64,000 nucleotides of DNA, from positions 1-64,000 of the forward strand of contig JALSTK010000069.1 of NCBI GenBank assembly GCA_026983775.1. Reading direction: 5' to 3'. A program made the position numbers and the translations under genes. Each line of letters starts with the position of its first letter. The stretch's first letter is position 1. Source of the DNA: Calditrichia bacterium. Lineage in GTDB: Bacteria; Calditrichota; Calditrichia; Calditrichales; Calditrichaceae. Below are positions 1 through 64,000 of the stretch, piece by piece. The notes under the pieces are model-generated. The model ran no database searches and was not told the DNA's origin. It worked only from the letters and a program-made list of their open reading frames with translations.

Positions 1-28
1 AAGCCTGTTTAGTTTATTAAACAGGCTT
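1..28 (-). terminator. Rho-independent terminator copy (unit 1)
   Basis: An 11-bp perfect stem AAGCCTGTTTA/TAAACAGGCTT with a 6-nt loop, identical to the hairpin after the intact tRNA-Glu. The expected T-tract lies beyond the window edge. Confidence 0.6.
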
Positions 29-32
29 CCTG

Positions 33-97
33 CACTCCCAATCCCGAGAATCGGGAGAACCCCTGTCGTCCCGAGAATCGGGATGGCCCAGGCCTCT
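33..97 (-). pseudogene. Broken tRNA-Glu copy with two palindromes
   Basis: On the minus strand this matches tRNA-Glu from the D-loop (AGAGGCCT) to the 3' acceptor strand (TTGGGAGTG), but the anticodon arm is replaced by the palindrome TCCCGATTCTCGGGA (69-83) and the T-loop by a second copy (42-56). The 5' acceptor strand is missing; the GIY-YIG gene abuts this side. It cannot fold into or act as a normal tRNA. The same structure recurs in unit 2. Confidence 0.75.
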
Positions 98-115
98 CTC
101 GGAAATTTATAATTT

Positions 116-367
116 CTATGAAAATCTCAATCCGAATTCTTCCCGTATACGATCGCGGTTCTTCAGCTTCTTTAACCGAAGTTCCTCTTTTATCGCCTCA
201 CCTCGTGTCTCAAATTCTTTAAAAGCTAACCATTCCCACGGCCCTCTGTCACGGGTGTAAGTGCTTCTTCCCGAATTGTGATATTCCAGACGAACCTGCA
301 AGTCTTGAGGCTGACCGATGTAATATCGACCGTCTTTTAAGGATTTTAAAAGATATACGTAATACAT
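116..367 (-). CDS. GIY-YIG family nuclease-like protein, copy 1
   Basis: An 83-residue single-domain protein of the small bacterial GIY-YIG family (UvrC-N/COG2827 type). The N-terminus reads YVYLLKS followed by RYYIGQ, the two halves of the GIY-YIG motif at residues 3-22. The conserved Arg of the family lies about residue 26, and there is a C-terminal basic helix with KEELRLKKLKNRDR. The family cuts DNA, but the role of the short stand-alone forms is unknown. The gene stands directly upstream of a palindrome-disrupted tRNA-Glu remnant and is duplicated with it. Copy 1 is intact while copy 2 is frameshifted. A homing-type or repeat-spreading role is possible but only inferred from context. Confidence 0.85.
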   Translation of the reverse strand: MYYVYLLKSLKDGRYYIGQPQDLQVRLEYHNSGRSTYTRDRGPWEWLAFKEFETRGEAIKEELRLKKLKNRDRIREEFGLRFS

Positions 368-380
368 ATCTATTTCTTTT

Positions 381-417
381 AATAAAAAAAAGCCTGTTTA
401 GTTTATTAAACAGGCTT
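381..417 (-). terminator. Rho-independent terminator copy (unit 2)
   Basis: The same 11-bp stem as at 779-806, followed on the minus strand by a T-rich run (381-389 on the plus strand is A-rich). It separates the two tandem units and should stop transcription of the upstream unit. Confidence 0.75.
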
Positions 418-421
418 CCTG

Positions 422-487
422 CACTCCCAATCCCGAGAATCGGGAGAACCCCTGTCGTCCCGAGAATCGGGATGGCCCAGGCCTTTC
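422..487 (-). pseudogene. Broken tRNA-Glu copy with two palindromes (unit 2)
   Basis: Same structure as the remnant at 33-97: tRNA-Glu D-loop to acceptor 3' strand, with palindromes at 431-445 and 458-472 where the T-loop and anticodon arm should be. It differs from unit 1 by very few bases, so the palindromes were in place before the unit was duplicated. Confidence 0.75.
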
Positions 488-504
488 TCGGAAATTTGTA
501 ATTT

Positions 505-757
505 CTATAAAAATCTCAATCCGAATTCTTCCCGTATACGATCGCGGTTCTTCAGCTTCTTTAACCGAAGTTCCTCTTTTATCGCCCTCACCTCGTGTCT
601 CAAATTCTTTAAAAGCTAACCATTCCCACGGCCCTCTGTCACGGGTGTAAGTGCTTCTTCCCGAATTGTGATATTCCAGACGAACCTGCAAGTCTTGAGT
701 CTGACCGATGTAATATCGACCGTCTTTTAAGGATTTTAAAAGATATACGTAATACAT
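505..757 (-). pseudogene. GIY-YIG nuclease gene, copy 2, frameshifted
   Basis: The first 57 residues equal copy 1 except one Gln-Thr for Gln-Pro at the GIY-YIG motif, where copy 2 has the usual family sequence YYIGQT. One extra C near 585-587 then shifts the frame, so the C-terminal basic helix is lost and an unrelated tail is read to 398. It could be a true pseudogene or a sequencing or assembly error in a run of Cs; the nearly perfect nucleotide match to copy 1 leaves both open. Confidence 0.75.
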
Positions 758-770
758 ATCTATTTCTTTT

Positions 771-806
771 AATAAAAAAAGCCTGTTTAGTTTATTAAAC
801 AGGCTT
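771..806 (-). terminator. Rho-independent terminator of tRNA-Glu
   Basis: An 11-bp stem AAGCCTGTTTA/TAAACAGGCTT with a 6-nt loop lies 5 bp past the tRNA-Glu 3' end on the minus strand and is followed by seven or more Ts. This is the original of the copies at 1-28 and 381-417. Confidence 0.85.
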
Positions 807-810
807 CCTG

Positions 811-883
811 CACTCCCAAGGGGATTCGAACCCCTGTCGTCGCCGTGAAAGGGCGATGTCCTAGGCCTCTAGACGATGGGAGC
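811..883 (-). tRNA. tRNA-Glu (anticodon UUC)
   Basis: Minus-strand cloverleaf with acceptor arms GCTCCCA/TGGGAGT (first pair G-U), T-arm AGGGGTTCGAATCCCCT, and anticodon loop CTTTCAC carrying TTC. The discriminator base is G, and CCA is not encoded. It is the only intact member of a local family of six tRNA-Glu-derived sequences. Confidence 0.95.
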
Positions 884-1111
884 TTCATTTTTCAATCCAT
901 CTGCAGAAAACCTGTCGTCCCGAAAATCGGGATGTCCTAGGCCTCTAGACGATGGGAGCTTCATTTTTCAATCCATCTGCAGAAAACCTGTCGTCCCGAA
1001 AATCGGGATGACCCAGGCCTCTAGACGATGGGAGCTTCATTTTTCAATCCATCTGCAGAAAACCTGTCGTCCCGAAAATCGGGATGTCCTAGGCCTCTAG
1101 ACGATGGGGGC
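884..1111 (-). repeat. Three tandem 76-bp tRNA-Glu half-gene repeats with palindromes
   Basis: The tRNA-Glu 5' half (acceptor strand plus D-arm) recurs at exact 76-bp steps; the AGACGATGGG block starts at 871, 947, 1023 and 1099. In each extra copy the anticodon arm is replaced by TCCCGATTTTCGGGA (918-932, 994-1008, 1070-1084). After CGACAGG the tRNA breaks off into a shared spacer with CTGCAG, so the T-arm and 3' acceptor strand are missing. The copies lie upstream of the intact tRNA and run in the same direction. No copy can be a working tRNA. The units are nearly identical and have no variable spacers, so this is not CRISPR. Confidence 0.9.
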
Positions 1112-1187
1112 TTCATTTTTCATTCCATCCCTAAAAATCTTTCGTCCCGAGTAGCGGGATTCAACCCATGGAATTCAAAGATTTGAG

Positions 1188-1263
1188 GGTGAGTGATGGG
1201 ACTCGAACCCATGACCCCCAGAGCCACAATCTGGTGCTCTAACCAAGCTGAGCTACACCCACC
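1188..1263 (-). tRNA. tRNA-His (anticodon GUG)
   Basis: Anticodon loop TTGTGGC gives GUG. Acceptor GTGGGTG pairs with CACTCAC. The extra G at 1263 (G-1) faces C73 at 1188, the hallmark identity element of tRNA-His. T-arm ATGGGTTCGAGTCCCAT. Confidence 0.95.
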
Positions 1264-1275
1264 ATAATATTTTAG

Positions 1276-1349
<74 letters not shown>

Positions 1350-1356
1350 AACCTCG

Positions 1357-1431
1357 TCGGGGCGAGAGGATTTGAACCTCCGACCCCCTGCTCCCAAGGC
1401 AGGTGCGCTAACCGGACTGCGCTACGCCCCG
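1357..1431 (-). tRNA. tRNA-Pro (anticodon UGG)
   Basis: Anticodon stem CCTGC/GCAGG encloses loop CTTGGGA, giving UGG. Acceptor CGGGGCG/CGCCCCG, discriminator A. First gene of the minus-strand Pro-Arg-His cluster. Confidence 0.95.
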
Positions 1432-1485
1432 TAAATGTGCCCTCATAGCAAGAGTTGCGTAATATAAACAGATATTTTTTGGATG

Positions 1486-2097
1486 TCAACTTTCAGGGAG
1501 AGCCAAATATCTTTTTTGTTCTAAAAAATGTACCAGTTTCCGCAGAGCTTTTCCGCGATGACTAAAAGCATTCTTCTGTTCGGTGCTCAATTGGGCATAA
1601 GTTTTTCCTATTTCAGGAATATAAAACAAAGGATCGTATCCAAATCCTTGCCTACCTTTATACTCCTCCAGAATCATTCCTTCCGTGGTGCCCGTAAATA
1701 TCTTCTCTATCTGCCTGTCTTTATAGCAAAGGGTGCAAACGAACCTGGCTTTACGTTTCTCTCCCTGTAAACCCTTCATCTTGTGCAACAGGAACCGGTT
1801 ATTATCCTGATCATTGGCCCCGGGGCCTGCATAGCGGGCCGAATAGACACCCGGCTCATTATCGAGAGCCAGAACCTCCAGACCGGAATCATCGGCTAAA
1901 ACCGGCTGCTTAAAAAAATCGAAGCATATACGGGCCTTAATTTTTACATTCTCTTCGAAGGTCTGTCCCGTCTCTTCAATATCGGGAAATTTTGCAAAAT
2001 CTTTCATGCTTTTAAGGAGGATCGGCAATCCGTCCAGAAAGGAATGCATCTCTTCCATCTTATGTAGGTTCCCGGTCGCAACAATCAAATTCAGCAT
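1486..2097 (-). CDS. rdgB: RdgB/HAM1 family XTP/dITP pyrophosphatase
   Basis: A 203-residue cytosolic house-cleaning NTPase that hydrolyses non-canonical purine triphosphates (dITP, XTP) to the monophosphates and keeps them out of DNA. Family marks are all present: TGNLHK at residues 8-13, ADDSGLEV near 67-74, YSARYAG near 85, and GFGYDPLF then SHRGKAL near the C-terminus. Length is normal (E. coli 197). It is 95 bp downstream of the toast-rack gene on the same strand and may be read through from it. Confidence 0.95.
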   Translation of the reverse strand: MLNLIVATGNLHKMEEMHSFLDGLPILLKSMKDFAKFPDIEETGQTFEENVKIKARICFDFFKQPVLADDSGLEVLALDNEPGVYSARYAGPGANDQDNNRFLLHKMKGLQGEKRKARFVCTLCYKDRQIEKIFTGTTEGMILEEYKGRQGFGYDPLFYIPEIGKTYAQLSTEQKNAFSHRGKALRKLVHFLEQKRYLALPES

Positions 2098-2192
2098 GGC
2101 CTTTATTCCATTATGTAAAGGGGAGTGGATCAGGGTAGGAAACGGGAGCGGATCGGGTTTTCAGCGGGAGCGTTCAGTTTAATAATAATTTT

Positions 2193-3062
2193 CTATCTAC
2201 CCCGCACGATTTTAAAGGAACCGATTCCCGTTTCAGCATAAATATCGAGGTACGGTTTATTTATACTAAAATTATCCGAAACATAGATATCATCATCTTC
2301 TTCCACCGCCTCTTCCACACGAACAGAACTCATAAAGGATCGGTCCACTTCCGCTCTAAAAGCGATCCCTGGATCAACAATCAGTTTGGTAGAAGAGACT
2401 CCGGCTTCAAAATTCATATTAGTCGTTTTTTTCAAGGGTCCGCTCAAATAGAATTTATAACTTCCCACTCCACCTTCAAATTTGAAAGAATGAAAATTGG
2501 CATTTAACATCTGTTCAATGATAACCTTACTGACTCCGGCTTCCAATGTAAAACGACGCATTTCAATGGGATTCGGTTTGGAAAAATCGATATTGGTTTC
2601 GCTGGCCCCTGTACTCACTTCCATTTTTGAAATACGCAACCCGCCAAAATCAAGAACGTTTTTGGAAGCTCCGGTTTCTATCTTAAACTTAATGGGAATA
2701 TCCGGAGAAAAATACAATTCCCACTGGTTGCGTTTAATATCACCGAAATTGGAAATGTTAAAGGTCTTGTCCTCATTGTCTTTCTTCCCCTCTTCCGCAC
2801 CGTTGATTTCAAGATAGGCAACACCTTCAGCCACGGAATAATCAATGGTCGGTTCATTCCTGGTAAAGGTCAAATTCGCCCGGAACAGTTCATCCTTTTT
2901 GCCCGGCTTTATATAAAGTGTCCCGGCACCGAAAGACAGAGAGACCTCCAATCTCTTTTGATCCGTAAGCCGAATATTACGTTTCAAAACCGTAGCATTA
3001 TCCCTGGCCTTTACCTGAGGGGATGTCAACCCTAACATTAAAAATATTAATATCCAAACCAT
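2193..3062 (-). CDS. Secreted toast-rack/adhesin-like protein downstream of sigma factor
   Basis: A 289-residue protein with an N-terminal signal sequence (MVWILIFLMLGLTS, cleavage probably after VKA). The mature part repeats short beta-strands with the pattern of N-terminal toast-rack/DUF4097-like beta-solenoids: LEVSLSFGAGTLYIKP, FKIETGASKNVLDFGGL, FTLEAGVSKVIIEQM, NFEAGVSSTKLIVDPG, YAETGIGSFKIVRG. Each repeat has Gly-Ala/Val-Ser at a turn. The exact function is unknown; LiaF/YvlB-type relatives take part in envelope stress responses. It starts 12 bp after the sigma-factor stop codon, so the two are surely co-transcribed, in the place where an anti-sigma factor is often found. Confidence 0.75.
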   Translation of the reverse strand: MVWILIFLMLGLTSPQVKARDNATVLKRNIRLTDQKRLEVSLSFGAGTLYIKPGKKDELFRANLTFTRNEPTIDYSVAEGVAYLEINGAEEGKKDNEDKTFNISNFGDIKRNQWELYFSPDIPIKFKIETGASKNVLDFGGLRISKMEVSTGASETNIDFSKPNPIEMRRFTLEAGVSKVIIEQMLNANFHSFKFEGGVGSYKFYLSGPLKKTTNMNFEAGVSSTKLIVDPGIAFRAEVDRSFMSSVRVEEAVEEDDDIYVSDNFSINKPYLDIYAETGIGSFKIVRGR

Positions 3063-3074
3063 TAAATGTCTTTC

Positions 3075-3644
3075 TTAAAATAATTGATTCTTTAAAAGGC
3101 CTTTCAACATTTCCCGTGCTCTGAAGATACGGGCTTTTACCGTACCGAGAGGCAGACCCAGCGCTTCGGCAATTTCATCATAACTTTTTTCTTCATGATG
3201 GCGCATTTCAATCACAATCCTGTATTTTTCAGGTAATTTTTTTATGGCACCTCTAATGATTTTAACCTTTTCATTTTCAATCAGAGATTCCACCGCATTT
3301 TTCTCGGATACGGCATACTCCTGCCTGATTTCCTCATCCTTATAATGAATATTCTGATCCATGGAATAGGTTTTCAACTTGCGCTTCCTGAAAAAATCAA
3401 TGCAGTTGTTGGTTGCTATCTTATACAACCAGGTCGAAAAGGCATACTCTTCATTAAATGATTTCAAAGAATTGAATGCCTTGATAAAGGCATCCTGGGT
3501 TAAATCTTCCGCTTCCTGTCTATTGTGTACCATGCGGTAAACAATATTGTAAACAGAATTTTTATATGAGCGGATCAGAGCATCATAGGCTTTTAAGTCA
3601 CCCGCCTTGGCCCGTTTTACCAGCTCTACATCTTCCTGTTTCAA
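3075..3644 (-). CDS. ECF-type RNA polymerase sigma factor
   Basis: A 189-residue group IV sigma factor. Region 2 (about 22-90) includes NRQEAEDLTQDAFIKAF and FSTWLYKIATNNCIDFFRKRK. Region 4 (about 130-185) has LPEKYRIVIEMRHHEEKSYDEIAEAL and a helix-turn-helix ending GTVKARIFRAREML. Region 3 is absent, as expected for ECF/SigW-RpoE types. No zinc-finger anti-sigma gene follows; the partner is the secreted toast-rack protein. A candidate ECF promoter lies just upstream, which would make it self-activating. Confidence 0.92.
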   Translation of the reverse strand: MKQEDVELVKRAKAGDLKAYDALIRSYKNSVYNIVYRMVHNRQEAEDLTQDAFIKAFNSLKSFNEEYAFSTWLYKIATNNCIDFFRKRKLKTYSMDQNIHYKDEEIRQEYAVSEKNAVESLIENEKVKIIRGAIKKLPEKYRIVIEMRHHEEKSYDEIAEALGLPLGTVKARIFRAREMLKGLLKNQLF

Positions 3645-3660
3645 GCCTTACCTGTTTAAT

Positions 3661-3690
3661 TAGTACGAGTATGTTTTGAATTTGTTGCAA
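3661..3690 (-). promoter_or_regulatory. Candidate ECF-sigma promoter of the sigma operon
   Basis: On the minus strand a GCAAC block (GTT at 3684-3686) is followed after 16 nt by CGTA (3664-3667), ending 20 bp before the sigma start. This resembles SigW/RpoE-type promoters (AAC, 16-17 nt, CGTA). Found by eye; one site only. Confidence 0.4.
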
Positions 3691-3993
3691 TTTGGTCATT
3701 AACAGGATACAATTTAGCGCCGATCTGTACTTTAAATCAACTTTAAATATTGAAAAATGTCGGCTTTTACTTTCATCCGGTAAGGCTCCTTTTGGACTTG
3801 ACTTTTGAGAACGGACTCTGTAATATTTGCTCAACCATTTGATTTTAAAAAGGTTATATTTATCAAAGAGACGGTATTATTATGTGAAATCGGTCCGTAT
3901 ATTGTTTTTAATAACTCTTGTCACCACTGGCTTTTTTCACATTGAAGGCGTTTATCTTTCTGAATAAAATTGCTTTAATAAGGAGATTTTTCA
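3691..3993. other. Divergent intergenic region, sigma factor / saccharopine dehydrogenase
   Basis: Apart from the ECF promoter candidate and the strong SD AAGGAG just before 3994, nothing recognisable was found. Open frames here have no family features. The stretch must carry the start sites of two divergent operons. Confidence 0.4.
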
Positions 3994-5319
3994 ATGAAAC
4001 ATGTTTTAGTACTCGGTGCAGGCCTGGTAGCCCGCCCCTTAGTCCGTTACCTTTTGGATCAAGGCAATATCCGCTTAACCATCGCCGATATTGTAATTAC
4101 CAAAGCTGAAAAAATGATTGACGGACATCCTCACGGTCAGGCGATTAATCTGGATGTTAATGATCAGAATGCGCTTAAGAGAACCGTTCGTCAGGCTGAT
4201 ATTGTGGTTAGTTTACTGCCCTGGACATTTCATATTAAGGTAGCCAGAATGTGTTTACAGCAGAATAAAAATTTAGTGACCGCCTCCTATGTAAAACCGG
4301 AAATGAAAGCTTTGGATAGGGAAGTGAAAGCTAAAAATTTAATTTTCCTGAACGAGATCGGGGTAGACCCGGGAATTGATCACATGGCCGCCATGAAAAT
4401 AATCGATGAAGTGAAAAGTAAGGGAGGCAAGGTGCTTAGTTTTCACTCTTATTGCGGCGGGTTACCCGCTCTGGATAGTAATAATAATCCTTTCGGCTAT
4501 AAATTCTCCTGGAGCCCGAGCGGAGTAATGCTGGCTGCTCTCAATGACGGCCGATACCTGCAAGACGGAAAAGAAGTCTATATACCTTCCGAACAATTAT
4601 TCGAACATTACTGGCTGGTAGACATACCGGGAGCCGGTACTTTTGAAGCGTATGTCAATCGTGATGCCTTACCCTATATCGATCTATATAAGATCCCTGA
4701 GGTTAAAACCATGTACCGCGGAACCCTGCGTAATATAAGTCACTGTGAATCCTGGAATTATTTTAAAAAGCTGGGGTTATTCGACCGGGAAAGAATATTC
4801 GACTTTCGGAAAGAGAGTCCGGCCGAAGTTCTAAGCGGTTTGCTTCATATAAAAGAAACCGATCTTGCCAACGGTATTGCCCAATTTCTCAAAATACCTT
4901 CTTATTCGCTTTCCATTAAAAAGATGGAATGGATCGGATTGTTTTCGGAACAAACTCTGCCTCTTACAAAAGGGACTGCCTTTGACATGTTCGCCTATCT
5001 TCTGCAAACCCGCCTGGTTTACCGCAAAGGAGAACGGGATCTATTAGTCCAGCATCATGAATTTATAGCAGAATATGGGGATGCTTCCAGAGAGAAAATC
5101 ACCTCGACCATGGTGGATTTGGGTATTCCTAATGGTGACAGTTCCATGTCTCGTACTGTAAGCCTTCCGGTTGCCATTGCTACAAAGCATATTCTTAACG
5201 GTACGATCCGTCTATCCGGCGTTCATATTCCCGTCCTTCCCGAGATCTATAATCCGGTTCTAAACGATTTAAAAGCCATGAATATCGAATTAATCGAAGT
5301 GCGCCAAAAACTTGCTTGA
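3994..5319 (+). CDS. Saccharopine dehydrogenase (glutamate-forming, LYS9-like)
   Basis: A 441-residue cytosolic oxidoreductase of the saccharopine dehydrogenase family. It converts saccharopine to aminoadipate semialdehyde plus glutamate, or the reverse. The NAD(P)-binding start LVLGAGLVARPLVRYL occupies residues 5-20. The LYS9-type catalytic/substrate region includes NEIGVDPGIDHMAAMKIID (about 125-143) and SYCGGLPALDSNNNPFGYKFSWSPSG (about 150-175). Start chosen from SD AAGGAG 9 nt upstream. Next gene is lysine-ketoglutarate reductase, so the pair equals the two halves of eukaryotic AASS as separate proteins. Direction is probably lysine catabolism, since no other alpha-aminoadipate pathway gene is present. 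Confidence 0.9.
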   Translation: MKHVLVLGAGLVARPLVRYLLDQGNIRLTIADIVITKAEKMIDGHPHGQAINLDVNDQNALKRTVRQADIVVSLLPWTFHIKVARMCLQQNKNLVTASYVKPEMKALDREVKAKNLIFLNEIGVDPGIDHMAAMKIIDEVKSKGGKVLSFHSYCGGLPALDSNNNPFGYKFSWSPSGVMLAALNDGRYLQDGKEVYIPSEQLFEHYWLVDIPGAGTFEAYVNRDALPYIDLYKIPEVKTMYRGTLRNISHCESWNYFKKLGLFDRERIFDFRKESPAEVLSGLLHIKETDLANGIAQFLKIPSYSLSIKKMEWIGLFSEQTLPLTKGTAFDMFAYLLQTRLVYRKGERDLLVQHHEFIAEYGDASREKITSTMVDLGIPNGDSSMSRTVSLPVAIATKHILNGTIRLSGVHIPVLPEIYNPVLNDLKAMNIELIEVRQKLA

Positions 5320-5339
5320 TGCCGTTACAAAATCGTATA

Positions 5340-5367
5340 TTGAGTGCTGTCGAAAAACAGCACTCAA
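5340..5367 (+). promoter_or_regulatory. Perfect 11-bp hairpin between the saccharopine-pathway genes
   Basis: TTGAGTGCTGT (5340-5350) pairs perfectly with ACAGCACTCAA (5357-5367) across a 6-nt CGAAAA loop. No T-run follows, so it is a weak terminator candidate at best. It may be a stability or processing hairpin that sets unequal expression of the two genes. Confidence 0.55.
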
Positions 5368-5394
5368 CTTAATTATTCAAAGGATTGATGCATA

Positions 5395-6699
5395 ATGAAG
5401 AAATTACTCATCCGGGCGGAAGATAAAAATATCTGGGAGCAGCGCACTCCGCTCATCCCAAATGACATAAAAAAGATTAAAGCTCAAAGCGAAGTTTCCG
5501 TTTTAGTGGAAGAATCTCCCAAACGTGTGTTCACCGGCGACGATTACAGGGCGGTCGGTGCGGAAATATGCACGGGAATGCAGGACGGTGATCTTATTCT
5601 CGGTGTAAAAGAGATCCCTGTAAACAAAATTCTGGATAAAAAGATCTACATGTTTTTTTCCCATACCATTAAAGGGCAGCAATACAATATGCCCCTGTTG
5701 CAAAAAATGATTGATAGCGACTCTACTTTGATCGATTATGAAAAAATAACCGATAAAGAAGGCCGAAGAATGGTCTATTTCGGCCCCTTTGCAGGAGATG
5801 CCGGAGCTCTGAATATACTTTGGTTACTGGGCGAATACTGGCAACATAAAGGAATCGAGACACCTTTTACCCGTTGTAAACAGTCGATCCATTACCACTC
5901 ATTAGAGGAAGCAAAAGAAGAAATAACTGAAATCGGTAAGATTATTTCTGAACAGGGGCTTCCCCGGGAGCTGGCTCCCCTTACGATCGGAATTCTGGGC
6001 TATGGTCATGTTTCTTCCGGTGCGCAGAAGGTGTTTGAGTGCTTGCCGACCCAACGTATAGCTCCGGAAGACTTAGCCGCACTGGTCGAGCAGGGTAAGT
6101 GGGACCGCCACACAATTTATCTTACGGTATTTAAGGAAGAACATCTGGTTAAGCCCAGAGGAGAGCATGCCTTCGATTTACAGGATTATTACCATCACCC
6201 CGGAAAATACGAATCTCAATTTAACCGTTATCTTCCGTATCTTACGATTATCATTAATGCCACCTACTGGGAGAAACGCTATCCGCGCTTTGTCACCTGG
6301 AATGATTTAAAGCATCTTTTCACCATGCATTCCGATCCCAAATTATGTGCAATTGCCGATATTACCTGTGATGTCAACGGTTCGATTGAATGTAATGTAA
6401 AATGTACGGATTCCGGTATGCCGGCTTACCGTATTCAGCCCCTGAACCAAACGGTAGAAGACGGACACATCGGTGATGGAATTGTTCTGTTGGCGATCGA
6501 TAACTTACCTGCGGAATTACCGAGAGATTCATCCATCTTTTTTTCGAATTTATTGTCTCCGTTTATACCCGGAATACTATCGGCCGACTTTGACCAGCCT
6601 CTGGATAAGGCCGGTCTTCCCCCGGAGATAAAACGCGCCGTTATCGTTTACAAGGGACAACTCACTGCGGATTATCAGTATCTGAAAGAATATCTATAG
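5395..6699 (+). CDS. Lysine-ketoglutarate reductase (saccharopine-forming; AASS N-half type)
   Basis: A 434-residue enzyme of the alanine dehydrogenase/transhydrogenase N-terminal superfamily, LYS1/LKR branch. It joins lysine and 2-oxoglutarate into saccharopine with NAD(P)H. The start RAEDKNIWEQRTPLIP matches the LKR N-terminus. FSHTIKGQQYNMPLLQKM (about 89-106) and DYEKITDKEGRRMVYFGPFAGDAGAL (about 114-140) are LKR signatures. The Rossmann motif GILGYGHVSSGAQKV lies near 198. It lacks a fused SDH domain, which is the separate gene 75 bp upstream. The 5' region holds the 5340 hairpin and SD AAAGGA. Confidence 0.88.
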   Translation: MKKLLIRAEDKNIWEQRTPLIPNDIKKIKAQSEVSVLVEESPKRVFTGDDYRAVGAEICTGMQDGDLILGVKEIPVNKILDKKIYMFFSHTIKGQQYNMPLLQKMIDSDSTLIDYEKITDKEGRRMVYFGPFAGDAGALNILWLLGEYWQHKGIETPFTRCKQSIHYHSLEEAKEEITEIGKIISEQGLPRELAPLTIGILGYGHVSSGAQKVFECLPTQRIAPEDLAALVEQGKWDRHTIYLTVFKEEHLVKPRGEHAFDLQDYYHHPGKYESQFNRYLPYLTIIINATYWEKRYPRFVTWNDLKHLFTMHSDPKLCAIADITCDVNGSIECNVKCTDSGMPAYRIQPLNQTVEDGHIGDGIVLLAIDNLPAELPRDSSIFFSNLLSPFIPGILSADFDQPLDKAGLPPEIKRAVIVYKGQLTADYQYLKEYL

Positions 6700-7060
6700 A
6701 TTTTTTCAAGTAGGAATGAACTTCCACACAATTTACCGGTCATCGGATGAGGAGGAACGTGCCGCCTACTCATATAAAGGGCCATCCGTACCCTCCTTAA
6801 TACCGTTTATCTCGGGCATTGTATACTGTCGGGAAAACCTGCGCCTATAAAATAAAGGGAGAGCAAAGACCTCTTCCTGCTCCGGGAATTCCCGGAAGAA
6901 CCGATGAAGCCCGGAATTCCAGTCCGAACCGTAAAAAAACAATTAGGCTCCCGATTTTTCTTGCATCCCATTTTTCAATTCAGTAACATTTTTCAAAGTG
7001 ATCCTAACGGCCAGGTAATTATAATCGTGTAGAGTCCTGGCAAAACCAGGGATTTCCATT
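6700..7060. other. Intergenic region with a perfect 16-bp palindrome
   Basis: No gene recognised. TCCGGGAATTCCCGGA at 6881-6896 is a perfect palindrome, with a partial repeat CCCGGAATTCC at about 6914-6924. A CCTGG/CCAGG hairpin lies at 7035-7050 just before the kinase start. The palindrome could be an operator or a hairpin; it is found once. Confidence 0.35.
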
Positions 7061-8410
7061 TTGAATAATCGTAAGATTCCCGACGAACGCTTTCCCTTTT
7101 TAAATGTAGATGTGCTGCAGGCGCGTATTTTATGGTCGATACGCTTACGGTGGCTGGCAATTTCCGGGTATTTTCTGGCAACCATCCTGGCCCGTTTCTT
7201 TCTTTCCCTGCAGATAGCCTATCATCAAATCTGGCTCTTGCTGGCCATGTTAGCCGTTATTAACCTGATTTATTATCTATTGGTTAAAGCCCGGCATACT
7301 TTATCTTTTAAGTCCGAAGTAGTCCAGCTTCACCTCCATATTTTATTGGATATTATTTTTTTAACCTTAATCCTGCATCTTTCCGGTGGCATAGAAAATC
7401 CCATTTATCTTTTCTTTATTTTCCATGTAATCATCAGCAGCATTCTTTTCAGCCCGAGAATCGCTTTTTTATATAGTACACTCATCATTACTCTCTTCAC
7501 TGCATTGGTGATCCTGGAATTATATCGGTTCCTTCCCCACTACTCCCTGTCCGACCCCTTAATAGTCGTAAACAAAACGAAAGTTTTAATTACCCTGTTC
7601 AGCTTCGGCATTATGGTCTATGCCACCCATTACATTTGTATCGGCTTTATGAAAATTTACCGCCATAGTAAACGAATCATCGACCAACAACATAAAATAT
7701 TAATCGAGGCCGATCGGCAAAAAACCCGCTTCTTTCAGTTCGCTTCCCATGAACTTAAATCCCCCATCATTGCCATTAAGTCCACCCTGGATGTAGTGTT
7801 AAAGGGCTATCCCGTTTCCGGGGATGAAAAATCTATTAACCTGATTCGAAGAGCCAGCAACCGGGCCGGACAAATGCTAACGTTAGTCACCGAATTATTG
7901 GATCTTACCCGCTCCCAGAAAATGGAATTCGAACAAAAGTCGGAGAAGGTCGATATTCATCAATTGATTCATGAGATCCTGAAATACGAACATGCCCGTG
8001 CTCAGCAAAAAAACATCTCATACGAATTAGACTTACGGATGAAAAACCCCTACCTTAAAGGAGTCGGCGAAGATTTCGAAAAAATTTTTTCAAACTTAAT
8101 AAATAACGCCATTTTATACGGTAAACAAGACGGGAAAATAACAATTTCCTCCTACCAAAAACAGGGGAATTGGTATATTTCAATTGAAGATGATGGCATC
8201 GGTATCCCCGAAAAAGATCTGGAATCCGTTTTTAATGAATTTTTTCGTTCCCAAAATGCAAAAAAATCCGTAAATTTCGGAACCGGCTTGGGACTAAGCC
8301 TGGTTAAACAACTTGTGAAAAATTACCACGGAACCATCCATGTTCATTCCCATGAAGGGAAAGGAACGATTTTTACGCTCACATTTCCGCTTAAAAGGAG
8401 TTCAAAATGA
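7061..8410 (+). CDS. Membrane sensor histidine kinase
   Basis: A 449-residue kinase. About six hydrophobic segments fill residues 30-195 with only short loops, so it probably senses within or at the membrane. HisKA begins FFQFASHELKSPIIAIKS with phospho-acceptor His230. The ATPase domain has N-box NLINNAILYGKQDG, G1 EDDGIGIP and G2 GTGLGLSL. The start is TTG: no in-frame ATG precedes the first membrane segment. It overlaps the ACT-domain gene by the ATGA tetranucleotide. No response regulator lies next to it. The order kinase then double ACT suggests that the ACT protein reports an amino-acid signal to the kinase (inference). Confidence 0.88.
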   Translation: MNNRKIPDERFPFLNVDVLQARILWSIRLRWLAISGYFLATILARFFLSLQIAYHQIWLLLAMLAVINLIYYLLVKARHTLSFKSEVVQLHLHILLDIIFLTLILHLSGGIENPIYLFFIFHVIISSILFSPRIAFLYSTLIITLFTALVILELYRFLPHYSLSDPLIVVNKTKVLITLFSFGIMVYATHYICIGFMKIYRHSKRIIDQQHKILIEADRQKTRFFQFASHELKSPIIAIKSTLDVVLKGYPVSGDEKSINLIRRASNRAGQMLTLVTELLDLTRSQKMEFEQKSEKVDIHQLIHEILKYEHARAQQKNISYELDLRMKNPYLKGVGEDFEKIFSNLINNAILYGKQDGKITISSYQKQGNWYISIEDDGIGIPEKDLESVFNEFFRSQNAKKSVNFGTGLGLSLVKQLVKNYHGTIHVHSHEGKGTIFTLTFPLKRSSK

Positions 8411-8865
8411 AAATTGGAGGTTTAATAGAGCAACGCAACTTAGCGCTCTATACCATTGCCTCGCTCAAAGATGAGCCCGGGTCTGTTGCCGATGTTCTAA
8501 GCATTTTTGCCGAAAAACAAATTAACCTTGCCTATATCACCGAAGGAACCGCAAAAGACGGGACTGCTGTGCTTGCTTTTTGTGTGGATTGTGATGACAA
8601 GGAAAAAGTCGACCGGCTCATTCGCAGCACGAATATAAAGAACGATTACATTAAAAAGAGGGAATATACAGCGCTTATCGGTATCTATGGTCCTCATTTT
8701 CGTGAGAAACCGGCTATCGCCGTAAATTTATTCCATGTATTGGGAGAAGCGAATATCAATATTCTCGGCATCTCCAGCAGTATTTCCACCATCTCTTGTG
8801 TAGTAGACGCGCAGGAACTGGATCGGGCCAGGGAAGCTGTTTTAAACCATTTTGATGTACCTTAG
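8407..8865 (+). CDS. Free-standing aspartokinase-type tandem ACT protein
   Basis: A 152-residue protein made of two ACT domains only. ACT1 is about 12-75 (LYTIASLKDEPGSVADVLSIFAEKQINLAYI), and ACT2 about 83-150 (TALIGIYGPHFREKPAIAVNLFHVLGEANINI then ISSSISTISCVVD). The second has the SSISTISCVVD pattern typical of aspartokinase C-termini. The kinase domain is absent. In aspartokinase this module binds lysine or threonine. It is translationally coupled to the histidine kinase (ATGA overlap, SD AAAGGAG inside the kinase 3' end) and lies 1.7 kb from lysine-degradation genes, which makes lysine a reasonable ligand guess. No enzymatic function expected. Confidence 0.85.
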   Translation: MKIGGLIEQRNLALYTIASLKDEPGSVADVLSIFAEKQINLAYITEGTAKDGTAVLAFCVDCDDKEKVDRLIRSTNIKNDYIKKREYTALIGIYGPHFREKPAIAVNLFHVLGEANINILGISSSISTISCVVDAQELDRAREAVLNHFDVP

Positions 8866-8909
8866 GCAGGAAGTATATTTATCCGCCATTACCGGAGCGC
8901 ATAATAAAG

Positions 8910-9398
8910 CTATCTGCCTATTTCCAACTGATGAATCAGACTATCCGCAGATTGTCGGGGATCGTGTAAATAAACATACAAATGGATTGGCTCTCCCTGA
9001 TAATTTAAATAGTCCACTTCAAACTCGTAGTAGCAATTGCATCGGCAATAACACGATATATACGGATCGCTACAGGTATCCTTTAACGTTATATTCAAAT
9101 TATTATTCTCTTGAGCCGATGTTACTTCAAAGGGCGCGCAGCAGATATAGTTTTGTCCGATTGAAATTTTCAGCGTATCGTCATGAATCGCATAAAATAC
9201 GGTGTCATTTTCGGAATTGAGTTTAAAAACTCTCTTCTCAAAATTAACCTGACCGTTACATCCTCCGTATTTTGTTCCGATATAGGATAGCTTTTCCGCA
9301 CTGTTCTCTTTCAGCGTATTTTTATCTGCGGTACAGTAAGATAGTTGATTCAGGGAAATAATAATCCCCACGAGAAATACTATTTTCCTACCTTTCAT
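8910..9398 (-). CDS. Secreted cysteine-rich protein of unknown function
   Basis: A 162-residue protein with a hydrophobic N-terminus (IVFLVGIIISLNQLSYC), a Sec signal peptide or a poor lipobox at LSYC. The mature part has two Cys clusters: ICCAPF near 82 and CYCRCNCYYEFEVDY near 112-126, with TCSDPY between. The CCAxF...CxCRCNCYYxF pattern occurs in small secreted proteins of FCB-group bacteria that I know only as hypothetical. The Cys could bind metal or form disulphides. SD GGGAG lies just upstream of the ATG. It converges on the ACT gene with a 44-bp gap. Confidence 0.65.
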   Translation of the reverse strand: MKGRKIVFLVGIIISLNQLSYCTADKNTLKENSAEKLSYIGTKYGGCNGQVNFEKRVFKLNSENDTVFYAIHDDTLKISIGQNYICCAPFEVTSAQENNNLNITLKDTCSDPYISCYCRCNCYYEFEVDYLNYQGEPIHLYVYLHDPRQSADSLIHQLEIGR

Positions 9399-9837
9399 TT
9401 CTCTCCCTTGATCTTTAAATGTATCGAATAACCCGCATGAAAAGCGGTACGCACTTTCCCTCTGCCGGCGTTATATTCGCGCCACCGGTGTCTCTTACGG
9501 GGCTCATCGCTACCCTCCCAAAGAATTCGATGTAAACCCGTCTGCACCGTTTCATTTTCCCGGCCCGATGGTTCCCTTCACCCTCCGCCGGCCTGGCCCA
9601 GATCAATTGGTCCGTTAGAAAAGAGTATCTATTTAACAGCAGCACTATGCAAAAGAGAAGTAGTATCCGGAAATTTTAAAAATATGTAACATAGCATGGC
9701 CTCCCTGTTTTAGAGATATCCACTATGTAACGGGAACCGCCCTTATAACGTCTTATACTTTTACCGCTTCTAAATATAATTCTCAATTTTCGGATGTCAA
9801 GGAAAAAAATATTTAAACCAAATCCTTCCAAAAGGTT
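9399..9837. other. Gene-poor stretch upstream of the Cys-rich gene
   Basis: An open frame at 9415-9645 (minus) has no family features and poor composition. In another minus frame the last residues before 9410 read like the end of an outer-membrane strand (HAGYSIHLK), so a decayed gene is possible. No clear promoter or repeat was seen. Confidence 0.3.
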
Positions 9838-10220
9838 GGCTCTACTGGGATTCTTGCGGATAAACGCCGCATCCTTAAATCATCACGAAGTGATGCAATA
9901 TGAGTAGCCACACCCGTCAACCGCCGGGCAGGAGCGAAACCTGCGGGCAAGATGCAACCGCAAAGCGGTAAAATAAACCAGACCTTTCAATGTATAGGGT
10001 CTCCTATTTCGTTAGAATGCTCTGTGTTCCACATTCGACGCCTTCAGCGTCACGCCCGCTTTTACCGCTTTACCACAGGCCAAGCCTGTGGCTACTCATA
10101 TTCGTATCCTTCGGATACTATTGTCTTTAAATACAAGATGAACGAAACCATAAAAAATTGTTTCATTCCTTTTACCAGTATTCAGTTAATATACGGCTTC
10201 ACAAGAAACCCGATAGAGCC
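9838..10220. mobile_element. Hairpin-rich MITE, copy 1 (383 bp)
   Basis: Bounded by imperfect terminal inverted repeats: GGCTCTACTGGGATTCTTG on the left and GGCTCTATCGGGTTTCTTG on the right when reverse-complemented. Inside are many short hairpins: CATCACGAAGTGATG (9881-9895), ACCGCAAAGCGGT, GACGC/GCGTC (10037-10051), CCACAGGC/GCCTGTGG (10073-10091) and GTATCCTTCGGATAC (10104-10118). GAGTAGCCACA (9902-9912) also pairs with TGTGGCTACTC (10088-10098). No protein is encoded. Nearly the same sequence recurs at 57396-57800, and a deleted one at 61458-61718. Flanks here show no exact target duplication. Confidence 0.85.
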
Positions 10221-10507
10221 AGGTAAGGATTTATTTACAGTCTATGATTTCCGCATATTTTTCATTCGCATAGACTTAAATGAAAAGAATATCTGTTACC
10301 GTTCCCGATTCTTTTTTAGGTAGATATGTAAATCCCGCTTTTTCGCCATTAAAAATGGATAACCCATGCAGATCGACATAGAACCTTCTTTATTTTATCT
10401 GATAAAGAGATTTATCTTGCTATTTTTAAAGAATATATCAAAAAATATTTTAAATTTTTCTACAGTCTGCGTATATTTTGGAAGTCGTGTAATAAACAGG
10501 AAAAAGA
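10221..10507. other. AT-rich leader of the nadE operon
   Basis: No gene seen. It is AT-rich and ends with SD AGGAAAAAG before the nadE ATG; the promoter of the nadE-rsmI-inositol-lipid operon should lie here. Confidence 0.35.
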
Positions 10508-11323
10508 ATGCTAAAAATAAATCCTGAAAGCGTTAGTAAAATCCTGGAACGCTTTTTGAAACAGGAAATGGCCAAGATCGGTATAAACAGTGCCGTCCTG
10601 GGTCTTTCCGGTGGAGTGGACTCTGCCGTGGTCGCCGCCTTGCTCAGCCGGGCTATCGGCCCTGAAAACGTTCATGCCATCCTTATGCCTTTTCGGGAAA
10701 GCAATCCGGATAGTCAGCTTCATGCCGAGTTGGTAGCCGGACAGCTTTCCATCCATCGGCATATGCGGGATATTTCACCCATGGTCGACGCCTTTTTCAA
10801 GGATGATCCGAATGCCGATGTGGTGCGTAAAGGCAATAAAATGGCCCGGGAACGTATGTGCGTATTGTATGATTATTCCGCCCGGTTTTCGGCACTGGTC
10901 ATCGGTACCAGCAATAAAACCGAATTATTGCTTGGTTACGGCACGGTGTTTGGCGATATGGCCAGTGCCATCAATCCCATAGGAGATTTATACAAAACAC
11001 ATATCTGGCAACTGGCCGAATACCTGAACATTCCCGAAGAGATCGTAAAAAAAGCCCCTTCCGCGGATTTATGGGTCGGACAAACCGATGAAGAAGAACT
11101 GGGTTATACCTATCAGGAAATCGATCAGTTATTATATTATCTGGTCGACCTGCGTTACCCGGATGAAATTTTACAGGAGCTGGGTTATAAGTTACAGACT
11201 ATTCGGGATATAAAAGACCGGATCCAGAAAAATCAGTTTAAACGACGGCCGCCGGTTATTGCCAAACTGACCAACCGCACCATAAATCAGGATTTCAGGT
11301 ATTGCCGCGATTGGGGTGTTTAA
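10508..11323 (+). CDS. nadE: NH3-dependent NAD+ synthetase
   Basis: A 271-residue enzyme that amidates nicotinate adenine dinucleotide to NAD+ using ATP and ammonia. The P-loop LGLSGGVDSAVVAALL (about 33-48) is the PP-loop signature. Downstream it has GTSNKTELLLGYGTVFGD (about 138-155) and KAPSADLWVGQTDEEELG (about 182-199). It has no N-terminal glutaminase domain, so it uses free ammonia or a separate amidase. The next gene begins at the base after its stop codon. Confidence 0.95.
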   Translation: MLKINPESVSKILERFLKQEMAKIGINSAVLGLSGGVDSAVVAALLSRAIGPENVHAILMPFRESNPDSQLHAELVAGQLSIHRHMRDISPMVDAFFKDDPNADVVRKGNKMARERMCVLYDYSARFSALVIGTSNKTELLLGYGTVFGDMASAINPIGDLYKTHIWQLAEYLNIPEEIVKKAPSADLWVGQTDEEELGYTYQEIDQLLYYLVDLRYPDEILQELGYKLQTIRDIKDRIQKNQFKRRPPVIAKLTNRTINQDFRYCRDWGV

Positions 11324-12028
11324 TTGGAAGAAATTGAAAAAGGAGCTCTTTACCTCGTGTCTACTCCCATTGGCAATCTGGGAGACATCACTTACCGGGC
11401 AATTCACATTTTAAAAAATGTTGATCTGATCGCGGCCGAGGACACAAGAAAAACACGAATCTTATTGCAGCAATACGAAATTAGCAATAAGTTAAGCAGT
11501 TACCATAGTTACAACCTGAAGCGGGAAACACCGCGGCTGGTTCAACTGTTGCTGGACGGTTCGGCCGTTGCCTTGGTTACCGACGCCGGTACGCCGGGTA
11601 TATCGGACCCGGGTTACCAGTTAGTACAGGCCTGTATTAAGGAGCAGATTCGGGTCATACCCATTCCCGGCCCTTCCGCTTTCCTGGCTGCGATTGCCGT
11701 ATCGGGTTTGTCCAGCCATCGTTTTGTGTACGAAGGCTTTTTACCGGTCAAAAAAGGACGCAAAACCAGGCTGGAACAACTGGCCAAAGAACAACGCACG
11801 ATTATTCTTTATGAATCGCCGCATCGTATCCGGAAAACGGTTGATGAATTAATCGCTTACTGGGGAGACCGAAAGTGTGTTCTGGCCAGGGAAATTACAA
11901 AAAAATTTGAAGAATTCTTCAGAGGGAATCTCACGGAATTAAAAGAACATCTGACTCTCACTAAGATTAGAGGTGAAATGGTACTTGTAATCGAAGGAAA
12001 TTCGGGGAAAAATTATGACAGAAGTTGA
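11324..12028 (+). CDS. rsmI: 16S rRNA 2'-O-ribose C1402 methyltransferase RsmI
   Basis: A 234-residue SAM-dependent tetrapyrrole-methylase-fold enzyme that methylates C1402 of 16S rRNA. Signatures: YLVSTPIGNLGDITYRA (9-25), AAEDTRKTRILL (38-49), TDAGTPGISDPG (about 86-97), IPGPSAFLAAIAVSGL (about 112-127) and YESPHRI. The start is TTG immediately after the nadE stop, since no in-frame ATG exists before the first motif. It is shorter than the E. coli protein (286), lacking the C-terminal extension. It overlaps the next gene by 14 bp. Confidence 0.93.
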   Translation: MEEIEKGALYLVSTPIGNLGDITYRAIHILKNVDLIAAEDTRKTRILLQQYEISNKLSSYHSYNLKRETPRLVQLLLDGSAVALVTDAGTPGISDPGYQLVQACIKEQIRVIPIPGPSAFLAAIAVSGLSSHRFVYEGFLPVKKGRKTRLEQLAKEQRTIILYESPHRIRKTVDELIAYWGDRKCVLAREITKKFEEFFRGNLTELKEHLTLTKIRGEMVLVIEGNSGKNYDRS

Positions 12029-12704
12029 CAGCAGCAAGGGACTTTTACCGGCATGGCTTCAAAACGGATTCCTTAGTCTATTGAACCCTTTCATAAAACT
12101 TTTCATAAAATGGAAGCTCAATCCCAACACCTTTACGATTTGGGGCCTCATTATCACCACGGTTGCCGCCGCGCTGCTCTTTATCGACCGCTCCCTGGTC
12201 AATCTATCCGGGGCTTTGATTTTAATCGGCGGTATCTGTGATATTTTAGACGGTAAGGTAGCCCGATATTCCAATCGTACCACGAAATTCGGCGCCCTAT
12301 TCGATTCCTCGGTAGATCGTTATTCGGAAGTGATCATGTTTTTCGGTATCGCTTCTTTTTATGTACAGGCCGGAGATTATTTGTTGTCCGTCATGACCTT
12401 CGCCGCCCTGGGAGGCTCGACTATGGTCAGTTATGTTCGGGCTCGGGCCGAGGGTTTGGGATTCGACGGTAAGATCGGTTACATGCAGCGTCCGGAGCGT
12501 ATTGTGTTTATCGGCGGAGGCGCACTTTTTTATTTTCCGCTCTTCAGAATATCCCTCTTCCATGTAGTCGATTTTCCGGTCACTCTCTTGGATATCGCCA
12601 TCTGGGTTGTGGCTATTTTTGCCAATTATACGGCTATACAACGAATTCGATATGTATACAATCAAGATAAATCAAAAACGGTTTTAGGAGGAAACGATGA
12701 ATAA
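12015..12704 (+). CDS. CDP-alcohol phosphatidyltransferase, probable phosphatidylinositol-phosphate synthase
   Basis: A 229-residue integral membrane enzyme. It carries the full family motif D-x2-D-G-x2-A-R-x8-G-x3-D-x3-D as DILDGKVARYSNRTTKFGAL through FDSSVD (about residues 76-102), plus several membrane helices. The family moves a phosphatidyl group from CDP-diacylglycerol to an alcohol. It overlaps the inositol-3-phosphate synthase gene by 8 bp. As in actinobacterial and Bacteroides inositol-lipid loci, the acceptor is probably inositol 1-phosphate. Glycerol-3-phosphate (pgsA) is the alternative, less likely because of the coupling. Confidence 0.82.
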   Translation: MTEVDSSKGLLPAWLQNGFLSLLNPFIKLFIKWKLNPNTFTIWGLIITTVAAALLFIDRSLVNLSGALILIGGICDILDGKVARYSNRTTKFGALFDSSVDRYSEVIMFFGIASFYVQAGDYLLSVMTFAALGGSTMVSYVRARAEGLGFDGKIGYMQRPERIVFIGGGALFYFPLFRISLFHVVDFPVTLLDIAIWVVAIFANYTAIQRIRYVYNQDKSKTVLGGNDE

Positions 12705-14022
12705 TAAAAAATATAATGATCTTAAAATTGAAAAAGCCGACGGCAAACTGGGCATTCTGCTACCCGGCCTGGGTGCAGTTTCCACTACCTTTATTGCTGG
12801 AATCCTGGCTATACGAAAAGGTTTAGCCGAGCCCTTCGGTTCTTTAACGCAAATGAATCATATCCGACTGGGTCGCCGCGATGAAAACAGAAATCCCATG
12901 ATTAAGGATTTTGTCCCTTTGGTTGATTTGGATAATATCTATTTTGCTGCCTGGGATATTTTTGAAGACAACGCCTATGAATCCGCTCTCAATGCCGGTG
13001 TATTGGATAAAGCTTTACTTGACCAGGTAAAAGACGAACTTTCCGCCATCAAACCGATGAAAGCTGTCTTTGACCGGAAATATGTCAAGAAACTGGACGG
13101 TCCTCATGTTAAAAAAGCAGCCAACTGGTATGAGTATGTCGAATTGATTCGCGAGGATATCCGTAATTTCAAGAAAAAGAATAATCTGGACCGGCTGGTT
13201 ATGGTTTGGACCGGAAGTACGGAAATTTTCATGAAACCCGGTGATATTCATAAGGATATTACCTCTTTCGAAAAAGCTTTAAAAGAGAATCACCCCCAAA
13301 TCGCTCCGAGTATGATTTATGCCTGGGCCGCCATTTCGGAAGGCATCCCTTATGCCAACGGGGCTCCCAATTTAACGGCCGATATCCCGGCCATGTACCA
13401 GTTGGCGGAAAAAAACGGCGTTCCCCTGGCAGGAAAAGATTTTAAAACGGGCCAGACCCTGATGAAAACAATCATCGCTCCCGGACTCAAAGCCCGTATG
13501 TTAGGCGTAGAAGGCTGGTTCTCCACCAATATCCTTGGCAACCGGGACGGTGAAGTTTTGGATGATCCGGAATCTTTTAAGACCAAGGAAGAAAGTAAAC
13601 TTTCCGTTCTGGAACATATTTTACAACCCGATCTATACCCCGATCTGTATAAAGACTTATACCATAAAGTCCGTATTAATTACTATCCGCCCCGCCGTGA
13701 TAATAAGGAAGGCTGGGACAACATCGATATTTTCGGCTGGCTGGGCTATCCCATGCAAATTAAGATTGATTTCCTGTGCCGTGATAGTATTCTGGCAGCA
13801 CCGATTATTCTGGACCTGGTCCTTTTCATGGACCTGGCTAAACGCTCCGGTTTCAAAGGTATCCAGGAATGGCTCTCTTTCTATTTCAAGAGTCCTATTC
13901 ATGCTGCTGAACTTTATCCTGAACACGATCTATTTATCCAGTTGATGAAATTAAAAAACACGCTCCGGGTCCTCGGAGGTGAAAAGGAAATTACCCATCT
14001 GGGACTCGACTACTATATATAG
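12697..14022 (+). CDS. ino1: Inositol-3-phosphate synthase (Ino1/MIPS family)
   Basis: A 441-residue cytosolic NAD-dependent isomerase that converts glucose 6-phosphate to 1D-myo-inositol 3-phosphate. The N-terminal Rossmann segment is LGILLPGLGAVSTTFIAGI (about 18-36). VVWTGSTEIF-like MVWTGSTEIF (about 169-178), PNLTADIPAM, and SKLSVLEHILQPDLYPDLY then RINYYPPRRDNKEGWDNIDIFGWLG (about 325-350) match the family core. The length fits the Bacteroidetes-type enzymes. Overlap with the phosphatidyltransferase couples inositol supply to lipid synthesis. SD is TTAGGAGGAAACG inside the previous gene. Confidence 0.93.
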   Translation: MNNKKYNDLKIEKADGKLGILLPGLGAVSTTFIAGILAIRKGLAEPFGSLTQMNHIRLGRRDENRNPMIKDFVPLVDLDNIYFAAWDIFEDNAYESALNAGVLDKALLDQVKDELSAIKPMKAVFDRKYVKKLDGPHVKKAANWYEYVELIREDIRNFKKKNNLDRLVMVWTGSTEIFMKPGDIHKDITSFEKALKENHPQIAPSMIYAWAAISEGIPYANGAPNLTADIPAMYQLAEKNGVPLAGKDFKTGQTLMKTIIAPGLKARMLGVEGWFSTNILGNRDGEVLDDPESFKTKEESKLSVLEHILQPDLYPDLYKDLYHKVRINYYPPRRDNKEGWDNIDIFGWLGYPMQIKIDFLCRDSILAAPIILDLVLFMDLAKRSGFKGIQEWLSFYFKSPIHAAELYPEHDLFIQLMKLKNTLRVLGGEKEITHLGLDYYI

Positions 14023-14054
14023 TCGAATATATGTAGAGATTGTCGGTGACAGGG

Positions 14055-14084
14055 AAGGCGTATTGTGCGCCTTTTCTTTTCTTT
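14055..14084 (+). terminator. Rho-independent terminator after ino1
   Basis: AAGGCG (14055-14060) pairs with CGCCTT (14068-14073) and is followed by TTCTTTTCTTT. It closes the nadE-rsmI-PI operon. Confidence 0.7.
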
Positions 14085-14151
14085 GGGATCGATTACGGAC
14101 TGTAACCTGACAAATATTCTGTTATTTTTATTAGGGATAAGGAGGCCTTTT

Positions 14152-14748
14152 ATGAAACGTTTTTTTCGGCGCGTGTCGGGGATGATACTTTTAAGCTTGC
14201 TTTTTTCTCAGTTGTTCACATTTTGTGCTCATACCATCCTAATTAATGATTTCTTCGGTATTGAAATGAATCCCAAAGATCAATCCTTTTTTGAAATTAA
14301 AAAATATTCCGTTAAAAACGGGGTCGGCTATACAAGCAGCCCCGATATGAATCCGGCCGTCTATTGCTGGGCCGAGATACAAGGTAAAACGATCCAGTTT
14401 AAGGTTGTTAACCAGTCGGATAAACCCATACGGACCAGCTGGATTAAAGACCGCAGTTATATCGTTCTTAAAAACGGCAAACAGTTCGTACTTAAAAATC
14501 TTGATCGGGATGCCTATAGCGAAGCCGGAACTATCAAACCCGGGGAAACGAAAAATTACGTGCTCAACATCCCCAATAAATTTTGGGAATCCTTCGGCCT
14601 GTACAGGTCTTCCAAAAGGCCGGTGGAAGAGTTTTGGATTGGCGAGGACCAAATAAGCATCGCTAAAAAAGATATTGCCCGTATCGTATTTACTCTGGGC
14701 GGAAAGACAACGATTATTTTAAAAGAAGTGCCGAATTCATCCAAATAA
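14152..14748 (+). CDS. Secreted protein of unknown function
   Basis: About 198 residues. The start at 14152 is chosen over an upstream frame opening because of the strong SD AAGGAGG 8 nt before it and because it begins MKRFFRRVSGMILLSLLFSQLFTFC, a signal peptide or lipoprotein leader. The mature part is beta-rich (TIQFKVVNQSDKPIRTSWIKDRSYIVLKNGKQF, EAGTIKPGETKNYVLNIP), resembling an Ig-like or DUF4352-type fold in which one edge contacts a partner. No family recognised. It lies alone between a terminator and the MATE gene. Confidence 0.7.
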   Translation: MKRFFRRVSGMILLSLLFSQLFTFCAHTILINDFFGIEMNPKDQSFFEIKKYSVKNGVGYTSSPDMNPAVYCWAEIQGKTIQFKVVNQSDKPIRTSWIKDRSYIVLKNGKQFVLKNLDRDAYSEAGTIKPGETKNYVLNIPNKFWESFGLYRSSKRPVEEFWIGEDQISIAKKDIARIVFTLGGKTTIILKEVPNSSK

Positions 14749-14795
14749 ACCGTTTAAAAGGGGTTACAACAAGGGTAATCAGCGATTACGGCAAA

Positions 14796-16145
14796 ATGTT
14801 TACAAAACAACAAAACACAGAAGGCACGCTGAAACAGGTCATAAAAACTTCCTTACCGGCAGTGATCGACCTGTCTTCTCAGACCATTACCTGGCTGGTG
14901 GAAGCGATCTTCATCGGACAACTTTCGGCTTATGCCCTGGCAGGAGTAGGCATTGCTCAGCAATTTGTGGTCCTCACCTTCAGCGTTTTACTGACCTTTG
15001 TAGTGGGTAGCTCAATTATTATCGTACGCTATCTGGGCGCAGGAGATCAATGGAACGCCAATCATGTATTGGGTCAGGCCCTGTTTATCGGTATTATCCT
15101 CTCTATTCTTATTGGCCTGTTCTGGTATTTCGCCGTACCGCCCCTTTTTTATCTTATTAAAGAAAACGGCTCATTTGCCAGAGAATATGGTGTGGTTTAT
15201 ATTAAAACCATCGCCTATTTCTCACCGTTGATTATTACCAACTTTATTGCACTGGGAATTTTACGCGGCGTGGGAGATACTCTTTTAACCATGACCATCA
15301 GTTTGATCATAAACGGATTGAATATTGCCCTGGATTCCGTACTGATCTTCGGCTTTCTCGGATTTCCCCGCCTGGAAACCTTTGGGGCCGCCCTGGGAGT
15401 GGGCCTGGCGCACAGCGTGGGGTTCATTATCACCTTAATTTTTCTGCGTAATCATAAATCCAGTTTGTTCCTGGCCGTGATGGAAATAACCCGACCCAAA
15501 TTGGCCACCGTTAAGCAATTGTTTAAAATGGGTGTTCCGACCACTGTGGAACAATTTGTCTGGTCCATTGGTCAAATTATATTGAGCTTTTTTGCAGCGC
15601 GTATGGGAGTGGTAATCCTGGCGGCTCATCAGGTGCTGGTACGTATTCAATCTGTTCTGTCTATGATTAACTGGGGATATGCCGTTGCGGCCATGACTTT
15701 GGTAGGTAAAAATATCGGCGCCCACGATTTGAAGGAAGCCCGGAAGAGCGGTCAGACGGTAGCTCTGGTTTCCTTAGTAAGTAGTATGATTTTAATGGCG
15801 GTTCTTTACCTTTTCTCGAATCATATTTTTTCTGTTTTTACGACTGACCGGGATTTGATTCGCACCGCCCAGGCCATTTTATTGGTTTTTATTATTTTGC
15901 AATTTCCCAAAGCGGCAAATACGGCCTATTCCGGAGGGTTGCGCGGCGCAGCGGATCTGAACTGGTTGATGTGGCTGGCTATGGGTTCGGTGGTTCTGGA
16001 TGAGTTTTTAGGTGCCTATTTATTAGGCTTTGCTTTCGGCCTGGGCTTGTTAGGCTTGTGGATTATTCAGATATTCGATGAAAGCGGCCGCTTGATTTTA
16101 AATGTATTTCGTTTTAACCGAGGACGTTGGAAAGAAATCAAATGA
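14796..16145 (+). CDS. MATE family multidrug/metabolite exporter
   Basis: A 449-residue inner-membrane antiporter with about 12 helices in two homologous halves, beginning TSLPAVIDLSSQTITWLVEAIFIGQLSAYALAGVG and VKQLFKMGVPTTVEQFVWSIGQIILSFFAARMG (about 220). MATE proteins export cationic compounds with H+ or Na+; the substrate is not predictable. Its stop overlaps the tmk start by ATGA. Confidence 0.92.
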   Translation: MFTKQQNTEGTLKQVIKTSLPAVIDLSSQTITWLVEAIFIGQLSAYALAGVGIAQQFVVLTFSVLLTFVVGSSIIIVRYLGAGDQWNANHVLGQALFIGIILSILIGLFWYFAVPPLFYLIKENGSFAREYGVVYIKTIAYFSPLIITNFIALGILRGVGDTLLTMTISLIINGLNIALDSVLIFGFLGFPRLETFGAALGVGLAHSVGFIITLIFLRNHKSSLFLAVMEITRPKLATVKQLFKMGVPTTVEQFVWSIGQIILSFFAARMGVVILAAHQVLVRIQSVLSMINWGYAVAAMTLVGKNIGAHDLKEARKSGQTVALVSLVSSMILMAVLYLFSNHIFSVFTTDRDLIRTAQAILLVFIILQFPKAANTAYSGGLRGAADLNWLMWLAMGSVVLDEFLGAYLLGFAFGLGLLGLWIIQIFDESGRLILNVFRFNRGRWKEIK

Positions 16146-16786
16146 CACACCATTCGTTTTTAGCCAGGCGTTTTATTTCTTTTGAAGGAATTGATTTTTC
16201 AGGGAAATCAACGCAAATTACTTTGCTTAAACAATATCTCGAAGAACGGGGAGAAGAGGTGTATGTATTAAGAGAACCGGGAGGTACCCCTATTTCCGAG
16301 CAAATCAGATCTATCCTGTTAGATAAGAATAATAAAAACATGTGTCATCACGCGGAGATCTTCCTTTACAGCGCAGCCCGGGCTCAGTTGGTTGAGGAAA
16401 AAATACGTCCTTTGCTTGAGCAGGGTGTCTTCGTTATCGCAGATCGCTATGTGGATTCCACAACCGCTTATCAGGGCTATGGCCGTGGAGTCGACCTTAC
16501 AATCGTGAAAGCCATTAATCGGGCTGCCACTTACGGATTGATGCCTTCGATTACCTTTTTACTGGATATCGAACCGCAGCTGGCTTTTTTACGACGTAAA
16601 AAGAACGGCCTGGCAACCGATCGCATGGAGGAAGGCGGACTCGATTTTTTTACTCGCATTTACACCGCATATCATGAAATGGCCCGAAACGAACAAAAGA
16701 GGTTTGTCATCATAGACGCCAATCAACCTATTGAAAAAATTCACATTCAGATTGTTCAATCCTTTCACCAAAAATTACAGGTATAA
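16142..16786 (+). CDS. tmk: Thymidylate kinase
   Basis: About 214 residues; phosphorylates dTMP to dTDP. P-loop FEGIDFSGKSTQ (about 13-24; the common form is GxDGxGKST, here Phe-Ser), REPGGTPISEQIR (about 44-56), DRYVDSTTAYQGYGRG (about 98-113), and lid region RRKKNGLATDRME. The ATG at 16142 is preferred over a TTG at 16127 because it forms the ATGA overlap with the MATE stop. Confidence 0.94.
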   Translation: MTHHSFLARRFISFEGIDFSGKSTQITLLKQYLEERGEEVYVLREPGGTPISEQIRSILLDKNNKNMCHHAEIFLYSAARAQLVEEKIRPLLEQGVFVIADRYVDSTTAYQGYGRGVDLTIVKAINRAATYGLMPSITFLLDIEPQLAFLRRKKNGLATDRMEEGGLDFFTRIYTAYHEMARNEQKRFVIIDANQPIEKIHIQIVQSFHQKLQV

Positions 16787-16789
16787 CCC

Positions 16790-18454
16790 ATGAAACGTAT
16801 TTATATATCCATCTTTTTCATTTTCTATTTTTCTCTCTTTTCATCCGTTACGGCCCAAAAAACCGGGGACGAAGATTATTACGCCAGCCTTAAACGCGGT
16901 TGGCAGTATATGCAACAGGTTTACCAGCAACTTAACCAGCATTATGTAGAAGAGATCAATCCTTATCCTTTAATGAAAGCAGGAATTGAAGGTATGCTGG
17001 ATCAGTTGGACCCCTATACTGTTTTCCTGGAAGAGGACGGAGAGCGTCGCCTGAATATGATCACTACCGGTAAGTACGGTGGGTTGGGCATGGAAATCGG
17101 TTTACGAAACCAGCAAATCACGGTCATTGCACCTATCGATGATTCGCCTGCCAGCCGGATGGGTATCCAGGCCGGAGATATCATAAAAAAAATAGATGAC
17201 AAAAGCGTAAAGGGCTGGAGCATTGATAAAGTGTCACGGACCCTGCGCGGTAAAATCGGAACCAAAGTAACCCTGCTCATTCAGCGCCCGGGATTAAGTA
17301 CTCCCTTCGAATTGACCCTGACCCGGGCTGAAATTATTTTAAAAGATGTGAGCTTTGCCGGATTTGTGTCTCCGGGTATTGCGTATGTTAGTCTGGACGG
17401 CTTTACCGATAAAGCACCCAGGGAAGTAAAAGAAGCTATTGAAAAAATGCAACAGGAACAGACCATCCGGGCTTTTGTACTGGATCTGCGCGGAAATCCG
17501 GGCGGTTTACTTGAATCGGCTGTCCAAATCGTTAATTTTTTTGTTCCCAGGGGGAAAGTGGTCGTTTCCACCCGGGGCTACAGGGAAAAGGAATTTGTAT
17601 TCAAAACCAGTAACGATCCCATCCTTCCCAAGGTCCCCCTGGCCATACTGGTTAACGGCGGAAGCGCCAGTGCCTCGGAAATTGTAGCCGGTTCTCTGCA
17701 GGATATGGATCGGGCTGTGATTATCGGACAACCTACTTTCGGAAAAGGGCTGGTACAGAAAGTGTACACAATCGATAAACATCGCGATGTTAAATTAAAA
17801 ATTACGACTGCCAAATACTATATACCCAGCGGTCGATGCATTCAAAAACGGGACTACGGGCTGAATAATAAGGTTCTTATTCATGATTCGCTCACCATGC
17901 ACCCGGATTCGGCTCATATCTTTTACACTACTCTGCATAAAAGACCCGTCAAAGACCGGGGCGGAATCTACCCGGATGTAACCGTTACAGGAGATTCGGT
18001 CGGTTATGTTTTGATGCAACTGATCCGAAAAAGTATGTTCTTCGATTTTGCCGTACAATTCCATCGCGAACATCCCAAATGGGCGCAACCCCTTGTTGTG
18101 ACCGATTCTATTTTCAACAGCTTTAACGATTTCATTAATAAACGACACTTCGTCTATAAGTTAGAAGCCGGCAGAGAACTGGATAAAATTAAAAGTCTGG
18201 CCAGTGAAAGGGGCTATGCCGATCAAATCGCCCCCCTCATAGATCGACTAAAAGAAACATTCCGCGCGGAGCAGGCAAAAGAAATTGAAAAAAGCAAACC
18301 CTCGATCCGAAAATATTTACGACTTGAGCTGGTTTCCAAATATGTCAGCAAGAGCGAACGGGAACGCATCGCTTTGCAAACAGACAAACAATTGAAGAAG
18401 GCTCTGGAAATCCTGCAAAATAGCGATCAATATCAAAAAATATTGAATCCATGA
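16790..18454 (+). CDS. S41 family C-terminal processing protease (Ctp/Prc)
   Basis: A 554-residue exported serine protease. Signal peptide is MKRIYISIFFIFYFSLFSSVTA. PDZ domain spans about 85-170 (GGLGMEIGLRNQQITVIAPIDDSPASRMGIQAGDII). The peptidase core includes LDLRGNPGGLLESAVQI, catalytic Ser in NGGSASASEIVAG and catalytic Lys in PTFGKGLVQKV, with YYIPSGRCIQ. It cleaves C-termini of periplasmic proteins. The 190-residue C-terminal part after the core is helical and charged. It overlaps cca by 4 bp (ATGA). Confidence 0.93.
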   Translation: MKRIYISIFFIFYFSLFSSVTAQKTGDEDYYASLKRGWQYMQQVYQQLNQHYVEEINPYPLMKAGIEGMLDQLDPYTVFLEEDGERRLNMITTGKYGGLGMEIGLRNQQITVIAPIDDSPASRMGIQAGDIIKKIDDKSVKGWSIDKVSRTLRGKIGTKVTLLIQRPGLSTPFELTLTRAEIILKDVSFAGFVSPGIAYVSLDGFTDKAPREVKEAIEKMQQEQTIRAFVLDLRGNPGGLLESAVQIVNFFVPRGKVVVSTRGYREKEFVFKTSNDPILPKVPLAILVNGGSASASEIVAGSLQDMDRAVIIGQPTFGKGLVQKVYTIDKHRDVKLKITTAKYYIPSGRCIQKRDYGLNNKVLIHDSLTMHPDSAHIFYTTLHKRPVKDRGGIYPDVTVTGDSVGYVLMQLIRKSMFFDFAVQFHREHPKWAQPLVVTDSIFNSFNDFINKRHFVYKLEAGRELDKIKSLASERGYADQIAPLIDRLKETFRAEQAKEIEKSKPSIRKYLRLELVSKYVSKSERERIALQTDKQLKKALEILQNSDQYQKILNP

Positions 18455-19836
18455 AAATAGAAGCAATTTTTAATAAAATATTTCAAACAGCGCAACATTG
18501 CGGATATTTGGTTTATGTGGTTGGTGGCTATGTACGGGATTTATTACTTCATAAAACGGGGAAAGACATCGATTTTGTAGTAGTCGGCGACGCCATGGAG
18601 TTCGCCGATCGGTTAAAAAAGGATCTGCATTTGCGTTCTCTGGTGCGCTACCCCCGATTCGGCACTTTTATGACGCACTATTATGGATACACGCTGGAAT
18701 TCGTACACGCCCGTAGGGAATCTTATCAGAGGGATTCCCGTAAACCGGTCACCGAACAAGCGGATCTCTATTCCGATTTAAGCCGCAGGGATTTTACGAT
18801 TAACACCCTGGCTATGGATATTTCCCCGCAAAATTTCGGGAAAATAATCGATCGCTATCACGGACAGGAGGATCTGAAACATAAAATTATCCGGACTCCT
18901 TTGGAACCGAGCCGAACTTTTTCCGATGATCCGCTACGAATGATGCGGGCCATTCGATTTGCCGCTACCCTACAATTTAAAATCGATCCGGAAACATTTC
19001 GGGCCATCGGCGAAAACCACGAGCGGTTGAAGATAATCTCACAGGAACGCATCAGCGATGAATTTAATAAAATTCTGATGGCCGATCGTCCCTCCCTCGG
19101 TCTGCGTATGCTGGATGAAACCGGGTTATTAAATATATTTCTACCCGAAATGAATGTTATGAAGGGAGTGGAACAACGTAAAAAATATCATCATAAAGAT
19201 GTATTTTATCATACCCTGGAAGTCATTGACAATGTTGCCGAACGGGGTGCCGGATTGAATTTGCGTCTGGCGGCTTTATTCCATGATATCGGTAAACCGC
19301 GTACCAAGCGTTTTGATGAAAAAGCAGGATGGACTTTTCATGGGCATGAAGTAGTCGGTGAGCGTATGACGGGTAAAATTCTTCATCGTATGAAATATCC
19401 GGCAGAAACCATCCATTACGTACAAAAACTGGTTAACCTGCATCTGCGACCGATGGCTTTGGTGAATGAACAAGTAACCGATTCGGCAATCCGTCGTCTG
19501 ATTTTTTCAGCCGGTGATGAGATCGATGATCTGATGAGTCTGTGTCGGGCCGATATCACTTCGAAAGATTCCAGGAAAGTAAAAAAATACCTCGGCAACT
19601 ATGACCGGGTCGTTGATAAAATCGCCCAGGTTGAAGAACGGGATCGACTACGCAATTTTCAACCTCCGGTCAATGGTAATGAAATTATGCAGCTTTTTCA
19701 TCTTAAACCGGGCCCGGTGGTGGGTAAAATAAAGAGATATATCGAAGAAGCCATCTTAAACGGACAGGTTGCCAATGAGCATGACGCCTGCCTGCAACTG
19801 GTTTTAGACCACAAAGAGGAGCTATTGAAGGAATGA
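18451..19836 (+). CDS. cca: CCA-adding tRNA nucleotidyltransferase with HD domain
   Basis: A 461-residue class II enzyme that adds or repairs the 3' CCA of tRNAs. The tRNAs in this window lack encoded CCA, so it is needed. Nucleotidyltransferase head: VVGGYVRDLLLHKTGKDIDFVVVGD (about 22-46; GGxVRD and the metal-binding DxD). RRDFTINTLAMD follows at about 113-124 and DDPLRMMRAIRFAATL near 158. A C-terminal HD phosphohydrolase-like domain has HHKDVFYHTLEVIDNV and LAALFHDIGKPRTK (about 250-290). Both ends overlap neighbours by 4 bp. Confidence 0.93.
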   Translation: MKIEAIFNKIFQTAQHCGYLVYVVGGYVRDLLLHKTGKDIDFVVVGDAMEFADRLKKDLHLRSLVRYPRFGTFMTHYYGYTLEFVHARRESYQRDSRKPVTEQADLYSDLSRRDFTINTLAMDISPQNFGKIIDRYHGQEDLKHKIIRTPLEPSRTFSDDPLRMMRAIRFAATLQFKIDPETFRAIGENHERLKIISQERISDEFNKILMADRPSLGLRMLDETGLLNIFLPEMNVMKGVEQRKKYHHKDVFYHTLEVIDNVAERGAGLNLRLAALFHDIGKPRTKRFDEKAGWTFHGHEVVGERMTGKILHRMKYPAETIHYVQKLVNLHLRPMALVNEQVTDSAIRRLIFSAGDEIDDLMSLCRADITSKDSRKVKKYLGNYDRVVDKIAQVEERDRLRNFQPPVNGNEIMQLFHLKPGPVVGKIKRYIEEAILNGQVANEHDACLQLVLDHKEELLKE

Positions 19837-20240
19837 GAATTTTACTTTGGTACATGGATGAATTCGATTTTCATCCGGCTATAAAAAATTTGGAATCTGC
19901 GGATGAAGGTAGAGACGGCCATATTACAAAAGCGATCGTCGCCTTTATTCACGGTGAGGAAAAAGATGAAGAAGCGAGTTCGAAGGTAGAGACCAAATTG
20001 GTCAAAAACATCAAATGGCTATCCGGTAAACTCGCATGTAAAAATATTGTGCTTCATTCATTTGCTCATTTGGGAACTTCCAAGTGTGATCCGCAATTTC
20101 TTAAAGCACTTTTTGACAGAACCGAGGAACGTTTAAAAAGCGTAGGCTACGCGGTTCAGCAAACCCCCTACGGTCATTTTCTGGATATTAAAATGGTGGC
20201 ACCGGGAAAATCTCTGGCCAGGGTTTATAAAGAATTTTAG
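19833..20240 (+). CDS. Stand-alone archaeal-type ThrRS editing domain protein
   Basis: A 135-residue protein matching the N-terminal editing domain of archaeal threonyl-tRNA synthetase (tRNA-Thr_ED, a D-aminoacyl-tRNA deacylase-like fold). The pattern MRILLWYMDEFDF, then KAIVAFIHGEEKDEE, then KNIVLHSFAHLGTSKCDP and VGYAVQQTPYGHFLDIKM follows archaeal proteins along their length, and it ends ARVYKEF. In archaea the domain hydrolyses Ser-tRNA-Thr; here no synthetase is attached, so it would act in trans or do something else. ATGA overlap with cca puts it in a tRNA-maturation context. Identification is by pattern memory, not a search. Confidence 0.75.
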   Translation: MRILLWYMDEFDFHPAIKNLESADEGRDGHITKAIVAFIHGEEKDEEASSKVETKLVKNIKWLSGKLACKNIVLHSFAHLGTSKCDPQFLKALFDRTEERLKSVGYAVQQTPYGHFLDIKMVAPGKSLARVYKEF

Positions 20241-20337
20241 GAGCTTTGAATAATTTTATCTTTCTCTTGTATTATAAGCAACTTTTCTCGTAACCTAACG
20301 TCTATAAACGGGTATTATTAATTGTGAGGGAATAATC

Positions 20338-21057
20338 ATGACTGAAGATGTGCAGAAAGTAACCGTAACCGGTGAAAAAATGAGTATCGGAAAACGAATC
20401 ATCAACATTTACCTGAGCCCTGTTGAATTTTTTAAGAATTTAAAGGATCACCCCACCTGGCTTGTTCCTTATATTTTAACTATTCTGGTCGCTATTCTGT
20501 TTTCCCTGTCCACCAAAGATATCATGCTCGATTTCCAGAAAGAGGCCATATACAACAGCAAACGTATTCCCGAAGAATTCAAGGATAAGGCTATTGAACG
20601 TATGGAGAATAAGAGCGATACCCGCCGTTATATCGAAACAATCGGCGGAACCACGGTCAGCCTTACCGTTATATTGTTGGTAGCAGCCGGAGCCTTCTGG
20701 ATTATGGGGAATTTCGTATTAGGCGGGGAAGCCAGCTATAAACAAATGGTAAGCATGTATAGTTGGGTCGGAATGATTGGCCTTTTGGAATCGTTAATAA
20801 AGTTGCCGTTGGTGCTGGCCAAAAATTCCATTCATGTTTACACCAGTCTGGCCGTCTTTATGGATCCGTCTAAATATAGAACCCCCCTGTTTATGTTATT
20901 AAACGCCGTGGATATTTTCACTATATGGCGGATTGCGCTGTGGACGATCGGATTCGGTATGATTTATAATTTTAGCCGGGGCAAAGCCTTAAGCGGAGTT
21001 TTGGTACTCTATGCCCTTTATCTCGCAGGGTCCATCGCTTTAGCAACTATTTTTTAA
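20338..21057 (+). CDS. Yip1-family membrane protein
   Basis: A 239-residue protein with a cytosolic N-terminus (about 1-38) and five hydrophobic segments. KRIINIYLSPVEFFKNLKDHPTWLVPYILTI matches the Yip1/DUF1282 opening (a short segment with P..F followed by the first helix). Function of bacterial members is unknown. It precedes the TolC/MacAB-type operon by 25 bp and may belong to that transcript. Confidence 0.75.
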   Translation: MTEDVQKVTVTGEKMSIGKRIINIYLSPVEFFKNLKDHPTWLVPYILTILVAILFSLSTKDIMLDFQKEAIYNSKRIPEEFKDKAIERMENKSDTRRYIETIGGTTVSLTVILLVAAGAFWIMGNFVLGGEASYKQMVSMYSWVGMIGLLESLIKLPLVLAKNSIHVYTSLAVFMDPSKYRTPLFMLLNAVDIFTIWRIALWTIGFGMIYNFSRGKALSGVLVLYALYLAGSIALATIF

Positions 21058-21082
21058 CAAACCATTTACAAGGAGTCTATAA

Positions 21083-22486
21083 ATGACAGGGATTAGCAAA
21101 CAATGGATTCGTGCCGTATGGATCATTTTGATCAGTACGGGTCTGCAAACCGGATTTGCCCAGGAGCCGAACGGTCCCCTGCTAAGCCTGGATGATTGCA
21201 TCAATATTGCTCTTAAAAACAACAGCACTTTAAAAACCACGCGCTATGCGGATGATGTGGCTCGTTACGATGTGCTTAGCAGTTATTCCGGTATTTTGCC
21301 CAGTATATCCACTTCTGCCGGGCGGGGCGAAGTGGAAACCGGTCCTTCGGAATATCTGAGCAATGAACCCGTTGGTATCGATCCGGAGACGGGTAATGTA
21401 ATTTATGAACAACGTACCCGTAAAATTGCCAAATCCAACCGGAAATCTTCATCAGCCAGTGTGACCATCGATCAAACTCTGTTTGACGGCGGAATCTGGT
21501 GGAACCAAATCCGAAAAAGCCATACGGATAAGAAAGCTTCGGAATATAATCTGGCCAGTGAGCGGGATAATGTTATTTTACAGGTTCAGCAGGCCTATTT
21601 CGACCTGCTCAAACAGATCAAACTGCTTCAGGTCTATAAATTAGCCGTCCAGCGTAGTGAAGCTCAATATGACCGGGCCCAAAAAATGTTTCAATTAGGT
21701 GCCACGGCACGGGTCGATGTCTTTCGTGCCAAAGTGAATGTGGGGAATGATAGCATCAACTATATCAATCAAAAAAACATAGTTGCTCAAAGCCGTAAAA
21801 AGCTCAACCTGGTGATGGGTCGTGATCCCTTTCTGCCCCTGGAGGTGGAGGTAAAACTGGAGTTGCCCACGACGCTGCCCGGTATGGATGAATTGATTGA
21901 AACTGCTTTAAAGAATCAGCCTCTCATCCATAAAAATGAACTTGATATTAAGTCCAAGCGGCTTTCTCTTTCCATGGCCAAAGGATTGAATTTTCCACGC
22001 CTGTCCGCTTATGTAAACTACAACAGATTTCATGAAAATCTTGCCAAAGTGTTTTCCGATTTTGGCCAGAATTACCAGACCCAATATGGTATTCGTCTCT
22101 CTTTTAATCTCTTTAACGGATTTTCCGACTACGCCAATATTCAAAAAGCCCAGCTTAGTTATCGAATTGCCAAGGAGCAACTCGAGAACTATAAACGTAA
22201 TTTAAAATCCGCTATACAACAATATTTTGCTAATTACCAATCTTATTTGGATATTATAGAAATTAATCGCCAGAATCTGGAGGCGGCTAAAGAAGAGCTG
22301 CGTCTGGCCGAAGGACGATATCAGGTTGGCTCCGGGACGTCTTTGGAGGTAAGAGAATCCCAGGTGAATTTAACCCGGGCGGAAGAGACATTAATCGCCG
22401 CCCGCTTTAACGCCCGTTTAATGTTGGCCGAGCTGGACAATCAACTTGGCCTTTCATTTTCTAAATTAAAGAACCATGAGAAATAG
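21083..22486 (+). CDS. TolC-family outer-membrane efflux protein
   Basis: A 467-residue secreted protein (signal peptide about 1-27, ending TGFA-QEPNG). It starts with LSLDDCINIALKNNSTLKTT, the usual TolC helix opener. Long alpha-hairpins follow, with VQQAYFDLLKQIKLLQVYKLAVQRSEAQYDRAQKMFQLGATARVDVFRAKV and a second half ending in GRYQVGSGTSLEVRESQVNLTRAEETLIAARFN. It forms the outer-membrane exit duct for the MacA/MacB-like proteins encoded next. Confidence 0.93.
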   Translation: MTGISKQWIRAVWIILISTGLQTGFAQEPNGPLLSLDDCINIALKNNSTLKTTRYADDVARYDVLSSYSGILPSISTSAGRGEVETGPSEYLSNEPVGIDPETGNVIYEQRTRKIAKSNRKSSSASVTIDQTLFDGGIWWNQIRKSHTDKKASEYNLASERDNVILQVQQAYFDLLKQIKLLQVYKLAVQRSEAQYDRAQKMFQLGATARVDVFRAKVNVGNDSINYINQKNIVAQSRKKLNLVMGRDPFLPLEVEVKLELPTTLPGMDELIETALKNQPLIHKNELDIKSKRLSLSMAKGLNFPRLSAYVNYNRFHENLAKVFSDFGQNYQTQYGIRLSFNLFNGFSDYANIQKAQLSYRIAKEQLENYKRNLKSAIQQYFANYQSYLDIIEINRQNLEAAKEELRLAEGRYQVGSGTSLEVRESQVNLTRAEETLIAARFNARLMLAELDNQLGLSFSKLKNHEK

Positions 22487-22519
22487 TCTACTCTGTAATT
22501 TGTGGTACAGGAGTTTATT

Positions 22520-23713
22520 ATGAAAAAAATTTGGATTGTTGTTGCCCTGGTTGTAGTTATCGCCGCCTTCATTATCGTGAATCTGGCTAAAAGAGAGAAA
22601 GGGATTGAAGTCCTTGCCGAAAAAGTTAAGCGGGGCACGGTTCAGGAGAAAGTAACCGGTTCGGGACAGATCAAACCCGCGGTTGAGGTGAAAGTCAGTG
22701 CGCAGGTTGCCGGTAAAATTATTCGTATCAATGCCAAAGAAGGGGACCATGTAAAAAAGGGACAGCTTTTAGTAGCTTTGGACCCGCGCCAATATCAGGC
22801 CTCTCGGGATCGATCCAAATCATCCTTATTGGCTGCGGTAGCCAACGAGAAAAAAGCCAAGAGTGATCTGGTCCGTTCCAAAGAACTCTATGCCAAGAAG
22901 CTTATTTCCGAAGCCGATTATGAGACGACTGAAGCGAATTATCAGGCGGCCGTGGGTTCCCGCATGCAGGCCGAAGCCGCCTTAAAAGAAGCAGAGGATG
23001 CACTGCGAAAAACCCAGCTTTATGCCACCATGGACGGAATCGTCACTCGCGTAAATAAAGAAGTCGGTGAAATGGCTATCGGGGCCCAGTTTCAGGAAGA
23101 TGTTATTATGATTGTTTCCGATCTGTCTAAGATGGAAGCGGTGATTGAGGTGGATGAAAGCGATGTGGTTTCCATCCATCTGGGAGATTCCGCTCAGGTG
23201 GAAATAGACGCCTTCCCGGATACCAGTTTTTGGGGTACGGTGACCGAGATTGCCAATTCGGCAATCACAAAGGGATTGGGAACCCAGGAGCAGGTAACCA
23301 ACTTCGAAGTGACCGTGACTCTGATCGATCAGGATAGTCGTTTCCGGCCCGGAATGAGTACCACGGTAGATATCTTAACCCGTAAGATGAAAGATGTCAT
23401 TAAGGTTCCCATTCAGGCGGTTACGGTTCGTGAAAAGCAAAAACTAAAGCGCAAAAAGGGTGTGGAGGAACATGAGGAGGCGGTTGCCGAAACGGATGAA
23501 TCAAAGAAAATGCAGGAAGTTGTTTTTGTAATTGAAGACCGCCATGCGATTGCCAAACCTGTTAAGCTGGGAATTAGCGATGATACCCACTACGCCGTAT
23601 TAAATGGTTTAAATGAGGGGGATATGGTTATTACCGGTCCCTTTAAAATTTTAAATAAAACGCTGAAAAATGATGCTTTGGTAACCATAAAAAAATCCAA
23701 GAAAAAAAGATAA
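22520..23713 (+). CDS. MacA/HlyD-type periplasmic adaptor
   Basis: About 397 residues. Start at ATG 22520 because of SD AGGAG 7 nt upstream. An N-terminal membrane anchor ([19 protein letters not shown]) is followed by a lipoyl domain ([34 protein letters not shown], about 55-90). Next come a coiled-coil hairpin (about 95-165), a second lipoyl half ([15 protein letters not shown]) and beta-barrel and membrane-proximal domains. A charged Lys/Glu-rich insertion (about 310-345) is not usual for the family. It links the permeases to the TolC duct. Confidence 0.92.
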
Positions 23714-23714
23714 C

Positions 23715-24398
23715 ATGTTAATCCAAATAAAGAACCTGTATAAAGTATACCAGCTTGGTGAAATTCAGGTCGAAGCCCTCAAAAATGTAGAGCTGGCCAT
23801 TAAAAAAAATGAATATGTGGCCATTATGGGCCCCAGCGGTTCAGGCAAATCTACTTTAATGAATATTATCGGCTGCCTCGATGTCTTAACAAAAGGACAC
23901 TATATCCTGAACGATCAGGATGTGAGTAATATGGATGACGACCGGCTGGCCGAAATCCGTAACAAAGAGATCGGCTTCGTCTTCCAGACCTTCAATCTTT
24001 TACCCAGAGCAAGTGCGCTGCACAATGTGGAATTACCCTTAATTTATAATGGTACTCCACGAGCTAAGCGTCAGGAACTGGCGCGCCAAACGTTGGAAGA
24101 GGTCGGCCTCGGAGATCGAATTCATCATAAACCCAGTGAGCTATCCGGCGGTCAACGCCAACGGGTAGCCATTGCCCGGGCTCTCATCAATCACCCCTCC
24201 ATTATTCTGGCCGATGAACCGACCGGTAATCTGGATTCCAAATCGGGTGAAGACATCATGAAAATATTCGATCAATTGAATGACGCGGGCAATACAATCA
24301 TTCTGGTGACCCATGAGGAAGACATTGCCCTGCACAGTAATCGTATCATCCGTTTATTGGATGGTGAAATCGTTTCAGATGATTTAATTCGGTCCTGA
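23715..24398 (+). CDS. MacB/LolD-type ABC transporter ATPase
   Basis: A 227-residue ATPase. Walker [11 protein letters not shown] (about 36-45), Q-loop [11 protein letters not shown], signature [15 protein letters not shown] (about 139-153), Walker [14 protein letters not shown], and H-loop VTHEED. Such ATPases drive MacB-fold mechanotransmission rather than classic import. It starts 1 bp after the adaptor gene and powers the two FtsX-like permeases that follow. Confidence 0.95.
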
Positions 24399-24402
24399 TC
24401 CC

Positions 24403-25632
24403 ATGTATGATACTTTTTCACGTTTCAACGAATACCTTAGAATGGCATGGGACTCCCTGAAAACCCATAAGTTACGGTCCTTGTTAACCACCCTGGGTAT
24501 TTTAATCGGTGTAACGACGATAATAACCATCTTTACCACCATTCAGGGTTTAAACCAGTATGTATACGGTCAGCTTTCCAACATCGGCGCCTCCACCGTA
24601 TATGTGCAAAAATATCCCTGGGTAATTAAGGGCGATTTCTGGAAATACCGCAATCGTAAGAATATCACTTACAAAGAATACCTGGCCCTTAAAAAATACT
24701 GTACACTGGCCGACCATATTTCACCGGAAGTGTTTTCCGTTAAAAATGTATTCTATAAAAACGAAAGCCTGGACAATATTTTTGTTATCGGGACCAATGA
24801 GCAATATTCTCTTACGGCCAATCTTTTTCCTGCCACCGGCCGTTTCCTGACGGAACTCGATGTGCGCCATAAGCAGTATGTTTGCGTTATCGGCTATGAA
24901 GTGGCCGATCATCTGTTTCATAAAGAAAATCCCATCGGCCGAAAAATCCGGATTGGTTCGGATAAGTATCGCGTCATCGGAATCCTTGAAAAAAAGGGCG
25001 ACTTCTTCGGCCAGAGTATGGATAACTTTATTGTCGTTCCCATCGGCACTTTCCGCCGTGTTTACGGTGGACACCGCGGCTTGCGGGTTGCTTTAATGAC
25101 CAATAACAGTGATGATATGGAAGATATGAAGGATGAAATAAGGGGCATTATGCGTCGGGTACGGAAAACGCCTCCTGATCAGGCCGATGATTTCTCCATC
25201 AATCAGCAGGATATGCTGACCGATCTTTACAATAAACTAACGGCAACCCTGTTTACCATTGTTTTCGTAATCGGCGGTATTTCGCTGCTGGTAGGAGGGA
25301 TAGGCATCATGAATATTATGTTGGTCAGCGTTACCGAACGAACACGGGAGATCGGCATCCGTAAAGCGATTGGAGCCAAACGTTCCCATATCCTCATCCA
25401 ATTCCTGATCGAGAGTATCCTTATTGCTTCGGTGGGAGGAGTGCTTGGAATTATCTTAGGCTTCTTCGCCGGTAATCTGGTTCTGGCTCAGATGGATTTG
25501 AGTATGGGAGTCAGCTTACTTTCCATCCTGATCGGCTTCGGTTTTTCGTCTTTGGTCGGTATTATCGCCGGCTTTTATCCGGCTCGTAAAGCGGCCGGTT
25601 TAAATCCCATTGATTCTTTACGTTATGAATAG
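24403..25632 (+). CDS. MacB-type ABC permease 1 (FtsX fold)
   Basis: A 409-residue permease: first membrane helix about 25-47 (LRSLLTTLGILIGVTTIITIFTTI), a periplasmic MacB_PCD domain (about 48-270), and three C-terminal helices. IMNIMLVSVTERTREIGIRKAIGAKRSHILIQFLIES is the FtsX/MacB cytoplasmic elbow. The last residues, YPARKAAGLNPIDSLRYE, match the family ending. It likely pairs with the second permease 11 bp downstream as a heterodimer. Confidence 0.93.
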   Translation: MYDTFSRFNEYLRMAWDSLKTHKLRSLLTTLGILIGVTTIITIFTTIQGLNQYVYGQLSNIGASTVYVQKYPWVIKGDFWKYRNRKNITYKEYLALKKYCTLADHISPEVFSVKNVFYKNESLDNIFVIGTNEQYSLTANLFPATGRFLTELDVRHKQYVCVIGYEVADHLFHKENPIGRKIRIGSDKYRVIGILEKKGDFFGQSMDNFIVVPIGTFRRVYGGHRGLRVALMTNNSDDMEDMKDEIRGIMRRVRKTPPDQADDFSINQQDMLTDLYNKLTATLFTIVFVIGGISLLVGGIGIMNIMLVSVTERTREIGIRKAIGAKRSHILIQFLIESILIASVGGVLGIILGFFAGNLVLAQMDLSMGVSLLSILIGFGFSSLVGIIAGFYPARKAAGLNPIDSLRYE

Positions 25633-25643
25633 GACCGAATAAG

Positions 25644-26870
25644 ATGTTGCTCGAAGAAAATTTATCGATTGCCATTTCACAGATAAGGGTCGGCAAGCTA
25701 CGCTCGTTTTTAACCGCCCTCGGGATTACAATCGGTATAGGAACCGTTATCTTCATTGTTGCTATTTTAGAGGGATATAATCGATCCATATCAAAAGAGC
25801 TTAATATCTTAGGTGCCAATACCTTCCAGGTCCAGCGGGACGATCCTTTAAAAAGCAATGATCATCGCAGAACACAAAAAAAACGGAAAAATTTAAAGAG
25901 GAACCTGGTCAATGCGATCCGTACTCATTGCAATCTGGTGGAAGCCGTAGCCGCAGAAGTTTCCCGCAGCGGTGTAATTCTCTCTTACAAAGACAAACAT
26001 ACCAATCCCAATATGAATGTAACCGGAAGCGAACCGGACTTTTTTATTAACAACGGTTACTTTACTTCCGAAGGAAGAATTCTGGCCGGCGAAGACATCT
26101 TGTTACACCGACGCGTCGTAGTCCTGGGTATGGATGCGGTCGACGTCCTTTTCCCATTTGAGGATCCCCTCGGTAAGTTTATCAAAATCAAAGGGGTCAA
26201 ATTCAGAGTAATCGGGATACTTGAAAAGATGGGCAATAGCACCTTCGGCCAAAGTCGGGATAACACGATGGTTATCCCTATCACCTCATTCGAACAGCTC
26301 TGGGGTAAAAACCGCTCTGTAAAATTAACGGTGCGGGTCAAATCCGGAGCCGATTTCGATCAGGCCATAAGCCAGGTGATCGGGGTCTTACGCAAGGAAC
26401 GTAAAGTTCCTCCCGGGGCCGATAATGACTTTGCTATCTTTTCCAACGAAACTCTGGAAAATTCTTTTAATAAAATTGCCGATCAGGTCAAATTGGTTGC
26501 CATCTTATTGGGTATGATTTCATTGCTGGTAGGCAGCATCGGTGTCATGAATATTATGCTGGTAACCGTTACCGAGCGAACGCGGGAAATCGGCATTCGT
26601 AAGGCTATCGGCGCCCGGCAGGGAACCATTATGATGCAATTTCTGAATGAAGCCATTGTCTTAACTGTTATCGGCGGACTTATCGGTATCTTACTCGGCT
26701 TTGCTTTGGCCGGACTGGTTGCCATGCTGCTGAAAATCCCTTTTGTCATTCCGGTTTGGGTCGTGGTCAGTTCTCTGGTGGTTACCGCCATCGTGGGATT
26801 GGGTGCCGGGCTCTACCCTGCGGCCAGGGCAGCCAAAATGAATCCCATCAATGCCCTGCGCTATGAGTAA
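25644..26870 (+). CDS. MacB-type ABC permease 2 (FtsX fold)
   Basis: A 408-residue paralogue of the preceding permease with the same layout (one N-terminal helix, periplasmic domain, three C-terminal helices) and the same IMLVTVTERTREIGIRKAIGAR elbow and INALRYE ending. The periplasmic domains of the two have diverged; this one has a Lys/Arg-rich insert (RRTQKKRKNLKRN, about 74-86). Two non-identical MacB permeases with one ATPase suggest an asymmetric exporter; substrate unknown. Confidence 0.93.
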   Translation: MLLEENLSIAISQIRVGKLRSFLTALGITIGIGTVIFIVAILEGYNRSISKELNILGANTFQVQRDDPLKSNDHRRTQKKRKNLKRNLVNAIRTHCNLVEAVAAEVSRSGVILSYKDKHTNPNMNVTGSEPDFFINNGYFTSEGRILAGEDILLHRRVVVLGMDAVDVLFPFEDPLGKFIKIKGVKFRVIGILEKMGNSTFGQSRDNTMVIPITSFEQLWGKNRSVKLTVRVKSGADFDQAISQVIGVLRKERKVPPGADNDFAIFSNETLENSFNKIADQVKLVAILLGMISLLVGSIGVMNIMLVTVTERTREIGIRKAIGARQGTIMMQFLNEAIVLTVIGGLIGILLGFALAGLVAMLLKIPFVIPVWVVVSSLVVTAIVGLGAGLYPAARAAKMNPINALRYE

Positions 26871-26997
26871 CGCTGAATTCGACCTACTAAATTCAAATTT
26901 TTATCCTACCCGGCTGAGCAGGATGATTATTAATCCATCGAGGCAATTGAATTTCTGCTCTCGAAAATGTTATTTTTCGGTTGTTTAAAACGATACA

Positions 26998-28398
26998 TCA
27001 GAACAGGATTAAATCGAAGTGATGAGGAAGACGTACGGAAAGGCCGCCCTCTGAGATATGGGCGGAAGCGATCGGTTTTTCCTGCCATTGCAGAACATAG
27101 TAACCCTCATCCGAATCAGGATAGGGTATCCGTCCACCGGCAAAGAGCTTCTTCATTTGTATGCCGGTTAATTCGAATCTCCGCTTTGTGATTTCATTTC
27201 CCAAGACCTGAACACTTTGATTAAATAACTTCCAGCCGTGCATCTTATCTTCGGCCAGCAATAATCCGCTACTCACAAAACCATCTTTCGGAACCCGGAT
27301 AATCGACGGATTGATCATCCAAATACGTTTTCTGGTACGGATATATCTAAAAGCAGTCCAAAAGGATTCACGAATACCATATTGAACCGATAACCGTTTC
27401 AAATCATCTGCAAGAACCGGGTCGTTCCATGATCGGGTAGGCTGCCATGCATCCCGGTTGAAAGTCCATGATTTGTGGGATCCTGTTTTTCTGAGTTTAA
27501 CAATAAAAAATCCTTCCATATTTTGCTTATGCGGCATAACCCGAACGGCCCGGTTCAGGGTTGCACTGAGCTTCTGGCCCTGAAAGGAGGTGATTCCCCG
27601 ATCGAAAGAAGTGGGATCGATTTCCGTTATTTCTTCGATCTTCAGCGGATAGGTATCGATTATACGCTGGACGAGCAATTCATTCTCCTCCGGCAAAATA
27701 GAACAGGTCGAGTAGACCAGCAGGCCGCCTATTTTCAGTGCCTTGTATGCTGAGATCAGCAACTGTTCCTGCAAGCGGACCATCTTTTCTAATTTGGCAG
27801 GAGACCACCAGTGTTCGATTTCCGGATTTTCCGCCAGAGTGCCTGTTGCCGTGCAAGGAGCGTCCAACAGAATTTTATCAAAAAACTCCGGCCACAGACG
27901 CCCGATCTGTTCTCCGGGCAAATGGGTGATTACCTGATTAAGTGCTCCTGCTTTTTGCAGATTGGCATTCAAAGGTTGAAGTCGTTTGCGGGAATGGTCG
28001 TTAACCAACAGGAAGCCCCGGTTCTTCATCAGAGCCGCTAACTGGGTTGCCTTGGAACCCGGGGCCGCCGCCATATCCAGAACCTTGTCTTCAGGAAGCG
28101 GATTCAGTACCAGCGGTGGAATTTGAGAAGAGAGGCCCTGATATTGGAAATATCCCAGAAAAAAATCGAGCGAATGGCTTAAACGGACCTCCTCTTCTTT
28201 CAGAATAAAACCGTGCGGATTGAAAGAAATACGATCTAAAGCGGGGCCGAGCTGTTTCCATCGAACACGAAATTTATCCGCATCCATTTTCAACGTATTG
28301 ACCCGAATGGCACGCGGTTCCGGTCCGGCCTGCAGGAAACTTTGAAAATCAGGCCCTAAAAATGATTTGAGATATTCTCTTAATTCGCAATTTTCCAT
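26998..28398 (-). CDS. RsmB/RsmF (NOL1/NOP2/Sun) family RNA m5C methyltransferase
   Basis: A 466-residue SAM-dependent RNA cytosine-5 methyltransferase. N-terminal RNA-binding part contains RAIRVNTLKMD. Motif I is VLDMAAAPGSKATQLAALM (about 108-126). The motif IV cysteine is in LLDAPCTATG and the second catalytic Cys in YSTCSILPEENELLV. A C-terminal domain of about 150 residues, unlike the PUA region of E. coli RsmF only in detail, follows. Whether the target is 16S C1407 or another site cannot be told. It converges with the ABC operon. Confidence 0.88.
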   Translation of the reverse strand: MENCELREYLKSFLGPDFQSFLQAGPEPRAIRVNTLKMDADKFRVRWKQLGPALDRISFNPHGFILKEEEVRLSHSLDFFLGYFQYQGLSSQIPPLVLNPLPEDKVLDMAAAPGSKATQLAALMKNRGFLLVNDHSRKRLQPLNANLQKAGALNQVITHLPGEQIGRLWPEFFDKILLDAPCTATGTLAENPEIEHWWSPAKLEKMVRLQEQLLISAYKALKIGGLLVYSTCSILPEENELLVQRIIDTYPLKIEEITEIDPTSFDRGITSFQGQKLSATLNRAVRVMPHKQNMEGFFIVKLRKTGSHKSWTFNRDAWQPTRSWNDPVLADDLKRLSVQYGIRESFWTAFRYIRTRKRIWMINPSIIRVPKDGFVSSGLLLAEDKMHGWKLFNQSVQVLGNEITKRRFELTGIQMKKLFAGGRIPYPDSDEGYYVLQWQEKPIASAHISEGGLSVRLPHHFDLILF

Positions 28399-28477
28399 TC
28401 GTTTTTCTTATTTCGCTGTAGAAGAAAAGGGGGGCTGACCCAATGAGAATGCACTAAGAAGCTTCCCGGACCCGGAA

Positions 28478-29560
28478 TCAGATCCGAACCGTATCCAGAG
28501 CCAGGTTATTGAATTCCTGACGAATACGCAGATAGTGACGTCGCATCAGACGGTTGGAGCGGATGCCGACCATAGCCAGAAAATATTCCCGACGAATGAT
28601 CGATCGTGATATCTTAATTTTTTCCGAGCCGAGCAGGGCCAGTGTATTTTGCTGAATCTTCTCCAGAGTGCGCATGGCCCAAAATACGGGTAGGATGCAA
28701 AACATTCGAATCTGCGATTCTTCCTTTGGTATAAGCAGAATATAATTCATCGCGTTATCCAGATGATGCACGGCATTTTGAATCAGTTCGTTGAACAGTT
28801 CTTCCGCTTTATCCGCATTCTCCCGATCAAAAATCGAATCCCGGCTTAACCGGTACTTTTCCAACAATTCATCGGGAATATAAGATTGTCCGCGACGCAA
28901 ATCGGTAGTCATGTCACGAATGATATTCACCAGTTGCAGTCCCTTACCAAATGATCCGGCCAAATTTTCCATTTTTTTCTTTAGGGGAGGCGTTATCTTA
29001 TGCGAATAGTAGGAGAATAATTCCGTCAATAAATAGCCCACCGTACCGGCCACATAATAGGTATATTCATCCAGTTCTTTCATGGATTTAAGGAAGGTAA
29101 AGCGGGGCCTTTTGGCTTCCTGGGCATATTTCTGCATCCCCAGGGACATCTCCACAACCCACCTGGAAATATGTTTTTGAACGGTTAGAGAAAAAGACCG
29201 GAATACATTCAGAACTCTGGGCAGATGGTATACCAACTCATCATCTGCAGATTTACGGGGTAGAACAGCTACACCCTTCATAAACGCTTCCTGAGACAGC
29301 GGTCGGTTCTCTGTAAAGATGCGGGCATATCCGGTAAGTAGTTGACGCTTTTTCTCATAATTCAGGTCCGGGCTGTCTTCCACCGTATCGGCGATACGAC
29401 ACAGGAGATAGGCAACGGTTACCGGAACTTCGAGTATTTGGGGCAAGAGTCGAATGGTCGGAGCAAAAGTCCTCGAAACTTTAGGCAGCATTTCCTTACA
29501 ATACAGAACATCTGCCTCCACCCGGGTTATTTTTTCTTTTCCAAAAGATAAATTGTACAT
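28478..29560 (-). CDS. Squalene/phytoene synthase family enzyme
   Basis: A 360-residue prenyl synthase that joins two prenyl diphosphates head to head. First Asp-rich motif DTVED (about 64-68) in LLCRIADTVEDSPDL, preceded by SRTFAPTIRLLP, the substrate-binding S-R-T-F. The second motif reads NIIRDMTTDLRRGQSYIP (about 216-233), where most family members have DxxED; the final Glu is replaced by Thr. GTVGYLLTELF near 175 is typical. Product (squalene, dehydrosqualene or phytoene) cannot be set from sequence. No carotenoid desaturase or hopene cyclase lies in this window. Confidence 0.85.
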   Translation of the reverse strand: MYNLSFGKEKITRVEADVLYCKEMLPKVSRTFAPTIRLLPQILEVPVTVAYLLCRIADTVEDSPDLNYEKKRQLLTGYARIFTENRPLSQEAFMKGVAVLPRKSADDELVYHLPRVLNVFRSFSLTVQKHISRWVVEMSLGMQKYAQEAKRPRFTFLKSMKELDEYTYYVAGTVGYLLTELFSYYSHKITPPLKKKMENLAGSFGKGLQLVNIIRDMTTDLRRGQSYIPDELLEKYRLSRDSIFDRENADKAEELFNELIQNAVHHLDNAMNYILLIPKEESQIRMFCILPVFWAMRTLEKIQQNTLALLGSEKIKISRSIIRREYFLAMVGIRSNRLMRRHYLRIRQEFNNLALDTVRI

Positions 29561-29680
29561 AGTAAATTTAATTTAAGAAAAAATCTCTCATACTGAAAAT
29601 ATTTCCATTTTTAATTCGTAGCGTATATTCTCTTCCCGCCTGAAGTGCTGCTGTTTAGTTCAACATTTTAATTTTTATTT

Positions 29681-30628
29681 TCATTCCCATTCCTTTGAAA
29701 AATGATTCTGTAATGCGATACGCACATTACGTAAAAAATTCTTAGGACCGGCTCTAAAAACAGGTGTCTTTTTAAATCGTTTTTTGAACTGCTCATCACT
29801 CATTTGTACTAAACGGGTTAACTCCGGTTCAATATTATCTGCCTCCGGGAAATATCCGGTTTCTTTCGTTTCTCTGGCAAATGAATTCCAGGGACAGACC
29901 TCCTGACAGATATCGCAGCCGAAAATCCAGTTTCCCATTTTAGCGGCCAACTCTCCGGCAATCGGTTTATCCCGATGCTCGATAGTCAGATAAGAGATAC
30001 ATTTCCTTGCGTCCAGCTTATAGGGCTGCAAAGCCCCTGTCGGGCACGCATCAATGCATGCCGTGCATCGTCCGCAATAATCCGTAAGCGGTTCATCGCA
30101 AATAAGTTCCTTATTTACGATCAATTCTCCCAAAAAGATCCATGATCCCATTTCCCTGGTGAGAAGATTGGTATTCTTACCCTGCCAACCGATCCCGGCC
30201 TGCCGGGCCCAGAGCTTTTCCTGCACAGGAGCGCTATCTACAAATAAACGACCTTCAAGGGTTGGTTCGATCTGACGCAGTTCACTTAGAAGAAGTTTCA
30301 ACTTCTTTCTCATTATTTTATGATAATCATGGCCCCAGGCGTAACGGCTAATTTTACCTTTTGCCGTATCCCGGGAATGATCCACCGGAGTGTAATAATT
30401 ATGGGCAACCACTACTACCGATTTGGCAGAGGGATATAATTTGGTAACATCCAGACGCTTCTCGAGATATCGTTCCATCCAGTGCATCTCTCCCTGAAAT
30501 CCATCTTGCAGCCATTCCCGTAAATAAGATGCATTCCGTAAGGGACGCGCGGCGGCAATGCCCACTTTATCAAAACCAATAGCTCGTGCCTTTTCTTTAA
30601 TCAATGCACTTAATCCGGATCGCTCCAT
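29681..30628 (-). CDS. queG: Epoxyqueuosine reductase
   Basis: A 315-residue cobalamin-dependent enzyme for the last step of queuosine synthesis on tRNA. The N-terminal half holds FDKVGIAAARPL and the DUF1730 region with SRYAWGHDYHKIMRKKL. Two [4Fe-4S] motifs follow: CGRCTACIDACPTGAL (about 187-202) and CDICQEVCPWN (about 237-247). It lacks the HEAT extension of longer forms. Queuosine synthesis also starts from GTP cyclohydrolase, and folE lies 5.7 kb away, though in a different operon. Confidence 0.94.
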   Translation of the reverse strand: MERSGLSALIKEKARAIGFDKVGIAAARPLRNASYLREWLQDGFQGEMHWMERYLEKRLDVTKLYPSAKSVVVVAHNYYTPVDHSRDTAKGKISRYAWGHDYHKIMRKKLKLLLSELRQIEPTLEGRLFVDSAPVQEKLWARQAGIGWQGKNTNLLTREMGSWIFLGELIVNKELICDEPLTDYCGRCTACIDACPTGALQPYKLDARKCISYLTIEHRDKPIAGELAAKMGNWIFGCDICQEVCPWNSFARETKETGYFPEADNIEPELTRLVQMSDEQFKKRFKKTPVFRAGPKNFLRNVRIALQNHFSKEWE

Positions 30629-31004
30629 AAAACCCTTTAAATTTTGTTAACGGATTTATTAAAAAAAGTATTTTGAATCCCTGTCTAAGGTACTCTCCCC
30701 GCTTTGCGAGCAATAACGTCGTGTAGTGGAGACAGCTTTGCCGGAATGTTCTTCTATGGTCATGCACGGCTTGACCGGGCATCCAGACCTGTTGTGCCGC
30801 CGACCGCATTGGGCATGGGAAAGTTACCTCTGTCTTTTCAAAAAGTTTAGTTTGTTACGTTGAATTCTTCTCCTTAGAGAGCTGTTTTTCCGGACATTTG
30901 GTTAATCCAATAATTTTTCACTCGAAAATGTCAAGATATTTTCGTATCTTAGATTTTTTGAAAGAGTATTCCAAAACCGCTGCTATTTTAAGGAAGGAGA
31001 GAAT
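30629..31004. repeat. Intergenic region with two degenerate REP-like palindromes
   Basis: On the minus strand about 30688-30720 (CGTTATTGCTCGCAAAGCGG) and on the plus strand 30759-30785 (GTCATGCACGGCTTGACCGG, then GCATCCAG) resemble two intergenic palindrome types common in Alphaproteobacteria and some other phyla. The second folds as ATGC-CGG/CCG-GCAT. No gene was recognised. The pepF promoter and SD AAGGAGAG precede 31005. Confidence 0.45.
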
Positions 31005-32888
31005 ATGAAACAACTAACCGGAGTCTTATTTATGATTTTACTTTTATTTTCATCTGTCGTTCAGGCCGGGGATGCCAGTAAATCCCGTTCGCAAATTCCG
31101 GATAAATACAAATGGAATTTAACGGATCTATACCCCAATGTCGAAGCCTGGAAAGCGGGGAAGACTGAGGTGGAGGGTATGATCGGTCAGTTCAAAGCCT
31201 TTAAGGGCACACTGGATCAATCCGCCGAACAGCTCTATAAGTGTCTGGATTTTTCATCCAAAGTATGGAAAGAATATATGCGCTTATCTTCCTATGCCGG
31301 CAAACTTTCCGATCAGGATACGCGGGAAGCAGGTCCTTTGGCCATGACCCAGGAAATCGGACAATTGGGGACCAAGCTAAGCGCGGCTTCATCCTTTATT
31401 GATCCCGAGATTTTGGCCATGAATAAACAGACCATTACAAAGTTTATGGCCCAGGAGCCAAAACTGAAAATTTATGCGCACTACATTGATGATATTCAAA
31501 GACGGAAAGCCCACACTCTTTCTGCCAGGGAAGAAAAAATTATTGCCGATGCCGGTATTATGAGCGACACTCCCTATGATGTATACGGTATTTTTAAGAA
31601 TGCCGATATGCCGCGACCGGAAATCACTCTGAAAAAAGGTAAAAAAGTGCGCTTAGATGACGCCGCCTATACGTTGTACCGGGCCAGTGAAGACCGCAAT
31701 CTCCGTAAAGAAGTGTTCGAACAATTCTTCGGCTCCTACAAAAAATTCGAGCGCACCTTCGGGACCGAGCTGAACGGTGAAGTTCGTAAAGACCTTTTCT
31801 ACAAAAATGCCCGCAAGTACAATTCCTGTTTGGAGAGTGCTCTGGACGGCCCGAACGTACCCACTTCGGTTTACCATAATCTGATTGAAACCATACATAA
31901 AAATTTACCGCTTTTGCATCGTTATCTTAATTTGCGCAAAAAGATGCTCGGTTTAAAGGATTTGCACTATTATGACATGTATCCTTCTCTGGTTAAAAAA
32001 GTGGATATGTCCTATACGGTGGAAGAGGCTGAGGCCCTCGTTAAAAAAGCGCTGGCACCATTGGGGCCTCAATACGAAAGCGTCATCAACGAGGCTTTTA
32101 CGCATCGCTGGATAGATATTTATCCTACTACAGGGAAGCGTTCCGGAGCCTATTCATCAGGCAGCGCGTATGACGTGCATCCGTATATCTTGCTTAACTT
32201 TAACGGTAAATATGATGATGTGAGCACCATGGCCCACGAACTGGGTCATACCATGCACAGCTATTTTTCCAACAAGAATCAACCCTTTGTTAATTCGCAT
32301 TATCCCATTTTTCTGGCGGAAGTAGCCTCGATTACCAATGAATCTTTGCTGATCGATTATGTACTGAAGCACACCAAGGATCCGCAAAAACGACTTTCTC
32401 TGCTCGGTAACCAGTTGGAAACTTTTCGTACCACTCTGTTCCGCCAAACCCAATTTGCGGAATTCGAATTGAAAATCCATGAAATGGCCGAAAAGGGTGA
32501 AGCGCTGACCGGCGAAAAACTATCCAGGGTCTATCTCAATATTCTAAAAGATTATTACGGCGCTGACCAGGGTATCACTAAAATCGAAGATCTGTATGCC
32601 ATCGAATGGGCTTACATCCCTCATTTTTACTATAATTTCTATGTATTTCAATATGCCACATCGCTTTGTGCGGCAACGGCTGTTTCCACCAAAATTTTAA
32701 AAGAGGGCCCCACCATGCGCGATCGCTATATTAAAAATTTTCTGAGCGCGGGCGACTCGGATTATCCCATTCCCATTCTGAAAAGCATCGGTGTGGATAT
32801 GACCACGGAAGTTCCTTATCAAATGGCCATGAAAAAAATGAAAAATATCATGGACGAAATCGACAAAATACTCCAGACGAAAAAATAA
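31005..32888 (+). CDS. pepF: Exported oligoendopeptidase F (M3 metallopeptidase)
   Basis: A 627-residue zinc peptidase with a clear signal peptide (MKQLTGVLFMILLLFSSVVQA), unlike cytosolic PepF proteins. Domain core: IPDKYKWNLTDLYPNVEAW (about 31-49), an M3 N-lobe, and zinc motif HELGHTMHS with His411, Glu412 and His415. The third ligand Glu is in FLAEVASITNES about 25 residues on. It would degrade oligopeptides in the periplasm or outside, fitting a peptide- and amino-acid-using lifestyle. Single-gene unit with its own terminator. Confidence 0.92.
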   Translation: MKQLTGVLFMILLLFSSVVQAGDASKSRSQIPDKYKWNLTDLYPNVEAWKAGKTEVEGMIGQFKAFKGTLDQSAEQLYKCLDFSSKVWKEYMRLSSYAGKLSDQDTREAGPLAMTQEIGQLGTKLSAASSFIDPEILAMNKQTITKFMAQEPKLKIYAHYIDDIQRRKAHTLSAREEKIIADAGIMSDTPYDVYGIFKNADMPRPEITLKKGKKVRLDDAAYTLYRASEDRNLRKEVFEQFFGSYKKFERTFGTELNGEVRKDLFYKNARKYNSCLESALDGPNVPTSVYHNLIETIHKNLPLLHRYLNLRKKMLGLKDLHYYDMYPSLVKKVDMSYTVEEAEALVKKALAPLGPQYESVINEAFTHRWIDIYPTTGKRSGAYSSGSAYDVHPYILLNFNGKYDDVSTMAHELGHTMHSYFSNKNQPFVNSHYPIFLAEVASITNESLLIDYVLKHTKDPQKRLSLLGNQLETFRTTLFRQTQFAEFELKIHEMAEKGEALTGEKLSRVYLNILKDYYGADQGITKIEDLYAIEWAYIPHFYYNFYVFQYATSLCAATAVSTKILKEGPTMRDRYIKNFLSAGDSDYPIPILKSIGVDMTTEVPYQMAMKKMKNIMDEIDKILQTKK

Positions 32889-32907
32889 TCTTCCCTTTAA
32901 TTCGCAG

Positions 32908-32943
32908 AAGGCCCTTCCCTAAAAAGCGGACGGGCCTTTTTTA
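32908..32943 (+). terminator. Rho-independent terminator after pepF
   Basis: AAGGCCC (32908-32914) pairs with GGGCCTT (32932-32938) and is followed by a T-run into 32943. Confidence 0.8.
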
Positions 32944-32990
32944 TTTTGAGAATACCTGTATCGATTCCCCTGGTAACTGTTATAAAACAA

Positions 32991-33251
32991 TTATTCCGCG
33001 GATCGTTGCCTGGCTTGTTGAATAAGATCCAGTAAGGAAGCCATCCGATTCGGTGCCGGTTTTATCAGGTATTCCACCTCCCTCGGTTTAAAATTTTCCC
33101 GCATATAAGCGCCGATATCCAATTTTTCATGCCAGCAATCAAAAATTAAGGGGCAGGGATACCCTTCATGTTCACTTCGACAGTAGACAAATTTTAAATG
33201 ATGACCCAGTTTACGACAATATATTTCTTTTTCATCAAATTGTTCGATCAT
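32991..33251 (-). CDS. Small conserved four-cysteine protein
   Basis: About 86 residues. The start is set at 33251 (MIEQFDEKEIYC) because of SD-like AGAGGT just upstream; a longer opening to 33299 has no SD. Four Cys lie at C-x11-C-x8-C-x5-C (YCRKLGHHLKFVYCR, GYPCPLIFDCW). The same CRxLGHxLxFxYCRS...PCxxIxDCW pattern is known to me from uncharacterised proteins of Deltaproteobacteria and relatives. It could hold zinc or an Fe-S cluster. It lies 17 bp upstream of the trpB2 stop side, same strand. Confidence 0.7.
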   Translation of the reverse strand: MIEQFDEKEIYCRKLGHHLKFVYCRSEHEGYPCPLIFDCWHEKLDIGAYMRENFKPREVEYLIKPAPNRMASLLDLIQQARQRSAE

Positions 33252-33316
33252 TATTTTACCTCTGTATGAGAACAATCCACCCGCAGAGCAAAGCCCCACG
33301 GGCAGAGATTGTCTTT

Positions 33317-34693
33317 TTAAACACCGGCCGGCTTGGGTAAACCTTGCAGACTATCGTCTAATGATTTCTTCAATTCCTCTTCCGGTAATGCATAATCGTG
33401 CAATTCTCCGGCAAAGTATTTTTCATATCCCAAAAGGTCCATCAAACCGTGGCCACTCAAGCCAAATACGATTACTTTCTCTTTTCCTTCTTCTTTGGCT
33501 TTTTTGGCCTCCTGAATGGCTCCGGCCACAGCATGGCTGGTCTCGGGGGCAACAATAATCCCTTCGGTGCGGGCAAACAAGATGGCCGCCTGGTAACATT
33601 CCAGCTGATGAATAGCCCGCGGGGTAATCAGATTTTCACGGATGGCTGCACTTACCAACGGAGCCATACCATGGTAACGTAAGCCTCCGGCGTGAATGGG
33701 CGGTGGAATAAAATTATGACCTAAAGAGTACATGGGCAGAAGAGGCGTCATTTGAGCCGTATCACCGAAATCATAGACAAAAGGCGCTCTGGTCATAGTC
33801 GGACAGGATGACGGTTCAACGGGAATAATATCGATCTGCGCACCATTAATTTTGTCATGAACAAAGGGAAAAGCCAGACCTGCGAAATTACTGCCGCCGC
33901 CGGCACAGGCAATAACCGTGTCCACTTTTTTCTCGCCGATTTTTTCCAGTTGTTTTTTAGTTTCCAGACCGATAATGGTTTGATGCAACATAACATGGTT
34001 TAGCACACTACCCAGGGCATAGCGCGTTTTGCCTGTTGGATCCGTAACTGCCGCTTCTACCGCCTCACTGATAGCAATTCCCAAACTACCCGGTGTATCC
34101 GGCATTTTGGCTAGGATATCGCGTCCGGCCTGGGTTTCGTTACTGGGGCTGGGAACGCATTTCCCCCCCCAGGTTTCCATCATCACTTTACGAAACGGCT
34201 TCTGGTCAAAACTGATTCGTACCATATATACTTTCACTTCCAGACCAACCAGTGCACCCGCGAAGGCCAGGGCGCTACCCCACTGCCCGGCTCCGGTTTC
34301 GGTCGTCAAGCGTTCGATACCAAATTCTTTATTATACCAGGCCTGGGGAATGGCCGTATTGGGTTTATGACTCCCGGCAGGCGAGACACTTTCGTTTTTG
34401 TAATAAATTTTTGCCGGCGTGCCCAGAGCCTTTTCCAGGGCATAAGCCCGATGCAACGGCGAAGGCCTCCAGCGGTAAAGCAGTTCCAGCACTTCTTCGG
34501 GAATATCGATCCATCGCTCCTGACTGACTTCCTGCTCAATCAGGTTCATGGGAAAAACCGGAGCCAGCATATCCGGCGAAACCGGGTTTCCGTCCGGCCC
34601 TAAAGGCGGCTGCATAGGCGAGGGTAGATCGGCAGCCAGATTATACCATTGCCGCGGAATTTCGTCTTCGGTGAGAACAACTTTAATGGACAT
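33317..34693 (-). CDS. trpB2: TrpB2-type tryptophan synthase beta chain
   Basis: A 458-residue PLP enzyme that makes tryptophan from indole and serine. The TrpB2 branch is shown by the long N-terminus ([20 protein letters not shown]) and by [26 protein letters not shown]. The PLP lysine is in [11 protein letters not shown] (about 104-114). [16 protein letters not shown] binds the phosphate. No trpA or trpB1 lies here, so it may work as an indole salvage enzyme. A TrpR-like regulator gene lies 26 bp upstream on the same strand. Confidence 0.93.
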
Positions 34694-34719
34694 TCATACC
34701 TCCTTGATTTAAATAAACG

Positions 34720-34995
34720 TCAGTCAATCTTTTCAGAAACCGCTTTCCTTAACAGAGAACGGGCTTTTTTTAATTCTTTGGAACCACGGGTTATTTTACA
34801 CAAACTGACATGTAAGGTTTTGGCAATCTTTCTTTGACTCATACCCTGTTTCAGCAAACGGACAATTTCCCAGCGCGAAGCCAAATCCCGCATTTCGGCC
34901 GGAGTCAGAATTTCTTCCAGAAATTTTTTAATTTGCTTCGGCTCCTCCGTCTGTGCCAAAAACCGGGCAATTTGATCGATATTTCGTTTGAACAT
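34720..34995 (-). CDS. trpR: TrpR/YerC-family repressor
   Basis: A 91-residue all-helical DNA-binding protein. LTPAEMRDLASRWEIVRLLKQGMSQRKIAKTL then VSLCKITRGSKELKKAR matches the Trp repressor family, including the ITRGS..LK turn that holds the corepressor region in TrpR. YerC-type relatives lack a known ligand. Being first in a two-gene operon with trpB2 and facing a palindrome at its own promoter supports a tryptophan-responsive, self-repressing regulator. Confidence 0.85.
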   Translation of the reverse strand: MFKRNIDQIARFLAQTEEPKQIKKFLEEILTPAEMRDLASRWEIVRLLKQGMSQRKIAKTLHVSLCKITRGSKELKKARSLLRKAVSEKID

Positions 34996-35008
34996 TGACC
35001 AGCCTTAT

Positions 35009-35026
35009 GTTTCTATGTATAGTAAC
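35009..35026 (-). promoter_or_regulatory. Candidate TrpR operator upstream of trpR-trpB2
   Basis: An 18-bp inverted repeat GTTTCTATG/TATAGTAAC pairs at 7 of 8 arm positions around a central GT. It lies 14 bp before the trpR start and covers a possible -10 box (CTATAC on the minus strand). The GTxCTAT half-sites recall the GTACTAG half-sites of Enterobacterial trp operators. No test beyond symmetry and position. Confidence 0.5.
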
Positions 35027-35111
35027 GATTAAGTTTAAAAAAAAGTGTGCTTCAGGTCAAATTTTTTTTGAATTCGAGATTTTCGTAAATAAAAATGGAA
35101 ACTGATGCAGA

Positions 35112-35825
35112 TCAGAAACGACCCGAACTGCTTTCCAGCTCGAGTTCATTAATCCGAACCCGGCCGGGTTGTTTGAGAATGTAGAGAACCGCCCGGCCGA
35201 TATCCGTTGCCTTGATCATTTTATCCCGCTGCCAATTCAGCGGAAGGTCATCGTGTAACGGCGTATCTACCGAACCGGGGAAAATACTGGTCACCCGTAT
35301 GCCTTCATTTTCCAATTCGGCACGCAGGGATTCTGCCAGAGCCCGCAATCCGAATTTGGAAGCACAATAAGCGCTCCATTCGGGAAAAGCCTGCTTCCCG
35401 CCTATGGAATTAATAAAAATAATTTGGCTGCCGTCCATCATGTAGGGCAAAATGGTTTTGGTTAACCAGAAAGGCGCGGTCAGATTCAGATGAAGCGTGG
35501 TCTGCCAGTCCTCAAGGGATAAATTTCTAACCGTACCCAACCGGACCATACCGGCATTATGTATCAGGACAGAAACCGGCAGGCCGATCTTATCTATGGT
35601 ACGATTTATTTTTTCGGCCTCCCGGCTATCCGAAAGATCAACAGCCAGCGTAAAAACCGTTCCCCCTTCGGCCTGCAAATATCCGGCCACATCAGCCAGG
35701 CCCTCTGCAGAACGCGCTAATAGCAAAACTCCGTATCCCGCTTCGGATAGCTCCCTGGCAATCGAGGCACCGATACCCTTACTGGCCCCTGTGACAACCG
35801 CTAATTTAGAAATTGTTTGCAACAC
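35112..35825 (-). CDS. Short-chain dehydrogenase, probable sepiapterin-reductase-like
   Basis: A 237-residue classical SDR. NADP-binding [12 protein letters not shown] (about 12-23), NAG near 91, catalytic Ser in INSIGGK, and YCASK (Tyr/Lys). The general SDR fold does not fix the substrate. It overlaps folE by 20 bp at the end of a run that begins with two 6-pyruvoyl-tetrahydropterin synthases. Sepiapterin reductase, which reduces 6-pyruvoyl-tetrahydropterin to tetrahydrobiopterin, is itself an SDR. So reduction of a pterin side chain is the best guess. Confidence 0.8.
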
Positions 35826-36378
35826 GTTGACTCCTGATTAAACTTAAAAATTCATTGCGGGTTTTTTCATCATCCTTAAAGGAACCGAGCATGGCCGAAG
35901 TAATCATTTTGGCCTGATCTTTTTGCACACCACGCATCATCATACACATATGCTGACCTTCTACAACCACACCGACCCCGTCCGGTTTCAGGGTATCATA
36001 CAACAAGTGGGCAATTTGCAGGGTCATATTTTCCTGAATTTGTAATCGTCTGGCAAACATATCCACAATACGCGGAATTTTGCTTAGCCCGACTACTTTA
36101 CCTTTGGGAATGTATCCGACATGGGCCACTCCGTAGAAGGGCAATAAGTGATGTTCGCACAAACTGTAATATTCGATATTGGCTACCACGACCATTTCAT
36201 CGTAATCCACATCGTAAATGGCCCCGTTAATCAGCTTGAGCGGATCTTTGCGATACCCCTGCGTTACTTCCCGATACATCTTAGCCACTCTAAATGGTGT
36301 TTTTTGCAGACCCTGACGCTGCGGGTCTTCTCCGATCTCTTTTAAAAGGATACGAACGGCTGCCTCCATACTTTCCAT
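35806..36378 (-). CDS. folE: GTP cyclohydrolase I
   Basis: A 190-residue enzyme that converts GTP to 7,8-dihydroneopterin triphosphate. Zinc ligands sit in [19 protein letters not shown] (about 75-93) and CMMMRGVQ (Cys about 147). [20 protein letters not shown] is the family signature. It shares one base with the PTPS gene upstream and overlaps the SDR downstream, so its product is probably meant for PTPS rather than only for folate. Confidence 0.96.
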
Positions 36379-36797
36379 TAATCCTTCTCCTTTCCCAACT
36401 CAAAATAATTGTTTTTAGTTTCCCAAAGCTTTAAATACGACAATTTTCCATCGGGGATACGCTGCTGCAGCTCTTCCCACAAAAATTGAATAATAACTTC
36501 ACCGGTGGAAGGATGCTCCTTAAAATAATCAATCTCATTGTTCAGATGTTTATGATCGAGTTTTTTTAACACATCGCTTACCCAAGCGTCCAATAGACCG
36601 AGGGGAAGAATCATCCCGGTCTGCGGATGGGGTTTATCCCGTACCGTTACCTCCAAATAATAATCATGGCCATGACCGTAGGCATTATGGCATTTCCCGT
36701 AAAGACGCTGATTCTCTTCTTCGGAGAGAGCCGGAGCATATAGGCGGTGAGCCGCGCTAAAAGAATAGATGCGGCTAAGGCTTACCTGTATCATCAC
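36378..36797 (-). CDS. 6-pyruvoyl-tetrahydropterin synthase homologue A
   Basis: A 139-residue PTPS/QueD-family enzyme. Zinc His in FSAAHRL and GHGHDY. The catalytic Cys is in [11 protein letters not shown], i.e. Cys-x5-His-x-His, the animal PTPS spacing (QueD has Cys-x3-His-x-His). Asp-His is in KLDHKHLN and the pterin-anchoring Glu in [11 protein letters not shown]. All catalytic residues for 6-pyruvoyl-tetrahydropterin formation are present. It overlaps homologue B by 4 bp and shares a base with folE. Confidence 0.88.
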
Positions 36798-37222
36798 TTT
36801 CCTTCCCGCCGGACATCGGCATAAAGATCATCCCGTTCATAGAGACGGATATGCTCTAAACGCAATCCGGAAAACGCAGCCAATTTGTCCTCAACCAGTT
36901 CAAACAGAACCAGGGCAATATTTTCGGTAGTCGGAATTTTATCCTCAAAATAGGGTGTATCCAGATTTAAAAATTTATGATCAAACTGCAGGATAATTTC
37001 GTTCACTACCTGTTTCAATTGCGTCAAATTGATAATCATTCCGGTTAACGGATGCACCGGTCCGGTGACGGTAACATGCAATTCATAGTTATGACCGTGT
37101 CCATAGGGACTGGTGCACAAGCCGAACTCCTGCTCGTTCTTTTCCGTACTCCAGTCCTTTCGCCAATAGCGATGACTGGCAGAAAACCGAAATATTTTTG
37201 ATATAGTTACCTTTTGCGCCAT
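36794..37222 (-). CDS. 6-pyruvoyl-tetrahydropterin synthase homologue B
   Basis: A 142-residue paralogue of the next gene: FSASHRY, GLCTSPYGHGHNY (again Cys-x5-His-x-His), FDHKFLN, TTENIA, LYERDDLYAD. Its residues are complete, so it is not a dead copy. The two proteins differ strongly in sequence and are not a recent duplication. They may form a hetero-oligomer or act on different substrates (one PTPS, one dihydroneopterin-related or 6-carboxy-type). First gene of the overlapping pterin operon. Confidence 0.88.
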   Translation of the reverse strand: MAQKVTISKIFRFSASHRYWRKDWSTEKNEQEFGLCTSPYGHGHNYELHVTVTGPVHPLTGMIINLTQLKQVVNEIILQFDHKFLNLDTPYFEDKIPTTENIALVLFELVEDKLAAFSGLRLEHIRLYERDDLYADVRREGK

Positions 37223-37378
37223 TTTTATCCCTTAAAATATATGACTTATAATTTAATTTCAGCTAACACGTTAAACAAGATAATTATTTCCAGACAGAAG
37301 AGTTAAATTTGGGAAGGACAATTTTACGGACGCTAAAAATTTGTAAGAGTTCTATTTGAGATGGGATACCGCTGCAAG

Positions 37379-38485
37379 TTAACTTTTCGCTCCGGGTGCT
37401 GCGTTAGTGTACAAAGCGTTCAGAATATGCTTCGCCGTTTTATGCCAACTCATTTCCTGTGCCCGTTTCCGCCCTTGTCGGCCCATTTGAACCGAATTAT
37501 TTTCTGCCATGAGCAGTCCAAATAAAGAATTCACCAGACAGGATAAATCACCTACAGGACAGAGCATACCTGTTTGCGGAGTAACCACTTCCGGAATGGA
37601 AGTGGAAGCATAACTCACCACCGGCAAAGCGGCGGCCATGGCTTCTAAAAATACCAAACCAAACGTTTCATGATAACTGGGCAGGCAGAATACATCGGCA
37701 TGGCGGTAATAAGCGGCTAATTTTTTTTGATCTTTAACACCACCCTCAAAATGAATATAAGATTCGGCGCGCAAGGTGTAAGTCAACCTTTTAAGTCGTT
37801 CCTGCTCCGGCCCATCGCCGACCAGATCCAACCGAACGGAAGGCAACCTGTCGTGCAGCTGCTGTACAGCCCGGATTAGATCATCAATCCCTTTACGGAC
37901 ATAATGACGTGCCACGCATAAAATCCGCTTTGTGTGTACCTTGTTTGTTCGGTGTACAGCCCGAAGCAGTTTTTGCCAGTATTCAAAATCAATACCCAAA
38001 GGGACCACACAAATCCTCTCCCGTGAAATGCCGTACAGATGCTGTAATTTTTGCGCAGAATATTGCGAAGGTACAAAAACTAATTGGGCCCGCAGTATAT
38101 TCCTTTTTTCTTTCTCAGCCAGTTCCCGTAACAAATCGGCATTCCGGCCTTTTTCAAACTGGAGCAGATCGGCCAGCAAACCGCCGTTTACAGCATAATA
38201 ACGATCCAGCCATCGGTCCGGCAGCAAAAATCCGTCGAAATCGCTACCGATGATAAAATCAAACTTTGAATAATCCCTTTGACTCAGATAAAGATTAAAC
38301 TGCAAACGCAATGAATGAAGATCGGCTTCATTCCCCGGGGTGAAATGGGGGTGAATGATTTGGCAGTGAACACCGTTCTGTTTAAATCCCTCACAGAAAC
38401 CCTGAAGCATGCGTACGATTCCCGAGCCGATTCGCACATCCATGGGCCAGGAAGTGAGCAAAGCGATGTTGGCAGTTTCTGACAT
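37379..38485 (-). CDS. GT4-family glycosyltransferase
   Basis: A 368-residue GT-B fold retaining glycosyltransferase. N-terminal acceptor domain starts IALLTSWPMDVRIGSGIVRMLQGF. C-terminal donor domain has CVARHYVRKGIDDLIRA (about 185-201), LVGDGPEQERLKRL, and the EX7E motif ETFGLVFLE followed by AMAAALPVV. Acceptor unknown. It begins 6 bp after the REC-MBL gene and lies 156 bp before the pterin operon. Bacteria that make tetrahydrobiopterin glycosides use a GT-B enzyme, so a pterin acceptor is conceivable; a polysaccharide or lipid acceptor is equally open. Confidence 0.85.
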   Translation of the reverse strand: MSETANIALLTSWPMDVRIGSGIVRMLQGFCEGFKQNGVHCQIIHPHFTPGNEADLHSLRLQFNLYLSQRDYSKFDFIIGSDFDGFLLPDRWLDRYYAVNGGLLADLLQFEKGRNADLLRELAEKEKRNILRAQLVFVPSQYSAQKLQHLYGISRERICVVPLGIDFEYWQKLLRAVHRTNKVHTKRILCVARHYVRKGIDDLIRAVQQLHDRLPSVRLDLVGDGPEQERLKRLTYTLRAESYIHFEGGVKDQKKLAAYYRHADVFCLPSYHETFGLVFLEAMAAALPVVSYASTSIPEVVTPQTGMLCPVGDLSCLVNSLFGLLMAENNSVQMGRQGRKRAQEMSWHKTAKHILNALYTNAAPGAKS

Positions 38486-38491
38486 ACAGGA

Positions 38492-40273
38492 TTATTCTTC
38501 AAACAAATCCGGCGGTGTGGTGCTGATCGTCCGGTCATATTCCCAGTCCATATTCGGTGCCGGAAAACCGTGCGAACGGGAAATTTTCAGGGCAAACGAT
38601 TTAATCTGATTAACCACCTGATCGTCCTCGCCGTCAAGCAGAATATTGGTGATTTGCTGAAAAACATCTTCCGGACGACTGAAAATTTCCGTTATTTTAC
38701 CGTTCTTCATGGCCACCGCCGAAGCAATAAAGGTACTGGCTAATAATTTTTCGGTAATCCGATCCAGAGCAATATAAGAAGTCGATTCTTCAATCAATTC
38801 GTTTGCTGCATCGAGATAGTGCTGAATCTGTTCTTTCAGTTCCCGGCTCCTAAACAGATCAACTCCCACATCCAACTGGAAGAGACGATCCATAAATTGT
38901 TCCATAAGTTCTCCTCTGAGAATTGTACCATGCTGGGGAGCAATCATCATGGGTGGAGGATCGATTTGTCTGATTTTTTCAATCGCGTGCTGAATGGCTG
39001 TGCGGGTCGGCATATAGAGTTGGTGAAAGGCCCGTATACCGTCCCAATCCGCTTCTTCGCTATAGAGCTGATAAATCCTTTTTGCATCCGTGAGACCGCC
39101 GAACAAATCACCGCTAAATAACACCCGTGTTTCCGGATCATAAATCATAAAGGCCCCCCGTCCATGACAAAACGGAACCGGGATGAATTGAATTTGATGT
39201 CCGGTCGTCAACTGGGTAACCCCCTTTTTAAATTTATCGACCAGCTTTACACTCTTCCGCGGTATCTCATAATGCTCGATGAAACGCCAGTTCTCTTCAC
39301 TGGTCAGGCAGATTGCTTTGGGGTTGGCATTGCGAATAAAAACGGCATTCATGGCCACATCGGGGTCTCCCTCGCTGAGACTGTACAAATTAACACGGCT
39401 GATGTTACCGATAATTCTCGATATTTTTTTCGAAACAAAGGGGAAATCAACGGAGGACCCCGGATCCACGATCAGATGGATAACCTTCCGATCCTTACTG
39501 AAACGCCGCAGGTATACGTTAAGCTGTAAACTGTTATTCGGACGACGATAGCCAACCCACCAGGTATCCGGAGCAATCTCTACCGGTTCGGCCAGCATAC
39601 TGGCGTCATCGTTTTGATATTGACGGATGAAATCGGCTTTCAATTGGATGCCTTCCGGTCGAATGATAAAAATCCCCTGATGCCAGTTACGCAATGTATC
39701 GAGGGCTTTATCTTCCGGTAAACCGGCCAGAGAGACTCCGACAATCTCTCCTTTATTCAGCTTGATTTCACCGATTTGCGCCTTTTTTTGCAGAATGATA
39801 CTGCCGCTGATGGTACTTTTACTGCAAATATTCAGCAAGCGATCCACATTTTGTTCAGCCAGATTTCCTTTAATCTGGTTGGCCTGCTCTTTGGTGTTTT
39901 TAACTCTGCGGAAAATTGCCTCTATTTTTGCAATCACTTCATCGAAGGTAAAGGGCTTCTTAATGAAATCATCCCCCCCGGCCTTCAGACCGTCGACCAT
40001 TAATTCTTTGCGGGCGGTCAGGAAAATAAAGGGTACGTTTCGGGTCAGTTCATTGGTGCGGATTTTACGACATAAATCCAGCCCGTCCATTTCGGGCATG
40101 GCAATGTCGGATACAATCAGGTCCGGAACCAGGCGATCTATTTTTTTTAAAGCTTCCTTACCGTTCAAAGCCGTAATGATTTCGTAATTTCCGGATAACT
40201 CCAAAATTCTTTGTAACGAATAAAGGATTCCTTCTTCATCATCCACGATTAACACTGTTTTTTTGGAACTCAT
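38492..40273 (-). CDS. Response regulator: REC, DUF4388 and ODP-type metallo-beta-lactamase fold
   Basis: A 593-residue cytosolic signalling protein. Receiver domain (1-125) has phospho-acceptor Asp56 in DLIVSDIAMPEMDG and Lys in FIKKPFTF. A DUF4388/PATAN-like domain follows (about 135-215, GNLAEQNVDRLLNICSKSTISGSIIL). Then comes a metallo-beta-lactamase domain of the flavodiiron/ODP type (about 225-460) with FCHGRGAFMIYDPETRVLFSGDLFG and IAPQHGTIL. The first metal motif, HxExDH in flavodiiron proteins, appears as LSEGDPD, keeping Glu and Asp but not the His residues. It may sense O2 or redox, or be a non-catalytic scaffold. A helical C-terminus of about 130 residues ends the protein. Confidence 0.82.
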   Translation of the reverse strand: MSSKKTVLIVDDEEGILYSLQRILELSGNYEIITALNGKEALKKIDRLVPDLIVSDIAMPEMDGLDLCRKIRTNELTRNVPFIFLTARKELMVDGLKAGGDDFIKKPFTFDEVIAKIEAIFRRVKNTKEQANQIKGNLAEQNVDRLLNICSKSTISGSIILQKKAQIGEIKLNKGEIVGVSLAGLPEDKALDTLRNWHQGIFIIRPEGIQLKADFIRQYQNDDASMLAEPVEIAPDTWWVGYRRPNNSLQLNVYLRRFSKDRKVIHLIVDPGSSVDFPFVSKKISRIIGNISRVNLYSLSEGDPDVAMNAVFIRNANPKAICLTSEENWRFIEHYEIPRKSVKLVDKFKKGVTQLTTGHQIQFIPVPFCHGRGAFMIYDPETRVLFSGDLFGGLTDAKRIYQLYSEEADWDGIRAFHQLYMPTRTAIQHAIEKIRQIDPPPMMIAPQHGTILRGELMEQFMDRLFQLDVGVDLFRSRELKEQIQHYLDAANELIEESTSYIALDRITEKLLASTFIASAVAMKNGKITEIFSRPEDVFQQITNILLDGEDDQVVNQIKSFALKISRSHGFPAPNMDWEYDRTISTTPPDLFEE

Positions 40274-40523
40274 TAATTTCTCCGTTGGGCTTTACCCTTT
40301 TATGCAATATATTAAAATGTGAAATTCAAACAAAACGAAACTTATTTTGCCGTTTTTGTCCTCAGGCCGATGCATAATATTTGAATTTTATCGGTTATTG
40401 CCATACCGCCATGAAACATCATCTGTTTTCCATTAAAATATTCAGCAGTAAAATTTGATTTTTCTATATTTTTTTACCATTTTAGCTGCCTCTTAAAAGT
40501 TTTACTTAAATTTGGAGTAGCTC

Positions 40524-40988
40524 ATGTCCGATTTACTTAATAAGATTCGGAAGACTTTGCAGGAAAGTTTAGAAAATGCCAGACAAAATGCGCAATCTCT
40601 TAAAGAAATGGCCGGAGAATACAGCCAGAGTGCCCGTTTAAAGCTCGAAATCCACCAACTTCGAACTGTAAAACGTAAAAAATTAACCTTGCTGGGTGAA
40701 ACGGTTTACCCTTTCCTGCTGGAAAATAATATCGATGGACTGAAAAGTCTCGACACTCTTACCGTATTGATCGATGAAATCAAAAATTTGCAGAACACGA
40801 TTGATCTTACCGAAAAAACGATTGAGAAATTATCCGAGAAAGAAGAGAAGCAAAATACGCAACCCGTGGATACGGAAATACTAAAAGAACAAATTACGGG
40901 TCTGGAAGAAGAAATAGAAGCCCGTCTTCATGATTTACAGGCTGTGAAAAAAACTATCCATAAGAAAAAATCCAAATCGAACGATTGA
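40524..40988 (+). CDS. Coiled-coil protein of unknown function
   Basis: A 154-residue, highly charged, helical protein. Residues 1-75 resemble small 'YtxH/phasin-like' coiled proteins only in composition. Coiled-coil heptads at about 80-150 (LIDEIKNLQNTIDLTEKTIEKLSEKEEKQ, LKEQITGLEEEIEARLHDLQAVKKTI). No signal peptide or membrane segment. SD GGAG 8 nt upstream. It stands alone before the TPP riboswitch. I do not recognise a family. Confidence 0.75.
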   Translation: MSDLLNKIRKTLQESLENARQNAQSLKEMAGEYSQSARLKLEIHQLRTVKRKKLTLLGETVYPFLLENNIDGLKSLDTLTVLIDEIKNLQNTIDLTEKTIEKLSEKEEKQNTQPVDTEILKEQITGLEEEIEARLHDLQAVKKTIHKKKSKSND

Positions 40989-41018
40989 TTTGAGCTCTGA
41001 TTTATATTAATTTAGGCT

Positions 41019-41102
41019 CGTTGTTAGGGGTGCTCCCAATTACGGAACTGAGAACATACCCTTTGAACCTGATCTGGATAATACCAGCGAAGGAAAACAA
41101 CG
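41019..41102 (+). promoter_or_regulatory. TPP riboswitch (THI element)
   Basis: Closed by a perfect 7-bp P1: CGTTGTT (41019-41025) with AACAACG (41096-41102). Inside lie the conserved pieces in order: GGGGTGCTC, ACTGAGA, ACCCTTTGAACCTGATCTGG and ATAATACCAGCGAAGG. The form is the short one without P3a. It controls the TonB receptor, thiamine pyrophosphokinase and symporter genes downstream. Confidence 0.95.
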
Positions 41103-41164
41103 GATGATTGCTTGTTGTAAAATTATCTGCTTTTTATTCTGTAGTTTATCCTTCCCTGCTATTA

Positions 41165-41189
41165 TCCGCCTTTTTATCTTTTGCGGAGG
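41165..41189 (+). promoter_or_regulatory. Candidate SD-sequestering hairpin of the thiamine operon
   Basis: TCCGC (41165-41169) can pair with GCGGA (41183-41187), taking part of the SD GGAGG (41185-41189) of the receptor gene. No U-run terminator is visible between riboswitch and gene, so translational control fits better. Confidence 0.5.
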
Positions 41190-41194
41190 CAACT

Positions 41195-43660
41195 ATGCGT
41201 TATAAATTTAATTATATGGGCATGACTCTGTTCGTCCTGCTCTCCTTTATGTTCAATTTATACGGAAAGTCCGCTATAAAAGGAGTGGTACAATCCCATC
41301 TTAATGGCGAAACTCTGGCCGGAGCTAATGTGTACCTTTTAGGCACAACGCTCGGTACAATAAGTGATGCTTCCGGTTATTTTCGTTTACCGTCTATTCC
41401 CGACGGCCGTTATATTTTGGTGATTAACTTTATCGGTTACAATGAGCAACGCATTCCCCTGACATTAGTGAACCGGGATACTACCCTGACCATTCGCTTG
41501 AGTCAACGCCCCATTGACGGGCCATTGGTCACGGTGGAGGCGACCCGGGCCAGGTCCAGGCTCTCTGCGGTTACTTTCTCCAATATCGATCGGCAACGAC
41601 TCCGGGCTGAATATACCACTCAGGATGTACCGGAACTCTTATCCGAATTACCGTCCACTACCTTTTATTCCGAAGGCGGAAGCGGACTGGGATATAATTA
41701 CTTAAGCATTCGCGGTTTCGGCCAGCGTCGTATCTCGGTCATGATCAATGGTATTCCGCAAAACGATCCGGAAGATCACAACACCTATTGGGTGGATTTT
41801 CCGGACCTGTTGGCCAACGTGCAAAGCATTCAGGTCCAACGGGGAGCCGGTAATGCTTTTTACGGCCCGGCGGCCATCGGCGGTTCGATTAATATTTTAA
41901 CCCGATACTTTTCTCCCCGACGCAAAATGAAGCTTCTTTACGGTTACGGATCTTATAATACACATAAATTTTCGGCTTCTTTTAATTCGGGTTTGATTAA
42001 AAATAAATTTATTTTCTTTTCCCGGATTTCCAACATTAAAAGCGACGGCTATCGACAGCGCTCGTGGATTGACTTCTGGAATTATTTTGCAGGCGGAGCG
42101 TTTTACGGAGCCCGTCAAAATCTTCGCGTTCAATTCTATGGCGGGCCCATCCGAGACGGTTTGGCTTATACCGGGTTACCTAAATTTATTAACAATAATG
42201 ACCGCTTACGCAGAAAAAATTTCAGCTACTGGAGATTGAATGCCACAAGAGATTCTTTGCTTGACTATACCGATCGCCGCAAAGATGAAACCGAAAGATT
42301 CAATCAACCTCACCTGGAAATTTTGCATGAATACAAAATAAATTCCCATACGACTCTGAATAATAACTTGTTCTATGTGAAAGGCTACGGATATTATGAT
42401 TATGACGGCAGCTGGGCATCTCCCGAATATTTCCGGCTCACTCCGCAGTATGGCTATGATGTTTCACAAATCCCGACAGACGCATTGATTCGGGCCTACG
42501 TTGACAATAACCAGGTCGGTTGGCTGCCGCAATTGGTTTGGCGTAAAGGGATTGAAGAAATCGTTACCGGTGCCGAATTGCGCTGGCATCGCTCTCTGCA
42601 CTGGGGACGTCTGCAAAAAGGCAACGGTCTGCCGGCCGGCGTAACCGGTGACAGGGGACGGCGCTACTATCAGTACCGGGGACAAAAAATAATCGCTTCG
42701 CTCTATTTCCATCAGAACCATGAGATATATCGTCATTTAATTGCCATGGGTGATATACAGATGGCCTATAAGCAGTACCGGCTTTACGATGAAAAATTTC
42801 TCAACCATGATTTCAAAGTGAACTATTTATTCCTCAATCCACGGATCGGACTCAACTATAATTTTAACACCAGTTCGAATCTCTATGCGAGTATTTCACG
42901 TACCACTCGCGAACCGCGATTGAAAAATTTTTACGATGCCGCAGAAGCGAGTACACCTCCGGACTGGGGCCGGGTCGTCCCTCAATTCGCGCTTAATACG
43001 GACGGAAGCTATAATTATGGCAAGCCCTTAGTTCACCCCGAAACCTTGTTAGGATTTGAAGCCGGTTACAGTTACAAGGGGCAAACCTTGCAAGCAGACC
43101 TCAACCTGTATTATATGGACTTTATTAACGAGATCATTAAAAAAGGTGGGGTGGATCGCTTCGGCCAGCCGATTACAGGCAATGCCTCTCGTACGGTTCA
43201 TAAGGGAGTGGAATTCTCGGCTTTATGGCATATCCTGCCCCGTTTGTCCCTTAGTGGAAATGCCATGTACAGCAAGAATATTTTGCTTCGATATACGGTT
43301 TACGATAGAAAAGGTGATCCCTTTCACCTCGACGGAAATCCCATTAGCGGCTTTCCCGACATGTTGGCTAATCTGCGTCTGACCTATGCCTGGAAAAATT
43401 TGTACCTTACTCTTATTTCCAAATTCGTAGGTAAAATGTACACGGATAATTATAAAAACGAGCAAAATACCGTGGATCCCTTTATCGTATTCAACCTGCG
43501 TTTCCGATACAAACTGGATTCGTTGGGGTTACACCATCTTGCTTTGCAAGGACGAATCAATAATATATTAAACCGGCGTTATCTGGCGCACGGTGAAGGA
43601 GAGGCCTTCTTCCCCGCGGCAACGATTAACGGTTTTTTCGACCTGCAATATGAATGGTAA
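41195..43660 (+). CDS. TonB-dependent outer-membrane receptor, predicted thiamine/TPP uptake
   Basis: About 821 residues; start ATG 41195 chosen for SD GGAGG 6 nt upstream. Signal peptide MRYKFNYMGMTLFVLLSFMFNLYGKS. An N-terminal CarboxypepD_reg-like domain (about 29-105) is typical of FCB receptors. Plug domain spans about 120-225 (LSIRGFGQRRISVMINGIP, VQRGAGNAFYGPAAIGGSINI). The rest is a 22-strand barrel ending in Trp (FFDLQYEW), the BAM signal. The TPP riboswitch in its leader and the downstream kinase assign thiamine or its phosphates as ligand; no family-level test was possible. Confidence 0.9.
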   Translation: MRYKFNYMGMTLFVLLSFMFNLYGKSAIKGVVQSHLNGETLAGANVYLLGTTLGTISDASGYFRLPSIPDGRYILVINFIGYNEQRIPLTLVNRDTTLTIRLSQRPIDGPLVTVEATRARSRLSAVTFSNIDRQRLRAEYTTQDVPELLSELPSTTFYSEGGSGLGYNYLSIRGFGQRRISVMINGIPQNDPEDHNTYWVDFPDLLANVQSIQVQRGAGNAFYGPAAIGGSINILTRYFSPRRKMKLLYGYGSYNTHKFSASFNSGLIKNKFIFFSRISNIKSDGYRQRSWIDFWNYFAGGAFYGARQNLRVQFYGGPIRDGLAYTGLPKFINNNDRLRRKNFSYWRLNATRDSLLDYTDRRKDETERFNQPHLEILHEYKINSHTTLNNNLFYVKGYGYYDYDGSWASPEYFRLTPQYGYDVSQIPTDALIRAYVDNNQVGWLPQLVWRKGIEEIVTGAELRWHRSLHWGRLQKGNGLPAGVTGDRGRRYYQYRGQKIIASLYFHQNHEIYRHLIAMGDIQMAYKQYRLYDEKFLNHDFKVNYLFLNPRIGLNYNFNTSSNLYASISRTTREPRLKNFYDAAEASTPPDWGRVVPQFALNTDGSYNYGKPLVHPETLLGFEAGYSYKGQTLQADLNLYYMDFINEIIKKGGVDRFGQPITGNASRTVHKGVEFSALWHILPRLSLSGNAMYSKNILLRYTVYDRKGDPFHLDGNPISGFPDMLANLRLTYAWKNLYLTLISKFVGKMYTDNYKNEQNTVDPFIVFNLRFRYKLDSLGLHHLALQGRINNILNRRYLAHGEGEAFFPAATINGFFDLQYEW

Positions 43661-43666
43661 TTTCGG

Positions 43667-44329
43667 ATGAAAACTTCTTTAAAAAATGACCGGGCAGATT
43701 GCATTGCCATTATCGCTAACGGCCAGGCCCCTCCATTCAATCTACTCGACGAATATTTGAAGGATGTGGGATTGATTATTGCGGTTGACGGCGGAAGTCT
43801 GATTTGTCGCCAATATGCTCTGATTCCCGATTATATCATCGGTGATCTGGACTCCATCGATCGGAATACCCGGGATTATTTTTCTTCCGTCTCTTTTATT
43901 GAAACACCGGATCAGGATTTTACCGATATGCAAAAAACTCTGCGATTCGTGGCTCGATTTCATCCAAAAACCATTCGTATCTTTGCGGCCTTTGGGAAAC
44001 GCCCGGACCATTCTTTCGGCAATCTATTGATTTTCGAACAGTATTCGGGAGACGCCCGGCTTGAAATTTACGATCGTTTCGGCCGCCTGAGACGACTAAA
44101 AGCGGGCCGATACTCCCTCGCATCCATCGCTGGAGGCACGGTTTCTTTGTTCTCCCTACAACCGATACATAAGCTTTCCCTGAGCGGTTTTAAATACGAA
44201 GTAAGCAATCAAAATTTTGATCCTTATTTCATGGGCATAAGCAATGAATACACACAAAATTCATGCCGGATTTCTTTCGACTCCGGGACGCTTTTCATTT
44301 ACGAACATTTCCCTCTTCCCGGAAAATAA
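43667..44329 (+). CDS. Thiamine pyrophosphokinase
   Basis: A 220-residue cytosolic kinase that converts thiamine and ATP to TPP. Signatures: IIAVDGGSLICRQYALIPDYIIGDLDSID (about 37-65), where the GDLDS Asp pair binds metal, and ETPDQDFTDMQKTL (about 76-89). A C-terminal beta-domain follows. It starts 6 bp after the receptor stop. Direct TPP formation from salvaged thiamine fits the lack of thiamine synthesis genes in this window. Confidence 0.94.
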   Translation: MKTSLKNDRADCIAIIANGQAPPFNLLDEYLKDVGLIIAVDGGSLICRQYALIPDYIIGDLDSIDRNTRDYFSSVSFIETPDQDFTDMQKTLRFVARFHPKTIRIFAAFGKRPDHSFGNLLIFEQYSGDARLEIYDRFGRLRRLKAGRYSLASIAGGTVSLFSLQPIHKLSLSGFKYEVSNQNFDPYFMGISNEYTQNSCRISFDSGTLFIYEHFPLPGK

Positions 44330-44346
44330 ACGATGTGCGCCAAACT

Positions 44347-45741
44347 ATGAATACCTCTTTCGGATGGCCCGATCTGATTCCTCTTCTTTTATATGTGGCT
44401 TTACTGCTGTATTTAGGCTATAAAGCAAGGCGCAAACATGCCTCGCAAGAGGAGTTTCTGCTTAGCAGCCGTTCTCTCACGATTCCTGCTTTCGTGGCCA
44501 CCCTGGTCACAACCTGGTACGGAGGTATCCTGGGTATAGGGGAATTCGTGTATCGGAACGGCCTCTCGGTCTGGTTTGTTTTCGGCCTGCCTTACTACAT
44601 TTTCGCCCTGCTTTTCGCCCTTTTTTTAGCAAGCAAAGTTCGCCAGGCAAATAACTATTCCATTCCCGATATGTTATACAAAACCTATGGCAGACCTTCC
44701 GGCTCTCTGGGCAGTCTGTTCCTGCTGTTTATGACCTCCCCGGCACCCTATATTCTTATGCTGGCCATTCTCATCCAACAAATTCTGCACTGGAGTTTCA
44801 TCCTCAGTATCTTGATTGGTACCTTCTTTTCCATCGTATATGTGTACAAGGGCGGATTCCGTTCCGTTGTGGAGACCGATAAGTTGCAATTTATCTTCAT
44901 GTTCACCGGTTTTATTCTTCTATTTGCCTATTTATTGTCTCAGTCGATTTCACCTCTCGAATTATTCGGCAAACTCGATGAACTGCACAAAAGTCCGACC
45001 GGAGGCTTGCATTGGCAACAAATGGCGGTCTGGTTCCTGATTGCCAGTTGGACTTTCATTGACCCCGGATTTCACCAGCGTTGTGCGGCAGCCAAAACAG
45101 GAGGCGTGGCCCGTAAAGGGATTTTTGTTTCCATCGCTTTTTGGTTCCTTTTTGACGGATTAACCATGCTAACCGGCTTATATGCGGTGGTTCTTTTACC
45201 GGATATCAATCCTCTGATGGGTTATCCCCAGTTAGCCGTCCATTTTCTACCACCTTTCGTTCGTGGTTTGTTTTTTACCGGCCTGTTTGCCATCATCATG
45301 TCTACCATCGATAGCTACACCTTTCTTTCGGCTCTTACCTTTGGACTGGATATTTTTGGACACTGGAAAGGTAAGGGAAGAACGAACCGCGCCGTACAGT
45401 TCGGCCTGGTTCTGACGGCCTTTATTTCAATCGGTCTGATTCTCGCTTTCCCTTCCGTTATTCAATTATGGTACAACCTGGGCAGTCTGTTTATCCCACC
45501 CCTGCTTCTGCCTTTACTGGCTGCCTACTTCCCGGCTATTCGGTTGAGCCGGAAGAAGACGTTTTTAAATATGTTGATCAGCTTTCTGCTTACCGGGGGC
45601 TTATTCCTCTGGGGACAAATCCATACTTTGAATGGAGAACCCCTCTTTTTATTGAGTATCGAACCCTTCTTTCCGGGCTTTATTTTCAGCTTGCTTTGGT
45701 ATGGTTTCTGGAAGCTCAAACCGATTTCGCTCACATCCTGA
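44347..45741 (+). CDS. Sodium:solute symporter (SSS) family, predicted thiamine transporter
   Basis: About 464 residues and 12-13 membrane helices. Start at MNTSFGWPDL (44347) because the longer opening at 44263 lies inside the kinase gene. Family features: YKARRKHASQEEFLLSSRSLTIPAFVATLVTTWYGGILGIGEF (about 20-63) and GLFAIIMSTIDSYTFLSALTFGLD (about 315-338), the SSS sodium-site region. In Bacteroides the equivalent operon place is held by PnuT. Here an SSS carrier takes it, as proposed for ThiV-like proteins. It completes outer membrane, inner membrane, kinase. Confidence 0.85.
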   Translation: MNTSFGWPDLIPLLLYVALLLYLGYKARRKHASQEEFLLSSRSLTIPAFVATLVTTWYGGILGIGEFVYRNGLSVWFVFGLPYYIFALLFALFLASKVRQANNYSIPDMLYKTYGRPSGSLGSLFLLFMTSPAPYILMLAILIQQILHWSFILSILIGTFFSIVYVYKGGFRSVVETDKLQFIFMFTGFILLFAYLLSQSISPLELFGKLDELHKSPTGGLHWQQMAVWFLIASWTFIDPGFHQRCAAAKTGGVARKGIFVSIAFWFLFDGLTMLTGLYAVVLLPDINPLMGYPQLAVHFLPPFVRGLFFTGLFAIIMSTIDSYTFLSALTFGLDIFGHWKGKGRTNRAVQFGLVLTAFISIGLILAFPSVIQLWYNLGSLFIPPLLLPLLAAYFPAIRLSRKKTFLNMLISFLLTGGLFLWGQIHTLNGEPLFLLSIEPFFPGFIFSLLWYGFWKLKPISLTS

Positions 45742-45933
45742 GCCAGTGTTGAAATATAATAAGGGGAAATAATTAGCCGCTACTGATATACAAGCCTTTC
45801 TCTGAAAGAACAGATTCTTCTGTTATCCATCAAAGGTTCGCTGTTTTTCCTTTATTCTGTGTATCTCGCCTTGGGCATAAAAGGCTGATATTTACATATT
45901 TTTTTTATTTTCCCCTTTTTTTCAATACTTTAG

Positions 45934-47151
45934 ATGTGCAACTTAATAAAGATTCTACCGTTTCTTGCCGATTACGGTTTTAGACTACATTATGAGGGCA
46001 GCTATTTGCTACGAAGCGACATCATAAACAAATTAAAATCCAACCCGACGATTCGGGCTGTGCTCTTGATCTTTGTTATTACATTCATTGCCGCAGCACT
46101 GGTCGCTTTTTTCGAGGGTAAAGCGAACACCCAATTTTCTTCTTTTTGGGATGCTGTTTGGTGGGTACTGGTAACTATCTCCACCGTGGGCTACGGAGAC
46201 AAAGTACCCATTACACCTGAGGGGCGAGTTGTAGCCATATTTATCATGCTCTTTGGTATTGCCTTGCTTTCGGTTATCACGGCAACTATTTCATCCATTT
46301 TAGTTACACGAAAAATCAGAGAGGGGAAGGGTTTGCAGGAAACCAAGGTTAAAAATCATATCATTTTGTGCGGCTGGAATGTCCAGGCCGAGCAAATTTT
46401 ATCTACTCTGGAGAAGAGTAAACAGACCGGCCGACCTCTGGTATTAATAAACCAGCTCTCGGAAGAGGAGATGGCCGATATATTTACTCGTTATAAAAAT
46501 CTTAATTTGCGTTTTGTACGCGGTGATTTTACTCATGAGAACATATTAAACCGGGCCAATGCCAAAGAGGCCAATTCGGCGATTATTTTACCGGATGCCA
46601 GCGCCGGCCCCGGGAAATCCGGCGATGATCGTACAATTTTAGCCTGTTTGTCACTTAAATCTCTCAATCCGAAAGTCAAGGTTTACGCTCATGTTCAGAA
46701 TCGCGAGAATCTAACCCATTTGCGTAAGGCCAAAGCGGACGAGGTGATTGTAAGCGATGCATACAGCGGCTTCCTGTTGGCCAATCATGTAAGCGCACCG
46801 GGTATTCCCCAATTTTTCGAACAACTTTTTTCGGAGACTTCTCCCTACCGCTTGGTGCGGGAAGTTCTTCCGGATCAGTTTAAAGGAAGAACCTACCGGG
46901 AATTCAAAGAATTCTACCAGCAAAGTGCCGCGGGTATCTTACTCGGATTAGGCCAATTATCCGAACCGTTCAAACTTTCCGATTTGATGAGCGATAATTA
47001 TTCTTACCTTGATGATTTTATCATGCGCAAATTCCAGGAGGCCGGCCGGAATCTGGGGGGTGAAGGTCATGTGAAAATTCAGATTAATCCCTCCCCGGAA
47101 ACCATTCTCAGTGAAAAAGATTTTTATTTAGCCATAGAGAGTGCAGAATGA
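45934..47151 (+). CDS. Potassium channel with RCK/TrkA-N domain
   Basis: A 405-residue two-helix channel subunit. Membrane helix 1 is about 45-65, the pore helix and selectivity filter are TISTVGYGDKVP (about 86-97), and helix 2 is about 103-125. A cytosolic TrkA-N/RCK Rossmann domain follows (VKNHIILCGWNVQAEQILSTL, about 139-160), then a C-terminal half of the RCK unit. Tetramer expected. The N-terminal 30 residues are variable and the start is not certain. It overlaps the cyclic-nucleotide-binding gene by 4 bp. Confidence 0.92.
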   Translation: MCNLIKILPFLADYGFRLHYEGSYLLRSDIINKLKSNPTIRAVLLIFVITFIAAALVAFFEGKANTQFSSFWDAVWWVLVTISTVGYGDKVPITPEGRVVAIFIMLFGIALLSVITATISSILVTRKIREGKGLQETKVKNHIILCGWNVQAEQILSTLEKSKQTGRPLVLINQLSEEEMADIFTRYKNLNLRFVRGDFTHENILNRANAKEANSAIILPDASAGPGKSGDDRTILACLSLKSLNPKVKVYAHVQNRENLTHLRKAKADEVIVSDAYSGFLLANHVSAPGIPQFFEQLFSETSPYRLVREVLPDQFKGRTYREFKEFYQQSAAGILLGLGQLSEPFKLSDLMSDNYSYLDDFIMRKFQEAGRNLGGEGHVKIQINPSPETILSEKDFYLAIESAE

Positions 47152-47684
47152 ATAAAAAAACCGCTAATCCCAGGCATAAGATCGATTTATTCTACCTGAA
47201 AAAAGTCCGTTTCTTTCAGGGACTCAGCGATCAGCAGATTCGAAAGATTATTCCTCTGATGCATGTAAAGGAATTTACAGCAGAAGATTTTATCATGCGG
47301 GAGGGGGAAATCGGCTCCGATATCTTTATTCTTTTAGAGGGTGAAGTGGAGATTTCCAAGGCCCTGGTTTTACCGCAATGGATGGAGAGCGCCCGGCAAA
47401 GGGAAAAAGCACTGATTCGTCTATCCGAACAGAGTCATCCTATTTTCGGCGAGATGTCCATGTTCGAAAAAGACGCCGTACGCGAAGCTTCCATCCGGGC
47501 TATCAAGCCCAGCCGTCTGGCCAGCATCAGTAAAATAAAACTCATTCGTCTTTTGGAAGAAGAGCCGCAAATGGGAATGACGATTTACCGTAACATCGCC
47601 TCCGAATTGGTTAATCGCCTGCGTAAAGCCAATAAGGATATTTTAAAATTAACCACCGCTTTTTCTCTGGCTTTGGAAGGATAG
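47148..47684 (+). CDS. Cyclic-nucleotide-binding domain protein without output domain
   Basis: A 178-residue protein that is mostly one cNMP-binding beta-roll: VRFFQGLSDQQIRKIIPLM, then REGEIGSDIFILLEGEVEISK, then FGEMSMFEKDAVREASIRAI (phosphate-binding cassette region). It lacks the Crp helix-turn-helix. The usual Arg of the cAMP cassette lies at REAS instead of RxA in strict order. ATGA overlap with the channel gene suggests it regulates the channel in trans, a split version of cyclic-nucleotide-gated channels. Confidence 0.87.
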   Translation: MNKKTANPRHKIDLFYLKKVRFFQGLSDQQIRKIIPLMHVKEFTAEDFIMREGEIGSDIFILLEGEVEISKALVLPQWMESARQREKALIRLSEQSHPIFGEMSMFEKDAVREASIRAIKPSRLASISKIKLIRLLEEEPQMGMTIYRNIASELVNRLRKANKDILKLTTAFSLALEG

Positions 47685-47687
47685 TCA

Positions 47688-49511
47688 ATGCCTGATCCGC
47701 AAAAAATAAATTCAAGAGAAGGCATCAAGCGCTATGTGTATTTGATGGAGCGCTACTTCCGCAAAACACCGCCTGTCCCGACCAATGTTTACCTGAGCCC
47801 GGAAGTCATGGAGGATGAAGAGCTCAAAATCCAAATCGCCCGTCATTGCCACTTCCCGGCTATTCTCAATATTTTAGCCAATGATGAAAATGAAAAAGTA
47901 CGGTCCATGGCGCAGAACAGCGAATTCTGGAAATTGATCGGCCGTTACCAGGATATTTTAGGTTTTGACCGCAGAGAACGCAGAACTTTTGCCTTAAATG
48001 AAGGTCAGCCTAATATTCTGGTGCTGTTGATGTTTGAAGATGATCTGGATGTGTTAACCGATGTGCTGCAAAATCCGAATGTTTCCCTTAAAATGCTCAC
48101 TCTGTTTTTAAAACTCATCAATGAACGGGGCAACGGTCGGAAGGATCAACAAATTTATGAAATTACCCGTCAGATTTTAAAGCAGCGTAAAACCCAGATC
48201 ATTAAAATTTCTACCATTAACCGTGCCGCCGAGGAAATTACCAAATCCGAAAACATACTGCTGATTTTAAAATCTTTTACCGATGAAGACGCCAACATCC
48301 GCAAAGCCGCTGAAAATCTTCTTCAGATACAGGATGCCCAGGTAATCCGTTTCTTTGTTGCTCAGGCGCTTGATGAAAAAAAATTTACTTCTCTCCTGGA
48401 GCAGTTCATCATTCTCTCCGGCTTGATCGATTTGATTTCCAAACGCCAGGATCTGTTGCAAATATCGGTAAGCGCTTTGCATCTGCCACGGAAAGAAAAA
48501 CAAAAGGGGAAATTTCATTCGATCGGTCATTTTTTCATAAACCTGCTCACCACCAAACGTATTCAGCTGGTTAAACAAAGTGCCGCCGATTTAACCGATT
48601 TTCATAATGTAACCCTGCTGGCCCATTGCCACGTTTCCAAAGAGGGCCGGTTGCGCAAGTTAGCGGGCGAAATCTTACCGGTTCAGGATATTATTTCTCT
48701 GCTCGATGAAGTGTCTACACCTCGTAAAGTCTTCAAAGAGATCCTCATTATTCTGGAAGGACACAGCGATGAACAGGTTATCGAGCTGGTCCATGAATCG
48801 TATCTGCGGGAAACACATCGTTTGCGGGAAAGTCTCAAAGAACTGGAATTAACGGTTCAGGCCTATTTCGATATTATCTTTCAATCATTGGGGTATAATC
48901 AGATCAATCAATATATGAATGTAGTACGGGCCATCAATTCCACCCGTAAACAAATCGATCGCTTTGATACACTGCTCAAAGAAAAAATGGGCGATAAACG
49001 GGAAGACCTGGACGGCTTGCTGAATGATGTTAAGACCATTTTAAAACGCAAGGCTAATTTTATCTATTTCGATACAGGGTCTGAAGTTGTGCGCGAATTG
49101 AATATGATTTTCGGTTTAATAGAAGAAATTTTTGATTTAAAGGATATGGGACTCAGCTCCTTGCGTCCGGGTACACCCCAGGATGTGGAATCCGAGGTAC
49201 AGGCCAGAGCGCGTATCATTTGGCAGAGTGCGATCAGTTCCTATCTGGGCCGTATTAAAGACCTGAGCGAGATGATTCGCAAAAAAATTATTAAAATCGG
49301 AAGTAAGCCCTATGGCCGGGAAGCCATGCAAAAAGAAGTAGCCGATGCCTGCCTCGATTTGGAAAAATCCTACAAAGAGAAGGTAGCCTGTAAGTTAACC
49401 ATTCCCTGTAAAATCTGTTCAAAACGGGGCTGTGCCTCGGAACGATTCCTGCAAGAGACACACTTTTTCATCAAAGAGCTTTTAGACAACTTCACCGACC
49501 ATAGCGAATAG
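47688..49511 (+). CDS. Large helical-repeat protein with C-terminal Cys cluster
   Basis: A 607-residue cytosolic protein. Residues about 30-380 are HEAT-like alpha repeats (LSPEVMEDEELKIQIARHCHFPAILNILANDENEKVRSMA, DEDANIRKAAENLLQIQDAQVI). A charged helical region follows (about 390-560), and it ends with CKLTIPCKICSKRGCASERF, a Cys-x6-Cys-x2-Cys-x4-Cys cluster that may bind metal. It begins 3 bp after the cNMP-binding gene, as third member of the channel operon. No specific family recognised; a scaffold or regulator role is a guess. Confidence 0.75.
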   Translation: MPDPQKINSREGIKRYVYLMERYFRKTPPVPTNVYLSPEVMEDEELKIQIARHCHFPAILNILANDENEKVRSMAQNSEFWKLIGRYQDILGFDRRERRTFALNEGQPNILVLLMFEDDLDVLTDVLQNPNVSLKMLTLFLKLINERGNGRKDQQIYEITRQILKQRKTQIIKISTINRAAEEITKSENILLILKSFTDEDANIRKAAENLLQIQDAQVIRFFVAQALDEKKFTSLLEQFIILSGLIDLISKRQDLLQISVSALHLPRKEKQKGKFHSIGHFFINLLTTKRIQLVKQSAADLTDFHNVTLLAHCHVSKEGRLRKLAGEILPVQDIISLLDEVSTPRKVFKEILIILEGHSDEQVIELVHESYLRETHRLRESLKELELTVQAYFDIIFQSLGYNQINQYMNVVRAINSTRKQIDRFDTLLKEKMGDKREDLDGLLNDVKTILKRKANFIYFDTGSEVVRELNMIFGLIEEIFDLKDMGLSSLRPGTPQDVESEVQARARIIWQSAISSYLGRIKDLSEMIRKKIIKIGSKPYGREAMQKEVADACLDLEKSYKEKVACKLTIPCKICSKRGCASERFLQETHFFIKELLDNFTDHSE

Positions 49512-49521
49512 AAAGAGCCCG

Positions 49522-49533
49522 GGGTCCGGACCC
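49522..49533. terminator. Candidate bidirectional terminator between convergent operons
   Basis: GGGTCCGGACCC is a perfect palindrome in the 59-bp gap between two converging operons, with GATTAT/ATAATC just beside it. The T-run is short, so this is a weak call. Confidence 0.35.
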
Positions 49534-49570
49534 TTTCCGTTCATAGATTATTTTTATAATCGGATTTTAT

Positions 49571-50527
49571 TTAATTGCCCGCCTTCAATTCCTCAATCAT
49601 CCTCGGCACCACGTCAAACAGATCGGCTACAATGCCATAATCCGCTAACTTAAAGATAGGAGCGTCGGGATCCTTGTTAATAGCAACTATATATTTCGAA
49701 GAGGACATTCCCGCCAGATGCTGTATGGCTCCGGAGATACCGACCGCGATGTACAAACTGGGGGAAACGGTCTTTCCGGTTTGTCCAACCTGTTCGTCAT
49801 GCGGTCTCCAGCCGGCATCCACGGCCGCCCTTGAGGCTCCGGTAGCTGCGCCGAGCAGTTGGGCCAAATCTTCGATTAGATGCCAGTTTTCCGGGCCCTT
49901 CATCCCCCGGCCTCCGGAAACAATGATATTCGCTTCCGTGACATCCAGTTTGCCTTTAGCCCCGGAAACGATCTCTTTCACTACGGTTTTGAAATCCGGT
50001 GCCGAGACCTCTTTGGTGTCGACTTTGGCCGTGACCGGTGCTTCGGAGGCCTGATAAACATTGGGACGAACCGTTACCACTTTAACTGCTGAAGTCAGAC
50101 GAATCGTGGCCTGCACTTTGCCTGCATACATGGGTCGGATAAGCTTCAGATTGTCACCTTCCATTTCTACATGGATGCAATCGGTAGCCATGGCCGCATT
50201 TAAAATCGAGGCCACCCGCGGTCCCAGATCTTTACCGGTTGAAGTGGCACCCATCAACAAAACATCCGCCTGGCGTTCTTTGACCGCTTCGGCAACTATC
50301 CGGGCATAACCGTCCGCACTGTAATTCTCCAATTGTGCATTTTTGTAAAACACCACCTGCTCGGCTCCATAGCGTCCCAACTGTTCCTGTATATCCTGCA
50401 CTTCATTGCCCACGACAAGCACTTCGAAGGGTTGGCCCAGGGTACGGGCTAAACTGATATTCTCATACGTAATTTTCCGAAGCTGGCCTTCACGATGTTC
50501 GGCATATATCAAGATTTTCATATCCAT
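49571..50527 (-). CDS. etfA: Electron transfer flavoprotein alpha subunit
   Basis: A 318-residue FAD-binding subunit. The C-terminal signature ISGAIQHLAGMSSSKYIVAINKDPDAPIF (about 262-290) and SGGRGMKGPENWHLIEDLAQLLGAA (about 207-231) bind FAD. It accepts electrons from the acyl-CoA dehydrogenase of the same operon and passes them to quinone via ETF-QO, which is not in this window. It lies 34 bp after etfB. Confidence 0.95.
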   Translation of the reverse strand: MDMKILIYAEHREGQLRKITYENISLARTLGQPFEVLVVGNEVQDIQEQLGRYGAEQVVFYKNAQLENYSADGYARIVAEAVKERQADVLLMGATSTGKDLGPRVASILNAAMATDCIHVEMEGDNLKLIRPMYAGKVQATIRLTSAVKVVTVRPNVYQASEAPVTAKVDTKEVSAPDFKTVVKEIVSGAKGKLDVTEANIIVSGGRGMKGPENWHLIEDLAQLLGAATGASRAAVDAGWRPHDEQVGQTGKTVSPSLYIAVGISGAIQHLAGMSSSKYIVAINKDPDAPIFKLADYGIVADLFDVVPRMIEELKAGN

Positions 50528-50561
50528 TTTCTCCTTATATCAAATATGGTCTGTAACAATC

Positions 50562-51311
50562 CTAAATGACTTTTGCTTCTTCATGTAATAAACGCAGTAA
50601 TTCCGGAACGGCATCGGCACTATCACCGACAATTTTTCCGGGATTCTTCTGGGGAGGATATTCAAATCCAATGATATTTAATTGATCGTCCGATAACTGG
50701 GCCGGCTTCTGTTCAATCTGAATTTTCTTGGCCCGCATAATGCCTTTTAAAGAGGCGTAACGCGGTTCATTCAAACCTCTCTGGGTGCTGATAATGGCCG
50801 GCAGAGTGCATTCCACAATTTCATGAGCGCCGTCTATTTCACGTTCGGCTACCACCTTGTCCCCGTCAATATTCAATTTAATGACCACGGTTACAGAGGG
50901 TAAGCCCAGCTTTTCACCCAATATCGAGGGTACCTGAGTATGATCATCATCGATAGCCTGTTTACCGAGAAGAATTAAATCATACCCGCCGTTTTTCAAT
51001 TCTGCCGCAAGAGCATTAGCCACTACATTGGGGTCTTGCGGATTTTCATCCACCTGTAGATGAATGGCCTTATCGGCTCCCATGGCCAGCGCACTACGAA
51101 TCGCCGATGAAATTCGATCGGGACCCAACGAAATAACCGTAACTTCACCGTCGTATTTTTCCTTAAGTTGCAAGGCTTCTTCCACGGCAAATTCATCATA
51201 AGGGTTGAGGATAAAATTGATTTCACTTTCATCAACCGCTTTTTTGTCTTCGGTTAATTTCACTTTGGTCTCCGTATCCGGGACTTGTTTGACACAGACT
51301 GCTATGTTCAC
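50562..51311 (-). CDS. etfB: Electron transfer flavoprotein beta subunit
   Basis: A 249-residue AMP-binding subunit. MNIAVCVKQVPDTETKVKL opening, NPYDEFAVEEALQLKEK and LGKQAIDDDHTQVPSILGEKLGLPSVT (about 123-149) are typical. This is the group that serves beta-oxidation rather than nitrogen-fixation or bifurcation, judged from context only. It lies 68 bp after the dehydrogenase gene. Confidence 0.95.
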   Translation of the reverse strand: MNIAVCVKQVPDTETKVKLTEDKKAVDESEINFILNPYDEFAVEEALQLKEKYDGEVTVISLGPDRISSAIRSALAMGADKAIHLQVDENPQDPNVVANALAAELKNGGYDLILLGKQAIDDDHTQVPSILGEKLGLPSVTVVIKLNIDGDKVVAEREIDGAHEIVECTLPAIISTQRGLNEPRYASLKGIMRAKKIQIEQKPAQLSDDQLNIIGFEYPPQKNPGKIVGDSADAVPELLRLLHEEAKVI

Positions 51312-51379
51312 TTTAGCATCCTCCTTTATTGTTTTACTCTTTTGGTATGATCATCTTTATCAAACATAAGATTCATCTT

Positions 51380-53134
51380 TTATAATAAAATCTCCATCGA
51401 CTCCGTGGCAAAAGGATAAAAACCCTGTTTAACCATAAAGTCCGAAAGCTCGCCCATCTGGCGATCGGCATTGCTGTCCATCATCAGCAGATTACGCCGT
51501 ACCCTGCGCCAGGCCTGATCGGCAAATACATTGGCAATCATGATTTCATGCTTACATTTTTCTTCACCCTTCTCGGCAATCAGGGAATCTACCCGCGAGA
51601 TCGTTGAAATCATGCCAAACAGATCAATAGCGGCATTAGCGAGACGCTCCTGGCGCATTTCCCGGTAAATTACATTTTTGCCGTGGTGCATAATAAAGCG
51701 TTCGGCCGAAAAATGAGTGTTTTTAGCCCATGTTTCAAACTGGACTTTGGCATTGGCCAGAGAAGGATGTACATCACGGATATGCTCGGTCATAACCCGG
51801 TCTTTTAACCACTGAGTGGCATAATCCGTTAATACCCCAAATCCCTTTATCGGGCCTTTTAAAGCCTCGCCGATTTTTTTAAGATACTCTCCCTCGTCAC
51901 GGATACCGGCCAAAGTGATGAACATGCGTAAAATTTCATTGGTACCTTCAAAAATCATATTGACCCGGCCATCACGCATTAAACGCTGATAAGGATATTC
52001 TTTCATAAAACCGAGACCACCGACCATTTGCAGGCATTCATTGATGCCGTTCCAGGCCACTTCGGTAGCCCGAACCTTACACATGGCCGCTTCCAAAGAA
52101 TAGTCGACATCTCCGCGATCCATCAATCCGCTGGTTAAATAAATCATGCTCTCCGTAGCAAAGAGATCGATGGTCATTTGCGCTACTTTTTCCTTGATCA
52201 TTTCAAACTCGGAGAGCGTTTTACCAAACTGCCGGCGCTCTTTAATATGAGCAAGAGCGGGACGCATAACATGTTTTAGCGCGCCCAACGAACCTCCGGA
52301 AAGACCAAGGCGACCGGCGTTCAGTACATTCATGGCTACTTTGAAGCCCTTACCCGGTTCACCGATCACATTTTCGAAAGGAACTTCCACATCCTCAAAA
52401 AAGAGAGAGGCCGTAGAAGAGCCTTTTAAGCCTAATTTGTTCTCTTCTTTCCCTACGCTAACCCCTTTCATATCGCGGGTCACGATAAAAGCGCTGATTT
52501 TTTCTTTAACCTTACCGTCCTTGTCGGTAATCGGCTCTTTGGCAAAAACAGTTAAGAAGTCGGCAATACCGGCATTGGTAATCCACTGTTTGTTGCCGTT
52601 TAAAATATAGACTCCCCGTTTTTCATCCCGAACGGCCTTACTCTGAATACCGGCTGCATCCGAACCGGCACCGGGTTCCGTTAAGCAATAAGAAGCAACC
52701 ATCTCTCCTGAAGCCAGTTTAGGCAGATACTTCTTTTTCTGCTCATCCGTTCCGTATAATATCAACGCCTTATAACCAATAGACTGATGGCCGCCAAGCA
52801 TGATAGCCACAGAGGGGTCCGTTCCGCCGATAAATTCCAGCATCTTTACATAACCCGTATTGGATAAGCCGAATCCGCCGTATTTTTCCGGGACACTCAG
52901 ACCCATAAATCCTAATTCTTTTAATCCGTTCATTACTTCATCGGGAATATGGGCTTCCTCATCGATTTTCTGAGAATCGATCTTGTCATCAGCAAATTTC
53001 TTAAACGTTTCCTGCACTAATTTCAGATTTTCAGCTTCCTCTTTATCCATTTTCGGATAGGGGAACAACAATTCATCTAACAAAATGCCACTGAACAGCG
53101 CCTTGGAGAAACTGGGTAATGCTTTACTCGGCAT
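51380..53134 (-). CDS. Acyl-CoA dehydrogenase (VLCAD-like, with C-terminal extension)
   Basis: A 584-residue FAD enzyme for the first step of beta-oxidation. Core: SYCLTEPGAGSDAAGIQSKAV (about 152-172), WITNAGIADFLTVFAK, ERRQFGKTLSEFEMIKEKVAQM (about 303-324), and catalytic Glu in MIFEGTNEILRMF (about 400). The C-terminal 170 residues beyond the ordinary 380-400 residue core match the VLCAD/ACAD9-type extension, which suggests long-chain substrates. It passes electrons to EtfAB encoded next. Confidence 0.94.
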   Translation of the reverse strand: MPSKALPSFSKALFSGILLDELLFPYPKMDKEEAENLKLVQETFKKFADDKIDSQKIDEEAHIPDEVMNGLKELGFMGLSVPEKYGGFGLSNTGYVKMLEFIGGTDPSVAIMLGGHQSIGYKALILYGTDEQKKKYLPKLASGEMVASYCLTEPGAGSDAAGIQSKAVRDEKRGVYILNGNKQWITNAGIADFLTVFAKEPITDKDGKVKEKISAFIVTRDMKGVSVGKEENKLGLKGSSTASLFFEDVEVPFENVIGEPGKGFKVAMNVLNAGRLGLSGGSLGALKHVMRPALAHIKERRQFGKTLSEFEMIKEKVAQMTIDLFATESMIYLTSGLMDRGDVDYSLEAAMCKVRATEVAWNGINECLQMVGGLGFMKEYPYQRLMRDGRVNMIFEGTNEILRMFITLAGIRDEGEYLKKIGEALKGPIKGFGVLTDYATQWLKDRVMTEHIRDVHPSLANAKVQFETWAKNTHFSAERFIMHHGKNVIYREMRQERLANAAIDLFGMISTISRVDSLIAEKGEEKCKHEIMIANVFADQAWRRVRRNLLMMDSNADRQMGELSDFMVKQGFYPFATESMEILL

Positions 53135-53186
53135 ACTTCTCTCCTTTAACTTAGCAATAGATTGGTCAAAGTAACTTTACAAAATT

Positions 53187-55322
53187 TTAATTACGATAAA
53201 AACTCCCTTGTTCCTTAATTTTCAAAAGACTTTCGGCCGGTTTAAAACGCGACCCGTAGCGATCGCTAAAATCAGCCAGCTTCGCCACGATTCGGCCGAT
53301 ACCCTCCGTATCCGCAAATTTTAGCAGACCTCCGCGAAAGGGAGCAAAACCGGTGCCGAAGATCATACCCACATCCACATCGCGAGCTTTGGCCACCAAA
53401 CCTTCATCCAGGCAACGAGCGGCCTCATTAATCATGGGATAGATCATACGCTGCACTAATTCCGCTTCATTCAGCTTGTAATGGGCTTTGATGGAAATAA
53501 AATGCTTTATTTTCGGATCTTGTACTTTTTTACGTCCTTCATACTTGTAGAAACCGAGACCTGATTTTTTCCCCAGACGTCCCGCCTCCAGTAATTTGGG
53601 TAATAAATCCGAATCGGCCATGCGGTCATTCATGGATTGCCGCAATATTTTCGCCACTTTATAGGCCACATCGATGCCCACTTCATCGAACAATTCAATG
53701 GGCCCCATAGGCATACCGAAATTGAATATGGCCCGGTCGATATCTTCGATCCGGTTACCTTCTTCGAGAAGGGAAATTGCTTCCACCATATAGGGCAGAA
53801 GCAGACGATTGACCAGAAATCCCGGACCATCGTTGACCAGAATCGGTGTCTTTCCTAATTTTTTCGCCAAATTGAATACCGTGGCCACAGCTATATCGGA
53901 AGTATGTTGTCCTCGTACCACCTCCACCAGCGGCATCCTATGCACAGGATTAAAAAAGTGCATACCCACAAAATTTTCTTTGCGCTGCAAGGCCTCGGCC
54001 ATATCATTAATACGCAGGGATGAGGTATTGCTGGCAATAATCGTCTGTTCGTTTACATGACCTTCCAACTCGGCGAGCACTTTCTTCTTCAGGTCCAGAT
54101 CTTCCACAATCGCTTCCACAACCAAATTTGTCGAGGGAAAACCCGTGTAATCGGTCGTTCCGGTGATACGGTTCATAATCTGATTGAATTCCATACGGGA
54201 TAGACGGTGCTTTTTTACTTTACTCCCAAGAACATAGGCTGCTTGCTGGTAGGCCCTGGCCACGGCTTCATAATTAATGTCCTTCACCCGGACAAAAATA
54301 CTCCGGGATGCCAGTAACTGGGCGATTCCGCCGCCCATTACACCCGCACCGAGCACACCTGCCCGCTGAACCGTATTCCCCGTAATAGCCGTATCTTTTA
54401 AACCGTTTTCTTTTTTAATTTCCTCGGTCCAGAAAAAGATTTGCACCAAATGTTTGGAAATGGGGGTGGCCATTAACTCGCCCAGCGCTTTGGCTTCCTT
54501 TTTCAGCCCCTCTTCAAGCGGGAAGTCAGCCGTTTTTTCGATCACCTCCAAAGCTTTTAAAGGAGCCGGGTAGTGTCCGTGGGTTTTCTTAAGGACGGAT
54601 TTCCTGGCCTGGGAAAAAACGATACTCCGCCCGATGGCTGTCTTTTCCAAAAATACATTAGCCGCACCCCTGATCTTTCTCCGCTCAAGGTAACGTTGTG
54701 TCTTGCCGGCCAGAACTTCGTGCGCAAATTCAAGGGCTTTTTCCTGAAGCCATTCGGCAGCAATAAGTTTGTCCACCAGACGATAGCGTAAAGCTTGTTT
54801 GGCGGAGAGAGTACGACCCGTTAAAATGACATCCAATGCCTTCTGCAGGCCGATGAGTCGCGGCAAACGTTGTGTACCGCCCCAACCGGGCAGAATGCCC
54901 AGGGTAACTTCAGGTAAAGCTATTTTGGTTCTTGGATTGTCCGAAGCCAGACGAAAATCACAACACAAGCTGAGTTCCGTACCCCCTCCCATGCAGGCAC
55001 CGTCAATAACCGCCACTTTCGGAAAGGGCAACTTTTCAAATTCGGTAAAGATTTTTTGTCCCTTTCGTCCTACCTCATAACCCGTTTGCTCATCCGCAAT
55101 AGAAGCAATTTCTTTTACATCCGCCCCGGCAATGAAGATACCCGGTTTTTTGCTCATCAGTAACAACACCTTCAAATCATGACGGGCTTTCATTTCCTCG
55201 ATATGCCCGGCCAGTTCCTCCATTACAGGCGTACTGAATTTATTTACTTTTTCTCCCGGAAGATCGAAATACAATACACCGATACCGGGTTCGGATATTT
55301 CCAAGCTAAATGCACTTGCCAT
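53187..55322 (-). CDS. fadJ: FadB/FadJ-type enoyl-CoA hydratase/3-hydroxyacyl-CoA dehydrogenase
   Basis: A 711-residue bifunctional enzyme. The N-terminal crotonase half has IAGADVKEIASI (about 64-75) and GACMGGGTELSLCCDFRLA (about 107-125), whose Glu is catalytic. NAD-binding starts at VLGAGVMGGGIAQLLAS (about 322-338), and the dehydrogenase has HFFNPVHRMPLVEVVRG (catalytic His about 455). Length is as in FadB/FadJ (714-729). The thiolase gene upstream supplies the partner; the two may form a complex. Confidence 0.95.
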   Translation of the reverse strand: MASAFSLEISEPGIGVLYFDLPGEKVNKFSTPVMEELAGHIEEMKARHDLKVLLLMSKKPGIFIAGADVKEIASIADEQTGYEVGRKGQKIFTEFEKLPFPKVAVIDGACMGGGTELSLCCDFRLASDNPRTKIALPEVTLGILPGWGGTQRLPRLIGLQKALDVILTGRTLSAKQALRYRLVDKLIAAEWLQEKALEFAHEVLAGKTQRYLERRKIRGAANVFLEKTAIGRSIVFSQARKSVLKKTHGHYPAPLKALEVIEKTADFPLEEGLKKEAKALGELMATPISKHLVQIFFWTEEIKKENGLKDTAITGNTVQRAGVLGAGVMGGGIAQLLASRSIFVRVKDINYEAVARAYQQAAYVLGSKVKKHRLSRMEFNQIMNRITGTTDYTGFPSTNLVVEAIVEDLDLKKKVLAELEGHVNEQTIIASNTSSLRINDMAEALQRKENFVGMHFFNPVHRMPLVEVVRGQHTSDIAVATVFNLAKKLGKTPILVNDGPGFLVNRLLLPYMVEAISLLEEGNRIEDIDRAIFNFGMPMGPIELFDEVGIDVAYKVAKILRQSMNDRMADSDLLPKLLEAGRLGKKSGLGFYKYEGRKKVQDPKIKHFISIKAHYKLNEAELVQRMIYPMINEAARCLDEGLVAKARDVDVGMIFGTGFAPFRGGLLKFADTEGIGRIVAKLADFSDRYGSRFKPAESLLKIKEQGSFYRN

Positions 55323-55346
55323 TTTTCTTCCCTTGTTTAAAATGGT

Positions 55347-56633
55347 TTACATTCTTTCCAGAATAAATGCAGCACCCTGGCCACCGCCCACACAAAGGGT
55401 CGCCAGACCAAATTGTTTGTCTCTGCGTCTGAGCTCTTTCAATAAAGTCATGACCAGCCGTGCCGCCGAAGAACCAACCGGGTGCCCCAGGGCGATCGCC
55501 CCGCCGTTGACATTCAAAAGCGATTCGTCTATGGCTCCCAGGGCTTTATCCAGGCCTAAATATTTTTTACTGAGTTCGTCCGATTCGAAAATACGCAGGT
55601 TGGCAATAACCTGGGCTGCAAACGCTTCATTAATTTCAATCAAATCCATATCTTTTATGGTCATTCCGGCCCGATCCAGGGCGATGCGGGTACTGTAAAC
55701 CGGCCCCAATCCCATCCGGCTCGGATCCAGAGCAGCAAATCCAAAGGAACGGATTCGGCCGATGGGCTGATAACCGGCTGCTTCGGCTTTCTCTTCGTCC
55801 ATCACCAGATTAACCGCCGCTCCGTCCGTAATCTGGCTGGCATTTCCGGCTGTTACCGTACCGTTGTGCCGATCAAAAACAGGCCGCAATTTAGCCAGGG
55901 CCTCCATAGACTGGCCATAGCGGATGCCGTTATCTTTGCTGACCATTCTATCATATTTGGGAGGAACCGGGACCGGCATGATTTCATCGTTCCATGTGCC
56001 CTCTTTCGTCGCCTTTTCAGCCAGATTGTGGCTGCGCATGGCAAAGCGATCCTGCTCTTCTCTGGTGATGTGAAAATCACGGGCCAGTAATTCGGCCGTC
56101 TCACCCATGTTTAAACCGCAATAACCGTCGGTTAGTCCCAGTTGCAAGCCGATGACCGGTTTTAAAAACTTCCCTCTCAATTGAGTAAACAGGGCCAGTT
56201 TCCGGCCCAACGTTTTGGCCCGGAACAGTTTACCCATCCAGCGCGCCGCCTCCTGATTCCATAAAAGTGGGATCTGCGACATACTTTCCACTCCTCCGGT
56301 CATATAAGTAGTACCGTGCCCCATCTGGATCCGGTACCAGGCCTCGGCAATGGCCTGCATACCACTGGCACAATTACGCTGCACAGAAAAGGCCGGAATA
56401 TTTTGCGGAATACCGGCGTAGAGAGCAATGTTACGGGCGATATTGGCCGCTTCCGGCGGTTGGGCCACATTGCCCATAATCACTTCATCCAAATCCTGTG
56501 GATTAAGATTGAGACGTTCCAATAACTCCCGCACGGCTATCGCTCCCAACTGGTGAGCCGCTATGTCTCTGAAATCCGTTTCATACTTTAGATATGGGGT
56601 TCTTAAGCCCTCTACAATTACTACATTTTTCAT
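55347..56633 (-). CDS. fadI: Acetyl-CoA acyltransferase (thiolase, FadA/FadI type)
   Basis: A 428-residue degradative thiolase. Nucleophile Cys in NCASGMQAIAEA (about 87-98), IEINEAFAAQVIANL (about 334), the acid His in GHPVGSSAARLVMTL (about 378-392), and the second Cys in LCVGGGQGAAFI. Length fits FadI rather than FadA (387). It lies 24 bp upstream of the FadB-like gene and 77 bp after the regulator gene. Confidence 0.93.
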   Translation of the reverse strand: MKNVVIVEGLRTPYLKYETDFRDIAAHQLGAIAVRELLERLNLNPQDLDEVIMGNVAQPPEAANIARNIALYAGIPQNIPAFSVQRNCASGMQAIAEAWYRIQMGHGTTYMTGGVESMSQIPLLWNQEAARWMGKLFRAKTLGRKLALFTQLRGKFLKPVIGLQLGLTDGYCGLNMGETAELLARDFHITREEQDRFAMRSHNLAEKATKEGTWNDEIMPVPVPPKYDRMVSKDNGIRYGQSMEALAKLRPVFDRHNGTVTAGNASQITDGAAVNLVMDEEKAEAAGYQPIGRIRSFGFAALDPSRMGLGPVYSTRIALDRAGMTIKDMDLIEINEAFAAQVIANLRIFESDELSKKYLGLDKALGAIDESLLNVNGGAIALGHPVGSSAARLVMTLLKELRRRDKQFGLATLCVGGGQGAAFILERM

Positions 56634-56710
56634 AAGAACTCCTGATTATATGAAAATATTTAACAAGCTGAACTCTTTCTTCATTAAGCCGTTCTTTCCG
56701 AAAAACAGCA

Positions 56711-57313
56711 TTAACTATTCAATATCCCGGAGATAAGGCTCTCACTGGTCTGTTGACAGGCCTCTTCCAACGAAAACTTGGTTTCTGCCCCTAAAATCCA
56801 CTGCCGGGCCACTTCATCGATAGCGCCGAAGATCATAATTTTGGCAATATCGATATTCAGCTCCGGACGAAAAAAATTTTCCTGCTGTCCTTGCTGTAAA
56901 ATAGAAGCAATCATATCTAAAAAATCAAGGAATTTTTGATTGTGATAATCTTTCAGGAATTTACTGGACTGCCGTAATTCCACCTGAAAAACTTCAGCCA
57001 GGTGCTTATCTTCTTTAATCATTTGGTAATACGTGGAGATGAAGGTTCTCAGTTTATCCAGAGGATCGGACAGTGTGCGTAATTTTTTAGAGAAACGGTC
57101 CAGGATACCATCCATTTTTTGTTCAAAGAGGGAAATAAGCAGATCATCTTTACTTTTAAAATAAACGTAGATTGTACCGTCGGCAATGCCTGCGCGTTGG
57201 GCCACATCATGCACATTGGCATTAAAGAAGCCTTTTTCGGCAAAGACATGTACAGCGGCTTCGATGATCATATTACGTTTTTGATTTTTAAGGGCAATAC
57301 TTTTTTTAGCCAA
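56711..57313 (-). CDS. fadR: TetR-family fatty-acid regulator, FadR (Bacillus type)
   Basis: About 200 residues. N-terminal helix-turn-helix domain MIIEAAVHVFAEKGFFNANVHDVAQRAGIADGTIYVYFKSKDDLLISLFEQKM closely follows Bacillus FadR; the C-terminal domain would bind long-chain acyl-CoA. An ATG at 57343 opens the frame, but the operator covers it. TTG at 57313 has SD GGGAG at 5-nt spacing and gives MAKKSIALKNQKRN, so it is preferred. It heads the thiolase-FadB-dehydrogenase-EtfBA cluster and probably represses it and itself. Confidence 0.87.
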   Translation of the reverse strand: MAKKSIALKNQKRNMIIEAAVHVFAEKGFFNANVHDVAQRAGIADGTIYVYFKSKDDLLISLFEQKMDGILDRFSKKLRTLSDPLDKLRTFISTYYQMIKEDKHLAEVFQVELRQSSKFLKDYHNQKFLDFLDMIASILQQGQQENFFRPELNIDIAKIMIFGAIDEVARQWILGAETKFSLEEACQQTSESLISGILNS

Positions 57314-57327
57314 GGCGACTCCCTTAT

Positions 57328-57347
57328 TTGAATGAATACTCATTCAA
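57328..57347 (-). promoter_or_regulatory. FadR operator
   Basis: Perfect 8-bp inverted arms TTGAATGA/TCATTCAA around ATAC. It matches the known Bacillus FadR consensus TGAATGANTANTCATTCA at every fixed position. It sits 14 bp before the proposed TTG start of fadR, so repression by blocking transcription start is expected. Confidence 0.88.
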
Positions 57348-57395
57348 TATAATAATTGAATAGAAAAATGCAAGTGTTTAATGTAAATTTTTTAA

Positions 57396-57800
57396 GGCTC
57401 TACTGGTTTTCTTGTGGTTAAACGCCGTAAAAATGTCATTCTTAAATCATCACGAAGTGATGCAATTTGAGTAGCCACACCCGTTGGCCGCCGGGCAGGA
57501 TCGAAACCTGTGGGCAAGATGCAACCGAATAGGGTTACCGCAAAGCGGTAAAATAAACCAGGCCTTTCAAGGTATATGGTATCCTATTTCGTTAGAATGC
57601 TCTGTGTTCCACATTTGACGCCTTCAGCGTCACGCTCGCTTTTTCCGCTTTACCACAGGCGAAACCTGTGGCTACTCATATTCGTATCCTTCGGATACTA
57701 TTGTTTTTAAACACAAGATGAACGAAACCATAAAAAATTGTTTCATTTCTTTTATCGGTCTTCAGTTAATATACGGCTTCACAAAAAACCCGGTAGAGCC
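57396..57800. mobile_element. Hairpin-rich MITE, copy 2 (405 bp)
   Basis: Same family as 9838-10220, with ends GGCTCTACTGG and (reverse complement) GGCTCTACCGGG. The same internal hairpins recur, including CATCACGAAGTGATG (57448-57462) and GTATCCTTCGGATAC, plus a fuller TACCGC-AAA-GCGGTA. It lies in front of the decayed CopZ-like gene and may have taken away its promoter. No exact target duplication seen. The open frame running out of it at 57738 is not a gene. Confidence 0.85.
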
Positions 57801-57841
57801 ATCAAAGATAGTTGTCCATATTTCTCAGGAAAGAAAAAATT

Positions 57842-58119
57842 ATGCGTTGTTGTACCGTGCCCAGTCAATCCGATGGTAAAAAAGAAAAAGGATTACGCTT
57901 TTCTGTTGATTATCATCCATCTGGCATACCGGGCAGAAAAGTTACCTGCCGCCAGTGTGGAGGCAGTCCGAAAAATTACAGTCGTCCATATGCTTAAAAA
58001 TGATCCGTTAAAGCAACTGAGCGGAGAACATTTTTATTATTGTGGAAATCCGGATGGTGAAGTTATTTATTTTTCAACTTCACCGGAAGTAAGTTACACA
58101 ACAGATCAGGTTGAATGGT
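57842..58119 (+). pseudogene. Decayed CopZ-like N-terminal zinc/Fe-S domain gene
   Basis: The first frame (57842 on) reads MRCCTVPSQSDGKK and then VTCRQCGGS before stopping. After a frameshift near 57965-57970 the next frame continues KITVVHMLKNDPLKQLSGE, YYCGNPDGEVIYFS, VSYTTDQV. Joined, this follows the Cys-Cys, CPxCG, VxxxTLxxLL, YxFCxNPxCxVVYF pattern of CopZ N-terminal domains. The second Cys of FCxNPxC is Gly. Frameshift, lost Cys and an MITE at the 5' side mark it as dead. Pattern recognition only. Confidence 0.55.
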
Positions 58120-58150
58120 GTCTTTTGACATGCGCTGCATTCAAACCAAT

Positions 58151-60343
58151 TTATACCAGGGCGCTCTCCAGCCCCGAGTCTTTTACGAACAAGCAGGAAG
58201 ATTTGGTTAATTGCGGCGCTTCACGCATGAGAGCAAAGGGCAGTGTATCTGCCAAACCGAACAGATTTATATCGGCGTCAGGTGCCGAATGCATGGTTTC
58301 TTTAAATTCTCCCACTAATACATAAAATTCGGTCATTGCCGGTAACCGGGCTTTATCGCTTAGTCTCTCCAGAAAATTGTAAAGACGCGCTACATCGTTT
58401 TGCTTCCGGGCGACTGTTATTAAATTCAATTTGCCTTTCCAGTTCATCTGAAGTTGCAGGGCCGTGAGCAAAGCCAGATGCCAGTTCGGACTCTTGTCCC
58501 TCAACCAGATATTGACGTCTTTCTGTACTCCAAACGCTTTGCGCGGATGTTGGATCAATAAGAGTACACCCAAATCATATTTGGAAGCATACCTTACTAA
58601 TTCGTTGATCACACCCTCCTTACCGGGATTATTACCCACAGTTAAAAAAAGTATATTGGGACGCATGGCACCGGCGTTTAGCGTTTGGATAACCAGGTGT
58701 GCCCCGTGCAAAAATTCGTCGTCTTCGATTGTAGTATGGTGCACGAGCAAGTTTCGGGCTTTAAGTGGCAAAAGTAATTCGGCAAGTTCCTTATCCGTTG
58801 CTTCCACATCGTGATTCTTTACTGTGAAGGCGAACACACTGCCGGAGGGATAAACAATATTCCTGATGAAGAGTAAAGGACCTGTCCATACGTTTGGGTT
58901 TTCAACGGGAATCAACAAATCCGGTTTCCAGGATATCTGATGGCGCGGAAATTTAGCGGCCAGTCGCGAAGCCCGTTCAGCCAGGGCCAGAAACATACCA
59001 CCGCGGATGTCGCCCCAGTCTGCCTGTAATCCCCTTTTCCCCAACCAGATATACAGCCCCGCAATAGTCAAAAGCGCCACAGAACTGAAGGCGGGATCGA
59101 TTAAAAACATCACGAAAACACAGCTGGTTACGCCAAATAGAGGGACAAAACGGGGAATCTTGAAGGTAGGTCGAAAACTGATAATTTGCATGCTTTGTTG
59201 AATAAACACCACCAGATTGATCATGCCGTAGGTGATCAGAAAAAACATGGTAATCAGAGCAGCCAGGGCATTAAGGTTATCGAAGATCAGGGCTATCTCA
59301 ACGATTATGGCGGTAAAGATCAGGGCATTAAGCGGCTCGTTTTTACCCGTCTTTTTTACAAAAAAAGTATGAAGGGGTGCTGTTTTTTGTTCCGCCAAGG
59401 CCTGGAGTATACGCGGAGCTCCCAACAGGCTGCCTAAAGCCGAAGAGAAGGTGGCAGCCAAGATTCCTATCAGCACCGCCGGTGCCCACCAGGCGTGGTC
59501 GACCATTACCATCTGATTGTTTCGTAATTCCTGAGGTGATATGAACTTTGCCGCCACATAGGCCATGGCTATATAAATAACCATGGTAACCCCTATGGCG
59601 CTTAAAGTACCTAAGGGAATTGCTTTGCGCGGTTCCTTCAGATCACCGGATAAATTAGCCCCGGCCATAATACCGGTTACGGCAGGGAAAAAGATGGCAA
59701 AAACATACCAGAAACTGCCGTCGTCAAACTTTCCGACCAAAGTTACTTTATCCAACGGAGCACCGGGAGTCAATAAAAAGGATAGAATGGAAAAGGCAAT
59801 AATGGCCATAATGATATATTGGATGCGAATCGCAAAATTAGTGCTGATCAGAATGATCAGTATCAATATAAGCCAGACCATGGTCGACACCACAAGAGGT
59901 GAATGCTGGGGAAAGATGCGCAGCCAACCCTCCGTAAAACCGACAATATATAATGCCGCCGATAGGGTTTGGGATATGTAGAAAGGAATGCCGATACTAC
60001 CGCCCGCTTCCAGACCGAGTGATTTGGAAATAATCGAATAGGCACCCCCCGCTCCTATTTTAATATTGGTGATAATGGAAGACATGGAAAGAGCTGTGCT
60101 GATCGTGATCAGTTTAGCTAAAATTATGATGGCAATTGCCCCGAGAAGTCCGGCGTTACCGACCACCCAGCCCAGCCGCAAATACATGATGACGCCAAGA
60201 ATGGTCAGGACGTCGGGTGTAAAGACCCCTCCGAAAGTACCTAATTTTTGCGATTTATTCTGGGGGCTCGTTTCTACTTTTTTTCTAAATATATCCCTGT
60301 AATTCCTCAATTTTATGGGAATCATACTATTTTTCCGCTTCAA
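58151..60343 (-). CDS. SLC12-type cation-chloride/amino-acid-polyamine transporter
   Basis: A 730-residue inner-membrane carrier. LGTFGGVFTPDVLTILGVIMYLRLGWVVGNAGLLGAIAII (about 31-70) is the typical SLC12 first-helix region, and GAGGAYSIISKSLGLEAGGSIGIPFYIS (about 97-124) follows. The membrane part has 12 helices (to about 465). A cytosolic C-terminal domain of about 260 residues resembles the SLC12 tail, with LLLIQHPRKAFG and LALLTALQLQMNWKGKLNLITVARK. Ion or substrate cannot be set. It is next to an MscS channel gene, which fits osmotic or ion homeostasis. Confidence 0.87.
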   Translation of the reverse strand: MKRKNSMIPIKLRNYRDIFRKKVETSPQNKSQKLGTFGGVFTPDVLTILGVIMYLRLGWVVGNAGLLGAIAIIILAKLITISTALSMSSIITNIKIGAGGAYSIISKSLGLEAGGSIGIPFYISQTLSAALYIVGFTEGWLRIFPQHSPLVVSTMVWLILILIILISTNFAIRIQYIIMAIIAFSILSFLLTPGAPLDKVTLVGKFDDGSFWYVFAIFFPAVTGIMAGANLSGDLKEPRKAIPLGTLSAIGVTMVIYIAMAYVAAKFISPQELRNNQMVMVDHAWWAPAVLIGILAATFSSALGSLLGAPRILQALAEQKTAPLHTFFVKKTGKNEPLNALIFTAIIVEIALIFDNLNALAALITMFFLITYGMINLVVFIQQSMQIISFRPTFKIPRFVPLFGVTSCVFVMFLIDPAFSSVALLTIAGLYIWLGKRGLQADWGDIRGGMFLALAERASRLAAKFPRHQISWKPDLLIPVENPNVWTGPLLFIRNIVYPSGSVFAFTVKNHDVEATDKELAELLLPLKARNLLVHHTTIEDDEFLHGAHLVIQTLNAGAMRPNILFLTVGNNPGKEGVINELVRYASKYDLGVLLLIQHPRKAFGVQKDVNIWLRDKSPNWHLALLTALQLQMNWKGKLNLITVARKQNDVARLYNFLERLSDKARLPAMTEFYVLVGEFKETMHSAPDADINLFGLADTLPFALMREAPQLTKSSCLFVKDSGLESALV

Positions 60344-60437
60344 ATTCCTTATTTTTAGCCAAAATGGAAGCTATCTTCAGTTTGCTCGTTATTCAAATAA
60401 AAGTTAGATATTTTCCCCTCGAAAGAGCTGGATCGTT

Positions 60438-61358
60438 TTATGGTTTTGCCCGTGCATCTTTTTTCCCTTCCACCACATTATTAAAAAAACGCTGTGTGGG
60501 GTAAGCAAGATCTATATCGTCATGCTTCTGAAACTCGAGTAATATGTGTTCCCAAATATCCTGAGAAATTTGACGTCGTTTTCTCGGTTCTATTAAATAT
60601 CGAATGGTTAAAAGGATACCGCTGTCTTTAACGGAAGTATAAACCGCTGGAGTTAAAGACGAATAAAAAATCATGTAACGTTTACTGGCTTCTTTTAACT
60701 TTTTTTCTGCCGAAGCGCTCAGAGAAGCTCCGTGTTCCTGACCTATATTTTGTAAAATATCCTTTGCTTTCTGCCAATTGCTTTCAAATGTTATAAGAAC
60801 CGGAATTTCATCCCAAATGAATGGAAAACCCTGAACATAATTTGTAACCACATCGGACAGGACAAGACTATTCGGAACATGCATCAATCGGCCTGTACTC
60901 TGTTCCGCATCTACCCAATTGCCAATCTCCATAAGAGAAAATTTGAAAAGCCGTATATCAATTACATCACCCCTATAATTACCGATTTGTATTCGGTCGC
61001 TTACAGAAAACGGCTTTCTCCATAAGATGAACATCCAACCTGCAAAACTCGACACCAGGTCCTTCAGGGCAATTGCCAAACCTGCACTTAAGAGTCCGAA
61101 ATAGGTGGCAAGAGAGCCTATACCTATGAACCAGACCCGTCCTATCAATAAAAAACCTATGAACACAGATATATAAGTAAGCCATTTTCTCCAATGATAA
61201 CGAAGTTGAGCATCCTCTGTATTTTTCCATACAATGCGTAAGGCCACCAACCAGAGTATCCATAAAACGGCTATAATCAAAAAGGAAGTTAAAATATGCT
61301 CCTGTAATACAGGGTTTATACCTGTATTTTTAGAAAGCCAATTATAAAAACTATTCAT
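60438..61358 (-). CDS. MscS-family mechanosensitive channel
   Basis: A 306-residue protein with N-terminal helices (about 20-60), two more helices (about 63-110), the pore helix GLLSAGLAIALKDLVSSFAGWMFILWRKPFSVSD (about 92-125) and the beta domain IGNYRGDVIDIRLFKFSLMEI (about 127-147). A longer C-terminal cage domain follows (about 185-280). It releases solutes on hypo-osmotic shock. It starts 99 bp upstream of MITE copy 3 and could be one transcript with the SLC12 gene. Confidence 0.9.
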   Translation of the reverse strand: MNSFYNWLSKNTGINPVLQEHILTSFLIIAVLWILWLVALRIVWKNTEDAQLRYHWRKWLTYISVFIGFLLIGRVWFIGIGSLATYFGLLSAGLAIALKDLVSSFAGWMFILWRKPFSVSDRIQIGNYRGDVIDIRLFKFSLMEIGNWVDAEQSTGRLMHVPNSLVLSDVVTNYVQGFPFIWDEIPVLITFESNWQKAKDILQNIGQEHGASLSASAEKKLKEASKRYMIFYSSLTPAVYTSVKDSGILLTIRYLIEPRKRRQISQDIWEHILLEFQKHDDIDLAYPTQRFFNNVVEGKKDARAKP

Positions 61359-61457
61359 TTCATCCTCAGCTAAGTCAGTTTCGGGAAAAACATGTTTTCC
61401 AATTTCTTATTTTAAATCATACGACATTGTTCATTAATCCGCAAATAAATCAAATTT

Positions 61458-61718
61458 GATTCTAGTGGGTTTTTTGTGGTTAAACGCCGCAAAAATGTCA
61501 TCCTTAAATCATTTTTCTATAAAATTAGATTTCATTCGCACCCTATCTTTAAATCATCACGAAGTGATGTAATATGAGTAGCCACAGACGAAACCTGTGG
61601 CTACTTATATTAGTATCCTTCGGATACTTTTATTATTAAATGCAAAATGAACGAAGCAGTAAAATCATATTGTCAGTTTTTATTTAATATATGACTTTAC
61701 AAGAACCCCAGTAGAGCC
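61458..61718. mobile_element. Hairpin-rich MITE, copy 3 (261 bp) with 8-bp target duplication
   Basis: Ends GATTCTAGTGGG and (reverse complement) GGCTCTACTGGG. It is flanked by an exact 8-bp direct repeat TCAAATTT (61450-61457 and 61719-61726), a target site duplication. Internal deletion relative to copies 1 and 2, but the shared hairpins CATCACGAAGTGATG and GTATCCTTCGGATAC and a GTAGCCACAG/CTGTGGCTAC hairpin are kept. Confidence 0.88.
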
Positions 61719-61726
61719 TCAAATTT

Positions 61727-62121
61727 AAATTAATAGAATTTGCAAAAAAAATGGGTTCTGCGCCATTTTGTGTGGGTAAGCGAATCATTTAAGTCCGCAA
61801 TCATACTGGTTTTTTAAATGAAAAATCCCGGCAGGAATTTTTACCTCTGGCCCAACGATTTATCCTTTGAAAAAAAACAGCAATATGGAGACCCCAAAAT
61901 GAATATTCGGCCAAGTCACCGGAATTTTTCAACCGTCCCTATGGGGAGAAGCAAAAACGCGACCCTTTCATTTCCCGCTAAAAAATTTCCTGTGCTTTAA
62001 AGACAGATCGGGAATAAATTCTTTCGGCGAAACGTTTCCGTTTTTTCAGCACAGATTTTCGAATGTAACATATCATTATCAATTTCTCCATCAATGCCAG
62101 TTACGGGCTTTCGGTTCAAAA
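61727..62121. other. Gene-free stretch downstream of the phosphodiester glycosidase gene
   Basis: No convincing gene. The open frame at 61818-62000 (plus) has poor composition and no SD. No clear terminator was found for the minus-strand gene ending at 62122. Confidence 0.35.
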
Positions 62122-63879
62122 CTAGGGGTTACCTTGCTTTGCGCCACATAGCGGTAAGGGTCCTCCCGGCTGTAATTTTCTCCCATTAATCAGGCTCCGG
62201 CCTTCACCGATCCGCACTTCGATATACGCCGTATCGGCAACTTCTCCGAAACGGACGATGAGCCGGGTCGTTCCGGCCTTTTTGCCTTTGAATTGATAGT
62301 TTGAAGTTATCATCCCAATCGTTGAATCTTTCAGATCCCAGGTAAAACGCGCGGCATTGAATGTATGGGGATGCTGTTCCCGATCGAAAGCCTGCACTTT
62401 AAAATCAATGGGTTTTATGGTATCGGTTATACTTTTCTCCGGTTGAATTTGCAGCCGTTCAATGGGTTCTATATGGATCTTCGCAGAATCAAGTAGTTCC
62501 CTATACCGGCAATAGACGTAACCACATACACCGTTGGCAGTTGCCACAAAGAGCCCCTCCTTCTTATCGATAGGACCCAGGGCCGGACTCACATCATAGG
62601 TTACCTCAGAACCAATTAAGGGAAGTGGATTATATGAAGAATCCCAGGCACTCAGTTTAAATTGAACGGTATCTCCCATAAATAAATATTCATTATCCGG
62701 TTCAATCTGAACTGTGTTCAACTCACTATTACCCGCCGATGAAACCAGAATCCAGGCATTAGCTACCTGACGTTCATGACCATCGGAAGGAGAATTTTTT
62801 ATCCGGTTACGCACCACCAGCGTTGACGAACCGCCACCATCCAGATTAATAGCCTGAAAAGCACCCAGGCTCTGCATAAAACCGGCCAGTTCCGTTAAAC
62901 TCATTCCTTTACTGTAAACCTGCCGACCGTCTACCACAACAAAAAACATCTTACGGCTATCCCTGGAAAACCCGACGGCTGTTCTGGGATGGCGGTCAGT
63001 AGCAAAAGAGGCTTTACCTCCTTCGGCATGGAAACAAGGTGTGGACACATCTTCCCCGTTACGGATAATGCGGGGGAAACCGCCGGTCAACTGTTCGATC
63101 CGCTCCCTTGCAGGATGAAGAGACAGCACAACAGCGAGGGTATCACCGATATGAATGTGTTGATCCAGAAAAGTCGCACTCAGACCATTTCCCGAAAGGA
63201 CCGCTCCCCCATCCGGGATCGCCATACTTCCCTTATAATTTTCCTTTTTTTCCGCAATACAAAACGTGGTGTCATTCATGAGCCACTTTGTAAGAGGACG
63301 AAGCTTAATTTCTTCTCCCCACTTATTAGTACCGGTCGTATCCCCGTAAAAAGAATTATAGAGGATCAAATCATTTGTTTTTCGGGTTTGGTTAACCGCT
63401 CTAATAGGATATTTAAAAGATGGAGTAATCACTTCTCCGGAAAAATTGACCACAGCCATGAAGGGATTATTACCGGCATAAAAACCGATCGTTGATTTAT
63501 CGTTATGATAAACGGAATGCACCAGTTGGCCGTTTATTACCTGAGCATTAATCGGGATGCCCCCTTTGGCAAAAAAGTCTCCGTTAATAGCAGCCACTAC
63601 CCGGTGCCCGGGATAGTCACTTCTCATCGCCATGGAGCGGGTACCTTCATATCCGGCTATCCTATTTTGTGCTTTTACGGTTTCCAGATGCAAAAAAGGA
63701 CTGGTCAAATCAAAGGTCAGTACATTGATGGACCAGGGTATATCCGGAACAACGATCCGCTGATAGACGGCGCCGGGAGCGACCCGAGTGGTGGTCAGTG
63801 TATCGTATCGAATCCAGGCCCGTACCGAGGTGCAAATCAAAATCACTAAAAAAAACAGGAAGGAAACTGTCAGACGCAT
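62122..63879 (-). CDS. Exported phosphodiester glycosidase (NAGPA) domain protein
   Basis: A 585-residue secreted protein (signal peptide MRLTVSFLFFLVILICTSVRA). The NAGPA catalytic domain spans about 60-385, with AINGDFFAKGGIP (about 97-109), HPRTAVGFSRD, and AINLDGGGSSTLVVRN (about 344-359). Family members remove GlcNAc from phosphodiesters. The C-terminal 200 residues are beta-rich Big-like domains (MGDTVQFKLSAWDSSYNPL; KKAGTTRLIVRFGEVADTAYIEV). It lacks a T9SS tail of its own. It begins 30 bp after the T9SS cargo gene with SD AAGGAGAAGG. Confidence 0.86.
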   Translation of the reverse strand: MRLTVSFLFFLVILICTSVRAWIRYDTLTTTRVAPGAVYQRIVVPDIPWSINVLTFDLTSPFLHLETVKAQNRIAGYEGTRSMAMRSDYPGHRVVAAINGDFFAKGGIPINAQVINGQLVHSVYHNDKSTIGFYAGNNPFMAVVNFSGEVITPSFKYPIRAVNQTRKTNDLILYNSFYGDTTGTNKWGEEIKLRPLTKWLMNDTTFCIAEKKENYKGSMAIPDGGAVLSGNGLSATFLDQHIHIGDTLAVVLSLHPARERIEQLTGGFPRIIRNGEDVSTPCFHAEGGKASFATDRHPRTAVGFSRDSRKMFFVVVDGRQVYSKGMSLTELAGFMQSLGAFQAINLDGGGSSTLVVRNRIKNSPSDGHERQVANAWILVSSAGNSELNTVQIEPDNEYLFMGDTVQFKLSAWDSSYNPLPLIGSEVTYDVSPALGPIDKKEGLFVATANGVCGYVYCRYRELLDSAKIHIEPIERLQIQPEKSITDTIKPIDFKVQAFDREQHPHTFNAARFTWDLKDSTIGMITSNYQFKGKKAGTTRLIVRFGEVADTAYIEVRIGEGRSLINGRKLQPGGPLPLCGAKQGNP

Positions 63880-63909
63880 TTCCTTCTCCTTGCGCGGATA
63901 AGAGTTGCC

Positions 63910-64000
63910 TTAATGAATGAGCATCATTTTTTTAGCTGCGACAAAATTCCCAACCCTTAAGCGATAGATATATACGCCGCTGGCCAGGTGATTGCCATCA
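63910..64000 (-). CDS. C-terminus of a type IX secretion (Por) cargo protein, partial
   Basis: Only the last 30 residues are in the window: DGNHLASGVYIYRLRVGNFVAAKKMMLIH. The ASGVYIYRL...AAKKMMLIH pattern is the type A T9SS C-terminal sorting domain, used to cross the outer membrane in FCB bacteria. The rest of the protein lies outside the window. Confidence 0.85.
   Translation of the reverse strand, partial: DGNHLASGVYIYRLRVGNFVAAKKMMLIH

Follow-up and report, generated by a model that had tools for sequence, protein, structure and literature searches.

Why should the only intact copy of a tRNA gene lie among broken copies of itself, each carrying a palindrome, and beside a row of small nuclease genes? 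This arrangement occupies one end of the 64,000-nucleotide stretch of a Calditrichota genome that was analyzed here (the window), whose contig starts inside the array, with window position 1 being the contig end. The intact gene encodes tRNA-Glu(UUC), and it is the sole intact copy found by a DNA search of its own 4.03-Mb genome. A sequence-only reading of this DNA had described five broken copies flanking the intact gene, with a palindrome replacing the anticodon arm in each, and this description is confirmed in the sequence (Table 1).

Table 1. Coordinates of the features in and around the tRNA-Glu array of the window
Feature	Position	Strand	Basis or detail
Broken tRNA-Glu, second 3′-type copy	31–97	-	Palindromes 69–83 and 42–56
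GIY-YIG ORF, 83 aa, intact copy	116–367	-	ORF list; PF01541 E=1.9e-14
GIY-YIG ORF, frameshifted copy (homologous part about 539–757)	398–757	-	One extra base in the sequence
Broken tRNA-Glu, 3′-type copy	420–486	-	tRNA ~14–27, palindrome 458–472, tRNA 45–56, palindrome 431–445, tRNA 3′ end
tRNA-Glu terminator hairpin	779–806	-	Repeat families and inverted repeats
Intact tRNA-Glu (UUC)	810–883	-	ARAGORN; Rfam 59.5 bits
Broken tRNA-Glu, 5′-type copy 1	911–959	-	Palindrome 918–932 replaces anticodon arm
Broken tRNA-Glu, 5′-type copy 2	987–1035	-	Palindrome 994–1008
Broken tRNA-Glu, 5′-type copy 3	1063–1111	-	Palindrome 1070–1084
Decayed 5′-type unit remnant	1134–1160	-	Palindrome 1145–1159; 81% identity, repeat family
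tRNA-His, tRNA-Arg and tRNA-Pro, upstream of tRNA-Glu	1187–1431	-	

Upstream of the intact gene, at higher coordinates, there are three tandem 76-bp units, each composed of a leader, tRNA positions 1–27, TCCCGATTTTCGGGA and tRNA positions 45–49. Downstream, two units of approximately 389 bp (1–389 and 390–778) follow the order GIY-YIG ORF, tRNA positions ~14–27, TCCCGATTCTCGGGA, tRNA positions 45–56, TCCCGATTCTCGGGA, the tRNA 3′ end and the tRNA’s own terminator. The anticodon arm is replaced by a hairpin of the form TCCCGA-N-TCGGGA, as is part of the T arm in two of the copies. The 28-bp terminator is repeated behind broken copies at 1–28 and 390–417. The sequence-only reading had recognized the two GIY-YIG units with their terminators and second palindromes, which stand, but only one of the two ORFs is intact and the other is frameshifted. 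Its description can be extended by a decayed fourth upstream unit and by a continuation of the array: the end of contig C42 has the same sequence as window positions 1–~117 and that contig has a third GIY-YIG copy, which is truncated and accompanied by two further palindromes. The array probably continues on that contig.

The palindrome pattern TCCCGANNNTCGGGA occurs at 12 places in the genome and the reversed control pattern at none, so the count is not a product of chance. Nine of the sites are in the tRNA-Glu array (seven in the window and two on C42), two are just upstream of tRNA-Ser(UGA) and one lies away from any tRNA. In the same genome, tRNA-Val(CAC) (L059, contig C124) and tRNA-Ser(UGA) (L022, C135) are each associated with three tandem hairpin-bearing broken copies without an adjoining GIY-YIG gene, which suggests either that the gene acts in trans or that it has been lost. 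Other small GIY-YIG subfamilies (L002, L003 and L005, on contigs C26, C161 and C165) have no tRNA link and reside within different intergenic palindromic repeats (GTCATTCCCG..CGGGAATCC; TCCCGACCCGTCGGGA with ACTCAACGAGCG; TCATTCTGAATCCCGC..GCGGGATTCAGAATCC). This setting hints at a broader link between GIY-YIG genes and palindromes.

The profile search places the window protein in the GIY-YIG superfamily (PF01541), and the active site by which members are recognized (Tyr/Tyr, Arg, His, Glu) is conserved. The tRNA-linked nucleases are mostly 80–96 amino acids long and UPF0213-like, with the GIY-YIG domain spanning nearly the whole protein. Across 90 of them, residues Y5, Y16, G18, R26, H30, E62 and K66 are invariant or nearly so. 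This near-invariance, together with dN/dS values of 0.06–0.5 wherever they were computable, indicates a protein that is under selection, with episodes of decay. In Pedobacter puniceum (L236, 1257–1499) the catalytic Glu has been lost (E62G), while close relatives keep it. At L047 (about 1485–1500) the GIY-YIG start codon shares bases with the CCA end encoded by a tRNA-Cys gene (CCATGG).

The closest solved sequences are 1zg2 (UPF0213 protein BH0048, E=1.1e-18) and 1ywl (E=6e-16), followed by SLX1 (E 5e-9), and no NCBIfam model matched the protein. No separate DNA-recognition region is evident beside the catalytic domain in the ~80-amino acid protein, and typical homing endonucleases possess a separate DNA-binding domain. 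The protein is a member of the GIY-YIG superfamily; it is not classed as a homing endonuclease because this recognition region is missing and both cutting and spread are putative.

The sequence-only reading would have been contradicted had the linkage of palindrome, tRNA and GIY-YIG gene recurred in no relative; the linkage does recur, in many phyla. The architecture is found in Calditrichota, Bacteroidota, Ignavibacteriota, Balneolota, Chlorobiota and other phyla on a common plan, in which a small UPF0213-like GIY-YIG ORF, on the same strand as the tRNA, has the intact tRNA on one side and a broken version of it on the other. There are two layouts: tRNA, GIY-YIG and broken 3′ part, or broken 5′ part, GIY-YIG and tRNA. 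Loci came from a search of 60 genomes with the window protein, in which they were chosen by protein similarity alone, from a scan of named genomes whose query was a Ser-linked alignment (A2), which biases that set toward tRNA-Ser, and from a sample of 99 Bacteroidota species, 55 of which had a match. Flanks were taken as complete where at least 450 bp were present on either side of the ORF, and a tRNA was counted if it lay on the same strand within 400 bp. Among complete-flank loci of the named set, 55 of 62 have a same-strand tRNA and 51 of 62 a broken copy of that tRNA. The corresponding figures are 22/26 and 21/26 for the Bacteroidota set, and 11/15 for both in the 60 genomes. In the named set, 81 tRNAs within 400 bp of the ORF are on its strand and none on the opposite strand, and at distances from the ORF above 1.5 kb the tRNA density is down to about 0.02 per kb.

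At least 13 cognate isotypes are involved (Ser, Glu, Cys, Val, Asn, Pro, Asp, Leu, Thr, Arg, Gly, Gln and Ala). A near-exact analog of the window occurs on tRNA-Ser(GGA) in a Bacteroidota genome (L297), with tandem TCCCGAAAAAATCGGGA units. When a tRNA-agnostic pattern of hairpin plus T-arm was applied to the window’s own class, 31 of 40 genomes contained it, as against about three matches for the reversed pattern. An assembly artefact is an unlikely general cause, as a 5-Mb genome assembled into one contig (G005: L033, L053) shows the architecture too, and so do isolates, among them Pedobacter puniceum and Litoribacter ruber. L302 (on contig C34 of genome G139) has a tandem series of eight GIY-YIG units, spaced by about 365 bp and accompanied by tRNA 3′-like pieces and a repeated terminator. 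No intact tRNA was called near these eight units, and the host genome has at least 19 such GIY-YIG genes.

The broken copies contain 79 insert events, of which 46 are clean, defined as at least 15 nt long with no tRNA base lost. All 46 clean inserts fall in the D arm, anticodon loop or T-loop (anticodon loop 16, T-loop 14, D-loop 11, D arm 5). The 14 in the T-loop are all at C56|R57 and split GGTTC|GAATC exactly. The modal insert is 22 bp and consists of two 11-nt hairpins, each with a stem of 4 bp and a loop of 3 nt, e.g., TCCC GAA GGGA followed by TTCC TTC GGAA; it can alternatively fold into one longer hairpin. The stems of the 22-mers covary, with 184 of 200 Watson–Crick pairs (92%) compared with a mean of 146 (73%) and a maximum of 160 in shuffles, which ignore relatedness and overstate independence. 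In Calditrichota the commoner form is a single hairpin of 15–19 nt that replaces an arm. Here 150 of 156 arm positions are paired, against a shuffled mean of 107.6 and a maximum of 120, and these shuffles likewise ignore relatedness and overstate independence. Since the inserts sit exactly in tRNA loops, it is plausible that the hairpin is a cut or insertion mark, as the sequence-only reading proposed. The ends of the broken copies differ in position among loci, and thus no single cut site fits every locus.

The relationship between nuclease and tRNA was examined with a tree of 102 linked proteins over 84 columns, in which resolution is limited and many forks are unresolved. The isotype label requires 26 changes on this tree, compared with 46.4 in shuffles (none of 200 as low), while the host group label requires 52. 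By these counts, the nuclease tree tracks the isotype of the tRNA more closely than the phylum of the host. The window genome has two tRNA-linked lineages, Glu and Cys, and each groups with proteins that are linked to its isotype in other genera or phyla. Isotype clades mix phyla, whereas the one close comparison, in Pedobacter, shows vertical inheritance, and the clustering by isotype could stem in part from old insertions that were vertically inherited. One label is doubtful: the protein beside a 95-nt “tRNA-Glu(ctc)” (L034/L083) groups with Ser-linked ones, and ARAGORN may have misread a tRNA-Ser copy filled with hairpins as this tRNA. Hairpin-filled copies were apparently called as genuine tRNAs both there, near a GIY-YIG gene, and at L030 (1956–2034). 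tRNA finders may take such copies for real tRNAs, and automatic annotations may contain false tRNAs.

Empty and filled versions of the same site can be compared in two settings. The Pro-Arg-His-Glu tRNA cluster, to which the window’s tRNA-His, tRNA-Arg, tRNA-Pro and tRNA-Glu belong, is syntenic in Calditrichota. A GIY-YIG gene follows tRNA-Glu in nine Calditrichota genomes, the window’s included; the cluster is clean of any GIY-YIG trace in L168 and L172, and relics are present in L166, L171, L174, L175 and L176. In the genus Pedobacter, 16 orthologous pgpH/tRNA-Ser(GCU) sites comprise 3 filled, 1 relic and 12 empty. At the filled sites the broken tRNA is at the native position behind promoter-like sequence, and the intact tRNA lies a few bases past the ORF. 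The nuclease gene is thus found at or next to its presumed target gene, and orthologous alleles lack it, as is required of a free-standing homing endonuclease. The Pedobacter element is about as diverged as its flanks and is therefore vertically inherited; a recent horizontal jump in this genus is unsupported.

Taken together, the best explanation is a tRNA-parasitic selfish element resembling a homing endonuclease, which we hold to be somewhat more probable than its negation. The sequences show that the arrangement recurs in a constant orientation, that the broken copies are cognate to the adjoining tRNA and carry inserts exactly in their loops with covarying stems, that empty sites and relics exist, and that the nuclease is under purifying selection, has a conserved active site and follows isotype in its phylogeny. 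In the proposed scheme, a minimal GIY-YIG gene (about 80–96 aa) would sit within the tRNA transcription unit, on the tRNA’s strand, and use its promoter. Each nuclease would act on a single isotype and cut its tRNA genes in the vicinity of the T-loop, anticodon loop or D-loop. Repair would then bring in the nuclease gene with a piece of tRNA, such that one complete tRNA would always be restored and a partial second copy would remain across the nuclease gene. The loops of this partial copy would subsequently be interrupted by hairpins, either 22-bp double hairpins or TCCCGA..TCGGGA in place of an arm. These could bar the spare copy from tRNA processing or use, and could break up the direct repeat so that recombination would not delete the element. 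More rounds would give rise to tandem arrays, whose copies would decay through frameshift, truncation and loss of the active site.

We infer DNA cutting, homing or horizontal spread, and the origin and role of the hairpins. Several observations weigh against the parasitic element: the resident intact tRNAs retain the supposed target sequence, which leaves self-protection unexplained; the domain-only protein of ~80 aa is without an evident DNA-binding part; and the Pedobacter element has been inherited with its flanks. The sequence-only reading had envisaged a self-spreading GIY-YIG element targeting tRNA-Glu. A self-spreading GIY-YIG element linked to tRNA genes is strongly favored by the recurrence, the empty sites and the isotype-specific nuclease lineages, but the restriction to tRNA-Glu does not hold.

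Among the alternatives, the one that survives best treats the hairpin as the mobile unit in the manner of REP/RAYT systems. The GIY-YIG protein would insert palindromes into tRNA loops in trans, and the tRNA duplication would be a by-product. We consider this unlikely, although it would account for inserts that are discrete, of a modal length and loop-exact, and for the hairpin-bearing broken copies at tRNAs that have no adjoining GIY-YIG gene (L022 and L059, and also L171). One 22-bp hairpin insert has in addition been duplicated as an extra unit in L236 relative to L237. Against it, the tested double-hairpin pattern gave three matches in 10 host genomes, two of them at known tRNA locus coordinates, which rules out dispersed REP-like repeats for this format. 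TCCCGANNNTCGGGA is likewise nearly restricted to tRNA loci in its own genome. Insert sequences vary between loci while the stem format is constant, unlike copies of one repeat.

A further proposal is that the arrays are useful to the host, with the nuclease amplifying tRNA-derived segments for tRNA dosage or as decoys against tRNA-cutting toxins or defences. SegB in phage T6 offers a precedent, and arrays reach eight tandem 5′-half copies (L033) or eight GIY-YIG copies (L302). The amplified copies are, however, broken in their loops and missing one acceptor strand, and so add no functional tRNA. The patchy presence, relics and dead copies resemble gain and loss rather than retention, and none of the PADLOC models of catalogued anti-phage defence matched (0 families), which removes a known anti-phage system from consideration. 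The host-benefit proposal is accordingly doubtful.

Slightly more doubtful again is an RNA device, whereby the broken copies would be transcribed as tRNA-like structures that regulate how the GIY-YIG mRNA or the tRNA is expressed or processed. The constant strand is in keeping with this, as is the closeness of the ORF to the tRNA, often at a distance of 0–5 nt (in 10 of the 55 upstream cases), and inserts located in loops would allow stems to persist. When whole broken copies were folded, four of five cases were no stabler than shuffles (z -0.17 to -1.38; the remaining one -2.50). Copies of the 3′ type are without the 5′ acceptor strand, and copy number ranges from 0 to 8, both of which speak against such a device. 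Rfam reported only the four ordinary tRNAs above its gathering scores, and three sub-threshold matches (SSRC10, mir-303 and Plastid-ycf2) were judged to be chance, excluding a known RNA family. The suggestion in the sequence-only reading of a source of tRNA-like small RNAs found no test in its favor. The last alternative, already disfavored and highly improbable, is a passive by-product: tRNA genes would be duplicated by slippage or unequal crossover, with small GIY-YIG genes as hitchhikers and palindromes left by fold-back repair. Tandem arrays with decaying copies are indeed products of unequal crossover, but this model does not predict that 13 isotypes in many phyla would have cognate broken copies, nor does it predict the exact loop sites, the covarying stems, the purifying selection on the nuclease or its isotype-wise clades.

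If the selfish-element reading is true, many bacteria harbor a selfish nuclease in their tRNA genes, even in essential ones present as a single copy, and it has been overlooked owing to the tiny size of its gene and to arrays that break assemblies. Small GIY-YIG (UPF0213-like) proteins that are otherwise unassigned would gain a likely role, and there would be a route to examine the making of short, fixed-format hairpins at defined genome sites. The chances are about evenly divided as to whether this is a new class of bacterial mobile element, i.e., minimal GIY-YIG nucleases, each dedicated to an isotype, that invade essential tRNA genes, restore the tRNA on insertion and inactivate the spare copy by double hairpins placed exactly in its loops, in many phyla and on most isotypes. 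No bacterial account of this tRNA/GIY-YIG/hairpin architecture was found in the open-licence papers searched.

Known systems resemble the locus in part. A search of viral contigs gave no match and phage records only two weak partial matches, which argues against a phage origin. A prophage or integrative element with a tyrosine integrase at a tRNA is rejected on the same viral-contig result and on the unit itself, which is ~389 bp with one ORF. REP/RAYT systems also combine short palindromes with an associated gene for a DNA-processing enzyme. The RAYT enzymes belong to the tyrosine (HUH) transposases and REP sequences are dispersed, whereas the enzyme here is GIY-YIG and the hairpins are essentially limited to tRNA copies. 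As there is no Y1/HUH IS200-like transposase and the palindromes are not dispersed through intergenic DNA, the locus is not a REP/RAYT system. In fungal mitochondria (Allomyces and others), mobile endonuclease ORFs carry part of the target gene and thereby rebuild it, and short double hairpins occur in the same genomes. Those elements differ in being mitochondrial and in targeting protein genes, and we know of no description of their double hairpins filling the loops of dead tRNA copies beside a nuclease gene.

The small stand-alone GIY-YIG proteins of the UPF0213 type (1zg2, 1ywl) share the domain length and active-site residues. They are deposited as hypothetical proteins, and a link to tRNA genes was not found for them in the literature searched. 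SLX1 is a longer, structure-specific repair nuclease.

The closest tested precedent in behavior is SegB of phages T4 and T6, a free-standing GIY-YIG homing endonuclease encoded in a phage tRNA cluster (PMC13096335, PMC2988022). SegB cuts within tRNA genes with a favored motif of RAWTSGAAC, and its nuclease activity is required for the tandem amplification of tRNA-Tyr together with segB in phage T6 (PMC13096335). By our own reading, this motif is the complement of the tRNA T-loop GTTCSAWTY. The two systems share a nuclease gene that adjoins tRNA genes, tandem repeats of tRNA plus nuclease, and association with many isotypes. SegB is phage-borne, with another protein size and context, whereas the element described here is chromosomal and domain-only UPF0213-like; hairpin-filled partial tRNA copies are not reported in the cited passages on SegB. 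The element would thus be a chromosomal counterpart of phage SegB if the proposed scheme is true and, if homing were proved, would become a variant of the free-standing homing elements.
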